64,000 bases of DNA from Niabella ginsenosidivorans (GTDB lineage: Bacteria; Bacteroidota; Bacteroidia; Chitinophagales; Chitinophagaceae): NCBI RefSeq assembly GCF_001654455.1, contig NZ_CP015772.1, positions 3,472,001 through 3,536,000 on the forward strand, given 5' to 3'. The number at the start of each line of letters is the position of its first letter. Positions within the stretch are counted from its first letter, which is position 1. Made by a program: the position numbers and the translations under genes. The notes beneath the pieces were generated by a model. The model was not told the DNA's origin. It saw only the letters and a program-made list of their open reading frames with translations, and ran no database searches. Positions 1 to 64,000 of this stretch are shown here, piece after piece.

Positions 1-190
1 GTTATGCTGCTCTATCTGCAATTTCGTTAATAACATAAATGTATTTTTTTCAATCAACAATCAGGGCCCTGATAAATATACAACTATCAAAGCCGGTTTT
101 CGTACACCTGTTCACCAAAAGATTAAAAAACGAGTTGACCGGCTAGACAACCATCAACTCTTGTATTGCTTGTTATATGAAGACGTTTTT

Positions 191-2311
191 TTATCTCAGG
201 AAAGCCGCTGCTACTCCGCCATCCACATTCAGCACATTACCGGTCGACTTATTTAACAACCCGCTTACAAATACAAAACAGGCGTTGGCAATGTCTTCCG
301 GCAGGATCATTTCATTCATGAGCGTGCGCTTTGCATAATAGGCAGGTAATTCTTCTACTGTTATGCCATAAGCTTTTGCCCGTCCTTCTGCCCAGCCACC
401 GGCCCAGATGTTGGAATCGGCGATCACCGCATCGGGGTTCACGCTGTTTACACGGATCTTATCGGCTCCAAGTTCGGCAGCCAGCAGCCTCGACAGGTGC
501 GCCTGTGCGGCCTTTGCAGAACCATACCCTGCATTATTAGGCCCTGATACCACCGCATTTTTTGAAACGATATTGATTATATCTCCTCCCATCTCCTGCT
601 TCCGCATAACAGCAACACCTTGTTTGGAAACAATAAACTGCCCCTTAACAAGGATGTCATACAGCCGGTCCCATTCTTCAATGGAATGGTCTGTTATAGA
701 TTTTGAAATGCTGATACCTGCATTATTGACGATGATGTCCACGCCTCCAAACGCCAGCACTGCTGCATCCATTGCTGCTTTTACAGAATCACTGCTGGTT
801 ACATCCAGCATCACAGCAGCTGCGGTATCTTTGCCAAACTGTTTTTGAAATTCGTTCCTGGTTACTTCAACCCGCTCCGCGTTAATATCATTAATGATCA
901 CACAGGCGCCTTCTGCAGCAAACTTTTTGGCAATGGCTTTTCCTATGCCTCCCCCGCTGCCTGTGATGAGCGCTATACGCCCACTCAATGGCCTGGGCTT
1001 TGGCATGCGTTGCAGCTTTGCCTCCTCCAGCAGCCAGTATTCAATATTAAAAGCTTCCTGCCTTGGCAGGGAGGTATAGGCAGAAATGGCTTCTGCCCCG
1101 CGCATTACATTAATGGCATTGGTATAAAACTCCGCTGCTACCCTTGCCGTTTGCTTATCCTTTGAAAAGGCAAACAGGCCTACACCCGGGTAAATAATGA
1201 TCACCGGGTTGGGATCGCGCATGGCAGGACTGTCCGGGTGTTTGCAGGCATTATAATAATCTGCATACATTTTCCGGTAGTCTTCAAACAGTGGTGCTAT
1301 TTTTTCCCTGATGGCCGTTACATCATCCAGCGCTGCATCCGGTGCCAGGTTCAGCACCAGCGGACTGATCTTGGTACGCAGAAAATGATCAGGGCAGGAA
1401 GTGCCCATAGGCGCCAAACGATCCAGGTCATTGGAATTAATGAATTCCAGCACTTTTTCATCATCTGTAAAATGGCCTACCATCTTTACGTAGGAGGAAC
1501 AAAAACCTCTTAATACGGGAGCCAGCGCCGCTGCTTTTTTCAGCCGCTCTTCTTTTGAAAGTGCCGTTACCTTTTCTCCGCCGAACACCGGTCCGTTCTT
1601 TCCGATATGCGCTTCAATATATTCAGCGCATTTTTCAATCACTTCGAGGGTATTCAGGTAGCTTTCATAAGCAGTATCACCCCATGTAAATAACCCGTGC
1701 GACCCCAACATAATACCCCGGATGCCGGGGTTCTCATCCAGGCATTGCTTCAATTGCAACCCCAGGTCAAAGCCCGGTCTTTGCCAGGGCACCCATCCTA
1801 TGGATCCGCCAAACAGCTCTGCTGTTATTTTCTTTCCGTCCTTTGCAGCAGCAACAGCAATAGCAGCATCCGGATGCAAATGATCTATATGCTTAAACGG
1901 AAGGAATGCATGTAATGGCGTATCAATAGAGGGGGCTTTTGAATTAAGGTCATAAATACAATGATTGAACAGCTCTACCATCTCATCTTCCTGCTCAATG
2001 CCCCGGTAAATTGCCTTAAGGCTGCGTAAACGGTCTACATATAAGGCGGCCAGCCCTTCTTTTTTTAAAGTGCCCAGATCCCCCCCGCTGCCTTTTACAT
2101 AAAGGATCTCCTTTTGCTCATTGGTAAGCGGGTCATTGGCCATTACCTTGCAGGAAGTATTACCGCCGCCATAGTTGGTCAGCCGTAAATCGGCCCCTAA
2201 CAAATTAGAACGGTAGATCAGCAATGCCACTTCATCACCTTCCAGCGCTGCGGCCTTTGCATCATCCCATAAATAGCTTACATATTTAAACGTTTTTGCT
2301 TCAACACTCAT
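191..2311 (-). CDS. rhaD: Bifunctional rhamnulose-1-phosphate aldolase / short-chain dehydrogenase
   Basis: A 706-residue two-domain enzyme. Residues about 20-420 form a class II (zinc) aldolase domain with the metal-site type motif GSHGLF near residue 203. Residues about 443-706 form an SDR domain with the nucleotide-binding motif TGSGGGIG at 450-457, a later NNAG motif and a catalytic YGSAK. By family knowledge the aldolase half splits L-rhamnulose 1-phosphate into dihydroxyacetone phosphate and L-lactaldehyde, and the dehydrogenase half oxidises the lactaldehyde. The gene starts 25 bases downstream of the rhamnose transporter gene and is probably cotranscribed with it. The length matches the fused form known in Bacteroidota. 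The rhamnose assignment rests on the fusion type and the neighbour, not on tested substrate residues. Confidence 0.9.
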   Translation of the reverse strand: MSVEAKTFKYVSYLWDDAKAAALEGDEVALLIYRSNLLGADLRLTNYGGGNTSCKVMANDPLTNEQKEILYVKGSGGDLGTLKKEGLAALYVDRLRSLKAIYRGIEQEDEMVELFNHCIYDLNSKAPSIDTPLHAFLPFKHIDHLHPDAAIAVAAAKDGKKITAELFGGSIGWVPWQRPGFDLGLQLKQCLDENPGIRGIMLGSHGLFTWGDTAYESYLNTLEVIEKCAEYIEAHIGKNGPVFGGEKVTALSKEERLKKAAALAPVLRGFCSSYVKMVGHFTDDEKVLEFINSNDLDRLAPMGTSCPDHFLRTKISPLVLNLAPDAALDDVTAIREKIAPLFEDYRKMYADYYNACKHPDSPAMRDPNPVIIIYPGVGLFAFSKDKQTARVAAEFYTNAINVMRGAEAISAYTSLPRQEAFNIEYWLLEEAKLQRMPKPRPLSGRIALITGSGGGIGKAIAKKFAAEGACVIINDINAERVEVTRNEFQKQFGKDTAAAVMLDVTSSDSVKAAMDAAVLAFGGVDIIVNNAGISISKSITDHSIEEWDRLYDILVKGQFIVSKQGVAVMRKQEMGGDIINIVSKNAVVSGPNNAGYGSAKAAQAHLSRLLAAELGADKIRVNSVNPDAVIADSNIWAGGWAEGRAKAYGITVEELPAYYAKRTLMNEMILPEDIANACFVFVSGLLNKSTGNVLNVDGGVAAAFLR

Positions 2312-2336
2312 ATACTATCAGATTATTTTTTATACA

Positions 2337-3470
2337 TTATCTCAATGAATTTCCATAGCCCACCAGCAATACGGACACCAGAATGATCAGGATTCCACAT
2401 ACAACGGTAAACAACGTTTTCCTGCTCACCCCTTTCCACTCTTTTAATACCAGTCCCCATACATTAGCGATCAATATAATAAAAGCCATATGCAGGATCC
2501 AGGAGCTGGGGCCATTTCCTAATTTGCTCTCCCCCATTCCATAGAAAAAGAACTGCAGGAACCAGGTAGTGCCTGCCAGGGCGCAAAAAATAATATTCGC
2601 CAGGATGGGCGTACGGGCATTGGTATAATCACCAAAGGTTTTATTACGGGCATTCAGGATCAGGCACCAGATCAGGTTGGTGGTCAGCCCTCCCCAAAGG
2701 ATCACTATATAGGACACATTATTCTGGAAAAGGAACTCACCCTGACCAGGATGCGCCGCCTTCCACAAGGCATTGGCGGCATCCGCCATTGGTTTTCCGG
2801 CTTCAATACCAAAATTAAAGCAGGCGCTTAGTATGCCTGAAATGATGGCTACCAGCAAACCCAATCCAAACTTATATTCATCTTTACCGGATAAATGATC
2901 AGCTTCTTTGGCTGCGGTATTCTCCAGACCGGGAATCGCTTCACTATCTGCTGTCGCTGCCGTTGTCAGCTCCTTCTCTTTGCGCATGCCGGCTTTCCCA
3001 GAAACGATGATGCCCATGATACAGACCAGTAATCCTCCCATCACCACCCTGCCCCAACCGGTTTCAAACAGCATTCCTATTGTATCTTTCCCATCAGCCG
3101 GATTGACCTGGTAATACAAGGCGGGGATCAGCGCACCAAAGACCATGCAAAGCCCCAGGATGATGCTGCTGCCCAGCGATACGCCCAGATAGCGCACGCC
3201 CAAACCATACGTTAGTCCGCCAATGCCCCATAGCAGTCCAAACAAATAAGCATAGCCCAGTGTGCCGGGCTCCGTGGTTTTAATGATCTCCCAAAAACCG
3301 GGAACGGTTAACCAGGCGGCTAAGGGCGGAACGATCAGCCAGGAAAAAATACCTCCTGCCAGCCAGTAAGATTCCCACGACCATCCTTTTACCTTTTTGT
3401 AAGGAATATAAAAACTGCCGGAAGCGAAGCCACCGATAAAATGAAAAAAAACTCCTAATAATGCATTCAT
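2337..3470 (-). CDS. rhaT: L-rhamnose/proton symporter RhaT
   Basis: A 377-residue polytopic inner-membrane protein with about ten hydrophobic helices. It begins with a helix containing HFIGGFASGSFYIPYKK, typical of the RhaT family, and has a longer hydrophilic loop at residues about 165-200. It should import L-rhamnose with protons. It is the first gene of a two-gene transcript and is followed after 25 bases by the bifunctional aldolase/dehydrogenase, so uptake and cleavage are coupled in one operon. The isomerase and kinase steps (RhaA, RhaB) are not in this window. RhaT-like proteins in Bacteroidota can be slightly longer than the enteric protein because of the loop. Confidence 0.92.
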   Translation of the reverse strand: MNALLGVFFHFIGGFASGSFYIPYKKVKGWSWESYWLAGGIFSWLIVPPLAAWLTVPGFWEIIKTTEPGTLGYAYLFGLLWGIGGLTYGLGVRYLGVSLGSSIILGLCMVFGALIPALYYQVNPADGKDTIGMLFETGWGRVVMGGLLVCIMGIIVSGKAGMRKEKELTTAATADSEAIPGLENTAAKEADHLSGKDEYKFGLGLLVAIISGILSACFNFGIEAGKPMADAANALWKAAHPGQGEFLFQNNVSYIVILWGGLTTNLIWCLILNARNKTFGDYTNARTPILANIIFCALAGTTWFLQFFFYGMGESKLGNGPSSWILHMAFIILIANVWGLVLKEWKGVSRKTLFTVVCGILIILVSVLLVGYGNSLR

Positions 3471-3512
3471 GAACGGCCTTTAATCAATATAGTTAAGCAA
3501 TCCTTTGCCCTT

Positions 3513-3520
3513 CAAAGATA
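3513..3520 (-). promoter_or_regulatory. Putative -7 box of the rhamnose operon
   Basis: On the minus strand the sequence reads TATCTTTG, a match to the Bacteroidota -7 consensus TAnnTTTG, 42 bases before the rhaT start codon. A convincing -33 TTTG at the usual spacing is not seen, so this is only a plausible promoter core. Confidence 0.45.
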
Positions 3521-3583
3521 TTTGATACCGGTTATCCAACCGTCATGCACTGTCATGGGTAGCCTCCTGTACGGGCACGAACC

Positions 3584-3618
3584 TAAAAAAACCGCTCTCC
3601 TCAAAAAGAAAGCGGTTC
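3584..3618 (-). terminator. Rho-independent terminator behind the outer-membrane barrel gene
   Basis: On the minus strand the stem AACCGCT pairs with AGCGGTT across a 14-base loop and is followed by a run of T. It lies about 25 bases after the stop codon of the barrel gene and separates it from the rhamnose operon. Confidence 0.75.
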
Positions 3619-3642
3619 ATCAATATAAAACCTAATCAACTA

Positions 3643-4368
3643 TTAAAAACGATATCCCACGGAAATGCCAAAGCCTCCATTCCTCAGCACCGCACCATTG
3701 TTACCACTATGATCCCTTGGCTCCAGGTTCGTAAAGCTGGTTTGTCCGTTTAACTGCAGGGAAACCCGGTTCGCAAATTCGTAACCGATCAGCACATTAC
3801 CCCCTACATCAAAACGCCTGCCATACAAAAGAGTATTGGGGTCATTGTTGTCCTTTGCATAGTCATTGGTAAAATACAAATCGCCGGTGGTTGTTTCTCC
3901 CTTATAGCGGCTTTTGTAAGTACCTCCCGCAGCGTATGCAAGGTAGGGGCCTGCTCCAATCATAAAATGACCCGCACCGGCCTGCGGCTTAAAAATAAAA
4001 TTCAGGGGCACCTGCACATTATAAACATTCACGCGGGTATAATCACCGGAGCCTTCTGTTCCTGATACATTCCCTGTATTCATATACTCATCTGCATCAT
4101 AGGTTAATTTTGCACCGCTCATGCTGAACAATGCAGCCGGTTGAAAAAACGCTTCATAGCCTATAGGAATGTCAAAAGTAACGCCCGCATTCACACCAGG
4201 CGTTAACTGGGCGCCTGTAACTTTATATCCGTTTTCATCCCTTATATACAAGCTGGAAAGATTCAGCCCTGCTTTAACTCCTACATCTACCTGGGCCATA
4301 GTAACACCTGCAATGCTGATGGTTATGGTTAGAAAAAGCAATTTCAAAAAAGACTTGTTTTGTTTCAT
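3643..4368 (-). CDS. Outer-membrane beta-barrel protein, PorT-like
   Basis: A 241-residue exported protein. Residues 1-25 are a signal peptide (hydrophobic stretch LLFLTITISIAGVTMA ending in AQ). The rest alternates polar and hydrophobic residues in amphipathic strands, starts with VDVGVKAGLNLSSLY and ends in GFGISVGYRF, with the terminal aromatic residue typical of outer-membrane barrels. This is the layout of the porT/outer_membrane_protein beta-barrel group that is abundant in Bacteroidota. No ligand can be inferred. It stands alone, with its own terminator behind it and a long non-coding spacer in front. Confidence 0.85.
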   Translation of the reverse strand: MKQNKSFLKLLFLTITISIAGVTMAQVDVGVKAGLNLSSLYIRDENGYKVTGAQLTPGVNAGVTFDIPIGYEAFFQPAALFSMSGAKLTYDADEYMNTGNVSGTEGSGDYTRVNVYNVQVPLNFIFKPQAGAGHFMIGAGPYLAYAAGGTYKSRYKGETTTGDLYFTNDYAKDNNDPNTLLYGRRFDVGGNVLIGYEFANRVSLQLNGQTSFTNLEPRDHSGNNGAVLRNGGFGISVGYRF

Positions 4369-4700
4369 AAAATAAAGATTTGATTTAAAATTCCCTGCTA
4401 CTACAATGTATCAGACGTTCTTTGGACAATAAATAGTTTCATAAGTAGCCTGATCCCGTGGATTTTATCATTTCTTTTACAATTGAGGGCTTATGTAAAA
4501 TTATTTATACAAATAAAACAACCGGCCCGGCTGATTGTTTATACCGGCCGGATTACCGGTACTACTGATTCGCACAGTTGCTTACCTGGTCATAACAGGC
4601 AGGTACATGCTCCAATCAATCGGGATCATTGGTTTAAACAGTTCCGGTATATCCGGAACAGGGCATTATACGGGTATCCTGATAGCAATCGGCAGATAGC

Positions 4701-4727
4701 CTTATATAAAAATCCTTTTTATATAAG
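4701..4727. repeat. Perfect AT-rich inverted repeat
   Basis: Two 12-base arms, CTTATATAAAAA and its exact complement, are separated by TCC. A second perfect palindrome, TTCCGGTATATCCGGAA, lies at 4642-4658. Both are in the 542-base spacer between the barrel gene and the malate:quinone oxidoreductase gene. They may be terminators or repeat ends. Confidence 0.6.
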
Positions 4728-4766
4728 ATTTTGTTAACAGATAAGAGGCTGTCAAAATAAAAAAAC

Positions 4767-4896
4767 CGCCATATCGGCTGAAGCGAAGCGAAACGGAGAT
4801 ATCTCATAATCAATACAAAACATTTTATGAGATTTACCTTCGGTGAAAAAGTTCTCGGCTACACTACGTTTCGAAATCACGACTTTTGATACACCC
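4767..4896. repeat. Dispersed repeat A, copy 1
   Basis: About 130 bases that recur in the same orientation at 9318-9439. The shared core runs from ATCTCATAATCAATACAAAA to ACTTTTGATACACCC and includes the hairpin TCTCATAA/TTATGAGA (arms 4802-4809 and 4825-4832). No reading frame is conserved. It lies immediately downstream of the malate:quinone oxidoreductase gene. Confidence 0.85.
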
Positions 4897-4910
4897 CCGC
4901 CAGGTTCTTT

Positions 4911-6446
4911 TTAATCCTTTTTCTTACCAGCAGGCATTTCACCGGGGGCAGGCTCTTTCCAGTCCAGTTGCAGCAGCGCAGAAGTATCAGTCCTTACCTT
5001 ATACCGCAGCAGATCGTCTTCTTCCAGCTTTTCACCCAAAGAAGGGATCATTGTTTTTAATTTTTTCTTCCATTTGCCATGGAACCGGTCCGGAAAACAT
5101 TTTTCCAGCAGGTTCAGCATGATGGACACTGCCGTTGATGCGCCCGGGGATGCGCCCAGCAAAGCACCAATCGTACCGTCCTGGCTGGCAACGATCTCCG
5201 TTCCAAATTGTAATGTGGCGCCTTTTTCAGGGTCCTTATAGATGATCTGTACGCGCTGCCCGGCATCCTCCAGCTTCCAGTCCTTAGCCTTGGCATTCGG
5301 GTAAAATACCCGCAAAGATTCAATACGGTCTGCAAATGAAAGACGGAGCTGCTGTATCAGGTATTTTTCAAGATCATAATTCTTTAGCCCTACCTTCATC
5401 AATGAAAAAATATTCCAGTATTTGATGGATTCAAACAGATCCCAGTTGGATCCCTCTTTCAGGAACTTCGTAGAGAACGTAGCAAAAGGGCCAAACAAAA
5501 TAGATGTCTGATCACCCATCACACGGGTATCTAAATGCGGCACGCTCATGGGTGGGGCGCCTACAGAAGCCTGCCCGTATACTTTTGCCTTATGCTTTTT
5601 TACTACTGCCGGGTTATTGCACACCAGCCACTGACCTCCTACGGGAAAACCACCATACAGCTTACTTTCAGGAATATCGCTGTCCTGCAGCAGGGCCAGT
5701 GATCCGCCGCCGGCGCCTATGAATACAAAGCGGCTGTAAACGATCATTTTCTCCCCGGTGGTCATGTTCTTCACTTTTACCTTCCATCTGCCATCATCCT
5801 GCCTGATCAGGTCGTATACCTCATGCAGCAGGTGCAGCTGTGTATTTCCGCGTGCCACCATATTATCAATAAAAATCTTGGTAAGAGCGCCATAATCCAC
5901 ATCTGTTCCCAACTCCGTATAAGTAGTCGCGATCTTTTCCTTCGGATCGCGCCCTTCTATCACCAGGGGGATCCACTTTTTGATCAGGGCAGGGTCTTCT
6001 GAATACTGCATTCCCCGGAACAATTTGTAGTGCTGCAGCGCCTCGTGTCTTTTACGCAGGTATTTTACATCCTTACTGCCCCGTACAAAACTCATATGCG
6101 GCACTGTGCGGATAAAAACCCGGGGATCCCGGATCTGTTTTTCTTTTACCAGGTAAGCCCAGAATTGTTTTGATACTTCAAACTGCTCAATAATATCCAG
6201 GGCCTTATGCGTATCAATAGTGCCGTCTTCTTTTTCCGGGGTATAATTCAGCTCACAAAGCGCGGAATGACCGGTACCGGCATTATTCCAGGCATCAGAG
6301 CTTTCCCCGGCCACTTTCCCCAGACGTTCAAAAATATGTATGGTATTTCCCGGTTCCAGTTCATTAATAAAAGCGCCCAGCGTAGCGCTCATAATTCCCG
6401 CACCAATCAGTACCACATCTGTTTTTATTTCCTTTCTTTTTGCCAC
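4911..6446 (-). CDS. mqo: Malate:quinone oxidoreductase
   Basis: A 511-residue FAD enzyme. The dinucleotide-binding motif GAGIMSA lies near residues 16-22, followed by the Mqo signature region SSDAWNNAGTGHSALCE, and a second glycine-rich FAD segment (FIGAGGGSLALLQ) lies near the middle. It oxidises malate to oxaloacetate and passes electrons to the quinone pool at the inner face of the cytoplasmic membrane, replacing or supplementing the NAD-linked dehydrogenase of the citric acid cycle. The length is typical of the family. It is transcribed alone, and repeat A lies right behind it. Confidence 0.95.
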   Translation of the reverse strand: MAKRKEIKTDVVLIGAGIMSATLGAFINELEPGNTIHIFERLGKVAGESSDAWNNAGTGHSALCELNYTPEKEDGTIDTHKALDIIEQFEVSKQFWAYLVKEKQIRDPRVFIRTVPHMSFVRGSKDVKYLRKRHEALQHYKLFRGMQYSEDPALIKKWIPLVIEGRDPKEKIATTYTELGTDVDYGALTKIFIDNMVARGNTQLHLLHEVYDLIRQDDGRWKVKVKNMTTGEKMIVYSRFVFIGAGGGSLALLQDSDIPESKLYGGFPVGGQWLVCNNPAVVKKHKAKVYGQASVGAPPMSVPHLDTRVMGDQTSILFGPFATFSTKFLKEGSNWDLFESIKYWNIFSLMKVGLKNYDLEKYLIQQLRLSFADRIESLRVFYPNAKAKDWKLEDAGQRVQIIYKDPEKGATLQFGTEIVASQDGTIGALLGASPGASTAVSIMLNLLEKCFPDRFHGKWKKKLKTMIPSLGEKLEEDDLLRYKVRTDTSALLQLDWKEPAPGEMPAGKKKD

Positions 6447-6683
6447 TTTCAGCGATTTTATAATTCAAAAGATGCGCAAAATTAAAAGAACTGAAGGATC
6501 GCAATAAACTGATTTTATGATTTTCTTTATTTTTTTACAAATGCTCCGGTATGAACAGTTGTTTCCCGGGCTCCTGCCAAGAATTTTAATACGCTTTCAG
6601 TTTGCAGAGAATCAATTGCTATCGCCCCTAAATGATTCCTGTTCATTCACCGGTGTAAAACACTAACTTTAATTCAAAAAACG

Positions 6684-7112
6684 ATGATCTGGAAGCAACC
6701 TGTTGATCTCGGAAGCTTAAACAATCCCCCGGAATACATGGGCACTTTTTTAGATATCCGGTTCACGGATGTAACAGAAGATTCGCTTACAGCCACTCTG
6801 CCCGTTACCAAAAAGGTACTGCAACCTTATGGCATTTTGCATGGCGGGGCCTCCGTAGTCCTTGCTGAAACGGTGGGCTCCTATGCCAGCGCGCTGGTCA
6901 TTGACCCGGATCAGTTTATGGCGGTTGGTCTGGAGATCAATGCCAACCATTTAAAACCCGTTTTATCCGGCATTGTAAAAGCAGTTTGCCGCCCGCTGCA
7001 CCTGGGCAGGAAAACCCATGTATGGGACATCCGGATCTTTAATGACCAGGATCAGCTTACCTGCATCAGCCGGCTGACCGTAGCGATCATTTCCAAACAG
7101 CAGTTTGAATAG
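6684..7112 (+). CDS. Hotdog-fold acyl-CoA thioesterase (PaaI/MenI type)
   Basis: A 142-residue single hotdog domain. It carries the family core LHGGASVVLAETVGS, where Asn/His-Gly-Gly and the following acidic residue form the active site, and the helix-end pattern VGLEINANHLKP. Such enzymes hydrolyse acyl-CoA thioesters, in some cases 1,4-dihydroxy-2-naphthoyl-CoA in menaquinone synthesis. The substrate cannot be told from sequence alone. It is separated from htpG by about 110 bases on the same strand, and cotranscription is possible but not shown. Confidence 0.85.
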   Translation: MIWKQPVDLGSLNNPPEYMGTFLDIRFTDVTEDSLTATLPVTKKVLQPYGILHGGASVVLAETVGSYASALVIDPDQFMAVGLEINANHLKPVLSGIVKAVCRPLHLGRKTHVWDIRIFNDQDQLTCISRLTVAIISKQQFE

Positions 7113-7223
7113 ATGTATCGCCCGGGCAGACTTTTGAAAATTTACAAGGTGAAACTGACAAAATGACCCAGCGTCCATCCGTGGTACTGCATTTGATGTA
7201 GTTTGGAAAAATTGCAAGTAACT

Positions 7224-9110
7224 ATGGTACAAGAAAAAGGCTCTATTTCTATTCATACGGAGAATATTTTTCCGATCATTAAAAAATTCCTCTATTCTGA
7301 TCATGAGATCTTTCTTCGCGAATTGGTTTCCAACGCAGTAGATGCTATACAGAAAGCAAAGCGCCTGGCAGCGCTGGGCCAGTTCAATGGTGAGATCGGC
7401 GCGCCCCTGGTAGAAGTAAAAGTGGATAAAGCCGCAAAAACCATTACCATTTCTGACAATGGGATCGGGATGACGGCCGACGAAATAAAAAAATACATCA
7501 ACCAGATCGCGTTTTCCGGCGCGGAAGAGTTCATGGAAAAGTTTAAGGAAGCAAAGGATGCATCGGAGATCATTGGTCGCTTTGGCCTGGGCTTTTATTC
7601 TGCTTTTATGGTAGCCAACAAAGTGGAAATTCAAACCCTCAGCTACCAGCCAGGGGCAGAACCTGCAAAATGGACCTGCGACGGGAGCACTGAATTTGAG
7701 ATCAGCGAAGGCAGCCGTACTACCCGTGGAACGGATGTGATCCTGTATATAAATGATGAGAACTCTGAATTCTTAGAGGATCACCGCATTGAAGGCATTT
7801 TAGATAAATATGCAAAATTTCTTCCTGTTCCGGTGCAGTTCGGAACAAAAACCGAAAATGAACCGGATGGCGAAGACGAAGAAGGCAAGCCAAAATACAA
7901 AAGCATTGAGGTACCCAATATTATCAATACCGGTGTGCCTATCTGGACAAAACCACCCAGCGAATTAACCGATAAAGACTACCTGGACTTTTACAGGGAA
8001 CTGTACCCGATGAGCGAGGACCCGCTGTTCTGGATCCACCTGAATGTGGACTATCCTTTTCACCTGACCGGTGTTTTATATTTCCCCAAGATCAAGAACG
8101 ATATTGAGCTGCAGCGTAACAAGATCAAGCTGTACAGCCGCCAGGTGTTTATTACAGACGAGGTAAAGGATATTGTTCCGGAATTCCTGATGTTGCTGCA
8201 CGGTGTGATTGATTCGCCGGACATTCCGTTGAATGTGTCCCGCTCCTTCCTGCAATCCGACGGGAATGTAAAGAAGATCAACACCTATATTACCAGGAAA
8301 GTAGCAGATAAATTAGCAGAGCTGTTTAAAAATGATCGTAAAAGCTACGAGGAAAAGTGGAGCGACATCGGCGTGTTTGTAAAATATGGCGCCATCAGCG
8401 AGCCAAAATTCTGGGAACGTGCAAAAGATTTTGTACTGCTGGTCAATACCAAAAAAGAATATTACACATTAACCGAATACAGGGAAAAGGTAGCCCCTGC
8501 CCAAACTGACAAGGACGGGAACGTGGTGTACCTGTACACTCCCAATGCAGAAAAACAGGACGCCTATATACAGGCCGCCAATAAGAAGGGCTATGATGTG
8601 TTGCTGATGGACAGTCCGCTGGACAATCATTTTATCAGCCATCTTGAAAGAGACCTGGAAAAAGTGCAGATCAAGCGGGTGGATGCGGATGTACTGGAAA
8701 AGCTGATCGATAAAGGAGAAGAGATCACCAGCAACCTGTCCGAAGAGCAGACAAAAGAAATAAAGGAGATCTACGAAAAGGCGATTACCAAACCGGGCAT
8801 GGAAATAAGCGTGGAAAATCTTTCGCCGGAAGCAATGCCTGTTAGTGTAACCATGGATGAGTTTATGCGCCGGATGAAAGATATGGCAGCACTGGGCGGT
8901 GGTATGAGTTTTTACGGGGCAATGCCTGATAAATACAAAGTAGCCATTAATGCCAATCACCCGTTGGCTACCAGGATCCTGGCGGAAACCAACGAGGAAA
9001 CCCGCAAGGCATTAGCCCAACAGGCGTTTGATCTTGCCCTGCTGGCACAGGGCATGCTGACCGGTGCAGACCTGACCTCCTTTGTAGAAAGAAGTGTGCA
9101 GATGATCTAG
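7224..9110 (+). CDS. htpG: Molecular chaperone HtpG (Hsp90)
   Basis: A 628-residue Hsp90 chaperone from the ATG at 7224. An in-frame TTG lies 21 bases earlier, but the family normally begins just before the SISIHTENIFP segment, which fits the ATG. The ATP-binding GHKL motifs are all present: ELVSNAVDA, ISDNGIGM and GRFGLGFYS. The middle and C-terminal domains follow, with the conserved LNVSRSFLQ segment. It is an ATP-dependent dimeric cytosolic chaperone. The acidic linker region EPDGEDEEGKP near residue 215 is short, as in bacterial forms. Confidence 0.96.
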   Translation: MVQEKGSISIHTENIFPIIKKFLYSDHEIFLRELVSNAVDAIQKAKRLAALGQFNGEIGAPLVEVKVDKAAKTITISDNGIGMTADEIKKYINQIAFSGAEEFMEKFKEAKDASEIIGRFGLGFYSAFMVANKVEIQTLSYQPGAEPAKWTCDGSTEFEISEGSRTTRGTDVILYINDENSEFLEDHRIEGILDKYAKFLPVPVQFGTKTENEPDGEDEEGKPKYKSIEVPNIINTGVPIWTKPPSELTDKDYLDFYRELYPMSEDPLFWIHLNVDYPFHLTGVLYFPKIKNDIELQRNKIKLYSRQVFITDEVKDIVPEFLMLLHGVIDSPDIPLNVSRSFLQSDGNVKKINTYITRKVADKLAELFKNDRKSYEEKWSDIGVFVKYGAISEPKFWERAKDFVLLVNTKKEYYTLTEYREKVAPAQTDKDGNVVYLYTPNAEKQDAYIQAANKKGYDVLLMDSPLDNHFISHLERDLEKVQIKRVDADVLEKLIDKGEEITSNLSEEQTKEIKEIYEKAITKPGMEISVENLSPEAMPVSVTMDEFMRRMKDMAALGGGMSFYGAMPDKYKVAINANHPLATRILAETNEETRKALAQQAFDLALLAQGMLTGADLTSFVERSVQMI

Positions 9111-9154
9111 GTTAGCACGGGAAAATGCTTTTTGCAGAAGGTGACTAAAAAGAA

Positions 9155-9230
9155 CCCTTGATTGTCACCCCGAAACTTCGGGGGAGCCTGACGAAATATA
9201 GACAATCAAGGGGTTAGCCTTCGTCAGGCT
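9155..9230. repeat. Nested and overlapping inverted repeats behind htpG
   Basis: Three inverted repeats interleave. CCCTTGATTGTC (9155-9166) pairs with GACAATCAAGGG (9201-9212) and encloses the hairpin CCCCGAA/TTCGGGG (9168-9183). AGCCTGACGAA (9185-9195) pairs with TTCGTCAGGCT (9220-9230). The first and third pairs cannot form at the same time, so two alternative folds exist. It may act as a terminator of htpG. Confidence 0.7.
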
Positions 9231-9317
9231 GACATTACTTTTAGTTACCTCCTGCTTCATTCATCTGCCCGCTGTAAACAGGAAATATCGAAGATTTCCT
9301 GCGTTCGCCCGCCGTCA

Positions 9318-9439
9318 ATATCGACTGAAGCGAAGCGGATATCTCATAATCAATACAAAACATTTTATGAGATTTACCTTCGGTGAAAAAGTTCTCGGGC
9401 TACATGCGTTTCGCTGAAATGACGACTTTTGATACACCC
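9318..9439. repeat. Dispersed repeat A, copy 2
   Basis: Second direct copy of the element at 4767-4896. The central 70 bases are nearly identical, while the left end lacks a few bases (AAGCGGATATC against AAGCGAAACGGAGATATC) and the right end varies around GCTACA-GCGTTTCG. The internal hairpin is conserved. Confidence 0.85.
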
Positions 9440-9530
9440 TCAATATTCCGTTTTTATTCCGTGCTCTTTTCCCCGTTCGCCGGCAGGAATCGCATTCTAC
9501 TGATGTTTCTATCTTCCTGCAATCTGCTCC

Positions 9531-9803
9531 TCAGCCTTTCTCTATAAAGAACCTCCGGTAAATTCCGGGGAAACCCTTCAGCATGTCCTGTGCTACAGCA
9601 ACCCCACACCGGTGACCCGCGCCGAAGGCTTCTTCCGGTCCTGTCTCCGGATGCAGTGAACCTCCCTGTTTTCTCAACAGATCGGCAGGGCAGATAAGTG
9701 TAAAACAGTGATGATCAAATATGCCTGGGTAAAAGCTAAAAGAGGGAAATTGCATTAACGGGCTCCCGTTAATACTAAAGGCGGGTTCGGTTAGCTGTGC
9801 CAT
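9531..9803 (-). pseudogene. Possible truncated VgrG-like N-terminus
   Basis: An open frame of 90 codons from the ATG at 9803. Its first half (FSINGSPLMQFPSFSFY, then HHCFTLICP) resembles, from memory, the opening strands of type VI secretion Vgr-family proteins of Bacteroidota, which are several hundred residues long. The frame stops soon after, with no gp5-like or C-terminal part downstream. If the resemblance is right, it is a broken relic. If not, it is an unrecognised small protein or a chance frame. No type VI structural gene is seen nearby. Confidence 0.35.
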
Positions 9804-9970
9804 ACATAAGGCTTTTTGTGATTTATAAACAAACCGTTTCAAACCATCCGTTCATTATCAGCAAGCAACAGTTTGTTATTAAAAACAATACGCTATAGTT
9901 AAAAATTAAAATTTATATTAGCGGCTATCAGTATCTGGAACTGAGGATGTATTTTTTCTGTATTCTTCCT

Positions 9971-9978
9971 TAAATTTG
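9971..9978 (+). promoter_or_regulatory. Putative -7 box of the exporter/glycosyltransferase/prenyltransferase cluster
   Basis: The sequence TAAATTTG matches the Bacteroidota -7 consensus. It lies 96 bases before the ATG at 10075 (54 before the TTG at 10033), and no other gene intervenes. The -33 region is T-rich but has no clear TTTG, so confidence is moderate. Confidence 0.45.
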
Positions 9979-10074
9979 CAAACAGCCAGAAATGACCCTG
10001 CTTTCCCGGTTGTAAGAAATTGACTATGTCCCTTGAAACGAATTAGCGGAAAGATCCATCAGCTCAGGAGCAGT

Positions 10075-11847
10075 ATGAATCTTTCAAAGATCATTGCTCT
10101 TGTAAAGGCCTCTTCAAAGAACAGCCTTTATCTTGTTGTGCTTTTCATTCTGGCTGAATCCGCCGTTTTCTTTACTTCCCTGTACCTGTTAAAAAAGCTG
10201 GTCGACATTGTGGCGCATGTTCAGCAGCATTCTGAACAAAGCTACCGGCAGATCCTCATTTATGTAATTGCCGCGGGTGTTGCAGGGGTGGTTTACTTAA
10301 TGATCCGCTCCTATAGCGCCTATCTGGTTGAGGCACAAGCTGCCAGGGTAGCGGAATACGTAAATGAGCAGATCCATACAAGGGCAGTAAACCTGGATCT
10401 GTCGTTTTATGAAAGCCCCTCTTACTATGATACGCTGAAACGTGCTATGGACAGTGGTGCGGAGCGGCCCAGCCTGATCATTACCACCCTGATAGAGCTA
10501 TTAAAAAACGCAGCCTCACTGGCCGCCGTGGGCGCTGTTCTGATCCTTATTAACTGGATGCTGCTGCCACTGCTTGCACTTTTTATTCTGCCAACGCTTT
10601 TTGTGCGCTTACATTATTCAAAAAAGCTGAACGACTGGCGCATAGCGCAAACACCCCTGGAACGAAAATCTGCCTACTACTCCACACTGATCACAACCGA
10701 TACAGCGGCTAAAGAGATCCGGGCTTATGACCTGGGTAATTATCTCAAAAACCAGTTCGTAGCCATCCGTAAAACCCTGATGAAAGAAAAGCTTGCGATC
10801 AATTTAAAACGCACCCGGCTCGAATCATTTACCACGGCTATGTCCAACATCGGTGTTTTTGTCTGCATCGGGTTTATTGCATTAAAAACCGTCAGTGGTG
10901 AAACAAGCGCCGGCGACATTACCTTATTCCTTGTGGCGTTTCCCCAATCCTTTACCATACTGCAGAACATTGCCGCCGGCATTTCTCTTTTATTTCAAAA
11001 CAGCATCTATGTAAACAGCATCTTTGAGCTGCTGGAACTGAAAGACCGGCTCAGCGAGCCCCGGGAGCAGCCAGCCCCGCTGCCGCAACAGGGAAAGGAA
11101 TTAGTGCTGGAGAATGTATCCTTTACCTATCCGCATGCGGCAGTGCCCACATTAAAAAATATTAACCTCAGCATTCCTTCCGGCAGGATCATTGCGATCG
11201 CCGGCCTGAACGGAGCCGGCAAATCCACTCTCATTAAACTGCTTTGCCGCTTGTATGATCCCGGTTCAGGAAAAGTGCTGCTCAACGGAACGGATATACG
11301 GAACTATGATGCCCATGAATTCCGCAAAATGATCGGCGTTGTATTCCAGGACTTTAACAGGTACAGCTTTACGGCCGCAGAAAATATATACCTGGGCAAT
11401 ATACAGGCTCCTTTTGATGAAAGGAGAGCTAAGGAAGCGGCAGAGAAATCCGGAGCCGCAACGTTTATCAATTCCTTCCCCAAACAATATGATACAGTAA
11501 TGGGGCGCCTGTTTGAAGACGGACAGGAAGTGAGCATCGGCCAGTGGCAAAAGCTGGCCCTGGCCAGGTGTTTTTATTCAGATGCCCAGTTTCTCATTCT
11601 TGATGAAGCCACCAGTGCGCTGGACGCAGCTTCTGAATCAGGGCTTTTTGACACCCTGAGGGAAAAGCTGGACAACAGAACAGCAATCGTGATCAGTCAC
11701 CGGCATTCTTCCCTCAAACACGCCGATTACATTTATTTCCTGGACGGTGGTACCATTGTGGAACAGGGTACTGACCAGGAGCTGATGGCCCTGCAGGGCG
11801 CTTATGCTAAATTATTTACAGAAAAAGACCTCTCCACTCCACAATGA
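10075..11847 (+). CDS. ABC exporter half-transporter (membrane domain fused to ATPase)
   Basis: A 590-residue protein from the ATG at 10075, which has AGGAG seven bases ahead; an in-frame TTG at 10033 would add 14 residues. About six membrane helices fill residues 20-320, followed by a nucleotide-binding domain with Walker A GLNGAGKST (about 377-385), Walker B FLILDEATSALD and the switch histidine in VISHRHSS. The signature loop reads SIGQWQ instead of LSGGQ, a variant seen in some peptide and lipid exporters. It should act as a homodimer in the inner membrane. It heads a run of five genes with overlapping ends, so it probably exports or flips the product made by the downstream glycosyl- and prenyltransferases. 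The substrate is unknown. Confidence 0.88.
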   Translation: MNLSKIIALVKASSKNSLYLVVLFILAESAVFFTSLYLLKKLVDIVAHVQQHSEQSYRQILIYVIAAGVAGVVYLMIRSYSAYLVEAQAARVAEYVNEQIHTRAVNLDLSFYESPSYYDTLKRAMDSGAERPSLIITTLIELLKNAASLAAVGAVLILINWMLLPLLALFILPTLFVRLHYSKKLNDWRIAQTPLERKSAYYSTLITTDTAAKEIRAYDLGNYLKNQFVAIRKTLMKEKLAINLKRTRLESFTTAMSNIGVFVCIGFIALKTVSGETSAGDITLFLVAFPQSFTILQNIAAGISLLFQNSIYVNSIFELLELKDRLSEPREQPAPLPQQGKELVLENVSFTYPHAAVPTLKNINLSIPSGRIIAIAGLNGAGKSTLIKLLCRLYDPGSGKVLLNGTDIRNYDAHEFRKMIGVVFQDFNRYSFTAAENIYLGNIQAPFDERRAKEAAEKSGAATFINSFPKQYDTVMGRLFEDGQEVSIGQWQKLALARCFYSDAQFLILDEATSALDAASESGLFDTLREKLDNRTAIVISHRHSSLKHADYIYFLDGGTIVEQGTDQELMALQGAYAKLFTEKDLSTPQ

Positions 11848-13025
11848 GCAAACACAACTATCATATAGCTATTTTATCCTGTTGTATTGACGACTGGGGA
11901 GGCAGTGAGGAGCTATGGGCGCGCAGCCTTCCCCTGTTGATTAATGAAAACTGCAATTGCAGGCTTTATAAGAACAGGATTAACTTTCAGCATCCTGAAA
12001 TAAAAAAATTAAAAGAGCTGGGCGTTCGTTTTTCAGAGCTGGATCCGCAACGTTCAGGTATAGGAAACGTGGCAAGAAAAATGCGGCAGATCATGAATCG
12101 CCTTACCGGCCATACTCATCAGAACCCGCTTACCTTTAGTCCGCTGCCTGCTGTTTTTCATAAACAGTTGCGCAAAAACCGTCCCGATTTTGTCATTATT
12201 GCCCAGGGAATCAATTTTGACGGGCTGGAATTTGCTTATGAATGCAGGCAATTGAACATTCCCTACGCCGTAATTGCGCAAAAGGGAGTGGATTTTTACT
12301 GGCCGCCAACCCGGTACAGGGAAGAGATGAGAAGAACGCTGCAGGCTGCGCAAAAATGTTATTTCGTATCAAAACATAACCAAACGCTTACAGAAGAGCA
12401 ACTGGGCCTGCGCCTGAAGAATGCGGAGCTGGTCTCCAACCCGGTAAAGCTGCCACGCGCACCACTGCCTTTTCCATCTGCCGGCAATGGCTACAAGCTG
12501 GCCTGTGTGGCCCGTTTATTTATTATTGACAAGGGACAGGATATTTTACTAAGGATACTCAGTAAAGAACCCTGGAAAAGCCGGAACATAGAGGTTTCCT
12601 TTATTGGCTCGGGGACTGACGAGCAGGGGCTAAAAGAGCTGGCGGCGCTGCTCAATATAACCAATGTAACGTTCCGGGGCCAGTTGAATAATATTAGCCG
12701 GGTTTGGCAAACCCATCATGCACTTTTACTACCTTCGCGTAGTGAGGGCATGGCGCTGTCTGTTCTGGAAGCAATGGCTTCAGGCCGGCCGGTGATCGTT
12801 ACCAACGCGGGGGGTCACGCCGAGATCATCCGGCATGGCATCAACGGGTTCATCAGCGATGCAACGGAAACCGCTTTTGCTGCAAACATGGAGGAAGCCT
12901 GGCAACAAAAAGAGCACTGGGAAAAGATCGGGTTACAGGCCTCTCAATTTATTAAGGATCATGTACCTGAATCTCCCGAACATAATTTTTCATTATCAAT
13001 TTTGAAACTGCTAAATGATCTCTAA
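11844..13025 (+). CDS. Glycosyltransferase family 4 (GT-B fold)
   Basis: A 393-residue retaining glycosyltransferase. The N-terminal half has an unusual opening (SCCIDDWGGSEELWARSL, including the donor/acceptor-site glycines). The C-terminal GT-B domain carries LACVARLFIIDKGQD and the EGMALSVLEAMASGRPV segment, which holds the E-x7-E motif that contacts the nucleotide sugar. The ATG overlaps the stop of the ABC gene by four bases (ATGA), which implies translational coupling. There is no signal peptide, so it acts in the cytosol. Donor and acceptor are unknown. Its place between an exporter and a UbiA prenyltransferase suggests that it decorates a lipid or isoprenoid. Confidence 0.88.
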   Translation: MSKHNYHIAILSCCIDDWGGSEELWARSLPLLINENCNCRLYKNRINFQHPEIKKLKELGVRFSELDPQRSGIGNVARKMRQIMNRLTGHTHQNPLTFSPLPAVFHKQLRKNRPDFVIIAQGINFDGLEFAYECRQLNIPYAVIAQKGVDFYWPPTRYREEMRRTLQAAQKCYFVSKHNQTLTEEQLGLRLKNAELVSNPVKLPRAPLPFPSAGNGYKLACVARLFIIDKGQDILLRILSKEPWKSRNIEVSFIGSGTDEQGLKELAALLNITNVTFRGQLNNISRVWQTHHALLLPSRSEGMALSVLEAMASGRPVIVTNAGGHAEIIRHGINGFISDATETAFAANMEEAWQQKEHWEKIGLQASQFIKDHVPESPEHNFSLSILKLLNDL

Positions 13026-14004
13026 GCCTCTCGTATCTGTTATCATGCCTACATATAACAGAGCCACTAAAATATTGAATGCAATTAACAGCGCATTAGG
13101 GCAAACATATACCAACATCGAAATACTGGTAGTAGACGACGGCTCAGCAGACGCTACCCGGGAAGTTTTAAAGGACGTGCAGGGAATCCGGTACATCCGG
13201 CAGGAGCACGGCGGGCAGGCCAGGGCCCGCAACACCGGCCTGGCGCTTGCAAAGGGCGAGATCATCGCTTCCCTTGACTCAGATGATATCTGGTACCCGT
13301 CTTTTTTAGAGAGATGCGTAGATAAGCTGACTGCGGACAACCTGGATTTTGTTTTTGCCAACTGGGACCAGGAAACGGGGGAGGGCGCTACTGCCGATTT
13401 CCTTACCCAGCACATTTATATCCAACCCTATTTTCATAAGATGAAAGACGGATGGGTAAACCTTACCAATGATGAGATCCGGAAAGTGTATTTACAGGGC
13501 TGCCCCTCCCCCTCATCGGCGCTGATCATACGGCGCTCCATAATGGGCTCCGGCTGGAACCCGGAAATAAAGATCGGGGACGACTGGTATCTATACCTTA
13601 ACGTGATCCTCTCCGGAAAACGAACGGCCGCTTTTACCCTTGACCGTTTATGGAGAAAATGCATCGATCAGAAAAATATATACGACGGGCGCAAAAGAAG
13701 CGAGGTACTGGAAAACCTATATATAGCAGACCTCCACAAAATGATTACCGCATTCAAAGACCGCCTTACTCCTGAGGAATTAAAGTTTCTCCAAAACAAG
13801 CATGTATACAGTCTTGTAGAACTGGCCAAACATAATCTGATCAGGGAATTCAACCTTGTAGAAACGGGGAAACTCCTGGGGCGCTCTTTCAGCATTGATG
13901 CGGCCCATGCTTTTAAATCGATTCCCGAAGTGATCAGCTTTGGACTGAAAAGAAAGCTGGGCATTTACAGAACCAAAAGGGATGGCAGGAGCAAAGCAAA
14001 CTAA
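13015..14004 (+). CDS. Glycosyltransferase family 2 (GT-A fold)
   Basis: A 329-residue inverting glycosyltransferase. It starts with PLVSVIMPTYNRA, the GT2 opening strand, followed by the nucleotide-binding VVDDGSADATRE and the metal-binding LDSDD at about residue 91. The region around IGDDWYLYLNV supplies the ED-like catalytic base. Its start lies 11 bases inside the preceding glycosyltransferase gene, and its end overlaps the next gene if that gene uses its first ATG. No membrane helix is visible. The sugar and acceptor are unknown. As the second sugar-adding enzyme in the cluster, it suggests a disaccharide or longer head group. Confidence 0.88.
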   Translation: MISKPLVSVIMPTYNRATKILNAINSALGQTYTNIEILVVDDGSADATREVLKDVQGIRYIRQEHGGQARARNTGLALAKGEIIASLDSDDIWYPSFLERCVDKLTADNLDFVFANWDQETGEGATADFLTQHIYIQPYFHKMKDGWVNLTNDEIRKVYLQGCPSPSSALIIRRSIMGSGWNPEIKIGDDWYLYLNVILSGKRTAAFTLDRLWRKCIDQKNIYDGRKRSEVLENLYIADLHKMITAFKDRLTPEELKFLQNKHVYSLVELAKHNLIREFNLVETGKLLGRSFSIDAAHAFKSIPEVISFGLKRKLGIYRTKRDGRSKAN

Positions 14005-15103
14005 AGGGCATATGGAGGCACAGAACATGCATTTGGAAAAGCTGCAACAAAGCATTCATGCCGCTGTACATTATCTGGCCGGGCACCAGTTACCCAACGG
14101 GGAGTTTATGACCTATATAGCACCTGATGACAAAATGCGGCAATGGTGTGTGCCGGACAGTAACACCTTCATCCCCGCGCTGATCGGCAATTGCCTGATG
14201 CCGCTTGAAGCTTCCTTTCCGCCAATAACAGCAATGCTGGATAAAACGGTGGCCTTTCTGCAATATCAGATGATGAGGGGAGGTGTCTGGCATTTTTTCC
14301 CTGCGTGGCACCCGCAGTTCAAACGCCTTCCGCCAGATACAGATGATACGGTAACCATTGCTGCCCTGTTGCGTAAAAGAAAAAAGCTCATTTTTGATAA
14401 TACCCCCATGCTCCTTGCAAACAGAACCAGAAACGGGCTCTTTTACACCTGGTATACCCTCCACCCTACCTTTATAAAATTTCCCCGTACTTACTGGCGC
14501 CTGATTCTGAGAGAGCTGAAGCACCCGCTAAGTACACTCCTGTACTGGATAAAAGGAGACCATAAGCGAAATGATGTAGATGCCATCGTAAACGCGAATG
14601 CCATTTACTATTTGGGGTATAACAAAACAACTGAACCGGTGGTGCGGTATCTTGCAGCCATCATCCAAAATAATAAAGAAGCCGGCAGTGACAAATGGTA
14701 CCTGAACCCTCTTGCCTACTTTTATTTTATATCAAGGCTGTATACAATACCAGGCGTTCCGTCTATACTTACAAACATTAAGCCCCTGATTATTAAAAAA
14801 ATTATAAATGCTATTCACAACAGTGCTGCGTTTGCAGACTGTGATCTGGAAATGGCGCTTGCCCTGTCTGCACTGGTAAACATGGATTATAAAGACCCCG
14901 GTTATCTTGCCGGGCTTGCAGCGCAGTTAATGGAAAAGCAGCAGACAGCAGGCAACTGGGAAAGGTATATTTTAGGTACGCACCCTAAAAAAATTATCGG
15001 GTGGGGCAGTGAAGAAGCCACCACGGCGCTTGCAGCAGAAGCCCTGTATCACTATCAGCTATCTTTACAAAATACAATGCGGGAAAATCATGAAGCTGTT
15101 TAA
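13982..15103 (+). CDS. Alpha/alpha-toroid protein with class II terpene cyclase-like DTDDT motif
   Basis: A 373-residue protein with no signal peptide and no membrane helices. Residues 119-123 read DTDDT, matching the DxDD(T) general-acid motif of class II terpene cyclases. QW-type repeats (Q-x3-G-x-W/F) are visible as QLPNGEF (36-42), QMMRGGVW (about 97-104) and QQTAGNW near residue 323, as in prenyltransferase/squalene-oxidase repeat proteins. The length corresponds to about one toroid, shorter than two-domain cyclases. ATGs at 14012 or 14027 are alternative starts, the last fitting a conventional N-terminus MHLEKLQQ. It overlaps its neighbours and precedes a UbiA prenyltransferase. Cyclase activity is an inference: single-toroid proteins with a similar motif and unknown function also exist. 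Confidence 0.65.
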   Translation: MAGAKQTKGHMEAQNMHLEKLQQSIHAAVHYLAGHQLPNGEFMTYIAPDDKMRQWCVPDSNTFIPALIGNCLMPLEASFPPITAMLDKTVAFLQYQMMRGGVWHFFPAWHPQFKRLPPDTDDTVTIAALLRKRKKLIFDNTPMLLANRTRNGLFYTWYTLHPTFIKFPRTYWRLILRELKHPLSTLLYWIKGDHKRNDVDAIVNANAIYYLGYNKTTEPVVRYLAAIIQNNKEAGSDKWYLNPLAYFYFISRLYTIPGVPSILTNIKPLIIKKIINAIHNSAAFADCDLEMALALSALVNMDYKDPGYLAGLAAQLMEKQQTAGNWERYILGTHPKKIIGWGSEEATTALAAEALYHYQLSLQNTMRENHEAV

Positions 15104-16106
15104 GATCATACGTTCTGCTGAATGGTGGGAATATAAATTGCCTCCGCTACTGGGGATTGGCTACGCCACAACCCTGAAATGTGGCGGGCAGATCTATGAT
15201 TACTGGAGATGGCTGTTTGTTATCCTGCTTTCCTTAGTAGCGGGCGCTGCCTATGTAAGCATCATTAACGATGTTACAGATCTTAAAGATGATATTATGG
15301 CCGGTAAAAAAAACCGGATGCAGCATTTGCCTGTTTATTGCCGCTGGCTGTTGCCGCTGCTTTGCCTGTTACTGGGGCTTTTCTTTGAGTATACGATCTA
15401 CTATCCGGATACAATTTCAATGATCCTGTACCTGGTTCCCTGGGTATTGTTCAGCCTTTATTCCTTTCCGCCTTTCCGGCTTAAGAACCATGGGTTGCCC
15501 GGCATATTGTGCGATGCCGGCGGATCACATGTTTTTACCAGCCTACTGATGATCAGCAGCATGTCTTTTGCTATGAACCGGCCGATCGACATTGCCTGGC
15601 TGACCCTGACGGGGATCTGGGCGCTATGTTATGGCTTAAGAGGCATTCTCTGGCATCAGTATACCGACAGGGAAAACGATATCCGCTCAGGATTGAATAC
15701 GGTAGCTACCCGGATTCCTCCCCAAAAATTCAGGCCACTGGAAACAACTATTTTTCTAATTGAATTACTGGTTACATTAGGTATTTTCCTGTATCTTTCC
15801 AACCTGTGGATCATCATCGCATATGCATTTTACGTGCTGCTTTGCTTTTTGCGCAGCCGGTTCCTGGGCCAGCGGCCGGTTGTTATATTAACCAGCGGCA
15901 ATATGCCCGTGCAAATTTTACAGCTGGATTATTTTCAGTGCATCTTTCCGGTTACTTTACTGATCTGCGCTACCATTACAGACAGAGATAATCTGCTTCC
16001 GCTGACCGTTCACCTGGTGCTTTTCCCGGACACACTTATCAGGATGGTTAAAGACCTTAAAGCCGTCCTTTATACAATAATAAAAACTAAAAAACTGAGC
16101 GCCTGA
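15090..16106 (+). CDS. UbiA-superfamily prenyltransferase (membrane)
   Basis: A 338-residue integral membrane protein with about eight or nine helices. The start was placed at the ATG at 15090, inside the end of the toroid gene, because the upstream extension has no membrane character. Both aspartate-rich magnesium/diphosphate motifs are present: N60-D61-x2-D64-x3-D68 (NDVTDLKDD) and D193-x3-D197 (DREND). The YSFPPFRLKNHG loop is also typical of the family. UbiA enzymes move a prenyl group from a diphosphate to an aromatic or other acceptor in the membrane, and some members cyclise terpenes. No quinone-pathway genes are adjacent. The partners (toroid, two glycosyltransferases, exporter) suggest a specialised lipid. 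Confidence 0.88.
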   Translation: MKLFKIIRSAEWWEYKLPPLLGIGYATTLKCGGQIYDYWRWLFVILLSLVAGAAYVSIINDVTDLKDDIMAGKKNRMQHLPVYCRWLLPLLCLLLGLFFEYTIYYPDTISMILYLVPWVLFSLYSFPPFRLKNHGLPGILCDAGGSHVFTSLLMISSMSFAMNRPIDIAWLTLTGIWALCYGLRGILWHQYTDRENDIRSGLNTVATRIPPQKFRPLETTIFLIELLVTLGIFLYLSNLWIIIAYAFYVLLCFLRSRFLGQRPVVILTSGNMPVQILQLDYFQCIFPVTLLICATITDRDNLLPLTVHLVLFPDTLIRMVKDLKAVLYTIIKTKKLSA

Positions 16107-16141
16107 TGGAAACAGTGGATAATCCTGCCGGGCGGGCGGAA

Positions 16142-19069
16142 TTACTGCCGGCACAGATCCCTGATCTTTGATGCTTCAATGGTTGCCTCAGGCCTGAAAT
16201 TATCTGATTCCATATATTTTTCCAGGCTGTATAATAATTGCCTTGCTTCCGGCCGCTGCCCGGCATTACTGAGCAGGTCTATTGATGATACAAGCAACCG
16301 GCCTTTGCCCACCCTGCATTCAAAAAGCAATGCCAATGATCTTGCGGTAACCCAATCATCAATGACCCTTACAATAGGCGTTAATCCCTTCTGAACCGAA
16401 TCCAGGATCATTGCACCGGAATGGCTCATTGCATCCCACCATTGCCAATCACTGTAGTAATCTGTAGGAAAATAGCTGAATGCCGGGTGACGGGGATTGC
16501 ACAGTATGCCTAATGTATGCGGCGGCTGGCCATGCGTCCAGGCAGTGTTCCAGAATATACTCGAAAAGCCAACAGCAATATTACCGCCTTTATCTTTTTT
16601 AAGGGCGCCTTTCTTTAAAGTAAGCAACACCCTGGCGCCTTTATTCAGTTGGGAAACCGTTTCGCTATCGAATGTTTGCGTAATAAAAATATCTTTTGCA
16701 ATGGCCGGGTTCCCGGCAGGGTATACATAAAACGTCCATGAGTTTTCATAACCGGCTACAGACACGGTTAACGTAAGTTTTGATGGCTGCAGAACAGATG
16801 CTAACTGCTGCCTGATTACCCCTAACTGAAAACCATTTCCGACCGGGATGGTTGTTTGCTGTGAAAATTTACCGGCAAATAATAGCTGGCCTGCGGCATT
16901 TTTAACTGACCAGAGCGGGATGATGCCCTTCAGCGGCTTTTCATTAAAATTAGCCAGTTCAACCGGAACGTCCAAAGCTTCGTTATTTAAATACACCATC
17001 TTTGAAAACCTTGCCAGGGGCACCACAGCATTGCAGAACCGGCTGTATTCTTTACTGCTGATATACCCTTTGTCCTTCCAGAATGCATTCACAACCCCTA
17101 CCAATGCCGTTCCCTGGCCGGGAAAATCTCCAAGGCCCAATAATTGAAATCCCCCAAAATTTTTTGTGCGTAAAGCCGCTTCAATATCCGCTTTATAGCA
17201 GAGTACCTGCAGTTTTCCTGAAGCCAGCAAAAAACTGTCAGCAAGATGCTTCATACCATTGGCTTCAAGTGCTTGCCGGAATATTTCAAAGTTTTTTGCT
17301 TTTAAGATCCCGGTGTATTGCGGAATTTCCCTGAAATCGGGATAAACACACCATTGCCCGATCTCATGACTGATGGTGGGATGCTTCCATTTTGCAATGA
17401 TCGCAGACCAGTCATAATTGGTCCTGGGAGGCTCATTGTTTATAATGCTCTTTAAACCGGCGCCCCATGCCTGTATGCGGGGGTCCGGAGTGCTGTTATA
17501 ATCGCTTTCAGGAATTATGGGCCAGCCTGCACCGGTAGTATACAGCCGGCGCGGATCCCTTTTCTTCCAGGAGGTTACAAACCGGGTAAGGTACCCGGTC
17601 ATATGTTTCCCCGCAGGTTCATTGCCATACGCCAGCATGCAAAAGGACGGGTGGTTGCCATAAGTTTTTACAATGCGCCGGCTTTCGTCCTCAATAAACT
17701 GATCCAGGGGGTTTCCATCGCCTATAGTGGCTCCCTGGTTTGCCCAGGAAGAGCACTCTATCTGCAGATAAAACCCTGCGCTGTCGGCTTCAGCAAAAGC
17801 GATCTCCGGCGGGCACCAGGAGTGAAACCGGATATGGTTCAGCCCGTAGGAACGGCATACTGCAAAAATATGACGCCAGTAGGAAGCCGCTGCCGGCGGG
17901 TACCCGGTAAGCGGAAACACCGCACATTCCAGTGTTCCGCGAAGGAAAGCAGGGCGGCCATTAATAAGAAGTTGCTGGTCATTGGATGTAAAACTGCGCA
18001 TTCCAAATGTGACCGCTTTTTTATCGGAAGCTCCATTACCCGCAACCGTTACCTGCATTGCGTACAGATTGGGGTGGAACTCATCCCAAAGCAGGGGATG
18101 ATCACCCATAGGATAAATAACGCTGACCATATCACCACCATTGCCTTTAACCCTTATATCCTGCAATAAAGGTGTCAGCGGCACTGCGTTCCAGCCACCC
18201 CTGAAGGCCGTTAGCTCTAAACGGGCATTGACAGCGGCAGTGTTTAAATTCTTTAATGAAATAACAGCCGTCACCTGCTTTTTTTCAATATCAGGGAACA
18301 ATTGAACGTCATCAATATATAATCGCGGGCGGGACAAAAGCATTATTTTACCCGTTATCCCATTCCAGTTGGTCTGCGTATGATCCGAAATACTATGCGA
18401 GTTCACGCCTACGTTTACTTCATTTACCCGGTTATCTACACGAATAGTAAGATAGTGGACACCGGGTGATAACAACGAATCGATGGAGTACTCATGCGGA
18501 GTGCCCAGCGCATTTTGCGTCCCAATCTTTACAGTGTCGATCCATACGGTGGTTTGCCAGTGACAGCGCTCCAGAAAAAGGCTGATGTGCTTTTTGTTCC
18601 AGCCAGGCGGAATATGAACGACCTTCTGGTACCAGGCTGCGCCTTTATAGTACTTATTGGGCTGCAACCAGAAAGGCACTTTGATATTACCCGGATTGCG
18701 ATACCGGGCATACCGGGGCTCAAAAAACCAGGAAGAGTCCACAATATCCCCGGTCCACGGGGTATTTATAGAAACAGCATCACCCAGGTTGTTGGTGGCC
18801 ATTGAGCCAGGAAGGCGAATGATGCCCGTAAGTTTTTTGGCATACCATTGCCGGCTAACCCCTATATCCTGCACATCCGTTTGAAAATGCCATGTTCCGG
18901 ACAGGTTGATGGAATTTTCATCCTTCGCAACAGGGCGTTGCGCATTTATAATAATACAGTTGTTCATGAATAGCAACAGGAACAATATTCTTTTACAATA
19001 CTCGCTTTTTGTCACCTGTATTTTTTTTATAGCGATACCGGGCCTTTCCCAACTGAAGTTTTTTTTCAT
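16142..19069 (-). CDS. Secreted glycoside hydrolase family 2
   Basis: A 975-residue exported enzyme. A long n-region precedes the hydrophobic stretch ILFLLLFMNNCIIINAQ (about 28-44). A jelly-roll sugar-binding domain follows (about 50-250, with WYQKVVHIPPGW), then an immunoglobulin-like domain (250-360) and the TIM barrel. The barrel carries FLRGTLECAVFPLTGYP, RFHSW, the acid/base pair N483-E484 in YGNEP and the probable nucleophile E569 in HEIGQW. The C-terminal 350 residues form further beta domains. It probably removes a terminal beta-linked sugar in the periplasm. The substrate (galactoside, glucuronide, mannoside or other) is not decided by the motifs. It converges on the prenyltransferase gene and is not part of that cluster. 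Confidence 0.85.
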   Translation of the reverse strand: MKKNFSWERPGIAIKKIQVTKSEYCKRILFLLLFMNNCIIINAQRPVAKDENSINLSGTWHFQTDVQDIGVSRQWYAKKLTGIIRLPGSMATNNLGDAVSINTPWTGDIVDSSWFFEPRYARYRNPGNIKVPFWLQPNKYYKGAAWYQKVVHIPPGWNKKHISLFLERCHWQTTVWIDTVKIGTQNALGTPHEYSIDSLLSPGVHYLTIRVDNRVNEVNVGVNSHSISDHTQTNWNGITGKIMLLSRPRLYIDDVQLFPDIEKKQVTAVISLKNLNTAAVNARLELTAFRGGWNAVPLTPLLQDIRVKGNGGDMVSVIYPMGDHPLLWDEFHPNLYAMQVTVAGNGASDKKAVTFGMRSFTSNDQQLLINGRPAFLRGTLECAVFPLTGYPPAAASYWRHIFAVCRSYGLNHIRFHSWCPPEIAFAEADSAGFYLQIECSSWANQGATIGDGNPLDQFIEDESRRIVKTYGNHPSFCMLAYGNEPAGKHMTGYLTRFVTSWKKRDPRRLYTTGAGWPIIPESDYNSTPDPRIQAWGAGLKSIINNEPPRTNYDWSAIIAKWKHPTISHEIGQWCVYPDFREIPQYTGILKAKNFEIFRQALEANGMKHLADSFLLASGKLQVLCYKADIEAALRTKNFGGFQLLGLGDFPGQGTALVGVVNAFWKDKGYISSKEYSRFCNAVVPLARFSKMVYLNNEALDVPVELANFNEKPLKGIIPLWSVKNAAGQLLFAGKFSQQTTIPVGNGFQLGVIRQQLASVLQPSKLTLTVSVAGYENSWTFYVYPAGNPAIAKDIFITQTFDSETVSQLNKGARVLLTLKKGALKKDKGGNIAVGFSSIFWNTAWTHGQPPHTLGILCNPRHPAFSYFPTDYYSDWQWWDAMSHSGAMILDSVQKGLTPIVRVIDDWVTARSLALLFECRVGKGRLLVSSIDLLSNAGQRPEARQLLYSLEKYMESDNFRPEATIEASKIRDLCRQ

Positions 19070-19421
19070 TGACCACAGGCATCCCTGTTTATTTTAAATC
19101 GTTTTATGGCTGCCTGGCTATCGGGAGAAAAATGTGCCGCAGCAGCAGGAAAGCAGATCAACAGCGCACATAACACAATTGCGCTGTTATTTCCACCACA
19201 GTAACGCAGCAGCGCTGATCCCCTGTAAAGGTATTTTAAAAGCCGGTGCTTTTAAATGGATGATCTTTTGCCTTCAATGGATAATTTTATGGTCTGCTTC
19301 CGTGCAGATCCGTCAAGGGTATCAGATGCTGTTCACTACAGGGTAATTTTGTACATAGCCAAAAGACGGTCAGGCGTTCAGTGAATACCCCGATACTGAA
19401 ATATTAAGGGAGTTACCAATC
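19070..19421. other. Intergenic region without recognised content
   Basis: About 350 bases between the GH2 gene start and the DUF3037 gene end. No frame with family resemblance, no strong hairpin and no repeat shared with other parts of the window were seen. It may contain the GH2 promoter, but no good TAnnTTTG box was found. Confidence 0.5.
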
Positions 19422-19808
19422 TTATAACACCAGCCGTTCTAACAATTGCTGTGTAAGATTTTCTGTTGTTGTCGTCATTCCCGGGTGCGCCCTGGAGCAT
19501 TGGATCATGGTGCTGCGGGCAGCTGTCAGCCAGCGGAACCTGGATGCAGCATCCAGCAGGGCAATCCCCGACCCTGACTGCCTGTCTCCTGCTGCAATCC
19601 CGCAGAAGGCGCGCAGGTTTTCTTCAATCCCCTCCATATTGATCTCAGCGCACAGGTGCCATAATTTTTCTTTGTTTAATGAAACAGCGCATTCAATGAA
19701 CCCCGTTTTTTTACAAAACACAATAACGCCAACGTTGATGAACTCCTCCCGCTCTACACGGGGCACCACGCGTATAACCGCATACTCATACACCAACAGC
19801 TCTTGCAT
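19422..19808 (-). CDS. DUF3037 family protein
   Basis: A 128-residue soluble protein starting MQELLVYEYAVIRVVPRVER and continuing EEFINVGVIVFC, the recognisable opening of the DUF3037 family. Function is unknown. The gene start lies 23 bases inside the end of the upstream HipA-like kinase gene, so the two are translationally coupled. From memory this pairing recurs in many Bacteroidota, where the two proteins probably work together. No DNA-binding or toxin motif is visible. The 128-residue length is normal for the family. Confidence 0.8.
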   Translation of the reverse strand: MQELLVYEYAVIRVVPRVEREEFINVGVIVFCKKTGFIECAVSLNKEKLWHLCAEINMEGIEENLRAFCGIAAGDRQSGSGIALLDAASRFRWLTAARSTMIQCSRAHPGMTTTTENLTQQLLERLVL

Positions 19809-20571
19809 CCAGCGCAGTTTTTAAAAAGGTAAAAGAATTTTTTAACCGCCAGTTCAGGAACTGGAAATAAACCTCCCTTGCCGCTTCCGGATCGCCATAT
19901 GCTTCCTCATAAGCTAACCATTCCATGGGAATACTATTTACAATAGTATGCAGCAGTTGTTCATTCAGGGCGCTCCTGCAAAAAGCATCTGCCTCTTCCA
20001 GTTTTGAAGCATGCTTCAGCAGTACATGATCCTTGATCAGCGGGAACGGGTTTTTCATTTGTTCCCGCCAGCTGTTCCAGTTATGATGAAAATACAGGCA
20101 GGCACCATGGTCAATCAACCAGAGCTCATTATGCCACATCAGCATATTGGTGTTCCGTACCGTGCGGTCCATGTTCGTCAGGAACGCATCCAGCCAGACA
20201 ATCTTGGAAGCAAGCAGCGGATCAACTGTGGTAACGGCAGGGTCAAATGTAAGGGAGCCACTTAAATAGTGCAGGCCCAGGTTCAGACCCTGGCTGGCTT
20301 TCAGCAGATCCTGGATCTCCTCATCGCCCTCAGTTCTGCCAAAAGCTTCATCAAGATGAGCCAATACCAGTTCAGGCACTTTCAGTTGTAAGCTTCTTGC
20401 CACTTCCCCGCCAACCAGTTCCGCCACCAATGCCTTTACTCCCTGGCCCGCGCCACGGAATTTCAGCACATAGAGGAACCCATCATCAGCTTCTGCTATA
20501 GCGGGCAGTGAGCCGCCCTCCCTTAAAGGAGTTACATACCTTGTTACCTGTACCGAACGGATTTCGGACAT
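19786..20571 (-). CDS. HipA-like kinase family protein
   Basis: A 261-residue protein related to the kinase fold of HipA and phosphatidylinositol kinases. Visible motifs are a lysine-containing strand (LYVLKFRGAGQG, about 30-41), a catalytic-loop-like segment DAFLTNMDRTVRNTNML and the metal-binding-like LIDHGACLYF. It lacks the N-terminal domain of true HipA toxins, and no HipB-type repressor gene is adjacent. The next gene, overlapping by 23 bases, is a DUF3037 protein instead. Function is unknown: it may phosphorylate a protein or small molecule. It is divergent from the Crp/Fnr regulator gene, with about 100 bases between them. Confidence 0.75.
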   Translation of the reverse strand: MSEIRSVQVTRYVTPLREGGSLPAIAEADDGFLYVLKFRGAGQGVKALVAELVGGEVARSLQLKVPELVLAHLDEAFGRTEGDEEIQDLLKASQGLNLGLHYLSGSLTFDPAVTTVDPLLASKIVWLDAFLTNMDRTVRNTNMLMWHNELWLIDHGACLYFHHNWNSWREQMKNPFPLIKDHVLLKHASKLEEADAFCRSALNEQLLHTIVNSIPMEWLAYEEAYGDPEAAREVYFQFLNWRLKNSFTFLKTALDARAVGV

Positions 20572-20645
20572 AAAACATCAATTTTCATCCAAAAATAACC
20601 AATACCTTTTAATGCAGGCCATTTATGTAAACCTCCTGCCCTATA

Positions 20646-20653
20646 ATAAATTT
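20646..20653 (+). promoter_or_regulatory. Putative -7 box of the Crp/Fnr regulator gene
   Basis: TAAATTTG matches the TAnnTTTG consensus and lies 22 bases before the ATG at 20676. The short leader is compatible with direct initiation. No -33 element was identified with confidence. Confidence 0.4.
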
Positions 20654-20675
20654 GTTCTTTATTTTTAATGCAGGT

Positions 20676-21239
20676 ATGGAGCAGCTTTTTCAGCATATAA
20701 AACAATATTACCCTTTAAGCGCGGCAGCAAGAGAGGCACTGGAACAAAATTTTGAAGAATCAGTGCTGGCCAAAAACAAATTCCTTATCACTGAAGGAAA
20801 AGTTTGCCGGCATTTATATTACCTGCAGCAAGGTGCATTACGAGGTTTTATTACTATTGACGGAAAAGAGATCACTAACTGGTTTGGGTTTGAAAACGCT
20901 TTTATTACTTCTTTTCACAGCTTTATTACCCAACAGCCCTGTCTTGAAAATATACAGTTAATAGAAGGCTCCATTTTATGGCGCATTTCAAAAGAAAGAC
21001 TTACGGAGCTGTTTGACCGCTACCATGAAATTGAACGGCTGGTGCGCATTATTTATGAAAAATACTATATCCGCCTGGAGGAGCGCTATGTAAACGCCCA
21101 GTTTAAAACCGCCGCAGAACGCTATGAGCGCCTGCTGCATCAATCCCCGCATATTATAGAACGGGTTCCGCTTGGCTATATTTCTTCCTACCTGGGCATC
21201 AGCCAGGAAACCTTAAGCCGCATACGGAGCCGCTTTTAA
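20676..21239 (+). CDS. Crp/Fnr-family transcriptional regulator
   Basis: A 187-residue regulator from the ATG at 20676; a TTG 24 bases earlier is in frame but less likely. It has an N-terminal cyclic-nucleotide-binding-like beta roll (about 20-115, with FLITEGKVCRHLYYLQQGALRG) and a C-terminal winged helix with the recognition segment SYLGISQETLSRIRSRF. The effector is unknown: no cysteine cluster for an Fnr-type iron-sulfur centre is present, and in Bacteroidota such proteins often have untested ligands. A perfect TTGAC-N4-GTCAA palindrome lies just behind the gene, in front of the YiaA/B gene, and is a likely target. Confidence 0.88.
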   Translation: MEQLFQHIKQYYPLSAAAREALEQNFEESVLAKNKFLITEGKVCRHLYYLQQGALRGFITIDGKEITNWFGFENAFITSFHSFITQQPCLENIQLIEGSILWRISKERLTELFDRYHEIERLVRIIYEKYYIRLEERYVNAQFKTAAERYERLLHQSPHIIERVPLGYISSYLGISQETLSRIRSRF

Positions 21240-21254
21240 CAAACGCTTTTTTCA

Positions 21255-21274
21255 TTTTTGACAAATGTCAAAAA
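21255..21274 (+). promoter_or_regulatory. Crp/Fnr-type palindromic operator ahead of the YiaA/B gene
   Basis: Nine-base arms TTTTTGACA and TGTCAAAAA flank AA, giving the core TTGAC-N4-GTCAA that resembles a Crp/Fnr site. A -7 box TACATTTG lies at 21294-21301. If transcription starts about four bases after it, the operator is centred near -41, the position of a class II activator. The gene for a Crp/Fnr regulator ends 15 bases upstream. Confidence 0.65.
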
Positions 21275-21320
21275 AAGCATTTGGCGGTGCTGCTACATTT
21301 GTTCTCATAAATTTAAAATT

Positions 21321-21776
21321 ATGAAACAGTATCAACAACCATCCAATGCGTTTATTGCGGCTTCCTGGTCGGCACTGCTGATAGGAGTAACTGCTTTTAT
21401 TATTGGTCTATGGAATGCCGATATGGAACTGAATGAGAAAGGTTACTATTTTACCGTACTGCTGTTTGGCCTTTTTTCTGCCATATCTGTACAGAAAGCA
21501 GTACGGGATCAGTTAGAAGGTATTCCTGTTACCAATATCTATTACGGAATTTCCTGGTTCACTACCCTGCTGTCTATTATACTGCTGACGGTTGGGCTAT
21601 GGAACGCAACGCTTACAAAAAGTGAAAAAGGGTTCTATGCCATGTCTTTTACGCTAAGCATTTTTGCGGCCATTGCGGTACAAAAAAACATCAGGGACAG
21701 CAAGAGCGCACAGCCGGAAGATCCTAAAAACAATAGTACTGAGCCCCATTCATTATCCGGTAATCACCCGTTTTAA
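21321..21776 (+). CDS. YiaA/YiaB-type inner-membrane protein
   Basis: A 151-residue membrane protein with four predicted helices, arranged as two copies of the YiaA/B two-helix unit: SAFIIGLWNADMELNEKGYY-like in the first half and LLTVGLWNATLTKSEKGFY in the second, each followed by an AVQK helix end. The start is the ATG at 21321; the upstream extension is only a chance frame over the operator. Function is unknown in all organisms. In this window it appears to be controlled by the Crp/Fnr-type operator directly upstream, and the regulator gene precedes it on the same strand. Confidence 0.82.
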   Translation: MKQYQQPSNAFIAASWSALLIGVTAFIIGLWNADMELNEKGYYFTVLLFGLFSAISVQKAVRDQLEGIPVTNIYYGISWFTTLLSIILLTVGLWNATLTKSEKGFYAMSFTLSIFAAIAVQKNIRDSKSAQPEDPKNNSTEPHSLSGNHPF

Positions 21777-21980
21777 AACAGGTTCATAAATAGTTCTGCT
21801 AACCTTGCAAATGCGCCAGGCGACAGGTTTGTCGCCTTTTTGCTATTATAACCGCATGGATCATAACTGAAACCAGCAGCTCTGTTTTTAAAAAAATAAC
21901 AATAAGAGTTGTGCTGAAAAGAAAAGTTGTAACCAGCGGGTTACGACCTTTCTTTTTATTTGTTATACAAATAATTCTTA

Positions 21981-22251
21981 TCAGAAAAACACGTCCAGGC
22001 GAATGGCCCAGCGGTTCAGCGCCACTTTACCATCCTTCCAGTCTTTATGGGTTGTACTATCCGTAAACCCGTTTTTCCAGCCCGAGACTAAAGAACAGGT
22101 TTGTTTTTTCAGCAAAACGGTATTCACTACCGGCACCTGCCAGCAAATCCATGTTCACAGGACGCCCATAAAAATGATGCTGTGCAAACAGGAACAGTCA
22201 AGTTAGCAAGCAGCTTATTGTTAGCAGTAAAGGTTTTCTTATTTTAAAAAT
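21981..22251 (-). pseudogene. Decayed outer-membrane beta-barrel gene
   Basis: The minus strand keeps recognisable pieces of one protein. First comes a signal peptide (KIRKPLLLTISCLL, then LFLFAQ) with a TGA inside it. Immediately after comes a C-terminal barrel part (HHFYGRPVNMDLLAGAG, then AEKTNLFFSLGLEK), then a one-base frameshift in AAAAACGGG. The last strand follows in the new frame and ends NRWAIRLDVFF with a stop at 21981-21983. The start codon is not recognisable, and the middle of the barrel is missing. At least four lesions mean it cannot be functional. The terminal aromatic residue and alternating strands support the barrel assignment. Confidence 0.75.
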
Positions 22252-22344
22252 TTGCACAAAAGCAGGGGTTTAAGCCAATCTGAACAAATCCATGCAACCA
22301 GAATAAAACGCCATGTACCAGAGCTGTTATTTAGCATACCAGGC

Positions 22345-23361
22345 CTATATGACATTTACTTCCGGGTGTAACTGCACGCCATATTTCCGGAAAACAGTAT
22401 CAGTGACCAGGTTGCAAACTTCCAGCAGCTCCCGGCCTGAAGCGTTCCCGTAGTTCACCAGCACTAGGGCCTGTTTTTCATGGATCCCCGCATCTCCTTT
22501 CCGGTAGCCCTTCAGCCCCGCATGCTCAATCAGCCAGCCTGCTGCAAGCTTCATGGTTCCATCGGCATTTTCATAGGCCATCATATCCGGCCAGGCTTTT
22601 TTCAGAGAAAGATATTGTGATTGTTCCACTGAAGGATTTTTAAAGAAGCTGCCCGCATTACCGATTTCAGCAGGGTCAGGCAGCTTTGATGAACGTATAT
22701 TTATTACAGCCTGTGCAATGGCATTGATGGAAAGTTCTGTAACGTTCAGCCGGTCCAGTTCCTGCCGGATGGCACCATACTCAATATGAAAAACGGGCTT
22801 TTTTTGTAACCGGTACGTTACGTCAGTAATTACAAACTGATCCTTATAGCTATTTTTGAAAACACTTTCCCGGTAGCCGAAGCTGCATTCTTCCTTGCTG
22901 AATACTTTTGTAGTATGATCCAGCCTGTGCACCGCGGTCAGCTCACAAAACACCTCTTTTATTTCAACACCATAGGCACCTATATTCTGCATAGGCGATG
23001 CACCCACGCAGCCGGGGATCAATGCCAGGTTCTCCACGCCTGCATATTGATGTTTTAAACAATGCAACACAAACTGATGCCAGATCTCACCCGCAGCAAC
23101 TTTTATAGTAACAAAATCATCGTCATCACTAACCACCTGGTACCCCTGCAATTCATTTTTTATGACCAGCCCGTTATAATCACCGGTCAATAAGATATTG
23201 CTGCCCCCGCCGATGATCAGCGTAGGCTGCTCCTTTTTTTTTGCCCAGAGCAACGCTTCTTTTAATTCCTCAACGGAAGCTGCCTTTGTAAAATGGCGGG
23301 CATATTGTTCAATGCCAAATGTATTATACGGTTTTAACGAAACAGTATCCAGAATTTCCAT
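22345..23361 (-). CDS. murB: UDP-N-acetylenolpyruvoylglucosamine reductase
   Basis: A 338-residue FAD enzyme of peptidoglycan precursor synthesis. It reduces UDP-GlcNAc-enolpyruvate to UDP-MurNAc with NADPH in the cytosol. The N-terminal FAD domain has NTFGIEQYARHF and LIIGGGSNILL. The central region has LIPGCVGASPMQNIGAYGVE and the YRESVFK substrate-site segment. The C-terminal part has GNAGSFFKNP with the proton-donor serine and AGWLIEHAGLKG. The start is the ATG at 23361; a TTG six codons earlier is less likely. It is divergent from the NAD(P)-binding protein gene, with only 35 bases between the start codons. Confidence 0.95.
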   Translation of the reverse strand: MEILDTVSLKPYNTFGIEQYARHFTKAASVEELKEALLWAKKKEQPTLIIGGGSNILLTGDYNGLVIKNELQGYQVVSDDDDFVTIKVAAGEIWHQFVLHCLKHQYAGVENLALIPGCVGASPMQNIGAYGVEIKEVFCELTAVHRLDHTTKVFSKEECSFGYRESVFKNSYKDQFVITDVTYRLQKKPVFHIEYGAIRQELDRLNVTELSINAIAQAVINIRSSKLPDPAEIGNAGSFFKNPSVEQSQYLSLKKAWPDMMAYENADGTMKLAAGWLIEHAGLKGYRKGDAGIHEKQALVLVNYGNASGRELLEVCNLVTDTVFRKYGVQLHPEVNVI

Positions 23362-23396
23362 AGCTTTAATATACCGCAAAATAGCATTAATTCTTT

Positions 23397-24074
23397 ATGG
23401 AGAAAAGATCATCTGCAATTATTGGTGCCACAGGACTAACAGGATCATGGCTGCAACAGTACCTGCCGGAAGATCCCGGATTTGATATCATACGCACTCT
23501 TGTACGATGGCCCGTGGAGCCGGTTAGCCCAAAACAGGAGGTAAAGCTGGTGGATTTCAGCGATGCTGAATCTGTCTTACTGGCACTGACCGGTGTAACC
23601 GTTGTTTTCTGTGCTATAGGCACTACCCAAAAAAAAGTAAAGGGCGATCAGCAGCTTTACCGGCGGATAGACCACGATATTCCGGTACGCGCTTGTAAAT
23701 TGGCTATGGAGACGGGGTGCCGGAAATTTGTTTTGGTATCAGCTGTTGGGGCAAACCCTGAAAGCAGGAATTTTTACCTGCGGCTGAAAGGCCAGACAGA
23801 AGCGGATATCATTGCAACAGGAATGCCTGCTGTTCATATTATGCAACCCAGCCAGCTCCTGGGAAAAAGAGCAGAAAGCCGCCCCCTGGAATCATTTACA
23901 CAAGCCATTATGAAACCTTTGTCCGGCTTATTTTCAGGCTCCTGGATCAAATACAGGGCCATTGCAGCAAAAGATGTTGCCCGGGCAATGATCATAGCAG
24001 GAAAGAAAGAGGAAACCGGTGTATTCCGCTATACCTATAAAGAAATGATGGAACTGATTCATCCTGCCAGTTGA
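23397..24074 (+). CDS. NAD(P)-binding Rossmann-fold protein (atypical SDR, HTATIP2/YbjT-like)
   Basis: A 225-residue atypical short-chain dehydrogenase. Its N-terminal nucleotide-binding motif is GATGLTGSWL (about residues 9-18), followed by VVFCAIGTT and the VLVSAVGAN strand. It lacks a canonical YxxxK pair in the normal position; YLRLKGQTE is the nearest counterpart. The family includes NADPH-binding regulators and quinone reductase-like proteins. The substrate is unknown. It is divergent from murB. A 630-base non-coding stretch carrying repeat B follows. Confidence 0.8.
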   Translation: MEKRSSAIIGATGLTGSWLQQYLPEDPGFDIIRTLVRWPVEPVSPKQEVKLVDFSDAESVLLALTGVTVVFCAIGTTQKKVKGDQQLYRRIDHDIPVRACKLAMETGCRKFVLVSAVGANPESRNFYLRLKGQTEADIIATGMPAVHIMQPSQLLGKRAESRPLESFTQAIMKPLSGLFSGSWIKYRAIAAKDVARAMIIAGKKEETGVFRYTYKEMMELIHPAS

Positions 24075-24186
24075 GCGCCAATAAAAATGTTCTGTTTAAG
24101 CCAATGAACCATTGAGCGTTGGCCAGATAACAATAACTATACTTCCCAGGGAGATAACGGTGCAGCATACAAATATATTTGTAATA

Positions 24187-24520
24187 CGCAAGTAAAATTT
24201 ATTATAGACCTGAATAAAGCGTTGCGGCTCAATAGCCGAAGCATTAAAAAGTTCTTAAAAGCAGATGGATCTATTTTAGGATAGGGCATTCCCGACATCC
24301 CGGAAGAACCAAAAGAAAGGGCTGGTGCCCTTCAATGTTCCCGCTGAACAGCGCAGGCAACCGTCCATCTGCGCTTCCGCCAATGGCAGAAGTCTGCGTT
24401 CCGAAGGTTCGGAACAGCGGGACATAACACGCAAGTGAAATTCATTACAGACCAACAAAAAAAGCGTTAAGTTTTCGGGAAACCTTTCGGTCTGATTAAA
24501 ATGTCACTCCCGTATAACAC
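24187..24520. repeat. Dispersed repeat B, copy 1
   Basis: About 335 bases that recur as an inverted copy at 31849-32185. A 24-base motif, CGCAAGTRAAATTYATTAYA then GACC, occurs twice in direct orientation (24187-24210 and 24430-24453). Between them lies the palindrome GTTCCGAA-GG-TTCGGAAC, and after the second comes a tail ending in CTGATTAAAATGTCACT. Short frames across it start with QVKFIID but are interrupted. The rest of the spacer 24075-24701 shows nothing else. Confidence 0.8.
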
Positions 24521-24701
24521 CCATCAAAAACCGGGAAGTTGCAGAGCGGCATAATATTAGCGTTCTTTTAAACAGAATATTTGTGCCCTGATAGTGGCCC
24601 CCGGGTGAGAGACCGGAGGCAGGGAGCAACAAAAACGAAAATCACTTTCCACCCCTTGCAAAATATATGCCTGCTGCAGGTTAATGTACCGCCGCTACCG
24701 C

Positions 24702-25919
24702 CTATTGCTCCGGCCCCCATTTACGGGCAAGGAAAGTTGCCGGGCTGTTCTTTAACAATACCAGCACCAGCCCTATAAAACAACTCAATAGTATATAACT
24801 GACCGCTAATGTACGCTGACTATGAATGTTGAGCATGCTTACTATCCCGTAACTGACCAGGGAAGTTACTATATAAGCGCCGCCGCTGGTAACTCCGCCT
24901 GATATACCGGCATTGGCCGGAAACCGTGTAAGACAGTAGGTAAAATAAATATTATAAACAAAGCCCATTAAAAAATGCAGCAGCATTACAAAGCCCATCA
25001 ATGAAAAAATAGTGCTGTAAAAGGCTGGCCCCGCAAGCATTATAAGGGCAATGCCCAGCTGAATGACGGTAGCAACAGACAGTTTTCTGAAAAAATCCCG
25101 GTGGATCATCCATTTGCTCAGGATACCGCCCAGCAGCAGGGATATACCCGATAATAAGGCACTGTAACCGGTTGCTATTGCCGAATAATGAAAAACCGTT
25201 TCAATAATAAAAGGGGCAGACATTCCAAAAACGATTGCCATAGAATAGCTCAGCCCCAGCACCAGCACGCCGTAGCTGAAATCCCTGGCCTGTAACATAT
25301 GCACGTAGGTTTTAAGCACCGACCGTAAATGAAACGGCCGGAACTGCTTTAACGTTTCCCCGCTAAAGAATAATTCTAACAGGAACAGCAGGAAACCGTA
25401 AAAGGCAAGAAACCAGAAATTGGCCCTCCACCCGAAATTATGTTCCAGATAGCCTCCCAAAAATGGCGCCAGTATCGGCGCTGCCGACCATATTATGGAT
25501 AGCAGGCTTGTATAATGTTGTTGTTGCGTTCCTGTATACAGGTCTATAAACAAAGACCGCTTCGCTACCATTACAACAGAAATAACAACGCCCTGCACTG
25601 CTCTCATTACAAAGATCAGCTCAACGGACCGGGTCATCACTATGATAACATTGGCCGTTGCAAAGATCAACAGGGCTGCCAGGCAGGCCCTGTAGCGGCC
25701 AAAACTATCCACAATACTGCCCACAAACAACTGGGACACGCCATAACTTACCAGAAAAATGGTTAATGTGAAACGGATATCGGCCGTAGTGGCATTGAGG
25801 TCTTTTACCATTTGGGGAAATGAAGGCACATACACATCCATGGCAAACCCGGAAATGGGTATTAAGATAAACGCAAGTACGGTGGGGACCCGGCTGTTTT
25901 CATTTGTAATGCTCCGCAT
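24702..25919 (-). CDS. MFS drug-efflux transporter, Bcr/CflA type
   Basis: A 405-residue membrane protein with twelve predicted helices. The first loop has the helix-1 segment LIPISGFAMDVYVPSFPQM typical of the Bcr/CflA group, followed by the A-like motif LFVGSIVDSFGRY and, after helix 4, RAVQGVVISVVMVAKRSL (motif C region). It should be a proton-coupled exporter of drugs or metabolites in the inner membrane. An AraC-type regulator gene lies 92 bases upstream on the same strand and may control it. The substrate is unknown. Confidence 0.88.
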   Translation of the reverse strand: MRSITNENSRVPTVLAFILIPISGFAMDVYVPSFPQMVKDLNATTADIRFTLTIFLVSYGVSQLFVGSIVDSFGRYRACLAALLIFATANVIIVMTRSVELIFVMRAVQGVVISVVMVAKRSLFIDLYTGTQQQHYTSLLSIIWSAAPILAPFLGGYLEHNFGWRANFWFLAFYGFLLFLLELFFSGETLKQFRPFHLRSVLKTYVHMLQARDFSYGVLVLGLSYSMAIVFGMSAPFIIETVFHYSAIATGYSALLSGISLLLGGILSKWMIHRDFFRKLSVATVIQLGIALIMLAGPAFYSTIFSLMGFVMLLHFLMGFVYNIYFTYCLTRFPANAGISGGVTSGGAYIVTSLVSYGIVSMLNIHSQRTLAVSYILLSCFIGLVLVLLKNSPATFLARKWGPEQ

Positions 25920-26011
25920 AAATTACTGCAATTTGAGCGCACAAAGCTATGGGCGGCAGCCAGGGCAGCCCATACGCAATCCAAATAAATTTGTATAGAA
26001 ATCAAATATTT

Positions 26012-26920
26012 TCACCCACTGCGTTTATACTCCATCGGTGTTTTCCCTGTTTGCTTTTTAAAGAACTGGGAAAAATGCTGGGTATATTCAAACCCCAGCC
26101 CGTTACTGATCTCGGTTATATTCCAGTCAGAATGCTTTAACAGGTCCATTGCTTCAGCAGTTACTCTTTCATAAATGATCTGCCGGGTCGATTTCCCCAC
26201 CAGCTTCTGAAGGCTGTGGTTTAAATGATTGACGTGCACATGCAACGCATTTGCGAAATCTGCAGGGGTCTTATACACCAGTGAGCTTTCGGGCGAATCT
26301 ACAGGAAACTGGTTATTCAGCAAACGCAGAAAATTAGACAGCAGCCGGTCTGTACGGTCGTGCTCCGTTACCTTATGAGCCCGTGCATCATGTATGCGGA
26401 TTGCCGTGTAGATCACCAACCGTATGAGACTTTGGATGATTTCCCTTTTATAATAAAACCCGCCACAACGCTCTCTTTCCATAGCTTTAAAGTACGCGGA
26501 AAGTATTTCATATTCTTCATCAGTTAAAAAAATAAAAGGGTATACCGTATCCGTTAAAAAGCCCTGCGCTTTTTTAAACTCCCGTTTCAGATCAGGCGAA
26601 AGATATTGTTCATTAAATATACAGACGTAGCCGTCCTGGTTCTCCCGGGTAACCTTATACCCGAACTTCATATCCGGGGCCGAAAAGAAAAGTGCCGGCC
26701 GGTCAATAAGCACCTCCCTCGTATCCGTCAGCAAAACAGCATCGCCTGCCGAAAGACAGATCTTATAATAATCCCTCCTCCGGAAGGGCAGGGTATACAA
26801 ACAATTGCGCCTTCTGAGCACATTAAAATGCCGCGATTTTCCTTCTGACTTTATAAGATCTTCAGGAATAGTGCGACCGGTTGACTGGTAATATTGAATG
26901 ATCGATTCCAGTGACTCCAT
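26012..26920 (-). CDS. AraC-family transcriptional regulator
   Basis: A 302-residue regulator. The N-terminal two thirds form a cupin-like ligand domain with ALFFSAPDMKFGYK. The C-terminal 100 residues hold the two helix-turn-helix units of the AraC family: FANALHVHVNHLNHSLQKL for the first and NITEISNGLGFEYTQHFSQF for the second, ending TGKTPMEYKR. It is placed just upstream of and codirectional with an MFS exporter gene, a common arrangement for efflux control, and probably activates it in response to an unknown compound. The length is normal. Confidence 0.9.
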   Translation of the reverse strand: MESLESIIQYYQSTGRTIPEDLIKSEGKSRHFNVLRRRNCLYTLPFRRRDYYKICLSAGDAVLLTDTREVLIDRPALFFSAPDMKFGYKVTRENQDGYVCIFNEQYLSPDLKREFKKAQGFLTDTVYPFIFLTDEEYEILSAYFKAMERERCGGFYYKREIIQSLIRLVIYTAIRIHDARAHKVTEHDRTDRLLSNFLRLLNNQFPVDSPESSLVYKTPADFANALHVHVNHLNHSLQKLVGKSTRQIIYERVTAEAMDLLKHSDWNITEISNGLGFEYTQHFSQFFKKQTGKTPMEYKRSG

Positions 26921-27948
26921 ACTGCAAAAGTAAACAATTCAAAGATGTTTCAAAAGCGGATCCTCTACCGGAAATCTCTTTGAGGCTGACCTAAAAAGTA
27001 ATGGCGTCCTGAGGTTTCCATTTGTAAAACAAAATCATCCGAAAGTTCGGATGAGGCAATGACAATTATTCTTACGGGTCACCTTGAAGATGCCTTCCCG
27101 GACCTGTTCCGGGATCTGTTTTTATTTCAGGGTCCAAATTAGCGATCAATAGATGCCGAAACAAGTTGCCAATGACAGATGGAATTATGCATTGAGGACC
27201 AATGATACGTTCGTCATCCGAATGTTCGGATCCGAGCGAAGCCGGCGAGGCTCTGAAATATTGAAGTGTTCGATGATTGAGAAATCCTTCGACTTCTTCC
27301 GCTATCGCGGAATGCGCTGCCAATGACACATTTGTAAGTAACTGATTTGTACTATTCTTTTCGCATCCACATGTATACCTTATTTAAAGCTTCCCTGGTA
27401 TTTTTTTTATTTGTACCTTTTTGCTTGTCCAAAAAGGTACCCAAAAAAGACTCCCGAAATCGGTTACGGCACGATTTCGGGGAGCACTTCTATCGGCTTC
27501 AGCATATAGTGGTATGTTTCGCTGAAAGCGAAACCGCTCAGCTGTTGAATTGCTATCATTAAGCTGATATAGCCCTACATTTAGAAAACGCTTTCAATTT
27601 GAAAGAACAAATAAATACGTCATCGCATCATTGATTTGGGCCACCAATAATTTACTCAGGATGACGACAGGAAGATTTATCATTGCCATTTTGTTTTTGC
27701 AGCATAAATAAAAAACCTGGCATGACAAAAACCTGACCAAGGATGAGGTTACAATCGGATCATGGTTCGTCAGGCGCACCATGACATTCGTTTTAGCAAT
27801 ACACTTGTCATCCGGATGTCCGGATTTAAAGAACTTAATTTTCCTTTTATAGATGCCTCAATATGACAATCAATAGAGCCTTTTTAGTCAGCCCCCAACG
27901 GTTCAGCAAAAACCCGGGAATATCCTTCCATATTTTGTAAATTACATT
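26921..27948. repeat. Gene-free kilobase rich in short palindromes
   Basis: No supported gene. Three copies of a related palindrome occur: CATCCGAAAGTTCGGATG at 27036-27053, CATCCGAATGTTCGGAT at 27215-27231 and CATCCGGATGTCCGGAT at 27809-27825. A perfect hairpin GTACCTTTTT/AAAAAGGTAC with loop GCTTGTCC is at 27413-27440, directly followed by a second stem, CTCCCGAAATCG/CGATTTCGGGGAG, at 27451-27484. Such hairpins are frequent between genes in Bacteroidota. Open frames in this stretch look like chance readings of the palindromes. Confidence 0.65.
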
Positions 27949-28536
27949 ATGAATTGGGAAATTCAGGCACTATCAGCCACGGCATTAGGCATTGCGCTGG
28001 CCGCCTGTTGCGGCTTCCGGGTATTTGTTCCTTTGCTGGTTGCCGGTTTAGCCAGCAGGCTGCATCTTTTCCATTTTGCGGATCATTTTGCCTGGCTTTC
28101 CTCTACTCCTGCTTTAATAACGCTGGGGGCTGCCACTGCTGTTGAAATTGCCGGTTATTATATTCCTTTTATTGATAATATCCTTGATACGATTGCCGCA
28201 CCAATGGCAACCATTGCCGGCACTGTGCTGGCAACCGCTGTAATACCGATAGACAGTGAATGGATCAAATGGCTTGTTGGAATTATTGCCGGCGGCGGAA
28301 GCGCAGGGCTGATTGCCTCAGGAACAGGGCTCCTGCGCCTGTTTAGCACAAAAGCTACTTTAGGAACAGGAAATATATTTGTAGCTACCGGAGAAAATGC
28401 AGCTGCCATTGCCGGCAGTGTGCTCAGTTTTTTAATGCCGGTAGTGATGGCGGTGCTCTGCCTCCTTTTTATGATATGGATATTCAGAAAAATGCGGAAA
28501 AAGATCAAAAACCGCCGGGCAGTACGGTCTGCCTGA
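27949..28536 (+). CDS. DUF4126 family membrane protein
   Basis: A 195-residue hydrophobic protein with about five membrane helices, a glycine/alanine-rich interior and a basic tail (KMRKKIKNRRAVRSA). The segments ACCGFRVFVPLLVAGLASR and YYIPFIDNILDTIAAPMATI identify the DUF4126 family, whose function is unknown. It converges on the mnmD gene, with seven bases between the stop codons. No signal peptide other than the first helix is seen. Confidence 0.82.
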   Translation: MNWEIQALSATALGIALAACCGFRVFVPLLVAGLASRLHLFHFADHFAWLSSTPALITLGAATAVEIAGYYIPFIDNILDTIAAPMATIAGTVLATAVIPIDSEWIKWLVGIIAGGGSAGLIASGTGLLRLFSTKATLGTGNIFVATGENAAAIAGSVLSFLMPVVMAVLCLLFMIWIFRKMRKKIKNRRAVRSA

Positions 28537-28543
28537 TCCGGCC

Positions 28544-29221
28544 TTAAGGTGAAGCGGTAGCTCTTAAAATTTCCCTTTTGCCCGGCGGACCTTTTAATTT
28601 CTCTACTTTAAACCCTGCCTGCATCAAGGCCTTCCGTACAACCGATTTAGAGCAGTAAGTGGTTAAAACCCCTCCTTTCTTCAGCCGTTCTTTTAATTGT
28701 ACAAACACCTGCTCCGTCCATAGTTCCGGCTGATCCTCCGGCGCAAAAGCATCAAAAAAACAAAGATCAAAAGAGGCCTGCGACTGCCATCGTAACAGGT
28801 CTGCCTGTTGTTTTTCAAGAATAAAAAAATCATTGATCGCTACCGGCTGTCCCCATGCAGCCTGCATTAACAACCGGTACAGGGTTTCCGCTCCCAGTTG
28901 TCTGCCATAATTCAGCTCCCGGAAAACTGCTTCTTCCAACGGAAACAGATCCAGTGCTATATAACGGATCCTTATTTTTAATGTCCCTGCCTGTATAGCG
29001 GAAAGAAAGGCATTCAGCCCGGTTCCAAAGCCCATTTCAAAAACAGACAACTCTTTAACCGGACGGTTTGCCAGGTAATGCCGCAACCCGGCTTCAATGA
29101 ATATATGTTGTGATTCCGTATAAGCCCCGAAAACAGAATGAAAAGTAATGCCTGTATTTCCCAGGCTGACTGAATGAGAGCCATCGGCTGTAGTTATGAT
29201 AACAGGGTTCTTCTTTTCCAT
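28544..29221 (-). CDS. mnmD: tRNA mnm5s2U34 methyltransferase MnmD
   Basis: A 225-residue SAM-dependent methyltransferase of the stand-alone MnmD (DUF752) type. It has the SAM-binding motif FEMGFGTGLNAFL (about 60-72), the ADGS..L opening segment near residue 12, and the active-site DAFAPEDQPELWTEQVF with the family DAFxPxxxPxLW pattern. It methylates 5-aminomethyl-2-thiouridine at the tRNA wobble position. The MnmC oxidase half found in enterics is absent, as usual in this phylum. Its ATG shares one base with the stop of the upstream phosphoesterase gene (TAATG), implying coupled translation. Confidence 0.9.
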   Translation of the reverse strand: MEKKNPVIITTADGSHSVSLGNTGITFHSVFGAYTESQHIFIEAGLRHYLANRPVKELSVFEMGFGTGLNAFLSAIQAGTLKIRIRYIALDLFPLEEAVFRELNYGRQLGAETLYRLLMQAAWGQPVAINDFFILEKQQADLLRWQSQASFDLCFFDAFAPEDQPELWTEQVFVQLKERLKKGGVLTTYCSKSVVRKALMQAGFKVEKLKGPPGKREILRATASP

Positions 29222-31071
29222 TATTCGTGTACCCGGAGTATTACAACTTTACCATCCATAGTCGTTACAACAATTGTATGATCATCTATAAACTGCAGGT
29301 CGTGCACCAGGCAATTGGCTACCTTATGCATCCAGACCGTTTTCCCGGTTTTCCGATCAAATGCGGTGATAACGCCTTTATCACTAAAAGCATATACCCG
29401 CCCCTTACGTTCAATGATCTTTGACGGGTTCAGCTCATAACCAAACACATTTTCAGTTTTCCATACAATATGTGCACTGTCTGCCTTTGCGTCCACACCA
29501 ATCAAATGCCCCTGCATGGTCTTTGCATATACAACAGCTCCGTCATTGGAGATACCCATCGATTCCCGCACCCAATCCTCCTCCCATTTATGCTTCCATA
29601 AAAGCGTTCCGTTACCCGCATCCAGGGCGCGCATAAAGCGATCAGGAGCCACAATAAAAATTTTGCCATTTGCCGCTACAGGCGTACAGGAAGCCGGAGA
29701 GAACATACGATTGCTGTATCCGTTATTATAAACCCACACCGCCTTACCGGTTTTGCTGCTGACAGCATAGAGCTCATTCCCCCAGCTTCCAAAAATCAAC
29801 CGGCTATTATAGTATAAGGGCTGTGCCTTTACAAAATTTTTTACGCTGTCATATTCCCATATAATTTTGCCGGTATTTATATCCAGAGCCCTGAATTTTC
29901 CTTCAGATGAGCCAAGAAATACTTTATCCTCATTGATAACGGGCGTTGCTACAATAGCTTTATCAGTAGGGGTTGCCCAAAGCAATTTTCCATTTTCCGC
30001 ATTTAAACAATAAATGGTCCCGTCAGTTGAGGGAATGATCAACCGGTACCCCTCTATTACAGGGGCTGCATATATTTTACCATTTGTTACAAAACGCCAG
30101 ACCACCTTATTGGCAGCGGGGTCCAGTGCCAGGATGCGCCCGCGGCTGTCTGGTGTAATGATCCGGCCTTTATACAGTACAAAGCCGTTGCCAATATCTG
30201 AAGAATCCTGGAACCGCCAGCTCTCTTTTACCTGCGGGTACTGCCCGTTAACGGCGTAGGAGGGCCGGTCATAGCTGCGGGTTTCTTTTTCAAAATGATG
30301 ATCCTGTAAAATTGCCGTTGCCCAGGGCGCTTTTAATATTGCCCCCGGGTTCTTTTCCTGGTAGGTAACTTTTCCATTATCAACAGTTACAATATTATAC
30401 CCGCCCGTACTGTCCTTTGCCCTTAAATTGGAGCGCCCCATAATCCCCGGGATGCCTTCAAAATCATATTGCCTGTTCTGGTGCCCGTGCCCGCAGATGT
30501 ACAATTGAATATTATGTTTCTTTAACCGGTCTGCCACTTCATACCAGTTATTCAGAGATGCATCCAGCGGGTAATGGTCAATAAAAATAACCGGTTCCCT
30601 GCCGGGGATCGTTGCCAGAACAGAATCCAACCAAACGATATTTCCATAAGGGATCTGCCCGGGGCTCATTTTCATATTAGGGCCGCAATTAGCACCAAGG
30701 AAATGGATACCGCCATATTCAAAAGCAAATACCTCATTACCAAATACGCGGTTGAATGTATTGGTACCACTCTCAGACCAGTTATCATCATGATTACCGG
30801 GTATAATATATAAAGGCTTGTTCAGTGAGTCCAGTATTTGTTGGGCCAGCTTTATTTCGGCATCCGCACCAAATTCAGTTATGTCGCCGGATGCGATCAC
30901 AAACCTCAGCTCCGCGTTGGCATTGATATCGTGCACCGTTCTTCTCAGGTCTTCATCCGCATTATTGGAACCGATGTGCAGATCTGAGATATGCGCAAAC
31001 TGAAAACGGGATTGCGCTAACAGTGTATTTACAAAAACGACCAGTAAAACAGCGATGAAGATCTTTTTCAT
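29221..31071 (-). CDS. Secreted metallophosphoesterase fused to a PQQ-type beta-propeller
   Basis: A 616-residue exported protein from the ATG at 31071, which gives a clean signal peptide (MKKIFIAVLLVVFVNTLLAQ). Residues about 22-270 form a calcineurin-like phosphoesterase with the metal motifs HISDLHIG, SGDITEFG, PGNHDD and the histidine pair in CGHGHQ. Residues about 290-616 form a PQQ-like propeller with repeated blades such as ALDPAANKVVWRF, CLNAENGKLLWAT, ALDINTGKIIWEY and AFDRKTGKTVWMH. It probably hydrolyses a phosphoester in the periplasm, with the propeller binding a partner or substrate. It is coupled to mnmD by a one-base overlap, although the functions seem unrelated. Confidence 0.85.
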   Translation of the reverse strand: MKKIFIAVLLVVFVNTLLAQSRFQFAHISDLHIGSNNADEDLRRTVHDINANAELRFVIASGDITEFGADAEIKLAQQILDSLNKPLYIIPGNHDDNWSESGTNTFNRVFGNEVFAFEYGGIHFLGANCGPNMKMSPGQIPYGNIVWLDSVLATIPGREPVIFIDHYPLDASLNNWYEVADRLKKHNIQLYICGHGHQNRQYDFEGIPGIMGRSNLRAKDSTGGYNIVTVDNGKVTYQEKNPGAILKAPWATAILQDHHFEKETRSYDRPSYAVNGQYPQVKESWRFQDSSDIGNGFVLYKGRIITPDSRGRILALDPAANKVVWRFVTNGKIYAAPVIEGYRLIIPSTDGTIYCLNAENGKLLWATPTDKAIVATPVINEDKVFLGSSEGKFRALDINTGKIIWEYDSVKNFVKAQPLYYNSRLIFGSWGNELYAVSSKTGKAVWVYNNGYSNRMFSPASCTPVAANGKIFIVAPDRFMRALDAGNGTLLWKHKWEEDWVRESMGISNDGAVVYAKTMQGHLIGVDAKADSAHIVWKTENVFGYELNPSKIIERKGRVYAFSDKGVITAFDRKTGKTVWMHKVANCLVHDLQFIDDHTIVVTTMDGKVVILRVHE

Positions 31072-31266
31072 TGGAGAAAGATAGGGAACATATTGCGATC
31101 CGCAAATTACAGGGCGCATAACATTTTTATGTTTAGAACGGATGACCAGGGCAATGCATTACCCCCTCGGGGAGGGTCTTCAGGAATCGTATATACCCGA
31201 TTATCAGCAGCAATCACCCGGTTCATTTAATAAAAGGCACCGGCAGGTTTACGTCTTTGGCCGGCT

Positions 31267-31321
31267 GAAAATAAAAAACCTGTGAGGCCGGCAGTGAGCT
31301 ACTGCTAAAACATCACAGGTT
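31267..31321 (-). terminator. Terminator of the tmRNA gene
   Basis: On the minus strand, three bases after the tmRNA 3' end, AACCTGTGA pairs with TCACAGGTT. It encloses a smaller hairpin (GCAGT/ACTGC) and is followed by TTTTTATTTT. Confidence 0.8.
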
Positions 31322-31324
31322 GTG

Positions 31325-31700
31325 TGGAGGCGACCGGACTCGAACCGGTGTCCAAACATATTCCCCAAAAGTCTTCTACATGCTTATTTCTTATATTATT
31401 TGTCGGCAGTAAACAGGAAAAGAACAAACCAATTTACTGCTTAGCTGTATAGGGCTTTTGCTGCAGGCACAGCCTGTTGCAGCAGCATCCTGTATTTGTT
31501 TGATGAGTCGGCGGCGGAGCGTGGTAACAGAACAACCGTGCTCAACGCGGCCCAAATGACTACTTAATCACTGATTAGGCAGCCATGGCATATTGATTAT
31601 TGCCATTTATAGTTTGAGTATTCAGATTAACGGGCTAATTACACAACGCCCGGCATGCTTCCACTTTCAAAGACCTATGCTGTCAACACCAAACGCCCCC
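31325..31700 (-). ncRNA. ssrA: Transfer-messenger RNA (tmRNA)
   Basis: The ends form a seven-pair acceptor stem, GGGGGCG (5') with CGCCTCC (3'), followed by a discriminator A. The T-arm region near the 3' end contains GGTTCGAGTCC. CCA is not encoded and must be added. The mRNA-like part at 31575-31604 encodes GNNQYAMAA followed by TAA, a typical hydrophobic Bacteroidota proteolysis tag. It rescues stalled ribosomes with SmpB. A -7 box TATCTTTG lies on the minus strand at 31729-31736, about 28 bases before the mature 5' end. A hairpin terminator follows. The 376-base length is normal. Confidence 0.95.
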
Positions 31701-31728
31701 AATTAACTGATTCCGAAAAGACAGCTTG

Positions 31729-31736
31729 CAAAGATA
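31729..31736 (-). promoter_or_regulatory. Putative -7 box of the tmRNA gene
   Basis: TATCTTTG on the minus strand matches TAnnTTTG and would give a short 5' leader of about 20 bases removed during maturation. No clear -33 box was found. Confidence 0.5.
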
Positions 31737-31848
31737 CGGATAAAAATTGAGATAACGATAAACCCTCTCCGACAGACGTATAAACCGGCCACGAATGCAC
31801 AAATGGTCCCGGCTGGATACACTAACCTGCGTCCGATTCTATAATAAG

Positions 31849-32185
31849 GAAGTGACATTTTAATCAGACCAAAAGGTTTCCTGAAAACGCAACGCTTTTT
31901 TTGTTGGTCTATAATGAATTTCACTTGCATGTTATATCCCGCTGTTCCGAACCTTCGGAACGCAGACTTCCGCCAATGGCAGAAGCGCAGATGAATGGTT
32001 GTCTGCGTTGTTCAGCGATTTCTGCGGGAGCACTGAACGGCACCAGCCCTTTCTTTTGGTTTTTCCAGAGATGTCGGAATGCTATATCCTAAAATAGATT
32101 CATCTGCTTTTTGAAACTTTTTAATGCTCTGGCTACTTAGCCGCAACACTTTGTTTAGGTCTATAATAAATTTCACTTGTGTATA
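31849..32185. repeat. Dispersed repeat B, copy 2 (inverted)
   Basis: Inverted copy of the element at 24187-24520. The paired short motif occurs at 31916-31939 and 32159-32182 (GGTCTATAATRAATTTCACTTG), with the palindrome GTTCCGAA-CC-TTCGGAAC between them and the CACTGAACGGCACCAGCCCT region conserved. It fills the spacer between the tmRNA promoter and the response-regulator gene. Frames inside it are broken and differ between copies. Confidence 0.8.
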
Positions 32186-32266
32186 ATATATAAAAAACAA
32201 AGAAGTCATATAGCTTTCAGCGATCCTATGTGCCAATACCGGGAAAGATCAACGCGTCCTGCGGCA

Positions 32267-32905
32267 TTACAGCAGCCGGTATTCTGTAGCTCTTTTTATC
32301 AGCCCCGCCACATTTTTGGCTTTTAGCTTGTGCAGGAGGTTACGGCGATGCGTTTCAACGGTTAAAGTGCTCAAAAAGAGCGTAGCCGCAATCTGCTGAG
32401 AGGTATCCCCGTTTGCAATCATCTTCAGGATCTGCTTCTCTCGTTTGGTAAGCGAAGGGATTGCAGCCTCTAAATCGTGGTGAGAAGGCCGGGCCATGAT
32501 CTCCTTCACTTCATCGCTAAAGGCGGTCTTGCCTTCCTGCACTTCTGCAATGCATCTTAAAAGTTCGGCGGCAGAGGCATTTTTTAAGAGGTACCCGCTG
32601 GCACCATTCTGCATCATTTGCAGAATGATGCTGCGCTCTGCCTGGTTACTAAGCCCGAGTATGATGGTTTCCGGCGCTATTTTCTTTATTTCCTTACATA
32701 GTTCTATCCCGTTGGCATCGGGCAATATAATATCCAGTAATACAAGGTCTACAGGCTGCTCCTGCAGGCATTCAATAATCTCTTTGCCCCGTACGCAGCT
32801 AATGATCCCTCCGATGCCTTCATCATTTTTTAACAGGGTCTTTAGGCCTTCCACAACCACCGGATGATCGTCCACAATAGCTACGGAAATTTTATTATGC
32901 AACAT
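32267..32905 (-). CDS. NarL/LuxR-type response regulator
   Basis: A 212-residue two-domain regulator. The receiver domain (1-125) has the acidic pair in IVDDHPVV, the phospho-acceptor D58 in LVLLDIILPD, and a conserved lysine near 108. The LuxR-type helix-turn-helix (about 145-210) has LTKREKQILKMIANGDTSQQ and the recognition helix STLTVETHRRNLLHKL. Its start overlaps the end of the adjacent kinase gene by 11 bases, so kinase and regulator form one unit. It ends a three-gene transcript with two TPR kinases upstream. The target genes are unknown. Confidence 0.92.
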   Translation of the reverse strand: MLHNKISVAIVDDHPVVVEGLKTLLKNDEGIGGIISCVRGKEIIECLQEQPVDLVLLDIILPDANGIELCKEIKKIAPETIILGLSNQAERSIILQMMQNGASGYLLKNASAAELLRCIAEVQEGKTAFSDEVKEIMARPSHHDLEAAIPSLTKREKQILKMIANGDTSQQIAATLFLSTLTVETHRRNLLHKLKAKNVAGLIKRATEYRLL

Positions 32906-34868
32906 GCAATTCTATATTTATAGTGGTTCCTTCATTGGGAACGGAATGAATATCCATATTTCCTTTTAAATAATCAACACGATTCCGGATATTGATAAAG
33001 CCGATGCCCTTTGCTTCTTTAAGAGCAGCTACATCAAATCCCCTGCCATCATCTTCAGCAGTAATATAAAACACCGGCCCGTTCTGGCTGCATTGCAGGA
33101 TCACCTTACGCGCAGCAGCATGGCGCACGGCATTGGACAGTATCTCCTGTACAATGCGGTAAATAGTTGCCTGGGTGGCCGCTGGTAAATTCCCGTCAAG
33201 GTTATAGGCCTGGAACTCGATCTGTGTGCTGTTACCGGACAGGGATTCACAAAGATCCCGGAGCGCTGCTTCCAGCCCTATCTTCAGCAGGCTTTCCGGC
33301 ATCATGTTCCTTGCGATCCGTCTTAGCTCGGACACAGACTGATCCAGTTGGTGGATCACGTCGTTTAAATGCTGATCTTCCATTTCTGACTGCCTTGAAA
33401 GGTTTATTTTAACACCGGCCAGCATACCGCCCAACCCGTCATGAAGGTCGCGGGCCACCCGCTGACGTTCCCGCTCCTCCCCTTCCAGCATTGCCTGTGT
33501 GATCTTCAGCTCCTGCTGCTGCTGCACTTCCTTTAATTGCTGCCGGTAGTTAATTTCCTTTTGTACAGCCAGCTTTTTGGTATTCCGGTAATAGAAAATA
33601 AAAAATGCTGCAACAAAAAAGAGCAATACAGTCGCAATCCCCAACACCCAGTTATTCAGCCGTTGGGTTTTTGCAGTAAGGGACGCTTCCTTTTTTTCTG
33701 CTTTCAGTCGGTCAATCTGTTTCTCCTTTTCCGCAGTCTGAAACTGCACGTCTAATTTACTTTGATTTTCAATCGTCTTGCTTTTATATAAGCTGTCGTT
33801 TAAATCGGCATATTTCAAAAGCCACTGAAAAGCCTGCTTTTCCTGTCCTAACCCAAGATAACTCTGGTATAATCCCTGAAAAATTTCAAGCCTGCTGCCG
33901 GCAAAGCCCATTACTTCTTCATCGCGCAAAAAACTGTTCAATAATTTCAGCGCATCCCGGTATTGATGACAGGCGATAAGGCTTTTTATCTTTGCAAATA
34001 ACATTTCCTGTATTACATAAACCTTATTGGCGCCGCCTGCGGCCTTTATACCCTTATCAAAATTTTCAATCGCCTCTTTATACGCCTTTTTATGATGAAG
34101 ATATAGCCCTGTTAACAAATAATAACCTGCATAAAGCTCTGACTCCGGGTAAGGGGATAAGAGCACTTTTAAAGTATCTGAAACCCTTTTGATCTGATCA
34201 AATTCTTCCAGGTAGAAGTAATTTTCACCCGCCCTGTTATAGGCAGCGATCAGCCTTGATGGATCTGCATGAATATTCCTTAACACGGCAATGGCCCTGT
34301 TTATATAATCTTCCGCTTTTTTGTACTGTTCTATATTCATAAACCCTACCCCCACCCCAAGATATTGGGAGCCAAGGATAGCGCTGTCGCCGGACTTTAC
34401 TGCCAATGGAACGGACTGGTTCAGCACAATACCTATAAAAGCCTCATCATCATCTTTACGCTGCTGCAATACAGCATACCGGTACAGGGCTTCGCTCCTG
34501 TTCTTATATGCCTCCCTGTTTGGGTAACCACTTAATAACTGATCTGCTTTCAGATAGGCCGCTTCGCTTTTTTCGGGCTCATCCGAATAATACCAGGCGC
34601 CTAAAACCGAATAGTAGCAGGCTCGCAGATAGGGATACTTTTTGCTTAATACATACCCGCTACTGATGTGCGCCCACGCTCTGGCCGTATCTTTCAGTAA
34701 CCAATAGGACGCCAATGCAAAATGAGCCCGGGCTTTTATACTGTCAGATACCTTTTTTTGTAAAACGGCATTAATACTATCGATATCCTTTTCTATGTTC
34801 AACGGTTGTTGTGCCCTTAACAGAGTACATACGCAACAGAACAGGAAAGTATTAAAAACAAGTTTCAT
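32895..34868 (-). CDS. TPR-containing sensor histidine kinase, HisKA_3 type (paralogue 1)
   Basis: A 657-residue sensor kinase. A signal peptide (MKLVFNTFLFCCVCTLLRAQ) is followed by a periplasmic region of TPR-like helical repeats (about 40-390), one membrane helix (about 405-427), a coiled-coil linker, the phospho-acceptor H near residue 474 in RDLHDGLGGMLAG, and a HATPase domain with DDGRGFD and GIGFINIRNRV. It signals to the overlapping NarL-type regulator. The 250-residue C-terminal part is almost identical to the next gene upstream, while the sensor parts differ, so the two kinases probably feed one regulator from different signals. Confidence 0.9.
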   Translation of the reverse strand: MKLVFNTFLFCCVCTLLRAQQPLNIEKDIDSINAVLQKKVSDSIKARAHFALASYWLLKDTARAWAHISSGYVLSKKYPYLRACYYSVLGAWYYSDEPEKSEAAYLKADQLLSGYPNREAYKNRSEALYRYAVLQQRKDDDEAFIGIVLNQSVPLAVKSGDSAILGSQYLGVGVGFMNIEQYKKAEDYINRAIAVLRNIHADPSRLIAAYNRAGENYFYLEEFDQIKRVSDTLKVLLSPYPESELYAGYYLLTGLYLHHKKAYKEAIENFDKGIKAAGGANKVYVIQEMLFAKIKSLIACHQYRDALKLLNSFLRDEEVMGFAGSRLEIFQGLYQSYLGLGQEKQAFQWLLKYADLNDSLYKSKTIENQSKLDVQFQTAEKEKQIDRLKAEKKEASLTAKTQRLNNWVLGIATVLLFFVAAFFIFYYRNTKKLAVQKEINYRQQLKEVQQQQELKITQAMLEGEERERQRVARDLHDGLGGMLAGVKINLSRQSEMEDQHLNDVIHQLDQSVSELRRIARNMMPESLLKIGLEAALRDLCESLSGNSTQIEFQAYNLDGNLPAATQATIYRIVQEILSNAVRHAAARKVILQCSQNGPVFYITAEDDGRGFDVAALKEAKGIGFINIRNRVDYLKGNMDIHSVPNEGTTINIELHVA

Positions 34869-34884
34869 TGAATCAGAAATTTAA

Positions 34885-36878
34885 TTATGTGCCCAAATTC
34901 AATTCAATATTTATTGAGGTACCTTCACCAATTTCAGAATGAATATCCATTTTGCCTTTTAAATATTCCACCCTGTTCTTAATATTGGAAAAACCGATTC
35001 CCTTTGTTTCGCTGATCTTCGAAACATCAAACCCCCTGCCGTCATCATCGGCAGTAATGTAAAACATTTTCTTATGCTGACTGCACTGAAGAATGATTTT
35101 TTTTGCAGTAGCATGGCGTACTGCGTTGGATAATATTTCCTGCACAATACGATAAATATTTGCCTGGATAGCTGCCGGCAGGTGTTCCTCAATATCATAG
35201 GCCTGAAACTCGATCTGCGTGCTGTTATCCGACAGGGATTCACAAAGATCCCGGAGCGCTGCTTCCAGCCCTATCTTCAGCAGACTTTCCGGCATCATAT
35301 TCCTTGCGATCCGTCTTAGTTCGGAAACGGACTGATCCAGCTGGTGGATCACCTTGTCTAAATGCTGATCTTCCATTTTTGATTGTCTTGAAAGATTAAT
35401 TTTAACGCCTGCCAGCATGCCACCCAACCCGTCATGAAGGTCGCGGGCCACCCGCTGGCGTTCCCGCTCTTCCCCTTCCAGGAGCGCCTGGGTTATTTTC
35501 AATTGCTGCTTTTGTTCTATATCTTTTACCTGCTGTTGATGGTTGATCTCCTTTTGCAGGGAAATCCTTTTATAATAAACCCCGTAAGCGATTGCTAAAA
35601 TCAGAAGAAAAACGCAAGCAGCAGCCAATAAGCGGTTAGCCGATTTTTGCCGCTGGGTTTGCAATGCCGCCTTGTCTTTTTCCGACTGCAGGGCGAGTAT
35701 CTGTTTTTCTTTTTCGGCGGTGCGGAATTTTGTTTCCAGTTCGTTTGCCCTGTTTTTAATGCCCGCACTGTAAAAGCTATCAAGGATGCTCGCATACTGT
35801 TCCATTCCGTTAAAAGCTTTTTTGTATTCGCCCATTCTTTCGTAGGTCTTTGACAGTTCGTATTGCATGGTCATCCGGTTGTTGATATACGATGGCTTGC
35901 TGTACTGCATCGCATTGAGCAATAGATCCCTTGCCTTCGCATATTTTCCCTGTTGGGTATATACCCTGTATTGCTGAAACTGCAAGGATTGTTTTTTGTA
36001 ATCATTCTTCAACTTTTCAGCAAGCGCAACGCCTTTGTCGAGGAGAGCGATAGCAACATTGTAGTCTTTTTTGTTGAAATGGTTCATGGCGGCATATTCG
36101 TAGTAGTCCATCAGAAGGTCGTGTTCGGGATAGGGCTTCAGCAGCTGGTAGACGCTGTCAAGCATCCGGTCTCCGGGCTTGTGTTCATAAATATAGTGCC
36201 GGGCAGATTCTATGTAGATGTTGACCACCGTCCGGTTTGCCTTGCTTTTGCTGTGCGCGATGCTTGCAAGCGCGAGCGAGTCGTACAGATCGGCTTTGCC
36301 AAACTCCTGTATATTATCAAACATCAGCCGGATGTTGGAATATACCTGCGCTGTTTCTTCGGCAATGCCGGACTGTTTGGCAAGTGGCAGGGCTTTGTTA
36401 ATCAGTATATCAAGATAAGCCGAGTCCCTGTCTCTGTATTGTTCCAGTAAAGCCACATTCATCCACAGCTTTGCCCTGTAAAAGCAGGCATCCGGCGTAT
36501 GGAAGCGCTGAAGCAGCGTATCGGCTTTGCGGTAAAGGTTTTCACTGTTATCTATGTCGGCATCAAAAATATACCCTGCCCAATAATACAGGTAAAGGGC
36601 TTGCAGATAACTGTTATTACCCGCAAGCAACCTGCCTTTGTCGAGGTAGTTTTTTGATTTTGCCGAATCCTTTCCCGACCAATAGTCTGACAACAGGAAA
36701 CCGGCTATCGCTCTCAGGCTGTCGGTATTGCCCGATGCCAGGACGACACTCAAACTGTCGGTATATTTTTTTCATCGAGCGGTACAAACTGTGCCCGCGC
36801 CGCTACCGGTAATACCAAAACGGCAATGAAGATACAGAAGATCAGTTTCCTGTAAAATATGTTGTGCGGACGTTTCAT
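34885..36878 (-). CDS. TPR-containing sensor histidine kinase (paralogue 2), frameshifted near its N-terminus
   Basis: The long frame runs 34885-36753 (622 residues from a TTG) and has TPR-like repeats, one membrane helix, the phospho-acceptor H in RDLHDGLGG (about 440) and a HATPase domain (DDGRGFD). It lacks a signal peptide. In another frame just upstream, an ATG at 36876-36878 encodes a perfect one (MKRPHNIFYRKLIF, continuing to VAARAQFVPLDEK) that runs into TGA. The two frames join if one A is added to the run of seven at 36766-36772, giving LDEKKYTDSLSVVL, which parallels the paralogue. So this is a one-base deletion, a slippage site or a sequence error. It lies 16 bases upstream of paralogue 1, in the same transcript. 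Confidence 0.8.
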
Positions 36879-37129
36879 TACGGAAAGGTAAAAACAGCTT
36901 TTCGATATAACCAACTAAAAAGAAAAAATACCAAAAATCCGGTAGGTAAAAACCCTTCAATTAGTAATGTTATTAAATTATTTAAGATAAATAGCACTAC
37001 TGTCAAAAACTACTCAAAAACCAGTAGGAAAAATTACTCATTTCCGCGGATTGTTTGCTTACCCGGGTGCTTTTAGCTTTGTGCTATTACCTTATTCCAA
37101 TAAAATTCTCAAAAAAAATAATTTCTACC

Positions 37130-37681
37130 ATGAAAAAAGTATTCTTATTAATGGCCGTTGCTACCTTATTGTTCTCCTGCAGCAAAAAAGACGGAAATGC
37201 TGCGTCCGGAGAAAACGGGTTTTATATGAAAGGTACTTTTGACGGAAAGGAAATGGATTGTGGAAATTATCTGGCAGGGCATTTAAATCACATCAATAAC
37301 GGCAATGGTACAACTTCCGTTCAGTTGATCCTTGACGGACGTTGGTACAACACTCCATCCCCCAGCCCGTCTGACATTGGTGGTTATGAATTAGTCATAA
37401 ATAATTTCCCCGAGAAAACAGGTACTTATCTTATGGCGCCCAGTGGACAATATGTATATGAATCCCATGGATTATTATGGATTTCCATGGACGAAGCCAG
37501 CGAAAACACAAATATTTACGGAACTGTTGGTGATGGCATTAGAGGGAAAACATTCATTGAATCTTTTATAGACAATATTGTTGCAGGTACGTTTGAGTTT
37601 AAAGGAAAAAACAATAACAGCGGCACAAAAAGTGTAACCAAAGGAAGTTTTAGAATGAAGTACGATATAAATAATATATAA
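37130..37681 (+). CDS. Small lipoprotein, unrecognised family (copy 1)
   Basis: A 183-residue lipoprotein from the ATG at 37130. The signal peptide MKKVFLLMAVATLLFSC ends in a lipobox with the acylated cysteine at 17. The mature part is rich in glycine, asparagine and beta-prone residues. It begins with NGFYMKGTFDGKEMDCG and ends GTKSVTKGSFRMKYDI. Two further genes at 40403 and 40764 encode proteins with the same plan (lipobox, then a G/N-x-FDG-like strand, then a GTFxG...GxF ending), so it belongs to a local paralogous set. Function is unknown. It may be a surface or periplasmic binding protein. Confidence 0.7.
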   Translation: MKKVFLLMAVATLLFSCSKKDGNAASGENGFYMKGTFDGKEMDCGNYLAGHLNHINNGNGTTSVQLILDGRWYNTPSPSPSDIGGYELVINNFPEKTGTYLMAPSGQYVYESHGLLWISMDEASENTNIYGTVGDGIRGKTFIESFIDNIVAGTFEFKGKNNNSGTKSVTKGSFRMKYDINNI

Positions 37682-37935
37682 ATTCAATTGCAATATTAGA
37701 GCCAGAGCGCGCTGTACCAGAGACTGGCGCTCTATTCTTCAGCATCTGTAAGGTTGAAATAATGCAGCTACAATATGTAAAGTCTTTGACTTTGCATAGC
37801 GAACGAACGGGAAGTAAAAAGAGTTAAAAAAAGAAAGTTCCTTTTGCAAACCAGTTTATATTAAAAACCGTGCTGTTGCCGACAAGGATCGTAAAGATAT
37901 ATTTATCAGCTTCTTTCATTAAAAACAGCTTTATT

Positions 37936-38565
37936 ATGAAAACTATAAAATTTTGTTGCCTTACCGTATTAATGATCGGCCTGGCCACCACCACGTTTGC
38001 GCAATATAAAACAGCCGAAAGAAATGACACGGTTTACCTGTTGCCCAAAACCCCTTTTGATGCAGCCGCCACAAAGCGCGCGCTGGAAAAGGGCACCTGT
38101 ACCATTAAAGGAGTAGCTTTTGCAAGGCCTATAGTTAATGGTATCAGGATGGGAAAGAAAATCCTGGCCAATAAGATTACCGTATACCTGTTCCCGCTGA
38201 CCCCCTATTTTGAAGAGCATTTAGCACAAAAAAAACAACAGAATCCCCGGAAATTAAAATTTGCTTTCGTTTCTCCAGAGTGCGTGCAACTAAAGCTGAC
38301 CAGTATCACCAATAGTTCGGGCGAGTTTATTTTTCCTGATATGAAGCCGGGCAGGTACTATATTGAGGGCCTGCTTCCATGGAGCGAAACCGGGGTGACC
38401 AGTGAAAAAACCGGGTATATTGATGACCCATACGGCGGAGCAGATGTATATACTAAAAGGCAATACAGGAACGATTATGAAGATTATATACATGCAATAG
38501 TAGAAATAAAAAAGGAAGGGGAAACCGTCAATATAAAATTGAGAGATAATTCAGTTAAATGGTGA
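37936..38565 (+). CDS. Secreted protein with a carboxypeptidase-regulatory-like (CarboxypepD) segment
   Basis: A 209-residue exported protein from the ATG at 37936. The signal peptide MKTIKFCCLTVLMIGLATTT ends FAQ. After about 40 residues comes GTCTIKGVAFARPIVNG, and later SSGEFIFPDMKPGRYYIEGL, the pattern of a CarboxypepD-regulatory beta-sandwich. The C-terminus HAIVEIKKEGETVNIKLRD adds the last strands. It has no catalytic residues of its own, and its role is unknown. It is the second of four codirectional secreted-protein genes spaced 50-250 bases apart. Confidence 0.6.
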   Translation: MKTIKFCCLTVLMIGLATTTFAQYKTAERNDTVYLLPKTPFDAAATKRALEKGTCTIKGVAFARPIVNGIRMGKKILANKITVYLFPLTPYFEEHLAQKKQQNPRKLKFAFVSPECVQLKLTSITNSSGEFIFPDMKPGRYYIEGLLPWSETGVTSEKTGYIDDPYGGADVYTKRQYRNDYEDYIHAIVEIKKEGETVNIKLRDNSVKW

Positions 38566-38674
38566 ATTGCTGCATAACTCAATGCAGCGGTAATAAGAAA
38601 AAGAATACGCTCCCTGACAATTGAAAACACGCCTGACCGGAATTCATCCTGGCAGGCAATACAAAAACAGAAAC

Positions 38675-39145
38675 ATGAAAAAGATAAAGATCGTCCGTTC
38701 GCTTATTTTGGCATTGCTTTTAATATCCGTAAAACACGGTATGGCACAGGACAAAGCAGCAAAGGAAAAACAGGAATTGTTGCAGGATGCAATAGCAGCG
38801 CGATATACGAAAGACGCTAGTTTTGCGCAATATAAAAGAACCGCGATCAATAATAACCTGAACTATTGGGTGGGCAACAAGCTGGCTGACCTGATCGCCA
38901 AATGGGGTCCGCCTACAAGAACCACCACCGATGGCGGCGATGGAAATATCATTGTATATGAAAACACGCAAAGCCGAACAACCGGTTCATACAGTGGCGC
39001 CCAGCTAAGCTGGAACGAATGGGGTGAAATAACCAATTATAAACCCGCCCAGGATACCCGGCAATCCTATTCCTACACTGATTACTGGTATGTATATGCA
39101 GATAAAAACAATATAATCACCAGGGTGGAAAAGGGCCGGAAATAA
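38675..39145 (+). CDS. Small secreted protein, unrecognised
   Basis: A 156-residue exported protein. The start is placed at the ATG at 38675 because it gives the signal peptide MKKIKIVRSLILALLLISVK ending in MAQ. The mature part contains NKLADLIAKWGPPTRTTTDGG and ends YWYVYADKNNIITRVEKG. This resembles the WGxPT segment and closing strands of small periplasmic SmpA/BamE-like proteins, but the similarity is weak. Function is unknown. It sits 110 bases behind the CarboxypepD-like gene and 50 before the next secreted-protein gene. Confidence 0.6.
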   Translation: MKKIKIVRSLILALLLISVKHGMAQDKAAKEKQELLQDAIAARYTKDASFAQYKRTAINNNLNYWVGNKLADLIAKWGPPTRTTTDGGDGNIIVYENTQSRTTGSYSGAQLSWNEWGEITNYKPAQDTRQSYSYTDYWYVYADKNNIITRVEKGRK

Positions 39146-39195
39146 ATCTTAAAAAATTGCCTGTATAAAATACCTGTATCTAAAAAAATAAACAA

Positions 39196-39993
39196 ATGGA
39201 ACTTTCCGGGAATAAAAAATCGCCACGCCTGCGTTTCAAAAAAGAAACACGCAATAGTTGGAAAATAGCTGCTTTTGCAGCAGGCACGCTGTTTTTCTTA
39301 TTCTATGTTAATTACGCAAAAGCCCAACAGCAATATTTTCAAATCAATACACGAAAAGAGAAAAACACGTATACCAATAGTATCCAAACCATCGGCGCGC
39401 TCAATATTGTGGCACCCCGTGATCAATATGGGGCTATTACATTGGACTATCCCGGGAAAACGCCTCATCAATTGTACACATCGGTAATGAATTATCTCAA
39501 AGCCACGCAACGGTTCGTTGTAATAGCAAACGGTGATGATGCCACTGTAAAGTACAGGGATTTCTTTTATATAGGGAAAAAAGATTCGTGCAAAGCAGAC
39601 CTGATAGCGCTGAATTACATTACAATTTATACACTGGAAAATAAGATAAAGTTTTCCTTAGATGAGTACAATATTTTTTCTACCGTAAACGATGCGCAAT
39701 TAGAAATATCCAAATTCGGAGAAGTCTCTTCCCGGCAGGATGTTCCGTTCAATTATTATGAGTACGTACAACCCGCCCCGTATAAAGATGCGGCACAATA
39801 CAGAACAGGCGGGCTGGTAGGACTGGCCACCAGAAAAGCCGGTAAAAAACACCAACCCGGATTAGCCTACCCCGAAAGTATTTATGATCCCGAAGGCAAC
39901 ATTGTAAATGCCGCTAATAAAAGAATAATCGAAGTCTTTTTTAACAGTTATATCATCAGCCTGAAAAATTATCTGGATAACAATTTAAAGTAA
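39196..39993 (+). CDS. Secreted protein, possibly DUF4468-like
   Basis: A 265-residue protein with a long basic n-region (KSPRLRFKKETRNSWK) and then the hydrophobic stretch IAAFAAGTLFFLFYVNYAKA ending in AQ, so it is exported or anchored. The region GAITLDYPGKTPHQLYTSVM, followed about 20 residues later by ATVKYRDFFYI, resembles the TBP-like DUF4468 fold of Bacteroidota secreted proteins, at low certainty. The C-terminus NSYIISLKNYLDNNLK is a helix. Function is unknown. It is the last intact gene before a degenerate stretch. Confidence 0.5.
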   Translation: MELSGNKKSPRLRFKKETRNSWKIAAFAAGTLFFLFYVNYAKAQQQYFQINTRKEKNTYTNSIQTIGALNIVAPRDQYGAITLDYPGKTPHQLYTSVMNYLKATQRFVVIANGDDATVKYRDFFYIGKKDSCKADLIALNYITIYTLENKIKFSLDEYNIFSTVNDAQLEISKFGEVSSRQDVPFNYYEYVQPAPYKDAAQYRTGGLVGLATRKAGKKHQPGLAYPESIYDPEGNIVNAANKRIIEVFFNSYIISLKNYLDNNLK

Positions 39994-40003
39994 AACAACA
40001 TCT

Positions 40004-40264
40004 ATGGAACCTTATTTCAATTATGAAGGAATGGAGCTTTTGGAAGGTAGTGGGTGCCCAAAACGATGCGGAACTGGTAATGAACTTAAAGATACAAACG
40101 CATAGCGGAATGATCGCTACATCACATGGGGAGGAGTAACCATACGGATAGCGGCAACAATTGAAGATCCGGCCGGTAAAAGCGGCTGGAAATCCAGGAA
40201 ATATAAAGCCTGTTCCACTGTAATCAACGGTTATAATTCCTCAGCGGCCCTGTTAGTAAAATAG
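40004..40264 (+). pseudogene. Frameshifted remnant of an unrecognised gene
   Basis: Protein-like sequence runs through more than one frame. From 40023 an ATG frame gives MKEWSFWKVVGAQNDAELVM and on to QTHSG, stopping at 40139. A one-base shift near 40115 then opens NDRYITWGGVTIRIAATIED and continues through GYNSSAALLVK to a stop at 40264. The two parts read naturally as one polypeptide (QTHS-GNDRYITWGG), which argues for a single deletion in a formerly intact gene. The family is not recognised. Confidence 0.5.
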
Positions 40265-40402
40265 TTAAAGAAATGAAACAACGATTCGGTAAATAAAAAT
40301 GATGCAGTATAAAATCCGGAGCCTGATGCTGATGCAATCTGAGATTTTGTACAGCATTCGTTATCTCATTCATTCTAATTTGTTTTATCAAAAATATTGA
40401 TT

Positions 40403-40663
40403 ATGAAATATAGATCTGTTTTTTTTATAGCGCTCTCTTTTGTTTTACTAAGCATATCCGGATGTAAGAAAAATGACACCGGTAGTGAAGATAATGCCAA
40501 TGGATATTATTTAAGAGCCAACCTGGACGGAGTATTAACCGATTTTTCAAAAGGCGCAGGGTTTACTTTTATGAGAGATGATGCAAGAATATCTGTGATT
40601 GATTTAGGTGGGTTTTCGGAAGTTTATCCCAAAGGAGAAATGAACCTGCCGTCACATAATTAG
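40403..40663 (+). pseudogene. Truncated small lipoprotein (copy 2)
   Basis: An 86-residue frame from the ATG at 40403 with the lipoprotein signal MKYRSVFFIALSFVLLSISG ending at a cysteine. The mature start (NGYYLRANLDGVLTDFSKG) parallels NGFYMKGTFDGKEMDCG of the lipoprotein at 37130. It stops at less than half the length of its relatives, shortly after YPKGEMNLPSHN. Either it is a truncated copy or a very short family member. Relatives lie on both sides. Confidence 0.55.
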
Positions 40664-40763
40664 CCTTTCTCCAATAAATAACCGTCGGCCTGTACTTTTC
40701 TTAGCAGCAAACAGAAATATTGTTTAACCCGCGTACTAAAAAGCATTAAAATATTTTAAAATC

Positions 40764-41279
40764 ATGAAAAAGGCGATCCTTATACTCTTAGTGCTGTCTC
40801 CAGTATTATTTGGATGTTCCAAAGATCACAATGAAGATCCGGCAAATGAAGCAGCTTCTTTGACCGCAACTGTCGGGGGTGCAAAAAAGGATTTTGGGGT
40901 GGGTGCAAAAGCGCATCAAAACAATGAAAAGGCCATAAGCATTGTGGGGTCTACTGCCGCGCTTCAGAAAGGAAAACAATCGGAATCGCTTCAGCTGGCC
41001 ATTTTTGAGTCTGCTGAAAAAATACATACCGGTACTTATAAGATGGACGTTAGTCTTTGCAAGATCCTGGTTACTTATAGCATTGTAAAACCTGATGGAA
41101 CACAGCTTAACTTTTCGGCTTCATCAGACTCCTATACTCCATATGACGCCTTTACCATTACCATTACTTCTATAAATGATAAAGAAGTAAAAGGAACTTT
41201 TTCGGGGAAAGTGGTTGGCGGGGGCACTACCCAAACCATCAGTATTACCAATGGTGTTTTTTCTACCTCGCTAAAATAG
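40764..41279 (+). CDS. Small lipoprotein, unrecognised family (copy 3)
   Basis: A 171-residue lipoprotein. The signal peptide MKKAILILLVLSPVLFGC places the acylated cysteine at 18. The mature protein has SLTATVGGAKKDFGVG near its start, then GTYKMDV in the middle and INDKEVKGTFSGKVVGGGT before a final ITNGVFSTSL strand. The GTY...KGTFSG...NGxF layout is the same as in the 37130 protein (KTGTYLM, VAGTFEFKG, TKGSFRM), so the two are paralogues. Function is unknown. It may form a small beta-sandwich on the periplasmic or outer face of a membrane. Confidence 0.7.
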   Translation: MKKAILILLVLSPVLFGCSKDHNEDPANEAASLTATVGGAKKDFGVGAKAHQNNEKAISIVGSTAALQKGKQSESLQLAIFESAEKIHTGTYKMDVSLCKILVTYSIVKPDGTQLNFSASSDSYTPYDAFTITITSINDKEVKGTFSGKVVGGGTTQTISITNGVFSTSLK

Positions 41280-41334
41280 ATCCTAATGTCATGTCAACTA
41301 AAATGCAAGGCAATATTTCCCGCAGATCTCGCAT

Positions 41335-41370
41335 CTGCCTGCCTCCCTTCGGGAGGTAACCGGCAGGCAG
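41335..41370. repeat. Nested hairpin in intergenic repeat
   Basis: CTGCCTGCC (41335-41343) pairs with GGCAGGCAG (41362-41370) around an inner TCCC-TTCG-GGGA stem. It is embedded in CCGCAGATCTCGCATCTG...GCGCAGA sequence, of a kind common between genes in this phylum; a shorter relative lies at 61330-61375. Confidence 0.6.
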
Positions 41371-41417
41371 GGAAAAGCGCAGAATGATTTGATTATCTGC
41401 GTCCCGATGACTATCGC

Positions 41418-41663
41418 ATGGGCGTCAACTTAAGGAGGTATGCACAGGGGTGGAAAGGATGGAACCTGATCTATATGAAACAGGTATCAGGAGAAAACAG
41501 CGAGGAGAACAATTCATCCAGCACTCCGCCCGATGTACCGTTGAAATGGACTTTTTCTGATTGGGGCGTGCCGGTTGCTACTGCTTTTACGGGCAAAAAA
41601 ACAGGCATTCAAAAAATGCCCAATTTAAGACGCATCCTGTATGGTAAAGCAGGTGCTTATTAA
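41418..41663 (+). CDS. Unrecognised small frame, possibly a fragment
   Basis: An 81-residue frame starting MGVNLRRYAQGWKGWNLIY. It has no signal peptide, no membrane helix and no recognised domain. It contains a tryptophan-rich first third and a basic end (KMPNLRRILYGKAGAY). Coding character is plausible (aromatic and charged residues are well mixed), but the frame is open upstream of the ATG (RPDDYRMGV), so it may be the tail of a lost longer gene. It sits in a stretch of decayed genes. Confidence 0.3.
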   Translation: MGVNLRRYAQGWKGWNLIYMKQVSGENSEENNSSSTPPDVPLKWTFSDWGVPVATAFTGKKTGIQKMPNLRRILYGKAGAY

Positions 41664-41958
41664 ACAGCCCTTCCTGAAAAAATCTATACTTATTTTATGA
41701 AATCATTTGTACAAATCATTCTGCTGGCTAAAAAGGCTCAATGAGAAAATAGATCTGCGTGTTACCCGTGATAACGGGAGCATTATTTACCATTTTTAAG
41801 AGCAGTTAAACAAAAACTACACTAAACCTGCAAGCCAGGTGGTTTGCTCGTTCATACTTTTCAAACAGGAACCTCACAAAGATGCTCCCCGGTACCGGCA
41901 AAAGGTTTATTAACTTTCCACACATACCACTTTTTTGCCGTTGATTTCTCGAAAGGAA
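41664..41958. other. Degenerate intergenic stretch
   Basis: No intact gene. A short plus-strand frame at about 41730-41800 reads WLKRLNEKIDLRVTRDNGSI and ends with a stop, and looks like the C-terminus of a former protein. Nothing else is recognisable before the reconstructed toxin gene. Confidence 0.4.
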
Positions 41959-42524
41959 CTAATATTCCAACGGATTCATGCTCGTATGACGTATACGTAT
42001 TACAGGGATCGCTGAAGCTCCTATATAGGGTTTACCTGAAAATGCGAGTGCTTTGAGAATTGAATAATTGAAAGCAGTTGAACAACTACTGCTGAATACG
42101 TGATTGTAACGAGGCTTTTTCAGAGCGGAATCTGGCTTTTTTGAGCTCAAAAATACAAGACTTTGTAAATCAATGCAGCCCCAAAACGTAGGATTTTGTA
42201 AGAAAAGTATCGATTTTGAGGCAGAAATGAATAGATCAAAACTCAATACTGATATGAGTTGTAGATATTACAGGGGAACCCTATATAATACGTTATCCTG
42301 TATTTATACAGCTCATAAGCTCGATAAGCACCATCATTGTTTAAACGATATTTATCCGGAGCATGCCGTTGCGGATTCTTAGGCAGCGACTTTATTGAAG
42401 TAAGTATTCCGGCTTTTACATTTTCTGCATTTTGCAAAGAGTCCTTCCTGATGTAATTATAAGCTTCCCGAAGATACTGTTTCGCTTCATTATCTATGAC
42501 AATTTTTAGCCGGGGCTTTACCAT
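41959..42524 (-). pseudogene. ParE/RelE-family toxin gene split by a 254-bp insertion
   Basis: The first 76 codons from the ATG at 42524 encode a normal ParE-type toxin (KIVIDNEAKQYLREAYNYIR, then YRAYELYKYRITYYIG). After the codon for that glycine the frame enters foreign sequence and stops at 42243. The missing C-terminus (ASAIPVIRIRHTSMNPLEY) is found on the same strand at 41959-42018. Removing 42028-42281 plus one copy of the TATATA duplication restores a continuous frame of 101 residues, the usual ParE length. The residual product lacks the last strand and probably has no toxicity. The antitoxin gene upstream is intact and overlaps by seven bases. Confidence 0.85.
42028..42281. mobile_element. 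MITE-like element inserted in the parE gene
   Basis: A 254-base non-coding element. Its ends are inverted repeats, GGGTTTACCTG (42028-42038) and CAGGGGAACCC (42271-42281), matching at 9 of 11 positions. It is flanked by a direct duplication of TATATA (42022-42027 and 42282-42287). No transposase frame is present, so it must have moved with the help of an enzyme encoded elsewhere. It is A+T rich and contains no other recognised feature. Confidence 0.85.
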
Positions 42525-42748
42525 GCCTGCATTTCTTTCTCCAGTTCCTTTATTGACGTAAACTCCCCCTTATCCATGCGCTGCATTGCTTCATCCAGTT
42601 CTCTATTGCATTGCTCAATAGTAATGCTTTGCAGGGAGTCATTGCCCGGTCTTAAAAAAGATTTCATCATTGCCAGCAATGATTTTTTTTGCGGCTCGTT
42701 TAACCGGGTAAAATAATGTATCAGCTCCTTATCTAATACGCTTGCCAT
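42518..42748 (-). CDS. Antitoxin of the ParE-type toxin pair
   Basis: A 76-residue protein from the ATG at 42748; longer versions would run into the neighbouring rseP gene. It has a helical N-terminal half (LIHYFTRLNEPQKKSLLAMM) and an acidic, helical C-terminal half (CNRELDEAMQRMDKGEFTSI, then KELEKEM), the latter typical of the toxin-binding part of small antitoxins in Bacteroidota. The stop overlaps the toxin start by seven bases, the usual coupling in toxin-antitoxin operons. As the toxin gene is interrupted, this antitoxin now appears to have no local target. Confidence 0.8.
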   Translation of the reverse strand: MASVLDKELIHYFTRLNEPQKKSLLAMMKSFLRPGNDSLQSITIEQCNRELDEAMQRMDKGEFTSIKELEKEMQAW

Positions 42749-42827
42749 AATATTCAATCTTTTTATAAATTTACGAAAGTCTGGCAATACCATTAGTAAA
42801 ACTATTTTGTTACCAGGAATAGATTGC

Positions 42828-44183
42828 CTATTTAAACAACCGGAATATATCCAGCCCCAGCGCATAGGCCATTAATCCTAATAACAGCACCATGCCCACC
42901 ATTTGCGCATATTCCATGAACTTATCGCCGGGCTTGCGTCCAGTGATCATTTCGTATAATGTAAATAATGCGTGCCCCCCGTCAAGAGCGGGTATAGGCA
43001 GTACGTTCATAAAGGCGAGAATGATGGAAAATAAGCCCGTCATCGTCCAGAACCGCTGCCAGTCCCAGCTGCCGCCAAAGGTTTTTCCAATACTGATGAC
43101 GCTGCCTAAATTATCGCTTACCTTATGCTCTTTGGAGGTGAATAATAATTTAAGATTTTCTACATATTCCACCAGTCGTTCCACTCCATACCGGATACCC
43201 GCGGGTATGGACTGGATGAACCCGTATTTTCTGGTTTCAAAGGTTATAAAGTTGATACCGGGCTGTGGATAATAGCCCAGTTTACCCGTCTCGTCAATGG
43301 AAGCACCAACTTTTACGGAATCCGTATTATTCCGGATCACAGACAATGTAACTGTTTTGCCTTTATAATTGCCCAGTGCCTTTGCAAAATCGCTAAAGTA
43401 TTCAACCGGTTTACCGTCAATGCCCACGATCTTATCGCCTTTTATTAATTTGCCGGAAGTAAATTTAGCCTTTGAAGCATCTACACTGTCTACCACGTTC
43501 GGGAAACGGACCGAAACAAAATTTTTAAGCTGATTTTTGGTCAGCTCGCTTAAAAAGCCCGGGGGAAAGCTGATCAGCGTATCCTTACCGTTCCTTTTTA
43601 CGGTAAGCGTATTATTCTCATTCAGCATCAGCGTTTTTGGAAGATCATCAAAGTATTTTAACTCTTTATCATTCACTTTTGTGATCAGATCGCCATCCTT
43701 CAATCCCACTTTTAAGGCCATAGAATCTGCCGTGATCCCATATTTCATATTAGCTACCGGAAGCTTTTCCTCACCCCATTTATACAGGATCATAGAAAAG
43801 ATAATCAGCGCCAGTACAAAGTTGATGATCACACCGGCCAGCATAATGATGAGGCGCTGCCAGGCAGGTTTTGAGCGAAATTCCCAGGGCTGCGCCGGCT
43901 GCTTCATGGCCTCTTTATCCATACTTTCATCAATCATACCACTGATCTTTACATAACCACCCAGTGGCACCCAGCCAATACCGTATTCCGTTTCCCCGAT
44001 TTTCTTTTTCCATAAAGAAAACCAGGGATTGAAGAACAGGTAAAATTTTTCAACACGGCACCCAAACCATTTAGCGGTAATAAAATGCCCGAATTCATGT
44101 AAAGCAATCAGAATGGAGAAAGACAATATAAACTGGCCTACGTTTGCGCCAAATGCCGACCAGTTAAATGCTAATAAGACCAT
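42828..44183 (-). CDS. rseP: Site-2 protease RseP
   Basis: A 451-residue intramembrane zinc metalloprotease. The active-site HEFGH lies in helix 1 (about residue 29-33) and is followed by TAKWFGCRVEKFYLFF. One or two PDZ domains lie between (KVGLKDGDLITKVND and LIKGDKIVGIDGKPVE). The third zinc ligand and the substrate loop are in NVLPIPALDGGHALF near residue 400. It cleaves membrane-spanning substrates such as anti-sigma factors or leftover signal peptides. It follows dxr in the same direction after about 100 bases, the common Bacteroidota order. Confidence 0.95.
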   Translation of the reverse strand: MVLLAFNWSAFGANVGQFILSFSILIALHEFGHFITAKWFGCRVEKFYLFFNPWFSLWKKKIGETEYGIGWVPLGGYVKISGMIDESMDKEAMKQPAQPWEFRSKPAWQRLIIMLAGVIINFVLALIIFSMILYKWGEEKLPVANMKYGITADSMALKVGLKDGDLITKVNDKELKYFDDLPKTLMLNENNTLTVKRNGKDTLISFPPGFLSELTKNQLKNFVSVRFPNVVDSVDASKAKFTSGKLIKGDKIVGIDGKPVEYFSDFAKALGNYKGKTVTLSVIRNNTDSVKVGASIDETGKLGYYPQPGINFITFETRKYGFIQSIPAGIRYGVERLVEYVENLKLLFTSKEHKVSDNLGSVISIGKTFGGSWDWQRFWTMTGLFSIILAFMNVLPIPALDGGHALFTLYEMITGRKPGDKFMEYAQMVGMVLLLGLMAYALGLDIFRLFK

Positions 44184-44240
44184 GTATTTGTAATATGATA
44201 ATTTTTAATTAATGCGCAAAGATAATGGTTCATGGCGTAT

Positions 44241-44264
44241 GGTTCATGGTGCTGAACCATGAAC
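44241..44264. repeat. Short palindrome in the dxr-rseP spacer
   Basis: GTTCATGGT and AACCATGAAC face each other across a few bases, and an extra direct GGTTCATGG lies at 44228. The 100-base spacer holds nothing else. Confidence 0.45.
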
Positions 44265-44284
44265 AATGAACTATGAACACCATT

Positions 44285-45454
44285 TCACAGTTTAATAATA
44301 TCAGCTGCCAGGGTTCTTGCTTCTGCATCACTCTCAAAATAGTCGTTCAGCGTTGGTTTCTGGATATAATCCACCTGCCCCATCACTTTTTCAATAACAT
44401 CCGTCATTTCCAGGAACCCGATGCGGTTCTTTAAAAATGCATATACCGCTATTTCATTGGCAGCATTCATGATGCAGGGCAGGTTACCGCCTGTTTCCAG
44501 CGCCTCTATTGCTAATGCCAGGTTCCTGAACGTTTTCAGATCCGGTTCCTCAAATGTGAAGGTGTTCATTCGTTTAAAATCAAAACGCGGATGATCATTC
44601 CGGATGCGGTTAGGAAAAGCCATTGCATACTGGATGGGCAAACGCATATCCGGTAAACCGATCTGTGCTTTAATACTGCCGTCCTCAAACTGTACCATGC
44701 TGTGTATGGCGCTTTGCGGATGAATGAGCACCTCTATCTGGCTGGGTTTTAAATTGAACAGCCATTTGGCCTCGATCATTTCCAGGCCTTTATTCATCAA
44801 CGTGGCGGAATCTATTGAGATCTTTGCGCCCATCTCCCAGTTGGGATGCTGTAACGCATGCTCCCGCTTTACATTGACCAGGTAATTGGGCTTGCGCCCG
44901 ATAAACGGCCCGCCGGAAGCAGTAAGGTAAATTTTTTCAATCCGGTTACGGGTTTCTCCGATCAGGCATTGAAAAATTGCGGAATGCTCAGAATCTACGG
45001 GAATAACAGGTACCCTGTTTTCAACAGCCATGTTCATTACAATATCTCCGGCCACAACAAGGGTTTCCTTATTAGCCAGCGCTATGGCCTTGCCATTTTC
45101 AATGGCCTTAATGGTTGGCCTGAACCCTGCAAACCCTACAATGGCCGCCAACATCAGGTCATATACATCCATGCCGGCTACCTCTTCCAGCGCATCTTCA
45201 CCGGCAAAAACCTTTACATCGGTTTTTGCCAGCGCCTCTTTTACATTGCCGTATTTATTTTCATCGCCAATAACAACAATATTCGGGTTATACACCAGGG
45301 CCTGCTCTATCAACAGCTGGTCATTTGAGTAGGCCGTTAATACTTCAACAGAAAATTTGTCCGGATTTTTTTCTATTACATCCAGCGCCTGCTTTCCGAT
45401 AGAGCCTGTTGAACCAAAAATGGCAATTCTTTTTTTTATGTATTCCTGTTCCAT
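44285..45454 (-). CDS. dxr: 1-deoxy-D-xylulose 5-phosphate reductoisomerase
   Basis: A 389-residue NADPH-dependent enzyme of the MEP isoprenoid pathway. It converts DXP to MEP in the cytosol. The nucleotide-binding IAIFGSTGSIGKQALDVI is at residues 10-27. The metal and substrate segments follow as ALANKETLVVAG, PVDSEHSAIFQCL and LTASGGPF, with the catalytic loop SIDSATLMNKGLE. The length is standard. It is upstream of rseP and downstream of a GH3-type gene on the same strand. The isoprenoid supply is relevant to, though not linked with, the UbiA/toroid cluster near 15 kb. Confidence 0.97.
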   Translation of the reverse strand: MEQEYIKKRIAIFGSTGSIGKQALDVIEKNPDKFSVEVLTAYSNDQLLIEQALVYNPNIVVIGDENKYGNVKEALAKTDVKVFAGEDALEEVAGMDVYDLMLAAIVGFAGFRPTIKAIENGKAIALANKETLVVAGDIVMNMAVENRVPVIPVDSEHSAIFQCLIGETRNRIEKIYLTASGGPFIGRKPNYLVNVKREHALQHPNWEMGAKISIDSATLMNKGLEMIEAKWLFNLKPSQIEVLIHPQSAIHSMVQFEDGSIKAQIGLPDMRLPIQYAMAFPNRIRNDHPRFDFKRMNTFTFEEPDLKTFRNLALAIEALETGGNLPCIMNAANEIAVYAFLKNRIGFLEMTDVIEKVMGQVDYIQKPTLNDYFESDAEARTLAADIIKL

Positions 45455-45522
45455 TAAATATTATGAAGATACCCTTTTACAAAGCGGCTAAGTTAAGCGC
45501 TGTTTTAAGAATAAAAAAATGC

Positions 45523-47019
45523 TTAGTTTTTTGCCCATTGGGAAAGGGCATCGGCAATGGTACGGTCATTACTGAGGCGGGGCACCTTATTTTGCCCGCC
45601 CAGTTTGCCAATGGAGCGCATATAATCAATGAACCCGTTCTTTTTCACCGGGGTTATGGTTAGCTTTTGCAGGATATTGCCAGTGATCAGATCGTTATAA
45701 TAAGCGTTCTTTTCACGTAAATAAGTGTCTATTTTCTCCGCAAACTGCTGCATATTCCGGGGCTCATTTTCAAACTCAATGAACCATTCATGATAGGATT
45801 TACCTTTGTCCTTGCTGATGTACGGCGCCACGGTAAATTCAGTAATGTGCACATTCCCCTCTTTAGCAGCTCTTAATAAACTGTATTCCACCTCTTCCCC
45901 GATCACATGTTCGCCAAAGGCAGAAATAAAATGTTTGGTCCTGCCTGTAACTACCAGGCGATAAGGATCCACCGACACAAACCGGACCATATCTCCAATA
46001 TCATACCCCCACAAACCTGCATTGCTATTAATGATGAGCGCATAGTTTACGCCTGCTTCTACCTCGCCCAGTGACAGGCGCCTGGGATTTTCCTTACCGA
46101 TTTCCTCTGAAGGAATGAATTCATAGAAAATACCGCTGTTGGTATTCAGCAATAGACCCGGTTCTGTCTGCGTGTCCTGAAACGCAAAAAAACCTTCAGA
46201 TGCGGGAAAGGTTTCAATGCCATCCACTTTTCTTCCGATGCTTTCAAACAACTTTGGTTTATACGGTTCAAAATTCACGCCGCCATACACCATTACGGAA
46301 AAGTCCGGGAACAGCTCTCCCACCGGTTTACCGGACCGTTTGATCAGCTCATCAAAATACATCTGCATCCAGGGCGGTATGCCGCTGATCAGCGTCATGC
46401 GCTGATTAATGGTCTCATCAACGATCTTATTCAGCTTGGTTTCCCAATCTTCAATGCAGTTGGTTTCATAATCCGGCAACTGGTTCCTGCGCAAATAGCG
46501 GGGCACATGATGGTTAACGATCCCGCTGAGCCTTCCTGTAGGAATACCGCCTACCCGCTCCAGTACCGGGGAGCCGCTCAGGAAAATCAGCTTTCCATCG
46601 GCAAAAGCCGTATTGCCGGTTTCGGCCATATAACACAATAAAGCGTTACGGGCGCCATTGATATGATTGCTGATCGACTCTTTTGTTATGGGAATGTATT
46701 TTGTACCGCTGACGGTACCGGAGGTTTTGGCAAAATAAACAGGCTGGCCCTTCCATAATACATTGTGCTTTCCGGCCTTTATTTCTTCAATATAAGGCTT
46801 TAACTTTTCATAGTCCCTTATAGGAACAGACTGTGTAAAAGATTTATAATCATTTATTTCTGTAAATTTGTGCGCTTTGCCAAACTGGGTGATCCGGGCC
46901 GTTTTTATAAGCTCTTTCAGCAAAGCATCCTGATCTTCAACAGCAGTGAGCATGCCCTTTTTGATGTTCTTGGAAACAATTGATGCAAAGGGTTTGGCGA
47001 GTAACGATTTGATTTTCAT
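45523..47019 (-). CDS. GH3 auxin-responsive-promoter family protein
   Basis: A 498-residue protein of the GH3 acyl-adenylate-forming superfamily. The phosphate-binding FAKTSGTVSGTKYIPIT is at about residue 90-106. FSVMVYGGVNFEPY, TFPASEGFFAFQD and the YRLVVTGRTKHFISAFGEHV segment supply the adenylate and acyl sites. Plant relatives join amino acids to acyl hormones. The bacterial substrates are unknown. The gene is divergent from the L21/L27 ribosomal-protein genes. The length is close to bacterial relatives. Confidence 0.85.
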   Translation of the reverse strand: MKIKSLLAKPFASIVSKNIKKGMLTAVEDQDALLKELIKTARITQFGKAHKFTEINDYKSFTQSVPIRDYEKLKPYIEEIKAGKHNVLWKGQPVYFAKTSGTVSGTKYIPITKESISNHINGARNALLCYMAETGNTAFADGKLIFLSGSPVLERVGGIPTGRLSGIVNHHVPRYLRRNQLPDYETNCIEDWETKLNKIVDETINQRMTLISGIPPWMQMYFDELIKRSGKPVGELFPDFSVMVYGGVNFEPYKPKLFESIGRKVDGIETFPASEGFFAFQDTQTEPGLLLNTNSGIFYEFIPSEEIGKENPRRLSLGEVEAGVNYALIINSNAGLWGYDIGDMVRFVSVDPYRLVVTGRTKHFISAFGEHVIGEEVEYSLLRAAKEGNVHITEFTVAPYISKDKGKSYHEWFIEFENEPRNMQQFAEKIDTYLREKNAYYNDLITGNILQKLTITPVKKNGFIDYMRSIGKLGGQNKVPRLSNDRTIADALSQWAKN

Positions 47020-47110
47020 TGCACTGATCTGTTTTTTCTACACCTGTGGATTACAGCAAGTACAAATATAATGCTTGTTTGGAGAGCAGGAATATTATTT
47101 ACGATATCTC

Positions 47111-47141
47111 TTTGGGAAATTAAAAAATCTCCTTACCTTTG
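47111..47141 (+). promoter_or_regulatory. Promoter of the L21-L27 operon
   Basis: TTTGG at 47111-47115 and TACCTTTG at 47134-47141 match the Bacteroidota -33/-7 pair with 18 bases between them. The L21 start codon is 20 bases downstream. Confidence 0.7.
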
Positions 47142-47160
47142 CCGTCCTAATTTTTAGACA

Positions 47161-47460
47161 ATGATAGCAATTATTAAGGTAGCAGGTCAACAATTTAAGG
47201 TTGAAAAAGATCAGACCCTGTTTGTACCACATATTGAAGGCAATGCCGGTGATGCGGTAAACCTTGACGTTTTATTGACGCATGCTGACGGAAAATTATC
47301 TGTTGGCGGTGACATTGCCACAAAAGTAAGCGCGGAAATTGTAGACCATGTAAAAGGGGATACAGTGATTGCCTATAAAACAAAAAGAAGAAAAGGCTTT
47401 CATAAAAAGAAAGGGCACCGCACTGCATACACAAAAATTAAAGTAACCAATATTGCTTAA
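47161..47460 (+). CDS. rplU: 50S ribosomal protein L21
   Basis: A 99-residue ribosomal protein. It begins IAIIKVAGQQFKVEKDQTL and has the conserved basic C-terminal segment KRRKGFHKKKGHRTAYTKIK, which binds 23S rRNA. It is followed by rpmA after about 110 bases in the same direction, the conserved order. A good promoter lies directly in front. Confidence 0.97.
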   Translation: MIAIIKVAGQQFKVEKDQTLFVPHIEGNAGDAVNLDVLLTHADGKLSVGGDIATKVSAEIVDHVKGDTVIAYKTKRRKGFHKKKGHRTAYTKIKVTNIA

Positions 47461-47571
47461 TCAAAGTTAACAGGTTGATCGATTAACAGGTTAATAAGTT
47501 CATTAAGTTACGATACTTAAAAACTTTTTCTTTTTACTGGTTCAACTAAAAAACATTTAAACTTATAAAAA

Positions 47572-47832
47572 ATGGCACATAAGAAAGGAGAAGGCAGCGT
47601 AAAGAACGGACGCGACTCAGAAAGCAAACGTTTAGGCGTTAAGATCTTCGGAGGTCAGCCTGCTGTTGCCGGTAATATCATCATCCGCCAGCGCGGCACT
47701 GTTTATCATCCCGGTAAAAATGTAGGCGTGGGAAAAGACTTTACCTTATTTGCATTATCTGACGGTATAGTAGAATTTAAAAAAGGCCGTAAGAACAGGA
47801 CCTTTGTATCTGTTAACGAAGCCCAGGCTTAA
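47572..47832 (+). CDS. rpmA: 50S ribosomal protein L27
   Basis: An 86-residue ribosomal protein with the typical start [20 protein letters not shown] and the core [21 protein letters not shown]. The N-terminus begins directly with the mature sequence, without the cleavable extension found in Firmicutes, and reaches the peptidyl-transferase centre. It follows rplU and precedes the H1-like gene. Confidence 0.97.
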
Positions 47833-47948
47833 TATGCTTTTTGCTGTTACTGAATAAATTGTGGAAAAAAAATTTGGCGAGATTAAATAATTATCTAATT
47901 TTACCGCCGATAACCCATTTTATTTACTAAACATTAAATTCAAAAAAA

Positions 47949-48152
47949 ATGGCAACAGCTAAAAAAGCAACAGCTAAGAAAGCAGCTCCTAAAAAAGCGG
48001 CTCCCAAAAAAGCAGCAGTAAAGAAAGCGGCTCCTAAAAAAGCAGCAGCAAAAAAGGCAGCTCCCAAAAAAGCAGCAGCAAAAAAAGCAGCTCCTAAAAA
48101 GGCAGCAGCAAAAAAAGCAGCTCCTAAAAAAGCAGCAGCCAAGAAAAAATAA
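47949..48152 (+). CDS. Histone H1-like lysine/alanine-rich protein
   Basis: A 67-residue protein made almost entirely of lysine, alanine and proline, in about eight units of the type AAPKKAA(A/V)KK. It resembles the C-terminal tail of eukaryotic H1 and the bacterial Hc1-like proteins, and should bind DNA or RNA by charge. The gene is a near-perfect 30-base tandem repeat (CCTAAAAAAGCAGCAGCAAA type), so its length may vary between strains. It starts about 115 bases behind rpmA and is followed by a strong terminator. Confidence 0.8.
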   Translation: MATAKKATAKKAAPKKAAPKKAAVKKAAPKKAAAKKAAPKKAAAKKAAPKKAAAKKAAPKKAAAKKK

Positions 48153-48180
48153 TACATCCATTTTTTCTGAAAGGATTTCA

Positions 48181-48208
48181 AAGCCTTCCGCATTGGAAGG
48201 CTTTTTTT
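48181..48208 (+). terminator. Terminator after the H1-like gene
   Basis: AAGCCTTCC and GGAAGGCTT form a nine-pair stem around GCATT and are followed by TTTTTT. It lies 28 bases behind the H1-like stop codon and just ahead of the PolX gene. Confidence 0.9.
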
Positions 48209-48236
48209 ATTGCCTTCACTTTCCTACTTTGCAGCT

Positions 48237-49922
48237 ATGAACAACAGCGCCATTGCAGAGCATTTCACCCTTCTTTCCCGGTTAATGGATATACACGGAG
48301 AAAATGCCTTTAAATCAAAGACCTATTCTATCGCGGCTTTTTATATTGAACGGCTGGAAGAGCAACTGACGCATATTGACCGTGATAAACACGGCAGCAT
48401 CAAGGGCCTGGGCGCCTCGGTTGCGTCCAAAGTGGCGGAGCTCATTGATACGGGCCACATGACTGCACTGGATGAACTGATGGCCAATACCCCGCCCGGC
48501 ATTGTGGAAATGCTGGAGCTAAAAGGATTAGGCCCGAAAAAAATACATATTATCTGGAAAGAAATGGGCATTGGATCCATTGGTGAATTAGAATATGCCT
48601 GTAATGAAAACCGTCTTACCCGTTATAAGGGCTTCGGAGCAAAAACACAGATAAAGATCCTGGAGTCTATCAGTTTCTATAACCAGAACAAGGGCCATTT
48701 TCTTTATTCGCAAATACACGAGATTTACCCGTCCATTCAAACATACCTTGAAAACCTTTTCGGGAAAGGCGCTGTTTGGAACACGGGTAATTATTACCGG
48801 CAACTGCCCACTTTATATGAGCTGGAGTTTATTGTAGCAGCGCCCTTAGAAGGTGTAATCAAGAAATTCCAGACAGCTTACCCCCCGGAGCTTCTGGAAC
48901 AAACGGACCATTCAGTGCTTTATAAGCTGAACAACGGACTGCGGCTGAAGATCTATTCCATTCAAAAAAATATTCCGCAGTTCTTATTTGAAACATCTTC
49001 TTCCCCGGGGTTTGCCGAAGCCTTTAAGAAAAAATATTACCCGGAAGATTTTGAAACAATACCATTCAGTGATGAAGCTGCTATTTTTGAAAAGGTACAG
49101 CTTCCTTTTATTCCGGCGCCCCTGCGTGAATCAGTAACCATCATTGACCGGGCTGCAAAAAATGAACTGCCCCAACTGATCGAGGCAAAAGATATAAAAG
49201 GGATCATCCATAACCACAGCAACTGGTCCGATGGCCTTTTTACCATTGAGGAAATGGCAAAAGCGCTTATGGCAAAAGGAATGGAATACCTGGTTATATC
49301 CGATCACTCAAAATCGGCCACCTATGCCAACGGGCTTACGGAAGAACGGATCCTACAGCAGCAAAAGCAAATAGACGAGCTGAACAAGCAACTGGCCCCC
49401 TTTAAGATTTTTAAGAGCATTGAGTGCGACATACTGGGTGACGGTAGCCTTGATTACAGCAATGAGGTATTGAAGAGCTTTGATCTGGTAATTGCTTCCA
49501 TTCACAGTAATTTATACATGAGCGAAACAAAAGCGATGGAACGCTTACTGCGGGCCATTGAGAATCCTTATACCACTATACTGGGGCATTTAACCGGCAG
49601 GCTGCTGCTAAGCAGGAATGGTTACCCTATTGATCATAAAAAGATCATTGATGCCTGCGTTGCCAACAATGTGGTCATTGAAATCAATGCCAACCCCCAC
49701 CGTCTTGATCTTGACTGGAGCTGGATCGAATACGCGCTCAGCCGGAATGCCCTGTTATCTGTTAACCCCGATGCGCATACCATCGAGGGCTTTGATGATG
49801 TGCAGTATGGCGTTATTGCTTCACAAAAAGGAGGGCTGACCGCTGCCTCCAATCTTAGCAGCTTTTCCTTAAAGGCATTTGAAGAGTTTATTACAAAGCG
49901 GAAAGCCGCTATCAACAGATAG
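48237..49922 (+). CDS. PolX-like protein with PHP phosphoesterase domain, polymerase residues altered
   Basis: A 561-residue protein from the ATG at 48237. The N-terminal 8-kDa domain and helix-hairpin-helix (LKGLGPKKIHIIWKEMG, YKGFGAKTQIKILESI) are normal for DNA polymerase X. The palm region reads TGNYYRQLPTLYELEFIVAA where active enzymes have a GS-R-G-DxD pattern, and the third aspartate (usual VDLR) is also missing in LRLKIYSI. The C-terminal PHP domain is intact (IIHNHSNWSDG, ISDHS, ECDIL, NPDAH), so 3'-5' exonuclease or phosphoesterase activity is expected in DNA repair. Polymerase activity is doubtful. Confidence 0.85.
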   Translation: MNNSAIAEHFTLLSRLMDIHGENAFKSKTYSIAAFYIERLEEQLTHIDRDKHGSIKGLGASVASKVAELIDTGHMTALDELMANTPPGIVEMLELKGLGPKKIHIIWKEMGIGSIGELEYACNENRLTRYKGFGAKTQIKILESISFYNQNKGHFLYSQIHEIYPSIQTYLENLFGKGAVWNTGNYYRQLPTLYELEFIVAAPLEGVIKKFQTAYPPELLEQTDHSVLYKLNNGLRLKIYSIQKNIPQFLFETSSSPGFAEAFKKKYYPEDFETIPFSDEAAIFEKVQLPFIPAPLRESVTIIDRAAKNELPQLIEAKDIKGIIHNHSNWSDGLFTIEEMAKALMAKGMEYLVISDHSKSATYANGLTEERILQQQKQIDELNKQLAPFKIFKSIECDILGDGSLDYSNEVLKSFDLVIASIHSNLYMSETKAMERLLRAIENPYTTILGHLTGRLLLSRNGYPIDHKKIIDACVANNVVIEINANPHRLDLDWSWIEYALSRNALLSVNPDAHTIEGFDDVQYGVIASQKGGLTAASNLSSFSLKAFEEFITKRKAAINR

Positions 49923-50005
49923 CAGCCTGCAAAATCCGCAGACGGGCGCAGAAAAAATGTAATCAGGCCACTGTTCTGCAAATGTTGCGAAACAATGCAC
50001 CCGCT

Positions 50006-53000
50006 TTAAAGCACCGGCAATTTTACAAAAAAGGTAGTGCCAATGCCCGGCTCTGTTTCAAACCAGATACTGCCGTTTGCTTTTTCTACAATGCCTTTAC
50101 ACATGGCCAGTCCCAACCCTGTTCCGGAGCTTTTGGTGGTAAAATTGGGGGTAAAGATCCTTGCCTTCATGGTTTCGCTGATGCCTGCTCCATTATCCTT
50201 TACACTGATGATCACGGTATCATTATCCAGGCGCTCCCTAACCTCCAACACGCACCTTGTATTCCCTTCACAGGCATCAATGGCGTTTACAAACAGGTTG
50301 GTGAACAGCCGGTTCAATTGCGTTTTATCTGCCTTTACCTGCACCGGTATCGGTAAAGGGTTCCAGTGAAAGGTCACTTCCGGGTTCTTGCTGTAAATAT
50401 TTTCCAGTGGCTGCAATACTTCATGCAGGTCGAATGCTTCTGCCTTTACATGGTTGATATTGGCAAACTGGGAAAAATCTGCTGCTATCTTTGAAAGGTG
50501 ATCAATCTGTTCCACCAGTGTTTTTGCCACACTTGAGGTCAGTTGCTGAATATTGGGGCTTTGCTCATTAATGGCCTTCTGTAAATATTGCAGGCTCAGT
50601 TTCATAGGCGTAAGCGGGTTCTTGATCTCATGCGCTACCTGCCGTGCCATTTCCCTCCATGCTTCTTCCCGTTCTGATCGTGCCAGGGTATCTGCGCTTT
50701 CTTTTAATTGCGCCACCATTTTATTATATTCCTTTACCAGCTGGCCTATTTCATCATCCCGCTCCCACAGGATCTCCTCATTAAGGCTGGATAAACTGAT
50801 CTGCTTCATTTTATTACCAATAACGGTGAAGGAGCCGGTAATACGGTTGGTAATGAGCAATGCCAGCAACCCTGTAAGCAGGAATATAAATGCATACAGA
50901 TTGATCAGGGTGATCAGGAATGTTGAAATTTCCTGGCTCAATTCCTGCTGCGATGTAAAATAAGGGATGCTCAGATACGCATAGGGCTGCGCGCTGTTTT
51001 CTCCTACCGGCGCATAGATCGTATTATAGGAAAGATTAGACACGCGCTCCTTTTGTGTATACTCAACCCTTCTCAGGCGCAACAGATAATAATAAGCACG
51101 CGGCATCATACGGTCACTTAAAACACCCCGGCTGTATATATCCGGCTGACTGGAAGCCCGCAGCACCCCGGTCTGATCATATACATTTACATCCACGCCA
51201 TGAATATCAGAAACCCTTTTTATTACTCCATTCAATACATTTGCGCTGAACAGGTCTTCATTGCTTCCTTTTGACTGTAAAATGGTTCTTACACTATCAT
51301 AGGTTTCATGCGAGCTTAATTCATTCAGCATGATATTCATGGTACGGCTTAATTTGTCATTGTTGGATTCTTCAAAGCGATTGACAAAAAATGAAATAGT
51401 GGCGGCTCCCACCACCAGAAATGCCAGCACGTTGATGAGAATAAAGGTGCCATGGATCTGGCTTCGGATCGTTGGGAAAAAAGTTGCATTTTTTACAGAC
51501 CGCTGACCTATAAAGATGCTGAGAACAATCATCAGTAAATTGATGAGCGCCGTCAGGAACAGGAAGGAACAGAAGATATACGAGAACAGGGTAATGGCTT
51601 CCAGGAACATTTCGCTCTTGCGCACCATTACAATTACTTTTGATGCGCTGGCGCGGTACCACAATTCATTATACCCGTCTTTTTCCCGTATCTCAAAGCG
51701 CCGCTGGGGCATCTGTCCGGGCGTAAGATAAGACGTAAAGGGGTATTTTTTAGAAGAGGATCTCAACTGATTATCCTGGTAAATAGCATACTGATATACC
51801 AGCGAGTTGGAATATTCCCAGCTGCGGAATTGCTTAAACAATTCGGGCCTGATGTTCGCTACAGCAAATTTCCGCGGGTTGGATACAATATAAATCGTAC
51901 CCAGCAGGTGGCCCGTTTTTGCGTTGGATATGACCCGCCGGGTTATATAAGCAAAATTGTCAAACTCCGATTCATAAAAATACATGTCCGGTAATGAAGT
52001 AGGCCTGGATTTATTGGCAATAATATTGTTCAGCGCCTCTACGGTATAAGGGGCCTGGTTAAACAGCGGGTTATTTAAACTGTCGAAAAAATAAAGATTG
52101 GTCACATAGTTATTCAGGTACCCGATGTAATTCCGGTTACGGATACTATCCCGCATGTGCTCATTCTCCTGCTGATCATAAAGCCTTTTAAAATTGTTCC
52201 GGAAATAATTACTGTCCAGGTATTTATTCGCAATGCTGATCAGCCGTTCACTGGCGGGGTCTGTTTGCGTTGCCAGTTTTTCAATATATTTTTTCCGGAG
52301 GGAAAGTTCTGCCTTATTGATCTCCTTTAACATCAGCAGGGAGAGGCTAACGGAAAATACAAATATCCAGAGCACCGTTCCAGAAACACTGAACTGCACG
52401 TACCGGTATATTACAGCTTCTTTTGTAAACACAAACGTATATACCAGCAGCCATACCAGTACCGGCAGGTAAAAGATAACGACCTCGTCTTTTTCAATAA
52501 GCGTTATAAACAGCAGGCCCAGCACCGCTATCAGCAGATAGATCAGTAATAAATTATCCTTAAATGCTGCAAGAATGAATTTATAAAGTGTGCGGCTGAG
52601 GTAATAAAATCCAAGACATAAGCAGGCCAGAATGATAAATCCTACGGCAGTAAAAACAGAAAGACTGGATACATTGGTAACGTCAAATGATATTTTGGAC
52701 CATGCGATCAGCGTTTTTATAACCCCGGCAATGCTGAAGGTGGCTGCAATGAGTATGACAAGGCAACTGATACCAGTTATCCAGATGGTCTTTTTACTGT
52801 ATTTATATACATTGAGCGTAACTGCCGACAACCGGTTCCACACAAACACACTTATCCAGCAAAACAAAAGGCTGTTAATTAAAAGATCGCCCAGTGTTGG
52901 AAGTATGTCCCCTGCACTGTAAACAGCCGGATCAAAAAGTGAGAATTCCCCGGACCTCCACCGGGCCGTCATTAAATACAGCACGATGCGAAAAGCCAGA

Positions 53001-53758
53001 AAGCTTCCGGTTAAGAAATAGATCTGGTTCAGATAATTAACGGGAGCCAGCCGCTTTGCCAAAATAAGATAAAGGGCCAGGAAGAACAAAAAGAGCCCTG
53101 TAATTTTCATCACTACAGACAGTTCCGAATCCCGGGCTACTTTAACGCTGGCTTTATATTTCAGGTAGAACAGCGGGGTTCCGTCCGCGCTTTTCACTGC
53201 AAAAGGGGTTGGGGTCAGTGAAACGTCCATTATATTATTCATTGTTTTATCAAACGGGAAATCATTTTTAAAATATTCCGTTTCAATAAAAAATGAAGAC
53301 TTGATCAGGATCAGGCAATAGGCATTAAAATCCGTATATCCGGGAACCGGTTTGCGCAGCGAATAATAGTAGCCGTTGGGCAGCTTTGCTACCTGCTCAT
53401 CCCTGCTGCTGTACAACAGCTCATCTGAAGGTATCACAATGCCTGTGTTCCAGAAACGCAGGAACTGCTTATTGGCATCTTTTTTATAAATATAGAAATA
53501 AAACGGGCCATCGTATACGCTCATCAGATCGTTCAGGCTTTCCCGTGATTGCGTAAGCCGTTTCATCAGTTGCTCATCCTTCAGCAGTTGTTCAAAGCCG
53601 GCAACGCGTTTTGCAATCTCTTTTTCAAAGAAGGCCGTTTGCTGATCGAGGGATGTTTTTTTTACAAATTTTGAACTAAGCAGCATCCCGGTTAAAAAAA
53701 CCATTACTGATGCTGTTAACAGGATCAGCTCCCAAAAATATTTGTTTTTACCTTTCAA
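50006..53758 (-). CDS. Large NtrY-like membrane sensor histidine kinase
   Basis: A 1250-residue kinase. The N-terminus has one helix, then a periplasmic part, then about seven membrane helices (about 215-460). A second periplasmic domain (about 480-690), more helices, a third extracytoplasmic part (about 760-900) and a HAMP-like segment (LLITNRITGSFTVIGNKMKQ) follow. The kinase core has AREMARQVAHEIKNPLTP-type sequence with the phospho-acceptor H near 1043 and a HATPase with FVNAIDAC, DNGAGI and GTGLGLAMCKGI. The pattern is that of the NtrY family. No response regulator gene is adjacent, so its partner is elsewhere. mazG follows upstream by seven bases. Confidence 0.88.
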   Translation of the reverse strand: MKGKNKYFWELILLTASVMVFLTGMLLSSKFVKKTSLDQQTAFFEKEIAKRVAGFEQLLKDEQLMKRLTQSRESLNDLMSVYDGPFYFYIYKKDANKQFLRFWNTGIVIPSDELLYSSRDEQVAKLPNGYYYSLRKPVPGYTDFNAYCLILIKSSFFIETEYFKNDFPFDKTMNNIMDVSLTPTPFAVKSADGTPLFYLKYKASVKVARDSELSVVMKITGLFLFFLALYLILAKRLAPVNYLNQIYFLTGSFLAFRIVLYLMTARWRSGEFSLFDPAVYSAGDILPTLGDLLINSLLFCWISVFVWNRLSAVTLNVYKYSKKTIWITGISCLVILIAATFSIAGVIKTLIAWSKISFDVTNVSSLSVFTAVGFIILACLCLGFYYLSRTLYKFILAAFKDNLLLIYLLIAVLGLLFITLIEKDEVVIFYLPVLVWLLVYTFVFTKEAVIYRYVQFSVSGTVLWIFVFSVSLSLLMLKEINKAELSLRKKYIEKLATQTDPASERLISIANKYLDSNYFRNNFKRLYDQQENEHMRDSIRNRNYIGYLNNYVTNLYFFDSLNNPLFNQAPYTVEALNNIIANKSRPTSLPDMYFYESEFDNFAYITRRVISNAKTGHLLGTIYIVSNPRKFAVANIRPELFKQFRSWEYSNSLVYQYAIYQDNQLRSSSKKYPFTSYLTPGQMPQRRFEIREKDGYNELWYRASASKVIVMVRKSEMFLEAITLFSYIFCSFLFLTALINLLMIVLSIFIGQRSVKNATFFPTIRSQIHGTFILINVLAFLVVGAATISFFVNRFEESNNDKLSRTMNIMLNELSSHETYDSVRTILQSKGSNEDLFSANVLNGVIKRVSDIHGVDVNVYDQTGVLRASSQPDIYSRGVLSDRMMPRAYYYLLRLRRVEYTQKERVSNLSYNTIYAPVGENSAQPYAYLSIPYFTSQQELSQEISTFLITLINLYAFIFLLTGLLALLITNRITGSFTVIGNKMKQISLSSLNEEILWERDDEIGQLVKEYNKMVAQLKESADTLARSEREEAWREMARQVAHEIKNPLTPMKLSLQYLQKAINEQSPNIQQLTSSVAKTLVEQIDHLSKIAADFSQFANINHVKAEAFDLHEVLQPLENIYSKNPEVTFHWNPLPIPVQVKADKTQLNRLFTNLFVNAIDACEGNTRCVLEVRERLDNDTVIISVKDNGAGISETMKARIFTPNFTTKSSGTGLGLAMCKGIVEKANGSIWFETEPGIGTTFFVKLPVL

Positions 53759-53764
53759 CTTTAT

Positions 53765-54556
53765 TTACCGGCTTCTTCCTTCTTCTTTAGCTTTGTTCCA
53801 GAGCGCGTCCATTTCGGCCAGCGACAGGCGGGCAAGAGCCGTACTCTTTTCGCCTGCCAGTTCCTCCATCCTTGTAAACCGGCTGGTGAATTTTTTATTG
53901 GTACGCTCCAAGGCCGCTTCGGCATCTATTTTTAAAAAACGTGCGTAATTGATCAGTGAAAATAATAAATCTCCGAATTCATCCTCAACCCGGGATGCCT
54001 GGCCTGACTGAACTGCCTCCCGGAGCTCTGCTGATTCTTCCTCCACCTTTTCCCAAACCTGTGCTGCCGTATCCCATTCAAACCCCACCTGCTTTGCTTT
54101 TTCCTGCAGGCGCATTGCCTTTACCAGGGCCGGTAATGACCGGGGCACACCACTCAGCACCGATTTTTTCCCCTCCTTCAGCTTCAATTGCTCCCAGTTC
54201 TGCTTTACATCTTCTTCCGACTTTACTTCTTTCAGCCCTTCCATACCTTCCCCGGCAGGGTAAATATGGGGGTGCCGCCTGATCAGTTTTTCGGTGATCC
54301 CGTTGAGCACCTCGTCAATTGTAAATTCCTTTTGCTCAGACGCAATCTTTGAATAAAAGACTACATGCAGCAACAGATCGCCCAGTTCTTCCCGGATGCC
54401 TTTCCAGTTCTCTTCAATAATGGCATCTCCCAGTTCGTAGGTCTCCTCTATGGTCATCTGCCGCAGGCTGTGAATGGTCTGCTTCCGGTCCCACGGACAT
54501 TTTTCACGCAGCTCATCCATTATTTTTACTAATCGGTCAAAAGCTTCCTGCCTCAT
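53765..54556 (-). CDS. mazG: Nucleoside triphosphate pyrophosphohydrolase MazG
   Basis: A 263-residue protein with two MazG halves. The first has CPWDRKQTIHSL, ETYELGDAI and EELGDLLLHVVFYSKIA, the E-x2-E...E-x2-D metal-binding pattern. The second has VEDEFGDLLFSLINYARF. It hydrolyses non-canonical or excess NTPs to NMP and pyrophosphate in the cytosol. It lies directly upstream of the NtrY-like kinase gene with a seven-base gap and is probably cotranscribed. Confidence 0.93.
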   Translation of the reverse strand: MRQEAFDRLVKIMDELREKCPWDRKQTIHSLRQMTIEETYELGDAIIEENWKGIREELGDLLLHVVFYSKIASEQKEFTIDEVLNGITEKLIRRHPHIYPAGEGMEGLKEVKSEEDVKQNWEQLKLKEGKKSVLSGVPRSLPALVKAMRLQEKAKQVGFEWDTAAQVWEKVEEESAELREAVQSGQASRVEDEFGDLLFSLINYARFLKIDAEAALERTNKKFTSRFTRMEELAGEKSTALARLSLAEMDALWNKAKEEGRSR

Positions 54557-54660
54557 ATTTTGTAATTCAAATTCTTTACCCCTTCAGAATTAATATAAAA
54601 TTTTTGTTTACATTAAACAAATTATAAATCTCACAATCAATTATCAACACGTAGCTATAT

Positions 54661-55491
54661 CTATTTTTTGCCTGGATCTGGTTCAGTAAAGAACCGATGC
54701 ATGAACAACAACTGATACTGAATGGCATTTTGCCAGTAGTCACCATTATGCGCTCCGGGTCGGGTAATATAATCATGCGGAATATTGCGTAACAACAGCT
54801 CCCTGTGAAGATTTTCATTCACTTTATAAAAGAAATCTTCTGTACCGCAATCGATCATTATTTTTAATGTATTGGGCTGTATCAGGTAAAGCATGTTTAT
54901 TACCGTATTTTTTTCCCAGCGTTCCGGAAACTCAGCATACCTGCCCAGCCGTTTGGCGATATCCCAGTTATTAGGAAAGGGCCTTATATCAACACCGCCG
55001 CTCATGCTTCCGGCAGCACCAAAAACATCCGAGTGTTTAATAGCCAGGTACAGGGCACCATGACCACCCATACTTAGCCCTGTGATTCCTCTTCCGGAAG
55101 CCTTTGGAATCGTTGAATAATTTTTATCAACCCAGGCAATTAATTCCTTTGCAACAAAAGTTTCATATTTAAAGGATGGATCTACAGGGCTGTCCCAATA
55201 CCAGCTTCCATACCCTCCATCCGGGCATACCAGCAGCATTTGATACTGGTCGGCCGTTTCCATTACCCCTTTCATTTTTGCATACCCTGCATAATTACCG
55301 CTATAGCCATGCAGCAAATACACAACCGGGTATTTCTTTGACCGGTCATAATGATCCGGTACTGCAACCACTGTTTTTATGTTCTTGTTCATAGCAGGGC
55401 TGAATACGTCCAGGGTATCTACTTTTGCAGCAGAGACACGTAAAAGCAGCACCAGGAATACAGCCATTAAACCCCCTTTCTTCATTCGCAT
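54661..55491 (-). CDS. Secreted esterase, alpha/beta-hydrolase (esterase D/feruloyl-esterase-like)
   Basis: A 276-residue exported hydrolase from the ATG at 55491 (a second ATG at 55485 is equally possible). The signal peptide LMAVFLVLLLRVSAA is followed by the esterase core. The oxyanion strand is VVYLLHGYSGN. The nucleophile serine is in GLSMGGHGALY, the acid in DCGTEDFFY and the histidine in PGAHNGDYW. The pattern fits the family that includes S-formylglutathione hydrolases, acetyl-xylan and feruloyl esterases. With a signal peptide it probably removes acyl groups from polysaccharide or lipid in the periplasm. Confidence 0.87.
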   Translation of the reverse strand: MRMKKGGLMAVFLVLLLRVSAAKVDTLDVFSPAMNKNIKTVVAVPDHYDRSKKYPVVYLLHGYSGNYAGYAKMKGVMETADQYQMLLVCPDGGYGSWYWDSPVDPSFKYETFVAKELIAWVDKNYSTIPKASGRGITGLSMGGHGALYLAIKHSDVFGAAGSMSGGVDIRPFPNNWDIAKRLGRYAEFPERWEKNTVINMLYLIQPNTLKIMIDCGTEDFFYKVNENLHRELLLRNIPHDYITRPGAHNGDYWQNAIQYQLLFMHRFFTEPDPGKK

Positions 55492-55592
55492 ATATTTAGA
55501 GCCAACGAATTTAGCCAAAAAATCAAAAGTATTCTGTATAAAAAAAGGCAGCGAAACCAACCGCCGCCTTTGAAAACCAACGAACGGAAGCT

Positions 55593-56492
55593 CTAAAAAT
55601 GTTTGTGACGGCTTAGCGCATGCTTTACACCGGGATAATCATTGATCAGCGCCAGCTCATAATCGGGGTTGGATTTCAGCTTACGGATGAACTCCACCAG
55701 CCTCAGGGAATCATCGGCCGTTCTCCACATCTGGTCGTGCGCCAGGATCACCAGGTTATCGGGCACCATGGTTTTCTTGCTGGCAAATAAATTATTGACC
55801 TGGTTATACAGCTGGTCAGCCGTTTGAACGGCTTTGGCGTTTTTGTGATTGAACTGCCATTCCAGGTCCCATCCTATTAAAACGAAGCCGCCTTTTGACT
55901 GCAAGGTATCGATCACCCGCTTATTCTTTAACAGATCTGTCCGGGTAATGCTGTCAATCCGCCAGGCATTGCGGCCCGGTGTACGGGCAATAGGCGCCTT
56001 AAGCGCCATTAATGCCTGCGCCCTGTTAAAATCCGAGATAACCGAGTCGGCATGTGTATAAAACGGGGTGAATTTGTTTCTCCAGGCATGGGAATAGCTA
56101 TGATTGCACAGTTCTATTCCCGGAAAAGCCTGCATTTTGTTCCACATCAGTTTCTGCTCCGGGCTGGCATCAGTATGCAGCCCTATAAGGAACATGGTAG
56201 CAGGCACATTCTCATCCTTCAGGATCGTTAAAAGATTTTTGGTGCCCAGATTGGGACCATCATCAAAGGTTAGATAGACCTTCTTTTTATTAGACGGCGG
56301 CGCCGTAACGGTATCTTCTGTTTTAGCGATAGTGTCCGGGGCATTCGTGCTGTCTGCTCCTGTATCCGGCCTGCTGGTATTGGTGTTATTGTATGGGTTA
56401 CATGCCCACAGGAGTACCAGGGCAAAAATACAGGGGGTTAGCCATTTCAATTTTGAAGAGGGAGGCTCTTCCTTTTTAAAAACATCTTTCAT
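55593..56492 (-). CDS. Polysaccharide deacetylase-family lipoprotein
   Basis: A 299-residue protein with a hydrophobic N-terminal stretch (WLTPCIFALVLLWAC) ending in a lipobox cysteine, then a threonine/serine-rich linker to residue 68. The NodB domain follows, with VYLTFDDGPNLGTK (catalytic Asp pair), the metal histidines in CNHSYSHAW, RTPGRNAWR and ILAHDQMWR. It should remove N- or O-acetyl groups from a cell-wall or exported polysaccharide on the outer side of the cytoplasmic membrane. The substrate is unknown. It lies about 100 bases upstream of the secreted esterase gene on the same strand. Confidence 0.88.
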   Translation of the reverse strand: MKDVFKKEEPPSSKLKWLTPCIFALVLLWACNPYNNTNTSRPDTGADSTNAPDTIAKTEDTVTAPPSNKKKVYLTFDDGPNLGTKNLLTILKDENVPATMFLIGLHTDASPEQKLMWNKMQAFPGIELCNHSYSHAWRNKFTPFYTHADSVISDFNRAQALMALKAPIARTPGRNAWRIDSITRTDLLKNKRVIDTLQSKGGFVLIGWDLEWQFNHKNAKAVQTADQLYNQVNNLFASKKTMVPDNLVILAHDQMWRTADDSLRLVEFIRKLKSNPDYELALINDYPGVKHALSRHKHF

Positions 56493-57635
56493 AGAATAAA
56501 CATCCTTTTTAAATAGTCAAAAATCATCACATAAAGGTTAACAGTCTCTTTATAAGCAGGGTTAGCAGCAAAATAAAAGCCTATAAGCTGCCTGCTATAG
56601 ACTTTTCATATGTGCTTCCTTTACGTTATGTTGCAATTGTAAAGCTATTAAATCGTTTAATGATCACAAAATAATCTTTATAAAGAGCGGGCGCATCTGA
56701 TAATCATCGGTCATCAAAATATTGTTTTGTATAAACCGGGATTGAAGCATAATAGACCGCCCCTACGGGTAGGTTGTCCAAAAAAGATGATAAAGTTCGT
56801 CATCAGCAGATTGTATTTTGAGGCATAACAGTTTGAATTGGATATAATTATGAAGAATCAAAGAGAATAAAGATTGGAGAAAAAGATAAACCCAATTGGA
56901 AAAATTAAATGAAAAACTCGGAAGGTTATTAAATCTTACCAGCAGGAGTTACATTGTCAGAAAGCAAAGACAAGGGATTTATTGAAAAGCAAAGAGCAGT
57001 TTAAGTAGGTCCACCTGAAAAGGCGTAATTCAGTAGGGTCGCATTTTTAAAGAGAAAAGAGCAATAAATAAGCCTCTCTTTGGAGCAAAATTTGCCAAAA
57101 GGGAGGCATTATCATTTTGTTTTGTATATGTCAAAGTTACTTCTTTTAGATTTGTAAACATATCGCGTCGCATACAAACCACTGGGCAGGCACGGGCAGC
57201 TTAGCCACCTTGCCTGCCAACTCCAAAAATCAAGCGATGCCAGCGCACCGCAATGCATATGTATGGCCTGAATGTACCAAAAATAACCCAAAAATAACCC
57301 TGACTTCAATTTTGAGCTCTCAAAAACCTAAAAAACACAAAAAAATCTACAATATTATTGTGGCCCCCCTTGCTTTGCCAATTTTCAGGAATAGCAAATT
57401 ATAGACCAACAAAAAAAGCATGATGCCCTTACAGAAAATTTCAGATCTGATTAAATGTCACTTCTGTATAAAAAATGAAAATCCGTTCCGTATAATTTCC
57501 TGCTATTCTAAAGAAACGCAGGAACTACGGCCTGCATACAGCACCGGATGCAAGATCCGGCTTAAAAGTAAAACAGTATTTTCCTGATCATGTGAAATGA
57601 TCGGATCGAGGTATTTCATATACAGCAGACGATTG
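56493..57635. other. Gene-free kilobase with degenerate sequence
   Basis: No supported gene. Between about 56840 and 57010 the plus strand carries lysine/glutamine-rich short frames (YQQELHCQKAKTRDLLKSKE), possibly a relic of a coiled-coil gene such as the accessory part of a transposase, but too broken to name. An imperfect hairpin (GCCTCTCTTTGG with CCAAAAGGGAGGC) lies at 57069-57107. Repeat B copy 3 lies at 57393-57472. Confidence 0.45.
57393..57472. repeat. Dispersed repeat B, partial copy 3
   Basis: About 80 bases matching the last quarter of repeat B: the end of the short motif (TTATAGACCAACAAAAAAAG), then TCTGATTAAATGTCACT, in the same orientation as copy 1. The palindrome-containing part is missing. 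Confidence 0.7.
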
Positions 57636-58448
57636 TTACCAGCTGCCCCCGGCACCACCGCCCCCAAAGCTGCCACCACCAAATCCACCGAAGCCGCCGC
57701 CCCCACCGCCGGACCAACTTCCTCCTCCACCGCCCGACCAACTTCCTCCTCCACCGCCCGACCAGCCGCCAGGCAAAATCCATCCGCCACCGCGGTAGCC
57801 CCTGCGGGAGACATACCCGCCATTATTACCGCCGCCGCGGCTCATAAAGGCCACAAAAATGATCACTACAATAATGACCAGCAAAATAGTTCCGAAGCCC
57901 ATTCCATTTCCTCTTTGATGGTAGCCTTCCGGCGCTTTAAACTTACCGGCCGCTGCCTGTATGAGCGCATCGGTTCCTTCATCCAATCCCCTGTAATTCT
58001 GCCCATTTTTAAAATCTGGGATGATGATCTGATCCACAATTTGCGAAGCTATCAGGTCTGTAACAGCGCTTTCCAGTCCATACCCCGGAGCAATAAAAAG
58101 CCCGCGGTTACTTTGCCCGTCCTTTTCGCCGGTATTAATAAGGATCACAATACCATTATTGAACTGCTTACCACCAACGCCCCACTTCCTCCCTAAAGCA
58201 ATGGCATAATCATCCCTGGAGTGCCCTTTCAGGTCATCAACGATTACAACGGCGATCTGGGTAGAAGTACTGTCGTCATAGGCGACCAGCTTCTGCTCCA
58301 GCGCCTGGTTTTGTTCAGGAGTGAGGAAATGACCGGTAAAGTCGTTCACCAGCCTTGGTGGCCCTGGCTGATCAGGAATATCTTTGTCTATTTGTCCAAA
58401 GGACAAAAGGGAAACAAGTAAAAAATATAAAAGGAAAATCTTTTTCAT
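57636..58448 (-). CDS. TPM-domain membrane protein, YgcG type
   Basis: A 270-residue protein. Signal peptide (LLYFLLVSLLSFGQ), then a TPM (TPM_phosphatase) domain at about 30-160 with VNDFTGHFLTPEQNQALEQK, STQIAVVIVDDL and GNRGLFIAPGYGLE-like sequence. A membrane helix (TILLVIIVVIIFVAFM, about 190-206) follows, then a glycine/serine/tryptophan-rich tail of about 60 residues. The tail is encoded by 24-base tandem repeats giving SWSGGGGG units, so its length may vary. It is the last gene of a LemA/LemA/TPM/TPM operon. The role is unknown, with links in the literature to membrane or photosystem repair and stress. Confidence 0.85.
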   Translation of the reverse strand: MKKIFLLYFLLVSLLSFGQIDKDIPDQPGPPRLVNDFTGHFLTPEQNQALEQKLVAYDDSTSTQIAVVIVDDLKGHSRDDYAIALGRKWGVGGKQFNNGIVILINTGEKDGQSNRGLFIAPGYGLESAVTDLIASQIVDQIIIPDFKNGQNYRGLDEGTDALIQAAAGKFKAPEGYHQRGNGMGFGTILLVIIVVIIFVAFMSRGGGNNGGYVSRRGYRGGGWILPGGWSGGGGGSWSGGGGGSWSGGGGGGFGGFGGGSFGGGGAGGSW

Positions 58449-58454
58449 TAATTG

Positions 58455-58919
58455 TTAATTGCCAAAAGCAATATCATCCGGAAGTTCATTATGATCCGTT
58501 TCCCTGTCATAAGGAAAATGGTGATGCAGCCCTGCTCCTATCTTTTGCACATATTCGCTGATCCCGGCTGCAAAATTCTTTTTATTAAAATGCTGAAGGA
58601 TCTCTTTTACCAGATTATCCCAATAGGCTTTACCGGTTCTGCTGTAAATACCTTCATCACCAAAAATGGCCATCTGCCGGTCTTTTAACGCAATATATAA
58701 CAGCACCGCATTCCGCTCTGCCGTTTGTTCCATTTTTAATTTGTAGAAGATCTCCGCCGCGCGGTCCACAGGATCCACATATTTGTTATGACTTTCCATG
58801 TAAACACGGATCTCTCCACTGGTCTGACTTTCTGCCTGGCGGATTGCATTTACGATCTGCTCTTTTTCAGCAGCGGTAAGCACATCTTCCGGTTTTTTAC
58901 TGAACATCGGGAAAGCCAT
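58455..58919 (-). CDS. Short TPM-domain protein
   Basis: A 154-residue protein consisting of one TPM domain: LTAAEKEQIVNAIRQAESQT, then GEIRVYMES, AVLLYIALKDRQMAIFGDEG and YVQKIGAGLHHHFP. No signal peptide and no clear membrane helix, so it probably faces the cytosol. It sits between the second LemA gene (four bases upstream) and the large TPM gene (six bases downstream), implying that the products act together. Confidence 0.85.
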   Translation of the reverse strand: MAFPMFSKKPEDVLTAAEKEQIVNAIRQAESQTSGEIRVYMESHNKYVDPVDRAAEIFYKLKMEQTAERNAVLLYIALKDRQMAIFGDEGIYSRTGKAYWDNLVKEILQHFNKKNFAAGISEYVQKIGAGLHHHFPYDRETDHNELPDDIAFGN

Positions 58920-58923
58920 ATTA

Positions 58924-59508
58924 TCAGAATTTTATTTCCACATTTTTATCCGCGCCAGGAACAGCCTTAAAGCCCTCCATGGGTTTAAAACCCAAAAGCC
59001 CGGCAGTAATATTTGTTGGAAAACTCCGTACAGATTTATTGTAAGCTGCTACTGCACCGTTAAAATCTTCTCTTGCCACCTTTATTCTCCGCTCATTACC
59101 TTCGAGCTGCGTCTGTAATCCGCGATAGGCCTCTGTTCCATGCAATACCGGATACTTTTCAATAGAAATGATCATCCGGTTAGAAGCAACGGCCAGCGAA
59201 TCCTGTAATGTTGATTGCCTGTTATAATTCTCTGCCGTTAAATTACCGCCGGATTGCTGTAAGGCGCTGCTGCGCGCATTGATCACATCCACTAATGTAT
59301 TGTGCTCAAAATCGCTGAGCCCTTTTACAACATTTACCAGGTTAGGGGTAAGATCCAGCCGCCGCTGATAGGTACTTTGCACTTCGGCCCATTTTTGCTG
59401 CACGTTTTCCTGTTTCCTTACCAAAGAATTATAGGAAACAACACCATACAGCAACAGGACTATTGCAATAACAACAATGTATAGGGTTGATTTTTTCAAA
59501 CTACTCAA
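58924..59508 (-). CDS. LemA family protein (second copy)
   Basis: A 194-residue protein anchored by one N-terminal helix (TLYIVVIAIVLLLYGVVSYN). The LemA segment follows, with KWAEVQSTYQRRLDLTPNLV, TLVDVINARSSA and NGAVAAYNKSVRSFPTNI. It ends with FKAVPGADKNVEIKF. The fold is a long helical bundle outside the membrane. It is about 45% similar by eye to the preceding LemA gene and follows it after 29 bases. Function is unknown. Confidence 0.88.
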   Translation of the reverse strand: MSSLKKSTLYIVVIAIVLLLYGVVSYNSLVRKQENVQQKWAEVQSTYQRRLDLTPNLVNVVKGLSDFEHNTLVDVINARSSALQQSGGNLTAENYNRQSTLQDSLAVASNRMIISIEKYPVLHGTEAYRGLQTQLEGNERRIKVAREDFNGAVAAYNKSVRSFPTNITAGLLGFKPMEGFKAVPGADKNVEIKF

Positions 59509-59537
59509 CTACTCCTGCTTGTTCTGTCAATTAAAGA

Positions 59538-60119
59538 TTAGAATTGCACGGTAGGCGCTTTATCTGCACCGGGATCCGCTTTAAACCCTTCCTTGGCATG
59601 GAAGCCAAAAAGACCACCCAGTATGTTCATAGGAAATGAACGCACTTTTGTGTTATAGGCCTGTACTGCCTGGTTAAAAGAGAGGCGCTTGGCCCGGATA
59701 TCATTTTCAATGCCTTCCAACTGGCCCTGCAATTGCTGAAAATTCTGAGTGGCCTTCAGATCAGGATAATTTTCCACAACAGCCAGCAGCCTGCTTAACG
59801 CGCTGCTCATTTCTCCCTGCGCTGCCTGGAATTTGGCCATATTTTCAGGGGTCAACTGATCTGCATTAATATTTACTGATGTTGCTTTTGCCCGGGCATT
59901 GATCACATCAGTCAATGTTTTCTGTTCAAAATTAGCAGCCCCTTTTACGGTATTTACCAGGTTGCCTACCAGGTCATTTCTTCGCTGATATTCTGCCTGT
60001 ACATTATTCCAGGCGTTGTTTACATTTTCCTGTTCTTTTACAAGGCCATTGTAGCCGCGGCATCCCATAAAGCCCACAATGACCAAAAGAATAACAACAA
60101 TTAAAGTAACTCCTTTCAT
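59538..60119 (-). CDS. LemA family protein (first copy)
   Basis: A 193-residue protein with an N-terminal membrane helix (VTLIVVILLVIVGFMGC) and the LemA core: NNAWNNVQAEYQRRNDLVGN, TLTDVINARAKAT and FNQAVQAYNTKVRSFPMNIL, ending KADPGADKAPTVQF. A cysteine follows the hydrophobic stretch, but the surrounding sequence is not a good lipobox. It is the first gene of the LemA/LemA/TPM/TPM operon. The next gene upstream, a small lipoprotein, is more than 130 bases away. Confidence 0.9.
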   Translation of the reverse strand: MKGVTLIVVILLVIVGFMGCRGYNGLVKEQENVNNAWNNVQAEYQRRNDLVGNLVNTVKGAANFEQKTLTDVINARAKATSVNINADQLTPENMAKFQAAQGEMSSALSRLLAVVENYPDLKATQNFQQLQGQLEGIENDIRAKRLSFNQAVQAYNTKVRSFPMNILGGLFGFHAKEGFKADPGADKAPTVQF

Positions 60120-60251
60120 ATCTTTCGTTTTAGGGTTTTTGATAAATCAAATTTATAATAAAAATCACACTAAGCTGTTAATATCTTTCCCTGCCGGAGG
60201 GGCTTGTCGGTAAGTGCACCAAAAACAGCGGTAAAAACCGGCTTCCTAACC

Positions 60252-60722
60252 TTATGGCTGTATTTTCAGCAATACTTTTTTATCCAGGAACCACAACATT
60301 CCCTTATCCCTGGTACCTAAAAAGATATCAGGAGTGCCTTTATAGTCCGGCTTGCTGAAATGCAATTCTGCATGCTGTGCGCTATCCAGCCAGGGAAAAT
60401 CAAACTGTTCCCTGGAATAATTTCCTTTTGGGAAGCCTGCATTCATATATGCCGTCAGTATAGCTGCATATGTTTTCTCATCATAAAACAATACTGCTTC
60501 GAGGCCTTCTGTGGTCTGCCCGTTCCATTTAAAAACAGCACCGGTGGTCGGATATTTTTTCAGGTCGATCAACTGTGCAAGCCTGGCCGTATCTTCAGAA
60601 ATGGCCATGCCTGTTCTTATTGATAACGCCGGAGGCGCTGCTTTAGCTTCTGTTTGCTTTGTGCTATTATTACAGGCTGTTATAATAATCGCTCCAAAAA
60701 TGCACAGGATCATTCTGTTCAT
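60252..60722 (-). CDS. Small lipoprotein of unknown function
   Basis: A 156-residue lipoprotein. The signal peptide MNRMILCIFGAIIITAC ends in a lipobox; an alternative start is the methionine at residue 4. The mature part has RLAQLIDLKKYPTTGAVFKW, GLEAVLFYDEKTYAAILTAY and ends FLGTRDKGMLWFLDKKVLLK. No family is recognised. It is transcribed on the same strand as its neighbours, but with spacers of 60 and 130 bases. Confidence 0.7.
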   Translation of the reverse strand: MNRMILCIFGAIIITACNNSTKQTEAKAAPPALSIRTGMAISEDTARLAQLIDLKKYPTTGAVFKWNGQTTEGLEAVLFYDEKTYAAILTAYMNAGFPKGNYSREQFDFPWLDSAQHAELHFSKPDYKGTPDIFLGTRDKGMLWFLDKKVLLKIQP

Positions 60723-60782
60723 AAAAGACTATTTTATTGTTCTCCGTTTTACGGAAGCCTCCGGATAGGAAAAAGGGACCTT

Positions 60783-61157
60783 TTACAGTAAAAGCAATAC
60801 CCTGGGAATAAAAATGATCAGTCCCGCAATCAATGCTCCTGCAGAAACAATCAATACTGCGGCAGCAGACAGGTCTTTGATTATTTTAATAGTTGCCCTT
60901 TTTTCCGGCGATACAAAGTCGCAAAGTTTCTCTATAGCCGTATTTACCAGTTCCGTTGCCATTACGGCAGCAATGCAAAGCACTATGACCAGCAGCTCTG
61001 AACCGGAAACTTTTAATACGATGCCCAAAAGCAATGCAAAAAAAGCAGCCACAAGATGAACCCTGAAGTTTTGTTCAGACTGTATCACGGCCTTCAGACC
61101 ACTAAAGGCATAGCTGAAACTTTTCACCAGCTTTTTTATTGAAAAGGAATTGTTCAT
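60783..61157 (-). CDS. dgkA: Diacylglycerol kinase family protein
   Basis: A 124-residue membrane protein from the ATG at 61157; longer starts add residues without membrane or family character. Three helices are present, with the DgkA core FSGLKAVIQSEQNFRVHL (E-x-N-F pattern at about 30-34) and the active-site segment ATELVNTAIEKLCDFVSPEK. In Bacteroidota such proteins phosphorylate diacylglycerol or undecaprenol at the inner membrane and feed lipid-carrier recycling. The length is typical. Confidence 0.88.
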   Translation of the reverse strand: MNNSFSIKKLVKSFSYAFSGLKAVIQSEQNFRVHLVAAFFALLLGIVLKVSGSELLVIVLCIAAVMATELVNTAIEKLCDFVSPEKRATIKIIKDLSAAAVLIVSAGALIAGLIIFIPRVLLLL

Positions 61158-61473
61158 AAATAATAGCAAAGCTACATTAAATGAAACAGACATTTCAGTA
61201 ACCGTACACATATTGCATGTGCCAAAATGAGCCATGAATGCACAAAGGAACGGCGCTAATTAAAAAACATTCCCGAAAAGCCGGGGCGGATCTATTTCCA
61301 GAAAACTCTATTTTATTTTTAAAAATTTCCCGCAGACAACGCTCCTGCCTGCGAGGCAGTGAATTTCGCAGAAGGGGTGTCTTTTAGCAAGCGTTCTTTG
61401 GTCTGCTTTGTAATACTGGTCGGATACCGTCTATATAACTTATACAGCTGTTCTGCAGATCAAACCACACAAG
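61158..61473. other. Intergenic region with repeat-like sequence
   Basis: About 315 bases. At 61327-61375 the sequence CCCGCAGACAACGCTCCTGC-CTGCGAGGCAG...CGCAGAAGG is related to the nested hairpin region at 41317-41383. Nothing else is recognised. Confidence 0.45.
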
Positions 61474-62295
61474 CTATTGCTTCTTACTGCCCGTTTTTTC
61501 AGCAGCTTTTTTCTTTTCTTCCGTTTCCTTCTTCTTTGCTTCCTCTTCCAGCGCCAGCCCCAATGCCGTCATGGCGCACTTCCTGCAACCCAGCGCTGCC
61601 CCGCCTTCCAGCGCTTTTTTTGCCATTTTGCTATCACCTATAGCAGCATAATAACCTCCCAGAACAGCATAACCGTTCACAGCCCCTAACCGAATTGCCC
61701 TGTTGATACTATTCATGATCTCCGGGTTGGGTGCGCGCTTTTTTACAATAGTCTTCCCGGAAAGTATTGCTTCAACGCCCACTTCATCCAGTATTCTTAA
61801 ACCGGAATAATCAAGACAGGCACGTGCCAGGCCGCTGTCACAAAGTGCTTTCATTGATCTTGTCATTGATGCAATTTCATCCTTAAAGGCCCGGCTGTTG
61901 TTTCCTTTCAATTGATAATACTGATACATCCACCCGGCCATCTGATCTGATTGAGCAGGCTCTGTTCTCCGGGTTATAATCGCTGTGTCTGGCTGCAACT
62001 CCCAAATAGAACCTTTTACCCACTGGGATGCGCCATAAAGCCGGTCGTCTTTTAAAACAAATTTAAAGATGCCTTTATCCGGGTATACGATTACAGTATC
62101 CTCTTTCTGGAAATAATCTTCTTCTTCCCAGCCTGCAATATCTACAATACCATTTCCATAAAACGTAAAATAATCATAAAGAGCGCTGTCTGATGTTGCT
62201 TTAAAATAGCCCAGCAGCTCGTTTGTAATTTTCTGTGAGTGCCCTTTTGCCGGAATGCTCCCAAGCAGCAGCCATATCATCAACAGCTTTTTCAT
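61474..62295 (-). CDS. Secreted protein with Sel1-like C-terminal part, function unknown
   Basis: A 273-residue exported protein from the ATG at 62295, which gives the signal peptide MKKLLMIWLLLGSIPAKGHS. The first 100 residues look like a lipocalin- or META-like beta domain (YFTFYGNGIVDIAGW, FKFVLKDDRLYG). The region 140-255 has helical repeats with GNGYAVLGGYYAAIGD-like and GGAALGCRKCAMTALG segments that resemble Sel1/TPR units. The tail is lysine/glutamate-rich. The longer frame to 62346 begins with a basic, non-hydrophobic stretch and is less likely. Confidence 0.65.
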   Translation of the reverse strand: MKKLLMIWLLLGSIPAKGHSQKITNELLGYFKATSDSALYDYFTFYGNGIVDIAGWEEEDYFQKEDTVIVYPDKGIFKFVLKDDRLYGASQWVKGSIWELQPDTAIITRRTEPAQSDQMAGWMYQYYQLKGNNSRAFKDEIASMTRSMKALCDSGLARACLDYSGLRILDEVGVEAILSGKTIVKKRAPNPEIMNSINRAIRLGAVNGYAVLGGYYAAIGDSKMAKKALEGGAALGCRKCAMTALGLALEEEAKKKETEEKKKAAEKTGSKKQ

Positions 62296-62458
62296 TTTGG
62301 GGATTACCGTAGTGGTCTTTGTGGTCTTGTTTATAAAATTTTCCATGGTTATTATAAATGAGCGCTAAAGATAATCAAAGAATATTTCAGGAAGTTTTTT
62401 CTTTAAAATCCCGCTGGCGGCGCTGAGTTTGCAGAAGGGTGCTCTTTCCACGGGCGCA

Positions 62459-62495
62459 AATAAAAAAGCATGAAGCCCTTTTGACTGCATGCTTT
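62459..62495 (-). terminator. Terminator of pgk
   Basis: On the minus strand, 25 bases after the pgk stop, AAAGCATG and CATGCTTT form an eight-pair stem followed by TTTTATTT. Confidence 0.75.
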
Positions 62496-62520
62496 AATTA
62501 TTTTCCGGATCTTTCCTTAA

Positions 62521-63717
62521 TTACTCCTGGATTGCAGCAATACCTGGTAAAACTTTTCCTTCAAAAAATTCCAGCATGGCGCCACCACCGGTAGAAACAT
62601 AGCTTACTTTATCAGCAAATCCGAATTTATTTACTGCTGATACGCTATCGCCGCCGCCGACCAGTGAGAAAGCACCGTTTTGCGTGGCTTCAGCAACCGC
62701 TTCCGCAATGGCTTTAGTGCCGGCCTGGAATTGAGCCATTTCAAAAACGCCCATAGGCCCATTCCATAAAATGGTTTTTGAGTTTTTGATGACGTTGCTG
62801 AACTGGGCCCTTGCCTCGCCGGCAATATCCAGCCCCATCCAGCCATCCGGAATATTATTGCTTAACGCTTCAGAAACATCTGCATCCTCAGCAAACCTGT
62901 CGGCAATAATGCTATCGCCGGGTAAATGGATATTGACACCTTTTATTTTTGCTTTTTCAAGAATTTCCCCGGCAGTATCCAAACGGTCTTCCTCGCAGAG
63001 GGAAGCGCCTATTTTGCCGCCCATTGCTTTATAGAATGTATACGCCATGCCGCCGCCAATGATAATGTCGGTTGCTTTTTCCATCAGGTTCTCAATGATC
63101 AGGATCTTATCGGAAACCTTTGCCCCGCCCAGGATGGCGGTAAAGGGTTTTTCACTTTGGTTCAATACCCTTTGCGCGCTGTTTACCTCATTTTCCATCA
63201 GCAGGCCGAACATCTTTTTATCTGCCGGGAAAAATTTTGCAATAACAGCGGTTGAAGCATGCGCACGATGCGCTGTTCCAAAGGCGTCGTTCACATATAC
63301 ATCGCCCAGCTTGCTTAATTTTTCGGCAAAAGCTTCATCACCTTTTTCCTCTTCTTTATAGAAGCGCAGGTTTTCCAACAGCAGCACTTCACCGGGGCGC
63401 AGCATATCTGCTGTTAAGTAAGCCTGCTCCCCTATACAATCATTGGCAAACAGTACCGTGGTACCACCTAATAACTCACTAAGATGGTTTACCAGGTGCT
63501 TTAAAGAGAATTTATCTTCCGGCCCGTTTTTAGGGCGGCCCAGATGGCTCATTAGAATTACTTTACCTCCATCTTTCAATATCTTTTGAATGGTAGGTAC
63601 TGCCGCTTTCATACGTGCGTCGGAAGTGATCTCCATCTTATCGTTCAGCGGCACATTGAAATCTACGCGTATCAGCGCTTTCTGGTCTTTGAAATTATGA
63701 TCTGAAAATTTTGACAT
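62521..63717 (-). CDS. pgk: Phosphoglycerate kinase
   Basis: A 398-residue glycolytic enzyme. The N-terminal domain has [13 protein letters not shown] and [14 protein letters not shown] with the substrate arginines, followed by [15 protein letters not shown]. The hinge and the C-terminal domain carry [22 protein letters not shown] and the nucleotide-binding [11 protein letters not shown] with the closing [10 protein letters not shown]. It transfers phosphate between 1,3-bisphosphoglycerate and ADP. It lies downstream of the GAPDH gene on the same strand, but a terminator lies between them. Confidence 0.97.
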
Positions 63718-63863
63718 TATTAAAGAATTTGAGGTTTCAGATTTGAGTCCCGATGGCTATCGGGATGAGCTTGAATCAAATGGATGCCACATGCACAGCA
63801 GTACAACTGAGCGTAGCAACAAGGATGCCCTCTGTACTGCAGCCCGTCCAATAAAAAGAAAAA

Positions 63864-63882
63864 GCGGAACGAGGTGTTCCGC
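63864..63882 (-). terminator. Terminator of the GAPDH gene
   Basis: On the minus strand, GCGGAAC and GTTCCGC form a seven-pair stem around ACCTC, followed by TTTTTCTTTTT. It lies about 20 bases behind the GAPDH stop codon, so pgk probably has its own promoter. A second palindrome, CCCGAT-GGCT-ATCGGG, lies at about 63750-63766. Confidence 0.8.
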
Positions 63883-63902
63883 CTTAGTTCTTTATTACCG
63901 GA

Positions 63903-64000
63903 TTACTTGCTGATCAGTTTAGCAAAGTAGTCTACTGTACGTACCAGCTGAGATACGTAGCTCATTTCATTATCATACCAGGAAACAGTACGTACAATGT
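63903..64000 (-). CDS. gap: Glyceraldehyde-3-phosphate dehydrogenase, C-terminal end (partial)
   Basis: The window edge cuts this gene. The visible 32 codons end [20 protein letters not shown] and then FAKLISK with a stop at 63903-63905. The WYDNEMxY segment is the invariant C-terminal part of GAPDH that contacts the nicotinamide ring. It lies upstream of pgk on the same strand, the usual glycolytic pairing. Confidence 0.95.

Follow-up and report, generated by a model that had tools for sequence, protein, structure and literature searches.

The five codirectional genes considered here appear to make a cyclic terpenoid lipid that carries sugars and to export it; the lipid is probably a glycolipid of the meroterpenoid type. 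To this reading we assign a probability of roughly 0.6. In the proposed scheme, the UbiA-family protein would work in the inner membrane, drawing on a shared prenyl diphosphate and attaching its prenyl chain to a small, polar acceptor molecule. The toroid protein would subsequently close the chain in a class II cyclization. The polar head would receive its sugars from the GT4 and GT2 enzymes, and the MsbA-like exporter would flip the finished molecule to the other side of the inner membrane. What we infer in this scheme is the acceptor, the length of the chain, the action of UbiA ahead of the cyclase, the sugars, and the biological role. The first-pass annotation had suggested that the run makes and exports a glycosylated isoprenoid or similar lipid, and this is supported by the enzyme classes, the conserved catalytic residues, the linkage of the genes across genomes, the UbiA-toroid fusions, and the exchange of one glycolipid-type exporter for another, the product itself being a prediction.

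Gene Layout

The window, i.e., the whole stretch of 64,000 nucleotides that was analyzed, lies within a complete chromosome of 5.63 Mb. In the list of open reading frames, the five genes all run in the same direction with almost no gaps:

9971..9978, + strand: TAAATTTG, candidate Bacteroidota -7 box before the five genes (position only; weak)
10033..11847, + strand: ABC exporter, fused permease-ATPase of the MsbA/lipid-flippase type, 604 aa, TTG start (Pfam and NCBIfam)
11844..13025, + strand: GT4 glycosyltransferase, 393 aa (PF13692, 2.1e-27)
13015..14004, + strand: GT2 glycosyltransferase, 329 aa (PF00535, 1.4e-38)
14012..15103 (first possible ATG 13982), + strand: toroid, class II terpene cyclase-like, 363 aa
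15090..16106, + strand: predicted UbiA-family membrane prenyltransferase, 338 aa (PF01040, 2.3e-10)

Pfam confirms the ABC, GT4, GT2, and UbiA assignments made at first reading (ABC_tran/ABC_membrane, PF13692, PF00535, and PF01040, respectively). The N-terminus of the ABC protein can be aligned with that of the closest relative, a locus of the same genus (L014), which supports the TTG start; in L014 the spacings between the genes are -4, -11, +8, and -14. Overlaps of 4, 11, 23, and 14 bases had been reported for the run, and they are exact when the toroid is read from its first ATG at 13982; however, the L014 spacings make a gap of 7 bases between GT2 and the toroid probable, with ATG 14012 as the more likely start. 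The UbiA frame is listed from GTG 15009, and the ATG that matches the homologues is 15090. As for the -7 box noted before the run, TAAATTTG is indeed present at 9971-9978, but it lacks statistical weight, because the two strands of the window hold 69 matches to TANNTTTG where 65.6 are expected by chance. Convergent with the cluster is a 975-aa ORF on the - strand (16142-19069) with family 2 glycoside hydrolase domains (PF02837 and PF00703).

Linkage across Genomes

Peptide patterns taken from five toroids were used to scan the species-genome collection and gave 39 toroid loci, a procedure by which remoter relatives are missed. They come from Niabella, Pedobacter, Chitinophaga, Paracnuella, Mucilaginibacter, Hymenobacter, Fibrella, Fibrivirga, Tamlana, Wocania, some uncultured Bacteroidota, Sphingomonas, Spirulina, and one archaeal MAG. 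Partners were counted as tblastn matches scoring at least 100 bits within a range of no more than 10 kb, using window and Hymenobacter/Fibrivirga queries. UbiA is found near the toroid in 37/39 loci, GT4 in 34/39, GT2 in 33/39, and an exporter in 35/39, and the full set is present in 32 of the 39, which argues that the five-gene arrangement is not due to chance. The other seven are L033 and L034 (both close to the end of a contig), L048 (without a GT2 match), L051 (without an exporter match), L053 (toroid alone), L054 (a fusion, with other glycosyltransferases present), and L056 (glycosyltransferases not found, broken frames). Two of them count against the proposed scheme, namely L034, where the toroid lies at the contig end and UbiA was not found beside it, and the archaeal L053, where the toroid occurs without UbiA.

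The idea that the genes form one pathway is supported by synteny, the five functions being linked in Niabella, Pedobacter, Chitinophaga, Mucilaginibacter, Hymenobacter, Fibrella, and Flavobacteriaceae. Outside the Bacteroidota, a Novosphingobium plasmid (L096) carries Wzm, Wzt, toroid, UbiA, GT4, and GT2 together, and the Sphingomonas contig L048 nearly does so, with no GT2 match; contamination is an unlikely source of the latter, since the plasmid carries a like cluster. In two cyanobacteria the functions occur together in altered form. Gene order and strand vary between loci, so the linkage is not simply inherited colinearity.

The distribution is wide but sparse. Among 244 genomes drawn from the family, the toroid is found in 5 and UbiA in 7, a rarity that speaks against the scheme, and all 5 toroid carriers have UbiA (Fisher p 3e-9, a value that ignores kinship, three of the five genomes belonging to one genus). 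Among 395 genomes of the phylum, the window's own included, 8 have a toroid match at E 1e-3, three of them weakly, and 6 have a UbiA match at 1e-15. Identity matrices, which leave out proteins with internal stops, L054, second toroid copies, and the duplicates L055 (same place as L016) and L057 (same place as L015), correlate at r 0.61-0.79 between the toroid and the other genes and at 0.78-0.90 among the others.

Several cluster genes are split over reading frames in the assemblies of L019, L026, and L056, through either decay or sequencing error. The toroid relative of the Methanoregulaceae archaeon MAG (L053:10001-10981, also L086) has a DIDDT motif; by eye its surroundings look like a nucleotide-sugar/polysaccharide locus, with no UbiA match. 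Another toroid relative lies on a contig (L088:1818-2744 and 4229-9830, genome G452) with a radical SAM gene (PF04055), a peptidase-type ABC transporter, and a short Gly-rich possible precursor peptide, the last two recognized by eye. A tblastn search of that contig for UbiA found none, and this toroid is maybe used in peptide modification.

Exporters, Fusions, and Accessory Genes

Three features speak for a pathway: the fusion of cluster enzymes, the replacement of the exporter, and the presence of oxidation and decoration genes. Across the 39 toroid loci, an MsbA-like exporter occurs in 23, Wzm plus Wzt in 12, both in none, and neither in 4, so the two types replace each other in otherwise like clusters. 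Among its best 25 of 205 NCBIfam matches, the window's ABC protein scores highest with MsbA_lipidA (275 bits, cut-off 602) and reaches 134 bits of the 1000-bit cut-off with PglK; that it falls under the cut-off of every one of these models is a point against the scheme.

UbiA and the toroid are joined in one polypeptide in two cyanobacteria. Spirulina sp. CS-785/01 has a single 1510-aa ORF of the order PhyH-UbiA-toroid-PhyH-TPR, and a plasmid of Nostoc sp. C052 encodes a 1218-aa protein with PhyH (95-190), UbiA (286-605), toroid (653-993), and TPR repeats. The annotation of nearby genes includes glycosyltransferases, a sulfotransferase, an ABC permease, and an ABC ATPase; the ABC pair matches the profiles of Wzm and Wzt. 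The fusions suggest a direct hand-over of a membrane-bound intermediate. They seem to be rare, as a toroid match at 1e-10 is found in only 2 of 194 cyanobacterial genomes, namely Spirulina itself and a broken fragment in genome G771. This fragment (L087:8270-8680), which contains a stop and by eye adjoins a GT2-like ORF, is perhaps a remnant; the cluster profile search of L087 found nothing besides it.

An acyltransferase-P450 fusion is present in 9 of the 39 toroid loci and in L084, and acyltransferase-3 genes are among the accessory genes of the relatives' loci. The fusion joins an acyltransferase domain (PF00698) to the P450 (L027:6500-8758 and eight more loci; L084:5093-7339); by eye its heme-binding stretch looks intact, and the best model for the P450 part is a 'P450-derived glycosyltransferase activator' (121 of 343 bits, under the cut-off). 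L084 also has a sulfotransferase-like gene just under the Pfam cut-off (24.6 of 27 bits).

Four loci have UbiA with no toroid match. L017, L018, and L080 retain all of ABC, GT4, and GT2; on L081, which is a short contig, GT2 is the one partner found. UbiA, the glycosyltransferases, and the exporter thus seem to be the core of the pathway, cyclization being a very common addition. A methyltransferase gene is nearby in each of L017, L018, and L080. That a SAM methyltransferase replaces the toroid was considered and is retained as a lead only, since the L018 enzyme resembles many small-molecule methyltransferases (best 8e-16) and matches geranyl diphosphate methyltransferase weakly (3.4e-4; NCBIfam 39 of 400 bits). 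In L018 (5194-18176), the toroid-less UbiA/GT4/GT2/ABC genes are followed by genes for PhyH, a second PhyH-like protein, the methyltransferase, an acyltransferase-like protein, an APS kinase, and a sulfotransferase (PF13469); its product is possibly sulfated. Close to the L080 cluster (14379-16876) lies a second UbiA-family gene (PF01040, 55.6 bits) followed by an oxidoreductase-like gene, a pair that we take to resemble the decaprenylphosphoryl-ribose set.

The Toroid

No Pfam model matches the window toroid at E 1 or better. This protein is nearest to the toroids of Niabella, family Chitinophagaceae, and beyond these its nearest relatives are class II terpene cyclases, the nearest solved one by both sequence and fold being AsDMS, whose cyclase domain aligns with residues 1-349 of the 363-aa protein at 18% identity; the identity to MstE is 15-16%. 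The protein has the alpha6/alpha6 fold of the terpene cyclase beta domain and matches the DxD[D/T] motif with its catalytic middle Asp and partner Tyr (D331, D333, and Y427 in AsDMS). In an alignment of 39 toroid rows, from which the partial L026, the second L044 toroid with its one internal stop, and the L054 fusion were omitted, D109, D111, and Y230 (numbering from 14012) are kept in 39/39. The class II DxDD motif described at first reading is present in the window as D-T-D-D, residues 109-112; the family invariant, however, is D-x-D followed by D (22 rows), S (10), N (6), or T (1), so DxDD itself is not conserved, which weighs against the scheme. A QW-type repeat, a defining feature of class II terpene cyclases, is also found as Q-x3-G-x-W (Q310 and G314 in 39/39, W316 in 38/39). 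Taken together, these features support the prediction of a monodomain class II terpene cyclase.

The fold is a less selective indicator, as the (alpha/alpha)6 barrel is common to sugar epimerases, whose Z of up to 22.7 equals that of some true two-domain class II cyclases (22-23). This similarity is a point against our scheme. In a rival reading, the toroid would be a sugar- or lipid-handling protein, e.g., epimerase-like, in an O-antigen-type pathway, with UbiA making an unusual lipid carrier such as a polyprenyl phosphosugar. We consider such a role highly improbable.

AsDMS also bears on the order of the steps. It takes free FPP (PMC12365925), and the toroid could likewise cyclize a free prenyl diphosphate, UbiA then transferring the cyclic group before glycosylation and export. 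At 18% identity, R186 (30/39 rows) aligns with the diphosphate-binding R378 and K228 (20/39, plus one R) with R425. The contacts nevertheless appear to be only partly kept, a point that also tells against the scheme as a whole: R380 corresponds to D188 (38/39), and Y373 and Y426, whose Ala variants are dead, correspond to W147 (39/39) and W229 (35/39). Moreover, the clusters L017, L018, and L080 retain UbiA, glycosyltransferases, and exporter with no toroid, so UbiA need not receive a cyclized donor. We therefore regard cyclization ahead of prenyl transfer as unlikely and retain the order in which UbiA would act first.

Between the genes of the window cluster and those of L014, identity is 40% for the toroid and 66-73% elsewhere in the set. 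A swap of the cyclase between the two was considered and is not supported, since the toroid tree does not reject their sister grouping (AU p 0.465); the low identity may reflect fast divergence. In quick trees built from the same sets as the identity matrices (41 rows for the toroid, 35 for UbiA+GT4+GT2, second toroid copies left out), the L040 toroid groups with those of Chitinophaga and Sphingomonas (SH-aLRT 99), and its UbiA+GT4+GT2 with those of Hymenobacter, Fibrella, and Fibrivirga (100). An exchange of the L040 toroid was likewise examined; a history in which one of two ancient copies was lost explains the pattern equally well, as L041 and L044 carry two toroids in tandem whose second copies are 60-61% identical to the L040 toroid, which makes the two histories indistinguishable. 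The second L044 gene (9989-11065) has one internal stop, and its L041 counterpart has none.

UbiA and the Proposed Prenyl Acceptor

The UbiA protein passes the PF01040 cut-off (40.6 versus 34.2 bits). Both Asp-rich motifs, N60-D61-x-x-D64-x-x-x-D68 and D193-x-x-x-D197, and the N-terminal R-x3-W-W-x2-K signature of the group are invariant in 36/36 rows of an alignment from which L019, L021, L026, and L056 (broken or uncertain UbiA frames) and L034 and L053 (no UbiA) were left out. Four NCBIfam models match at E 1 or better, all far under their cut-offs: PRK12875 (25.0/205 bits), menA_cyano-plnt (21.2/225), homogentisate phytyltransferase (18.3/226), and PRK08238 (13.5/351). By profile, the solved proteins nearest to the UbiA protein are chlorophyll synthase (7e-6), DGGGP synthase (4e-4), and decaprenyl-phosphate phosphoribosyltransferase (9e-3); no close characterized relative is found among these solved-structure matches, which is a further point against the scheme. 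On the sub-cut-off NCBIfam scores, together with the presence of three further UbiA-family genes in the host genome, we reject a quinone or carotenoid pathway, and neither UbiA nor the toroid, itself closest to class II cyclases, has its nearest relatives in a characterized pathway of that kind.

The run was said to contain neither an isoprenyl diphosphate synthase nor an aromatic-acceptor gene, and both statements hold. The genome has two polyprenyl diphosphate synthase genes (PF00348), both away from the cluster, so a prenyl donor is available. That no acceptor-making gene is found among the five genes weighs against the scheme. GGGP was considered as a general acceptor, giving a DGGGP-like ether lipid. 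The GGGP synthase PcrB (PF01884) is encoded in 11/11 tested genomes of the same family, among them the window's own, whether or not they carry the cluster; it is absent, however, from three toroid carriers (G375, G347, and G625) and from G320, which has a toroid-less UbiA cluster, and is under the cut-off in G627. The ether-lipid route is thus ruled out as a general requirement, and in the window's own genome it is possible.

The same lack of an acceptor pathway would fit a UbiA protein that follows the toroid as a class I terpene cyclase of the UbiA type, with the cluster then yielding a glycosylated terpene alcohol that has no aromatic or polar acceptor. Pairs of class II and class I cyclases are common in diterpene pathways, and most Hymenobacter toroid loci, like those of Flavobacteriaceae and the two cyanobacteria, include genes for a P450 or a 2OG-oxygenase. 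However, the toroid-less clusters retain UbiA with GT4, GT2, and exporter, and the solved proteins nearest to UbiA transfer prenyl or phosphoribosyl groups. Such a function appears quite improbable, and prenyl transfer by UbiA remains the preferred assignment.

Implications

The analysis provides a testable function for an orphan toroid family, whose window member escapes Pfam, and for an orphan branch of UbiA, and it points to a terpenoid glycolipid pathway in phyla whose terpene chemistry is, to our knowledge, little explored. As the toroid escapes domain models, cluster-finding programs based on such models may overlook these loci. The cyanobacterial fusions offer a way to study intermediate hand-over within one polypeptide. 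Should the sugar-lipid core be fixed and the cyclase be a variable module added to it, the family would lend itself to studies of ring-system diversification. More tentatively, and with somewhat less than even odds, the clusters could represent a widespread, undescribed class of exported glycolipids in Bacteroidota, Sphingomonadaceae, and Cyanobacteria, with a ring-closed prenyl anchor from the UbiA-cyclase pair, interchangeable exporters, and a variable cyclase/oxidation module (AT-P450, PhyH) that would diversify a conserved sugar-lipid core. No description of UbiA with a class II cyclase, glycosyltransferases, and an ABC exporter was found in the titles and abstract starts of the open-licence PMC literature, which is weak evidence of absence.

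Comparison with Known Systems

The ebo six-gene cluster includes a UbiA member. It was considered as a known system and set aside (PMC5133447).

In the merosterol pathway of cyanobacteria, the precedent for the proposed scheme, a UbiA-like prenyltransferase and an SHC-like cyclase give a cyclized meroterpenoid, with precursors that draw on elements of MEP, carbohydrate, and tyrosine metabolism, and with two P450s (PMC5618424). The present cluster resembles this pairing of a UbiA-like enzyme with MstE in that UbiA is linked to a monodomain class II cyclase in 37/39 toroid loci and in the two fusions. It differs from this account in that two glycosyltransferases and a lipid-type ABC exporter are the usual partners, in that the five window genes include no aromatic-acceptor gene, and in that UbiA and cyclase are fused in the Spirulina and Nostoc relatives.

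The HAD-TCbeta drimenol synthases (AsDMS, AstC) are the best match of the toroid and share the aligned catalytic D-x-D and Tyr residues. Unlike them, the window toroid has no HAD phosphatase domain, and the partners in the two cyanobacterial fusions are PhyH, UbiA, and TPR; the third motif residue is D/S/N/T rather than T, and the head-group contacts change (Y373 to W, Y426 to W, R380 to D). UbiA shares with chlorophyll synthase and DGGGP synthase the PF01040 match over the cut-off and both Asp-rich motifs, but it is distant from them by profile and forms a separate group with its own N-terminal signature. The exporters have the ABC architecture of the MsbA/PglK-type and Wzm/Wzt glycolipid exporters, although the window protein lies far below the cut-offs of curated MsbA and PglK (275/602 and 134/1000 bits). 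As judged from its genes, the cluster is best filed as a putative bacterial meroterpenoid-type biosynthesis, a known kind of pathway with variant features of its own.
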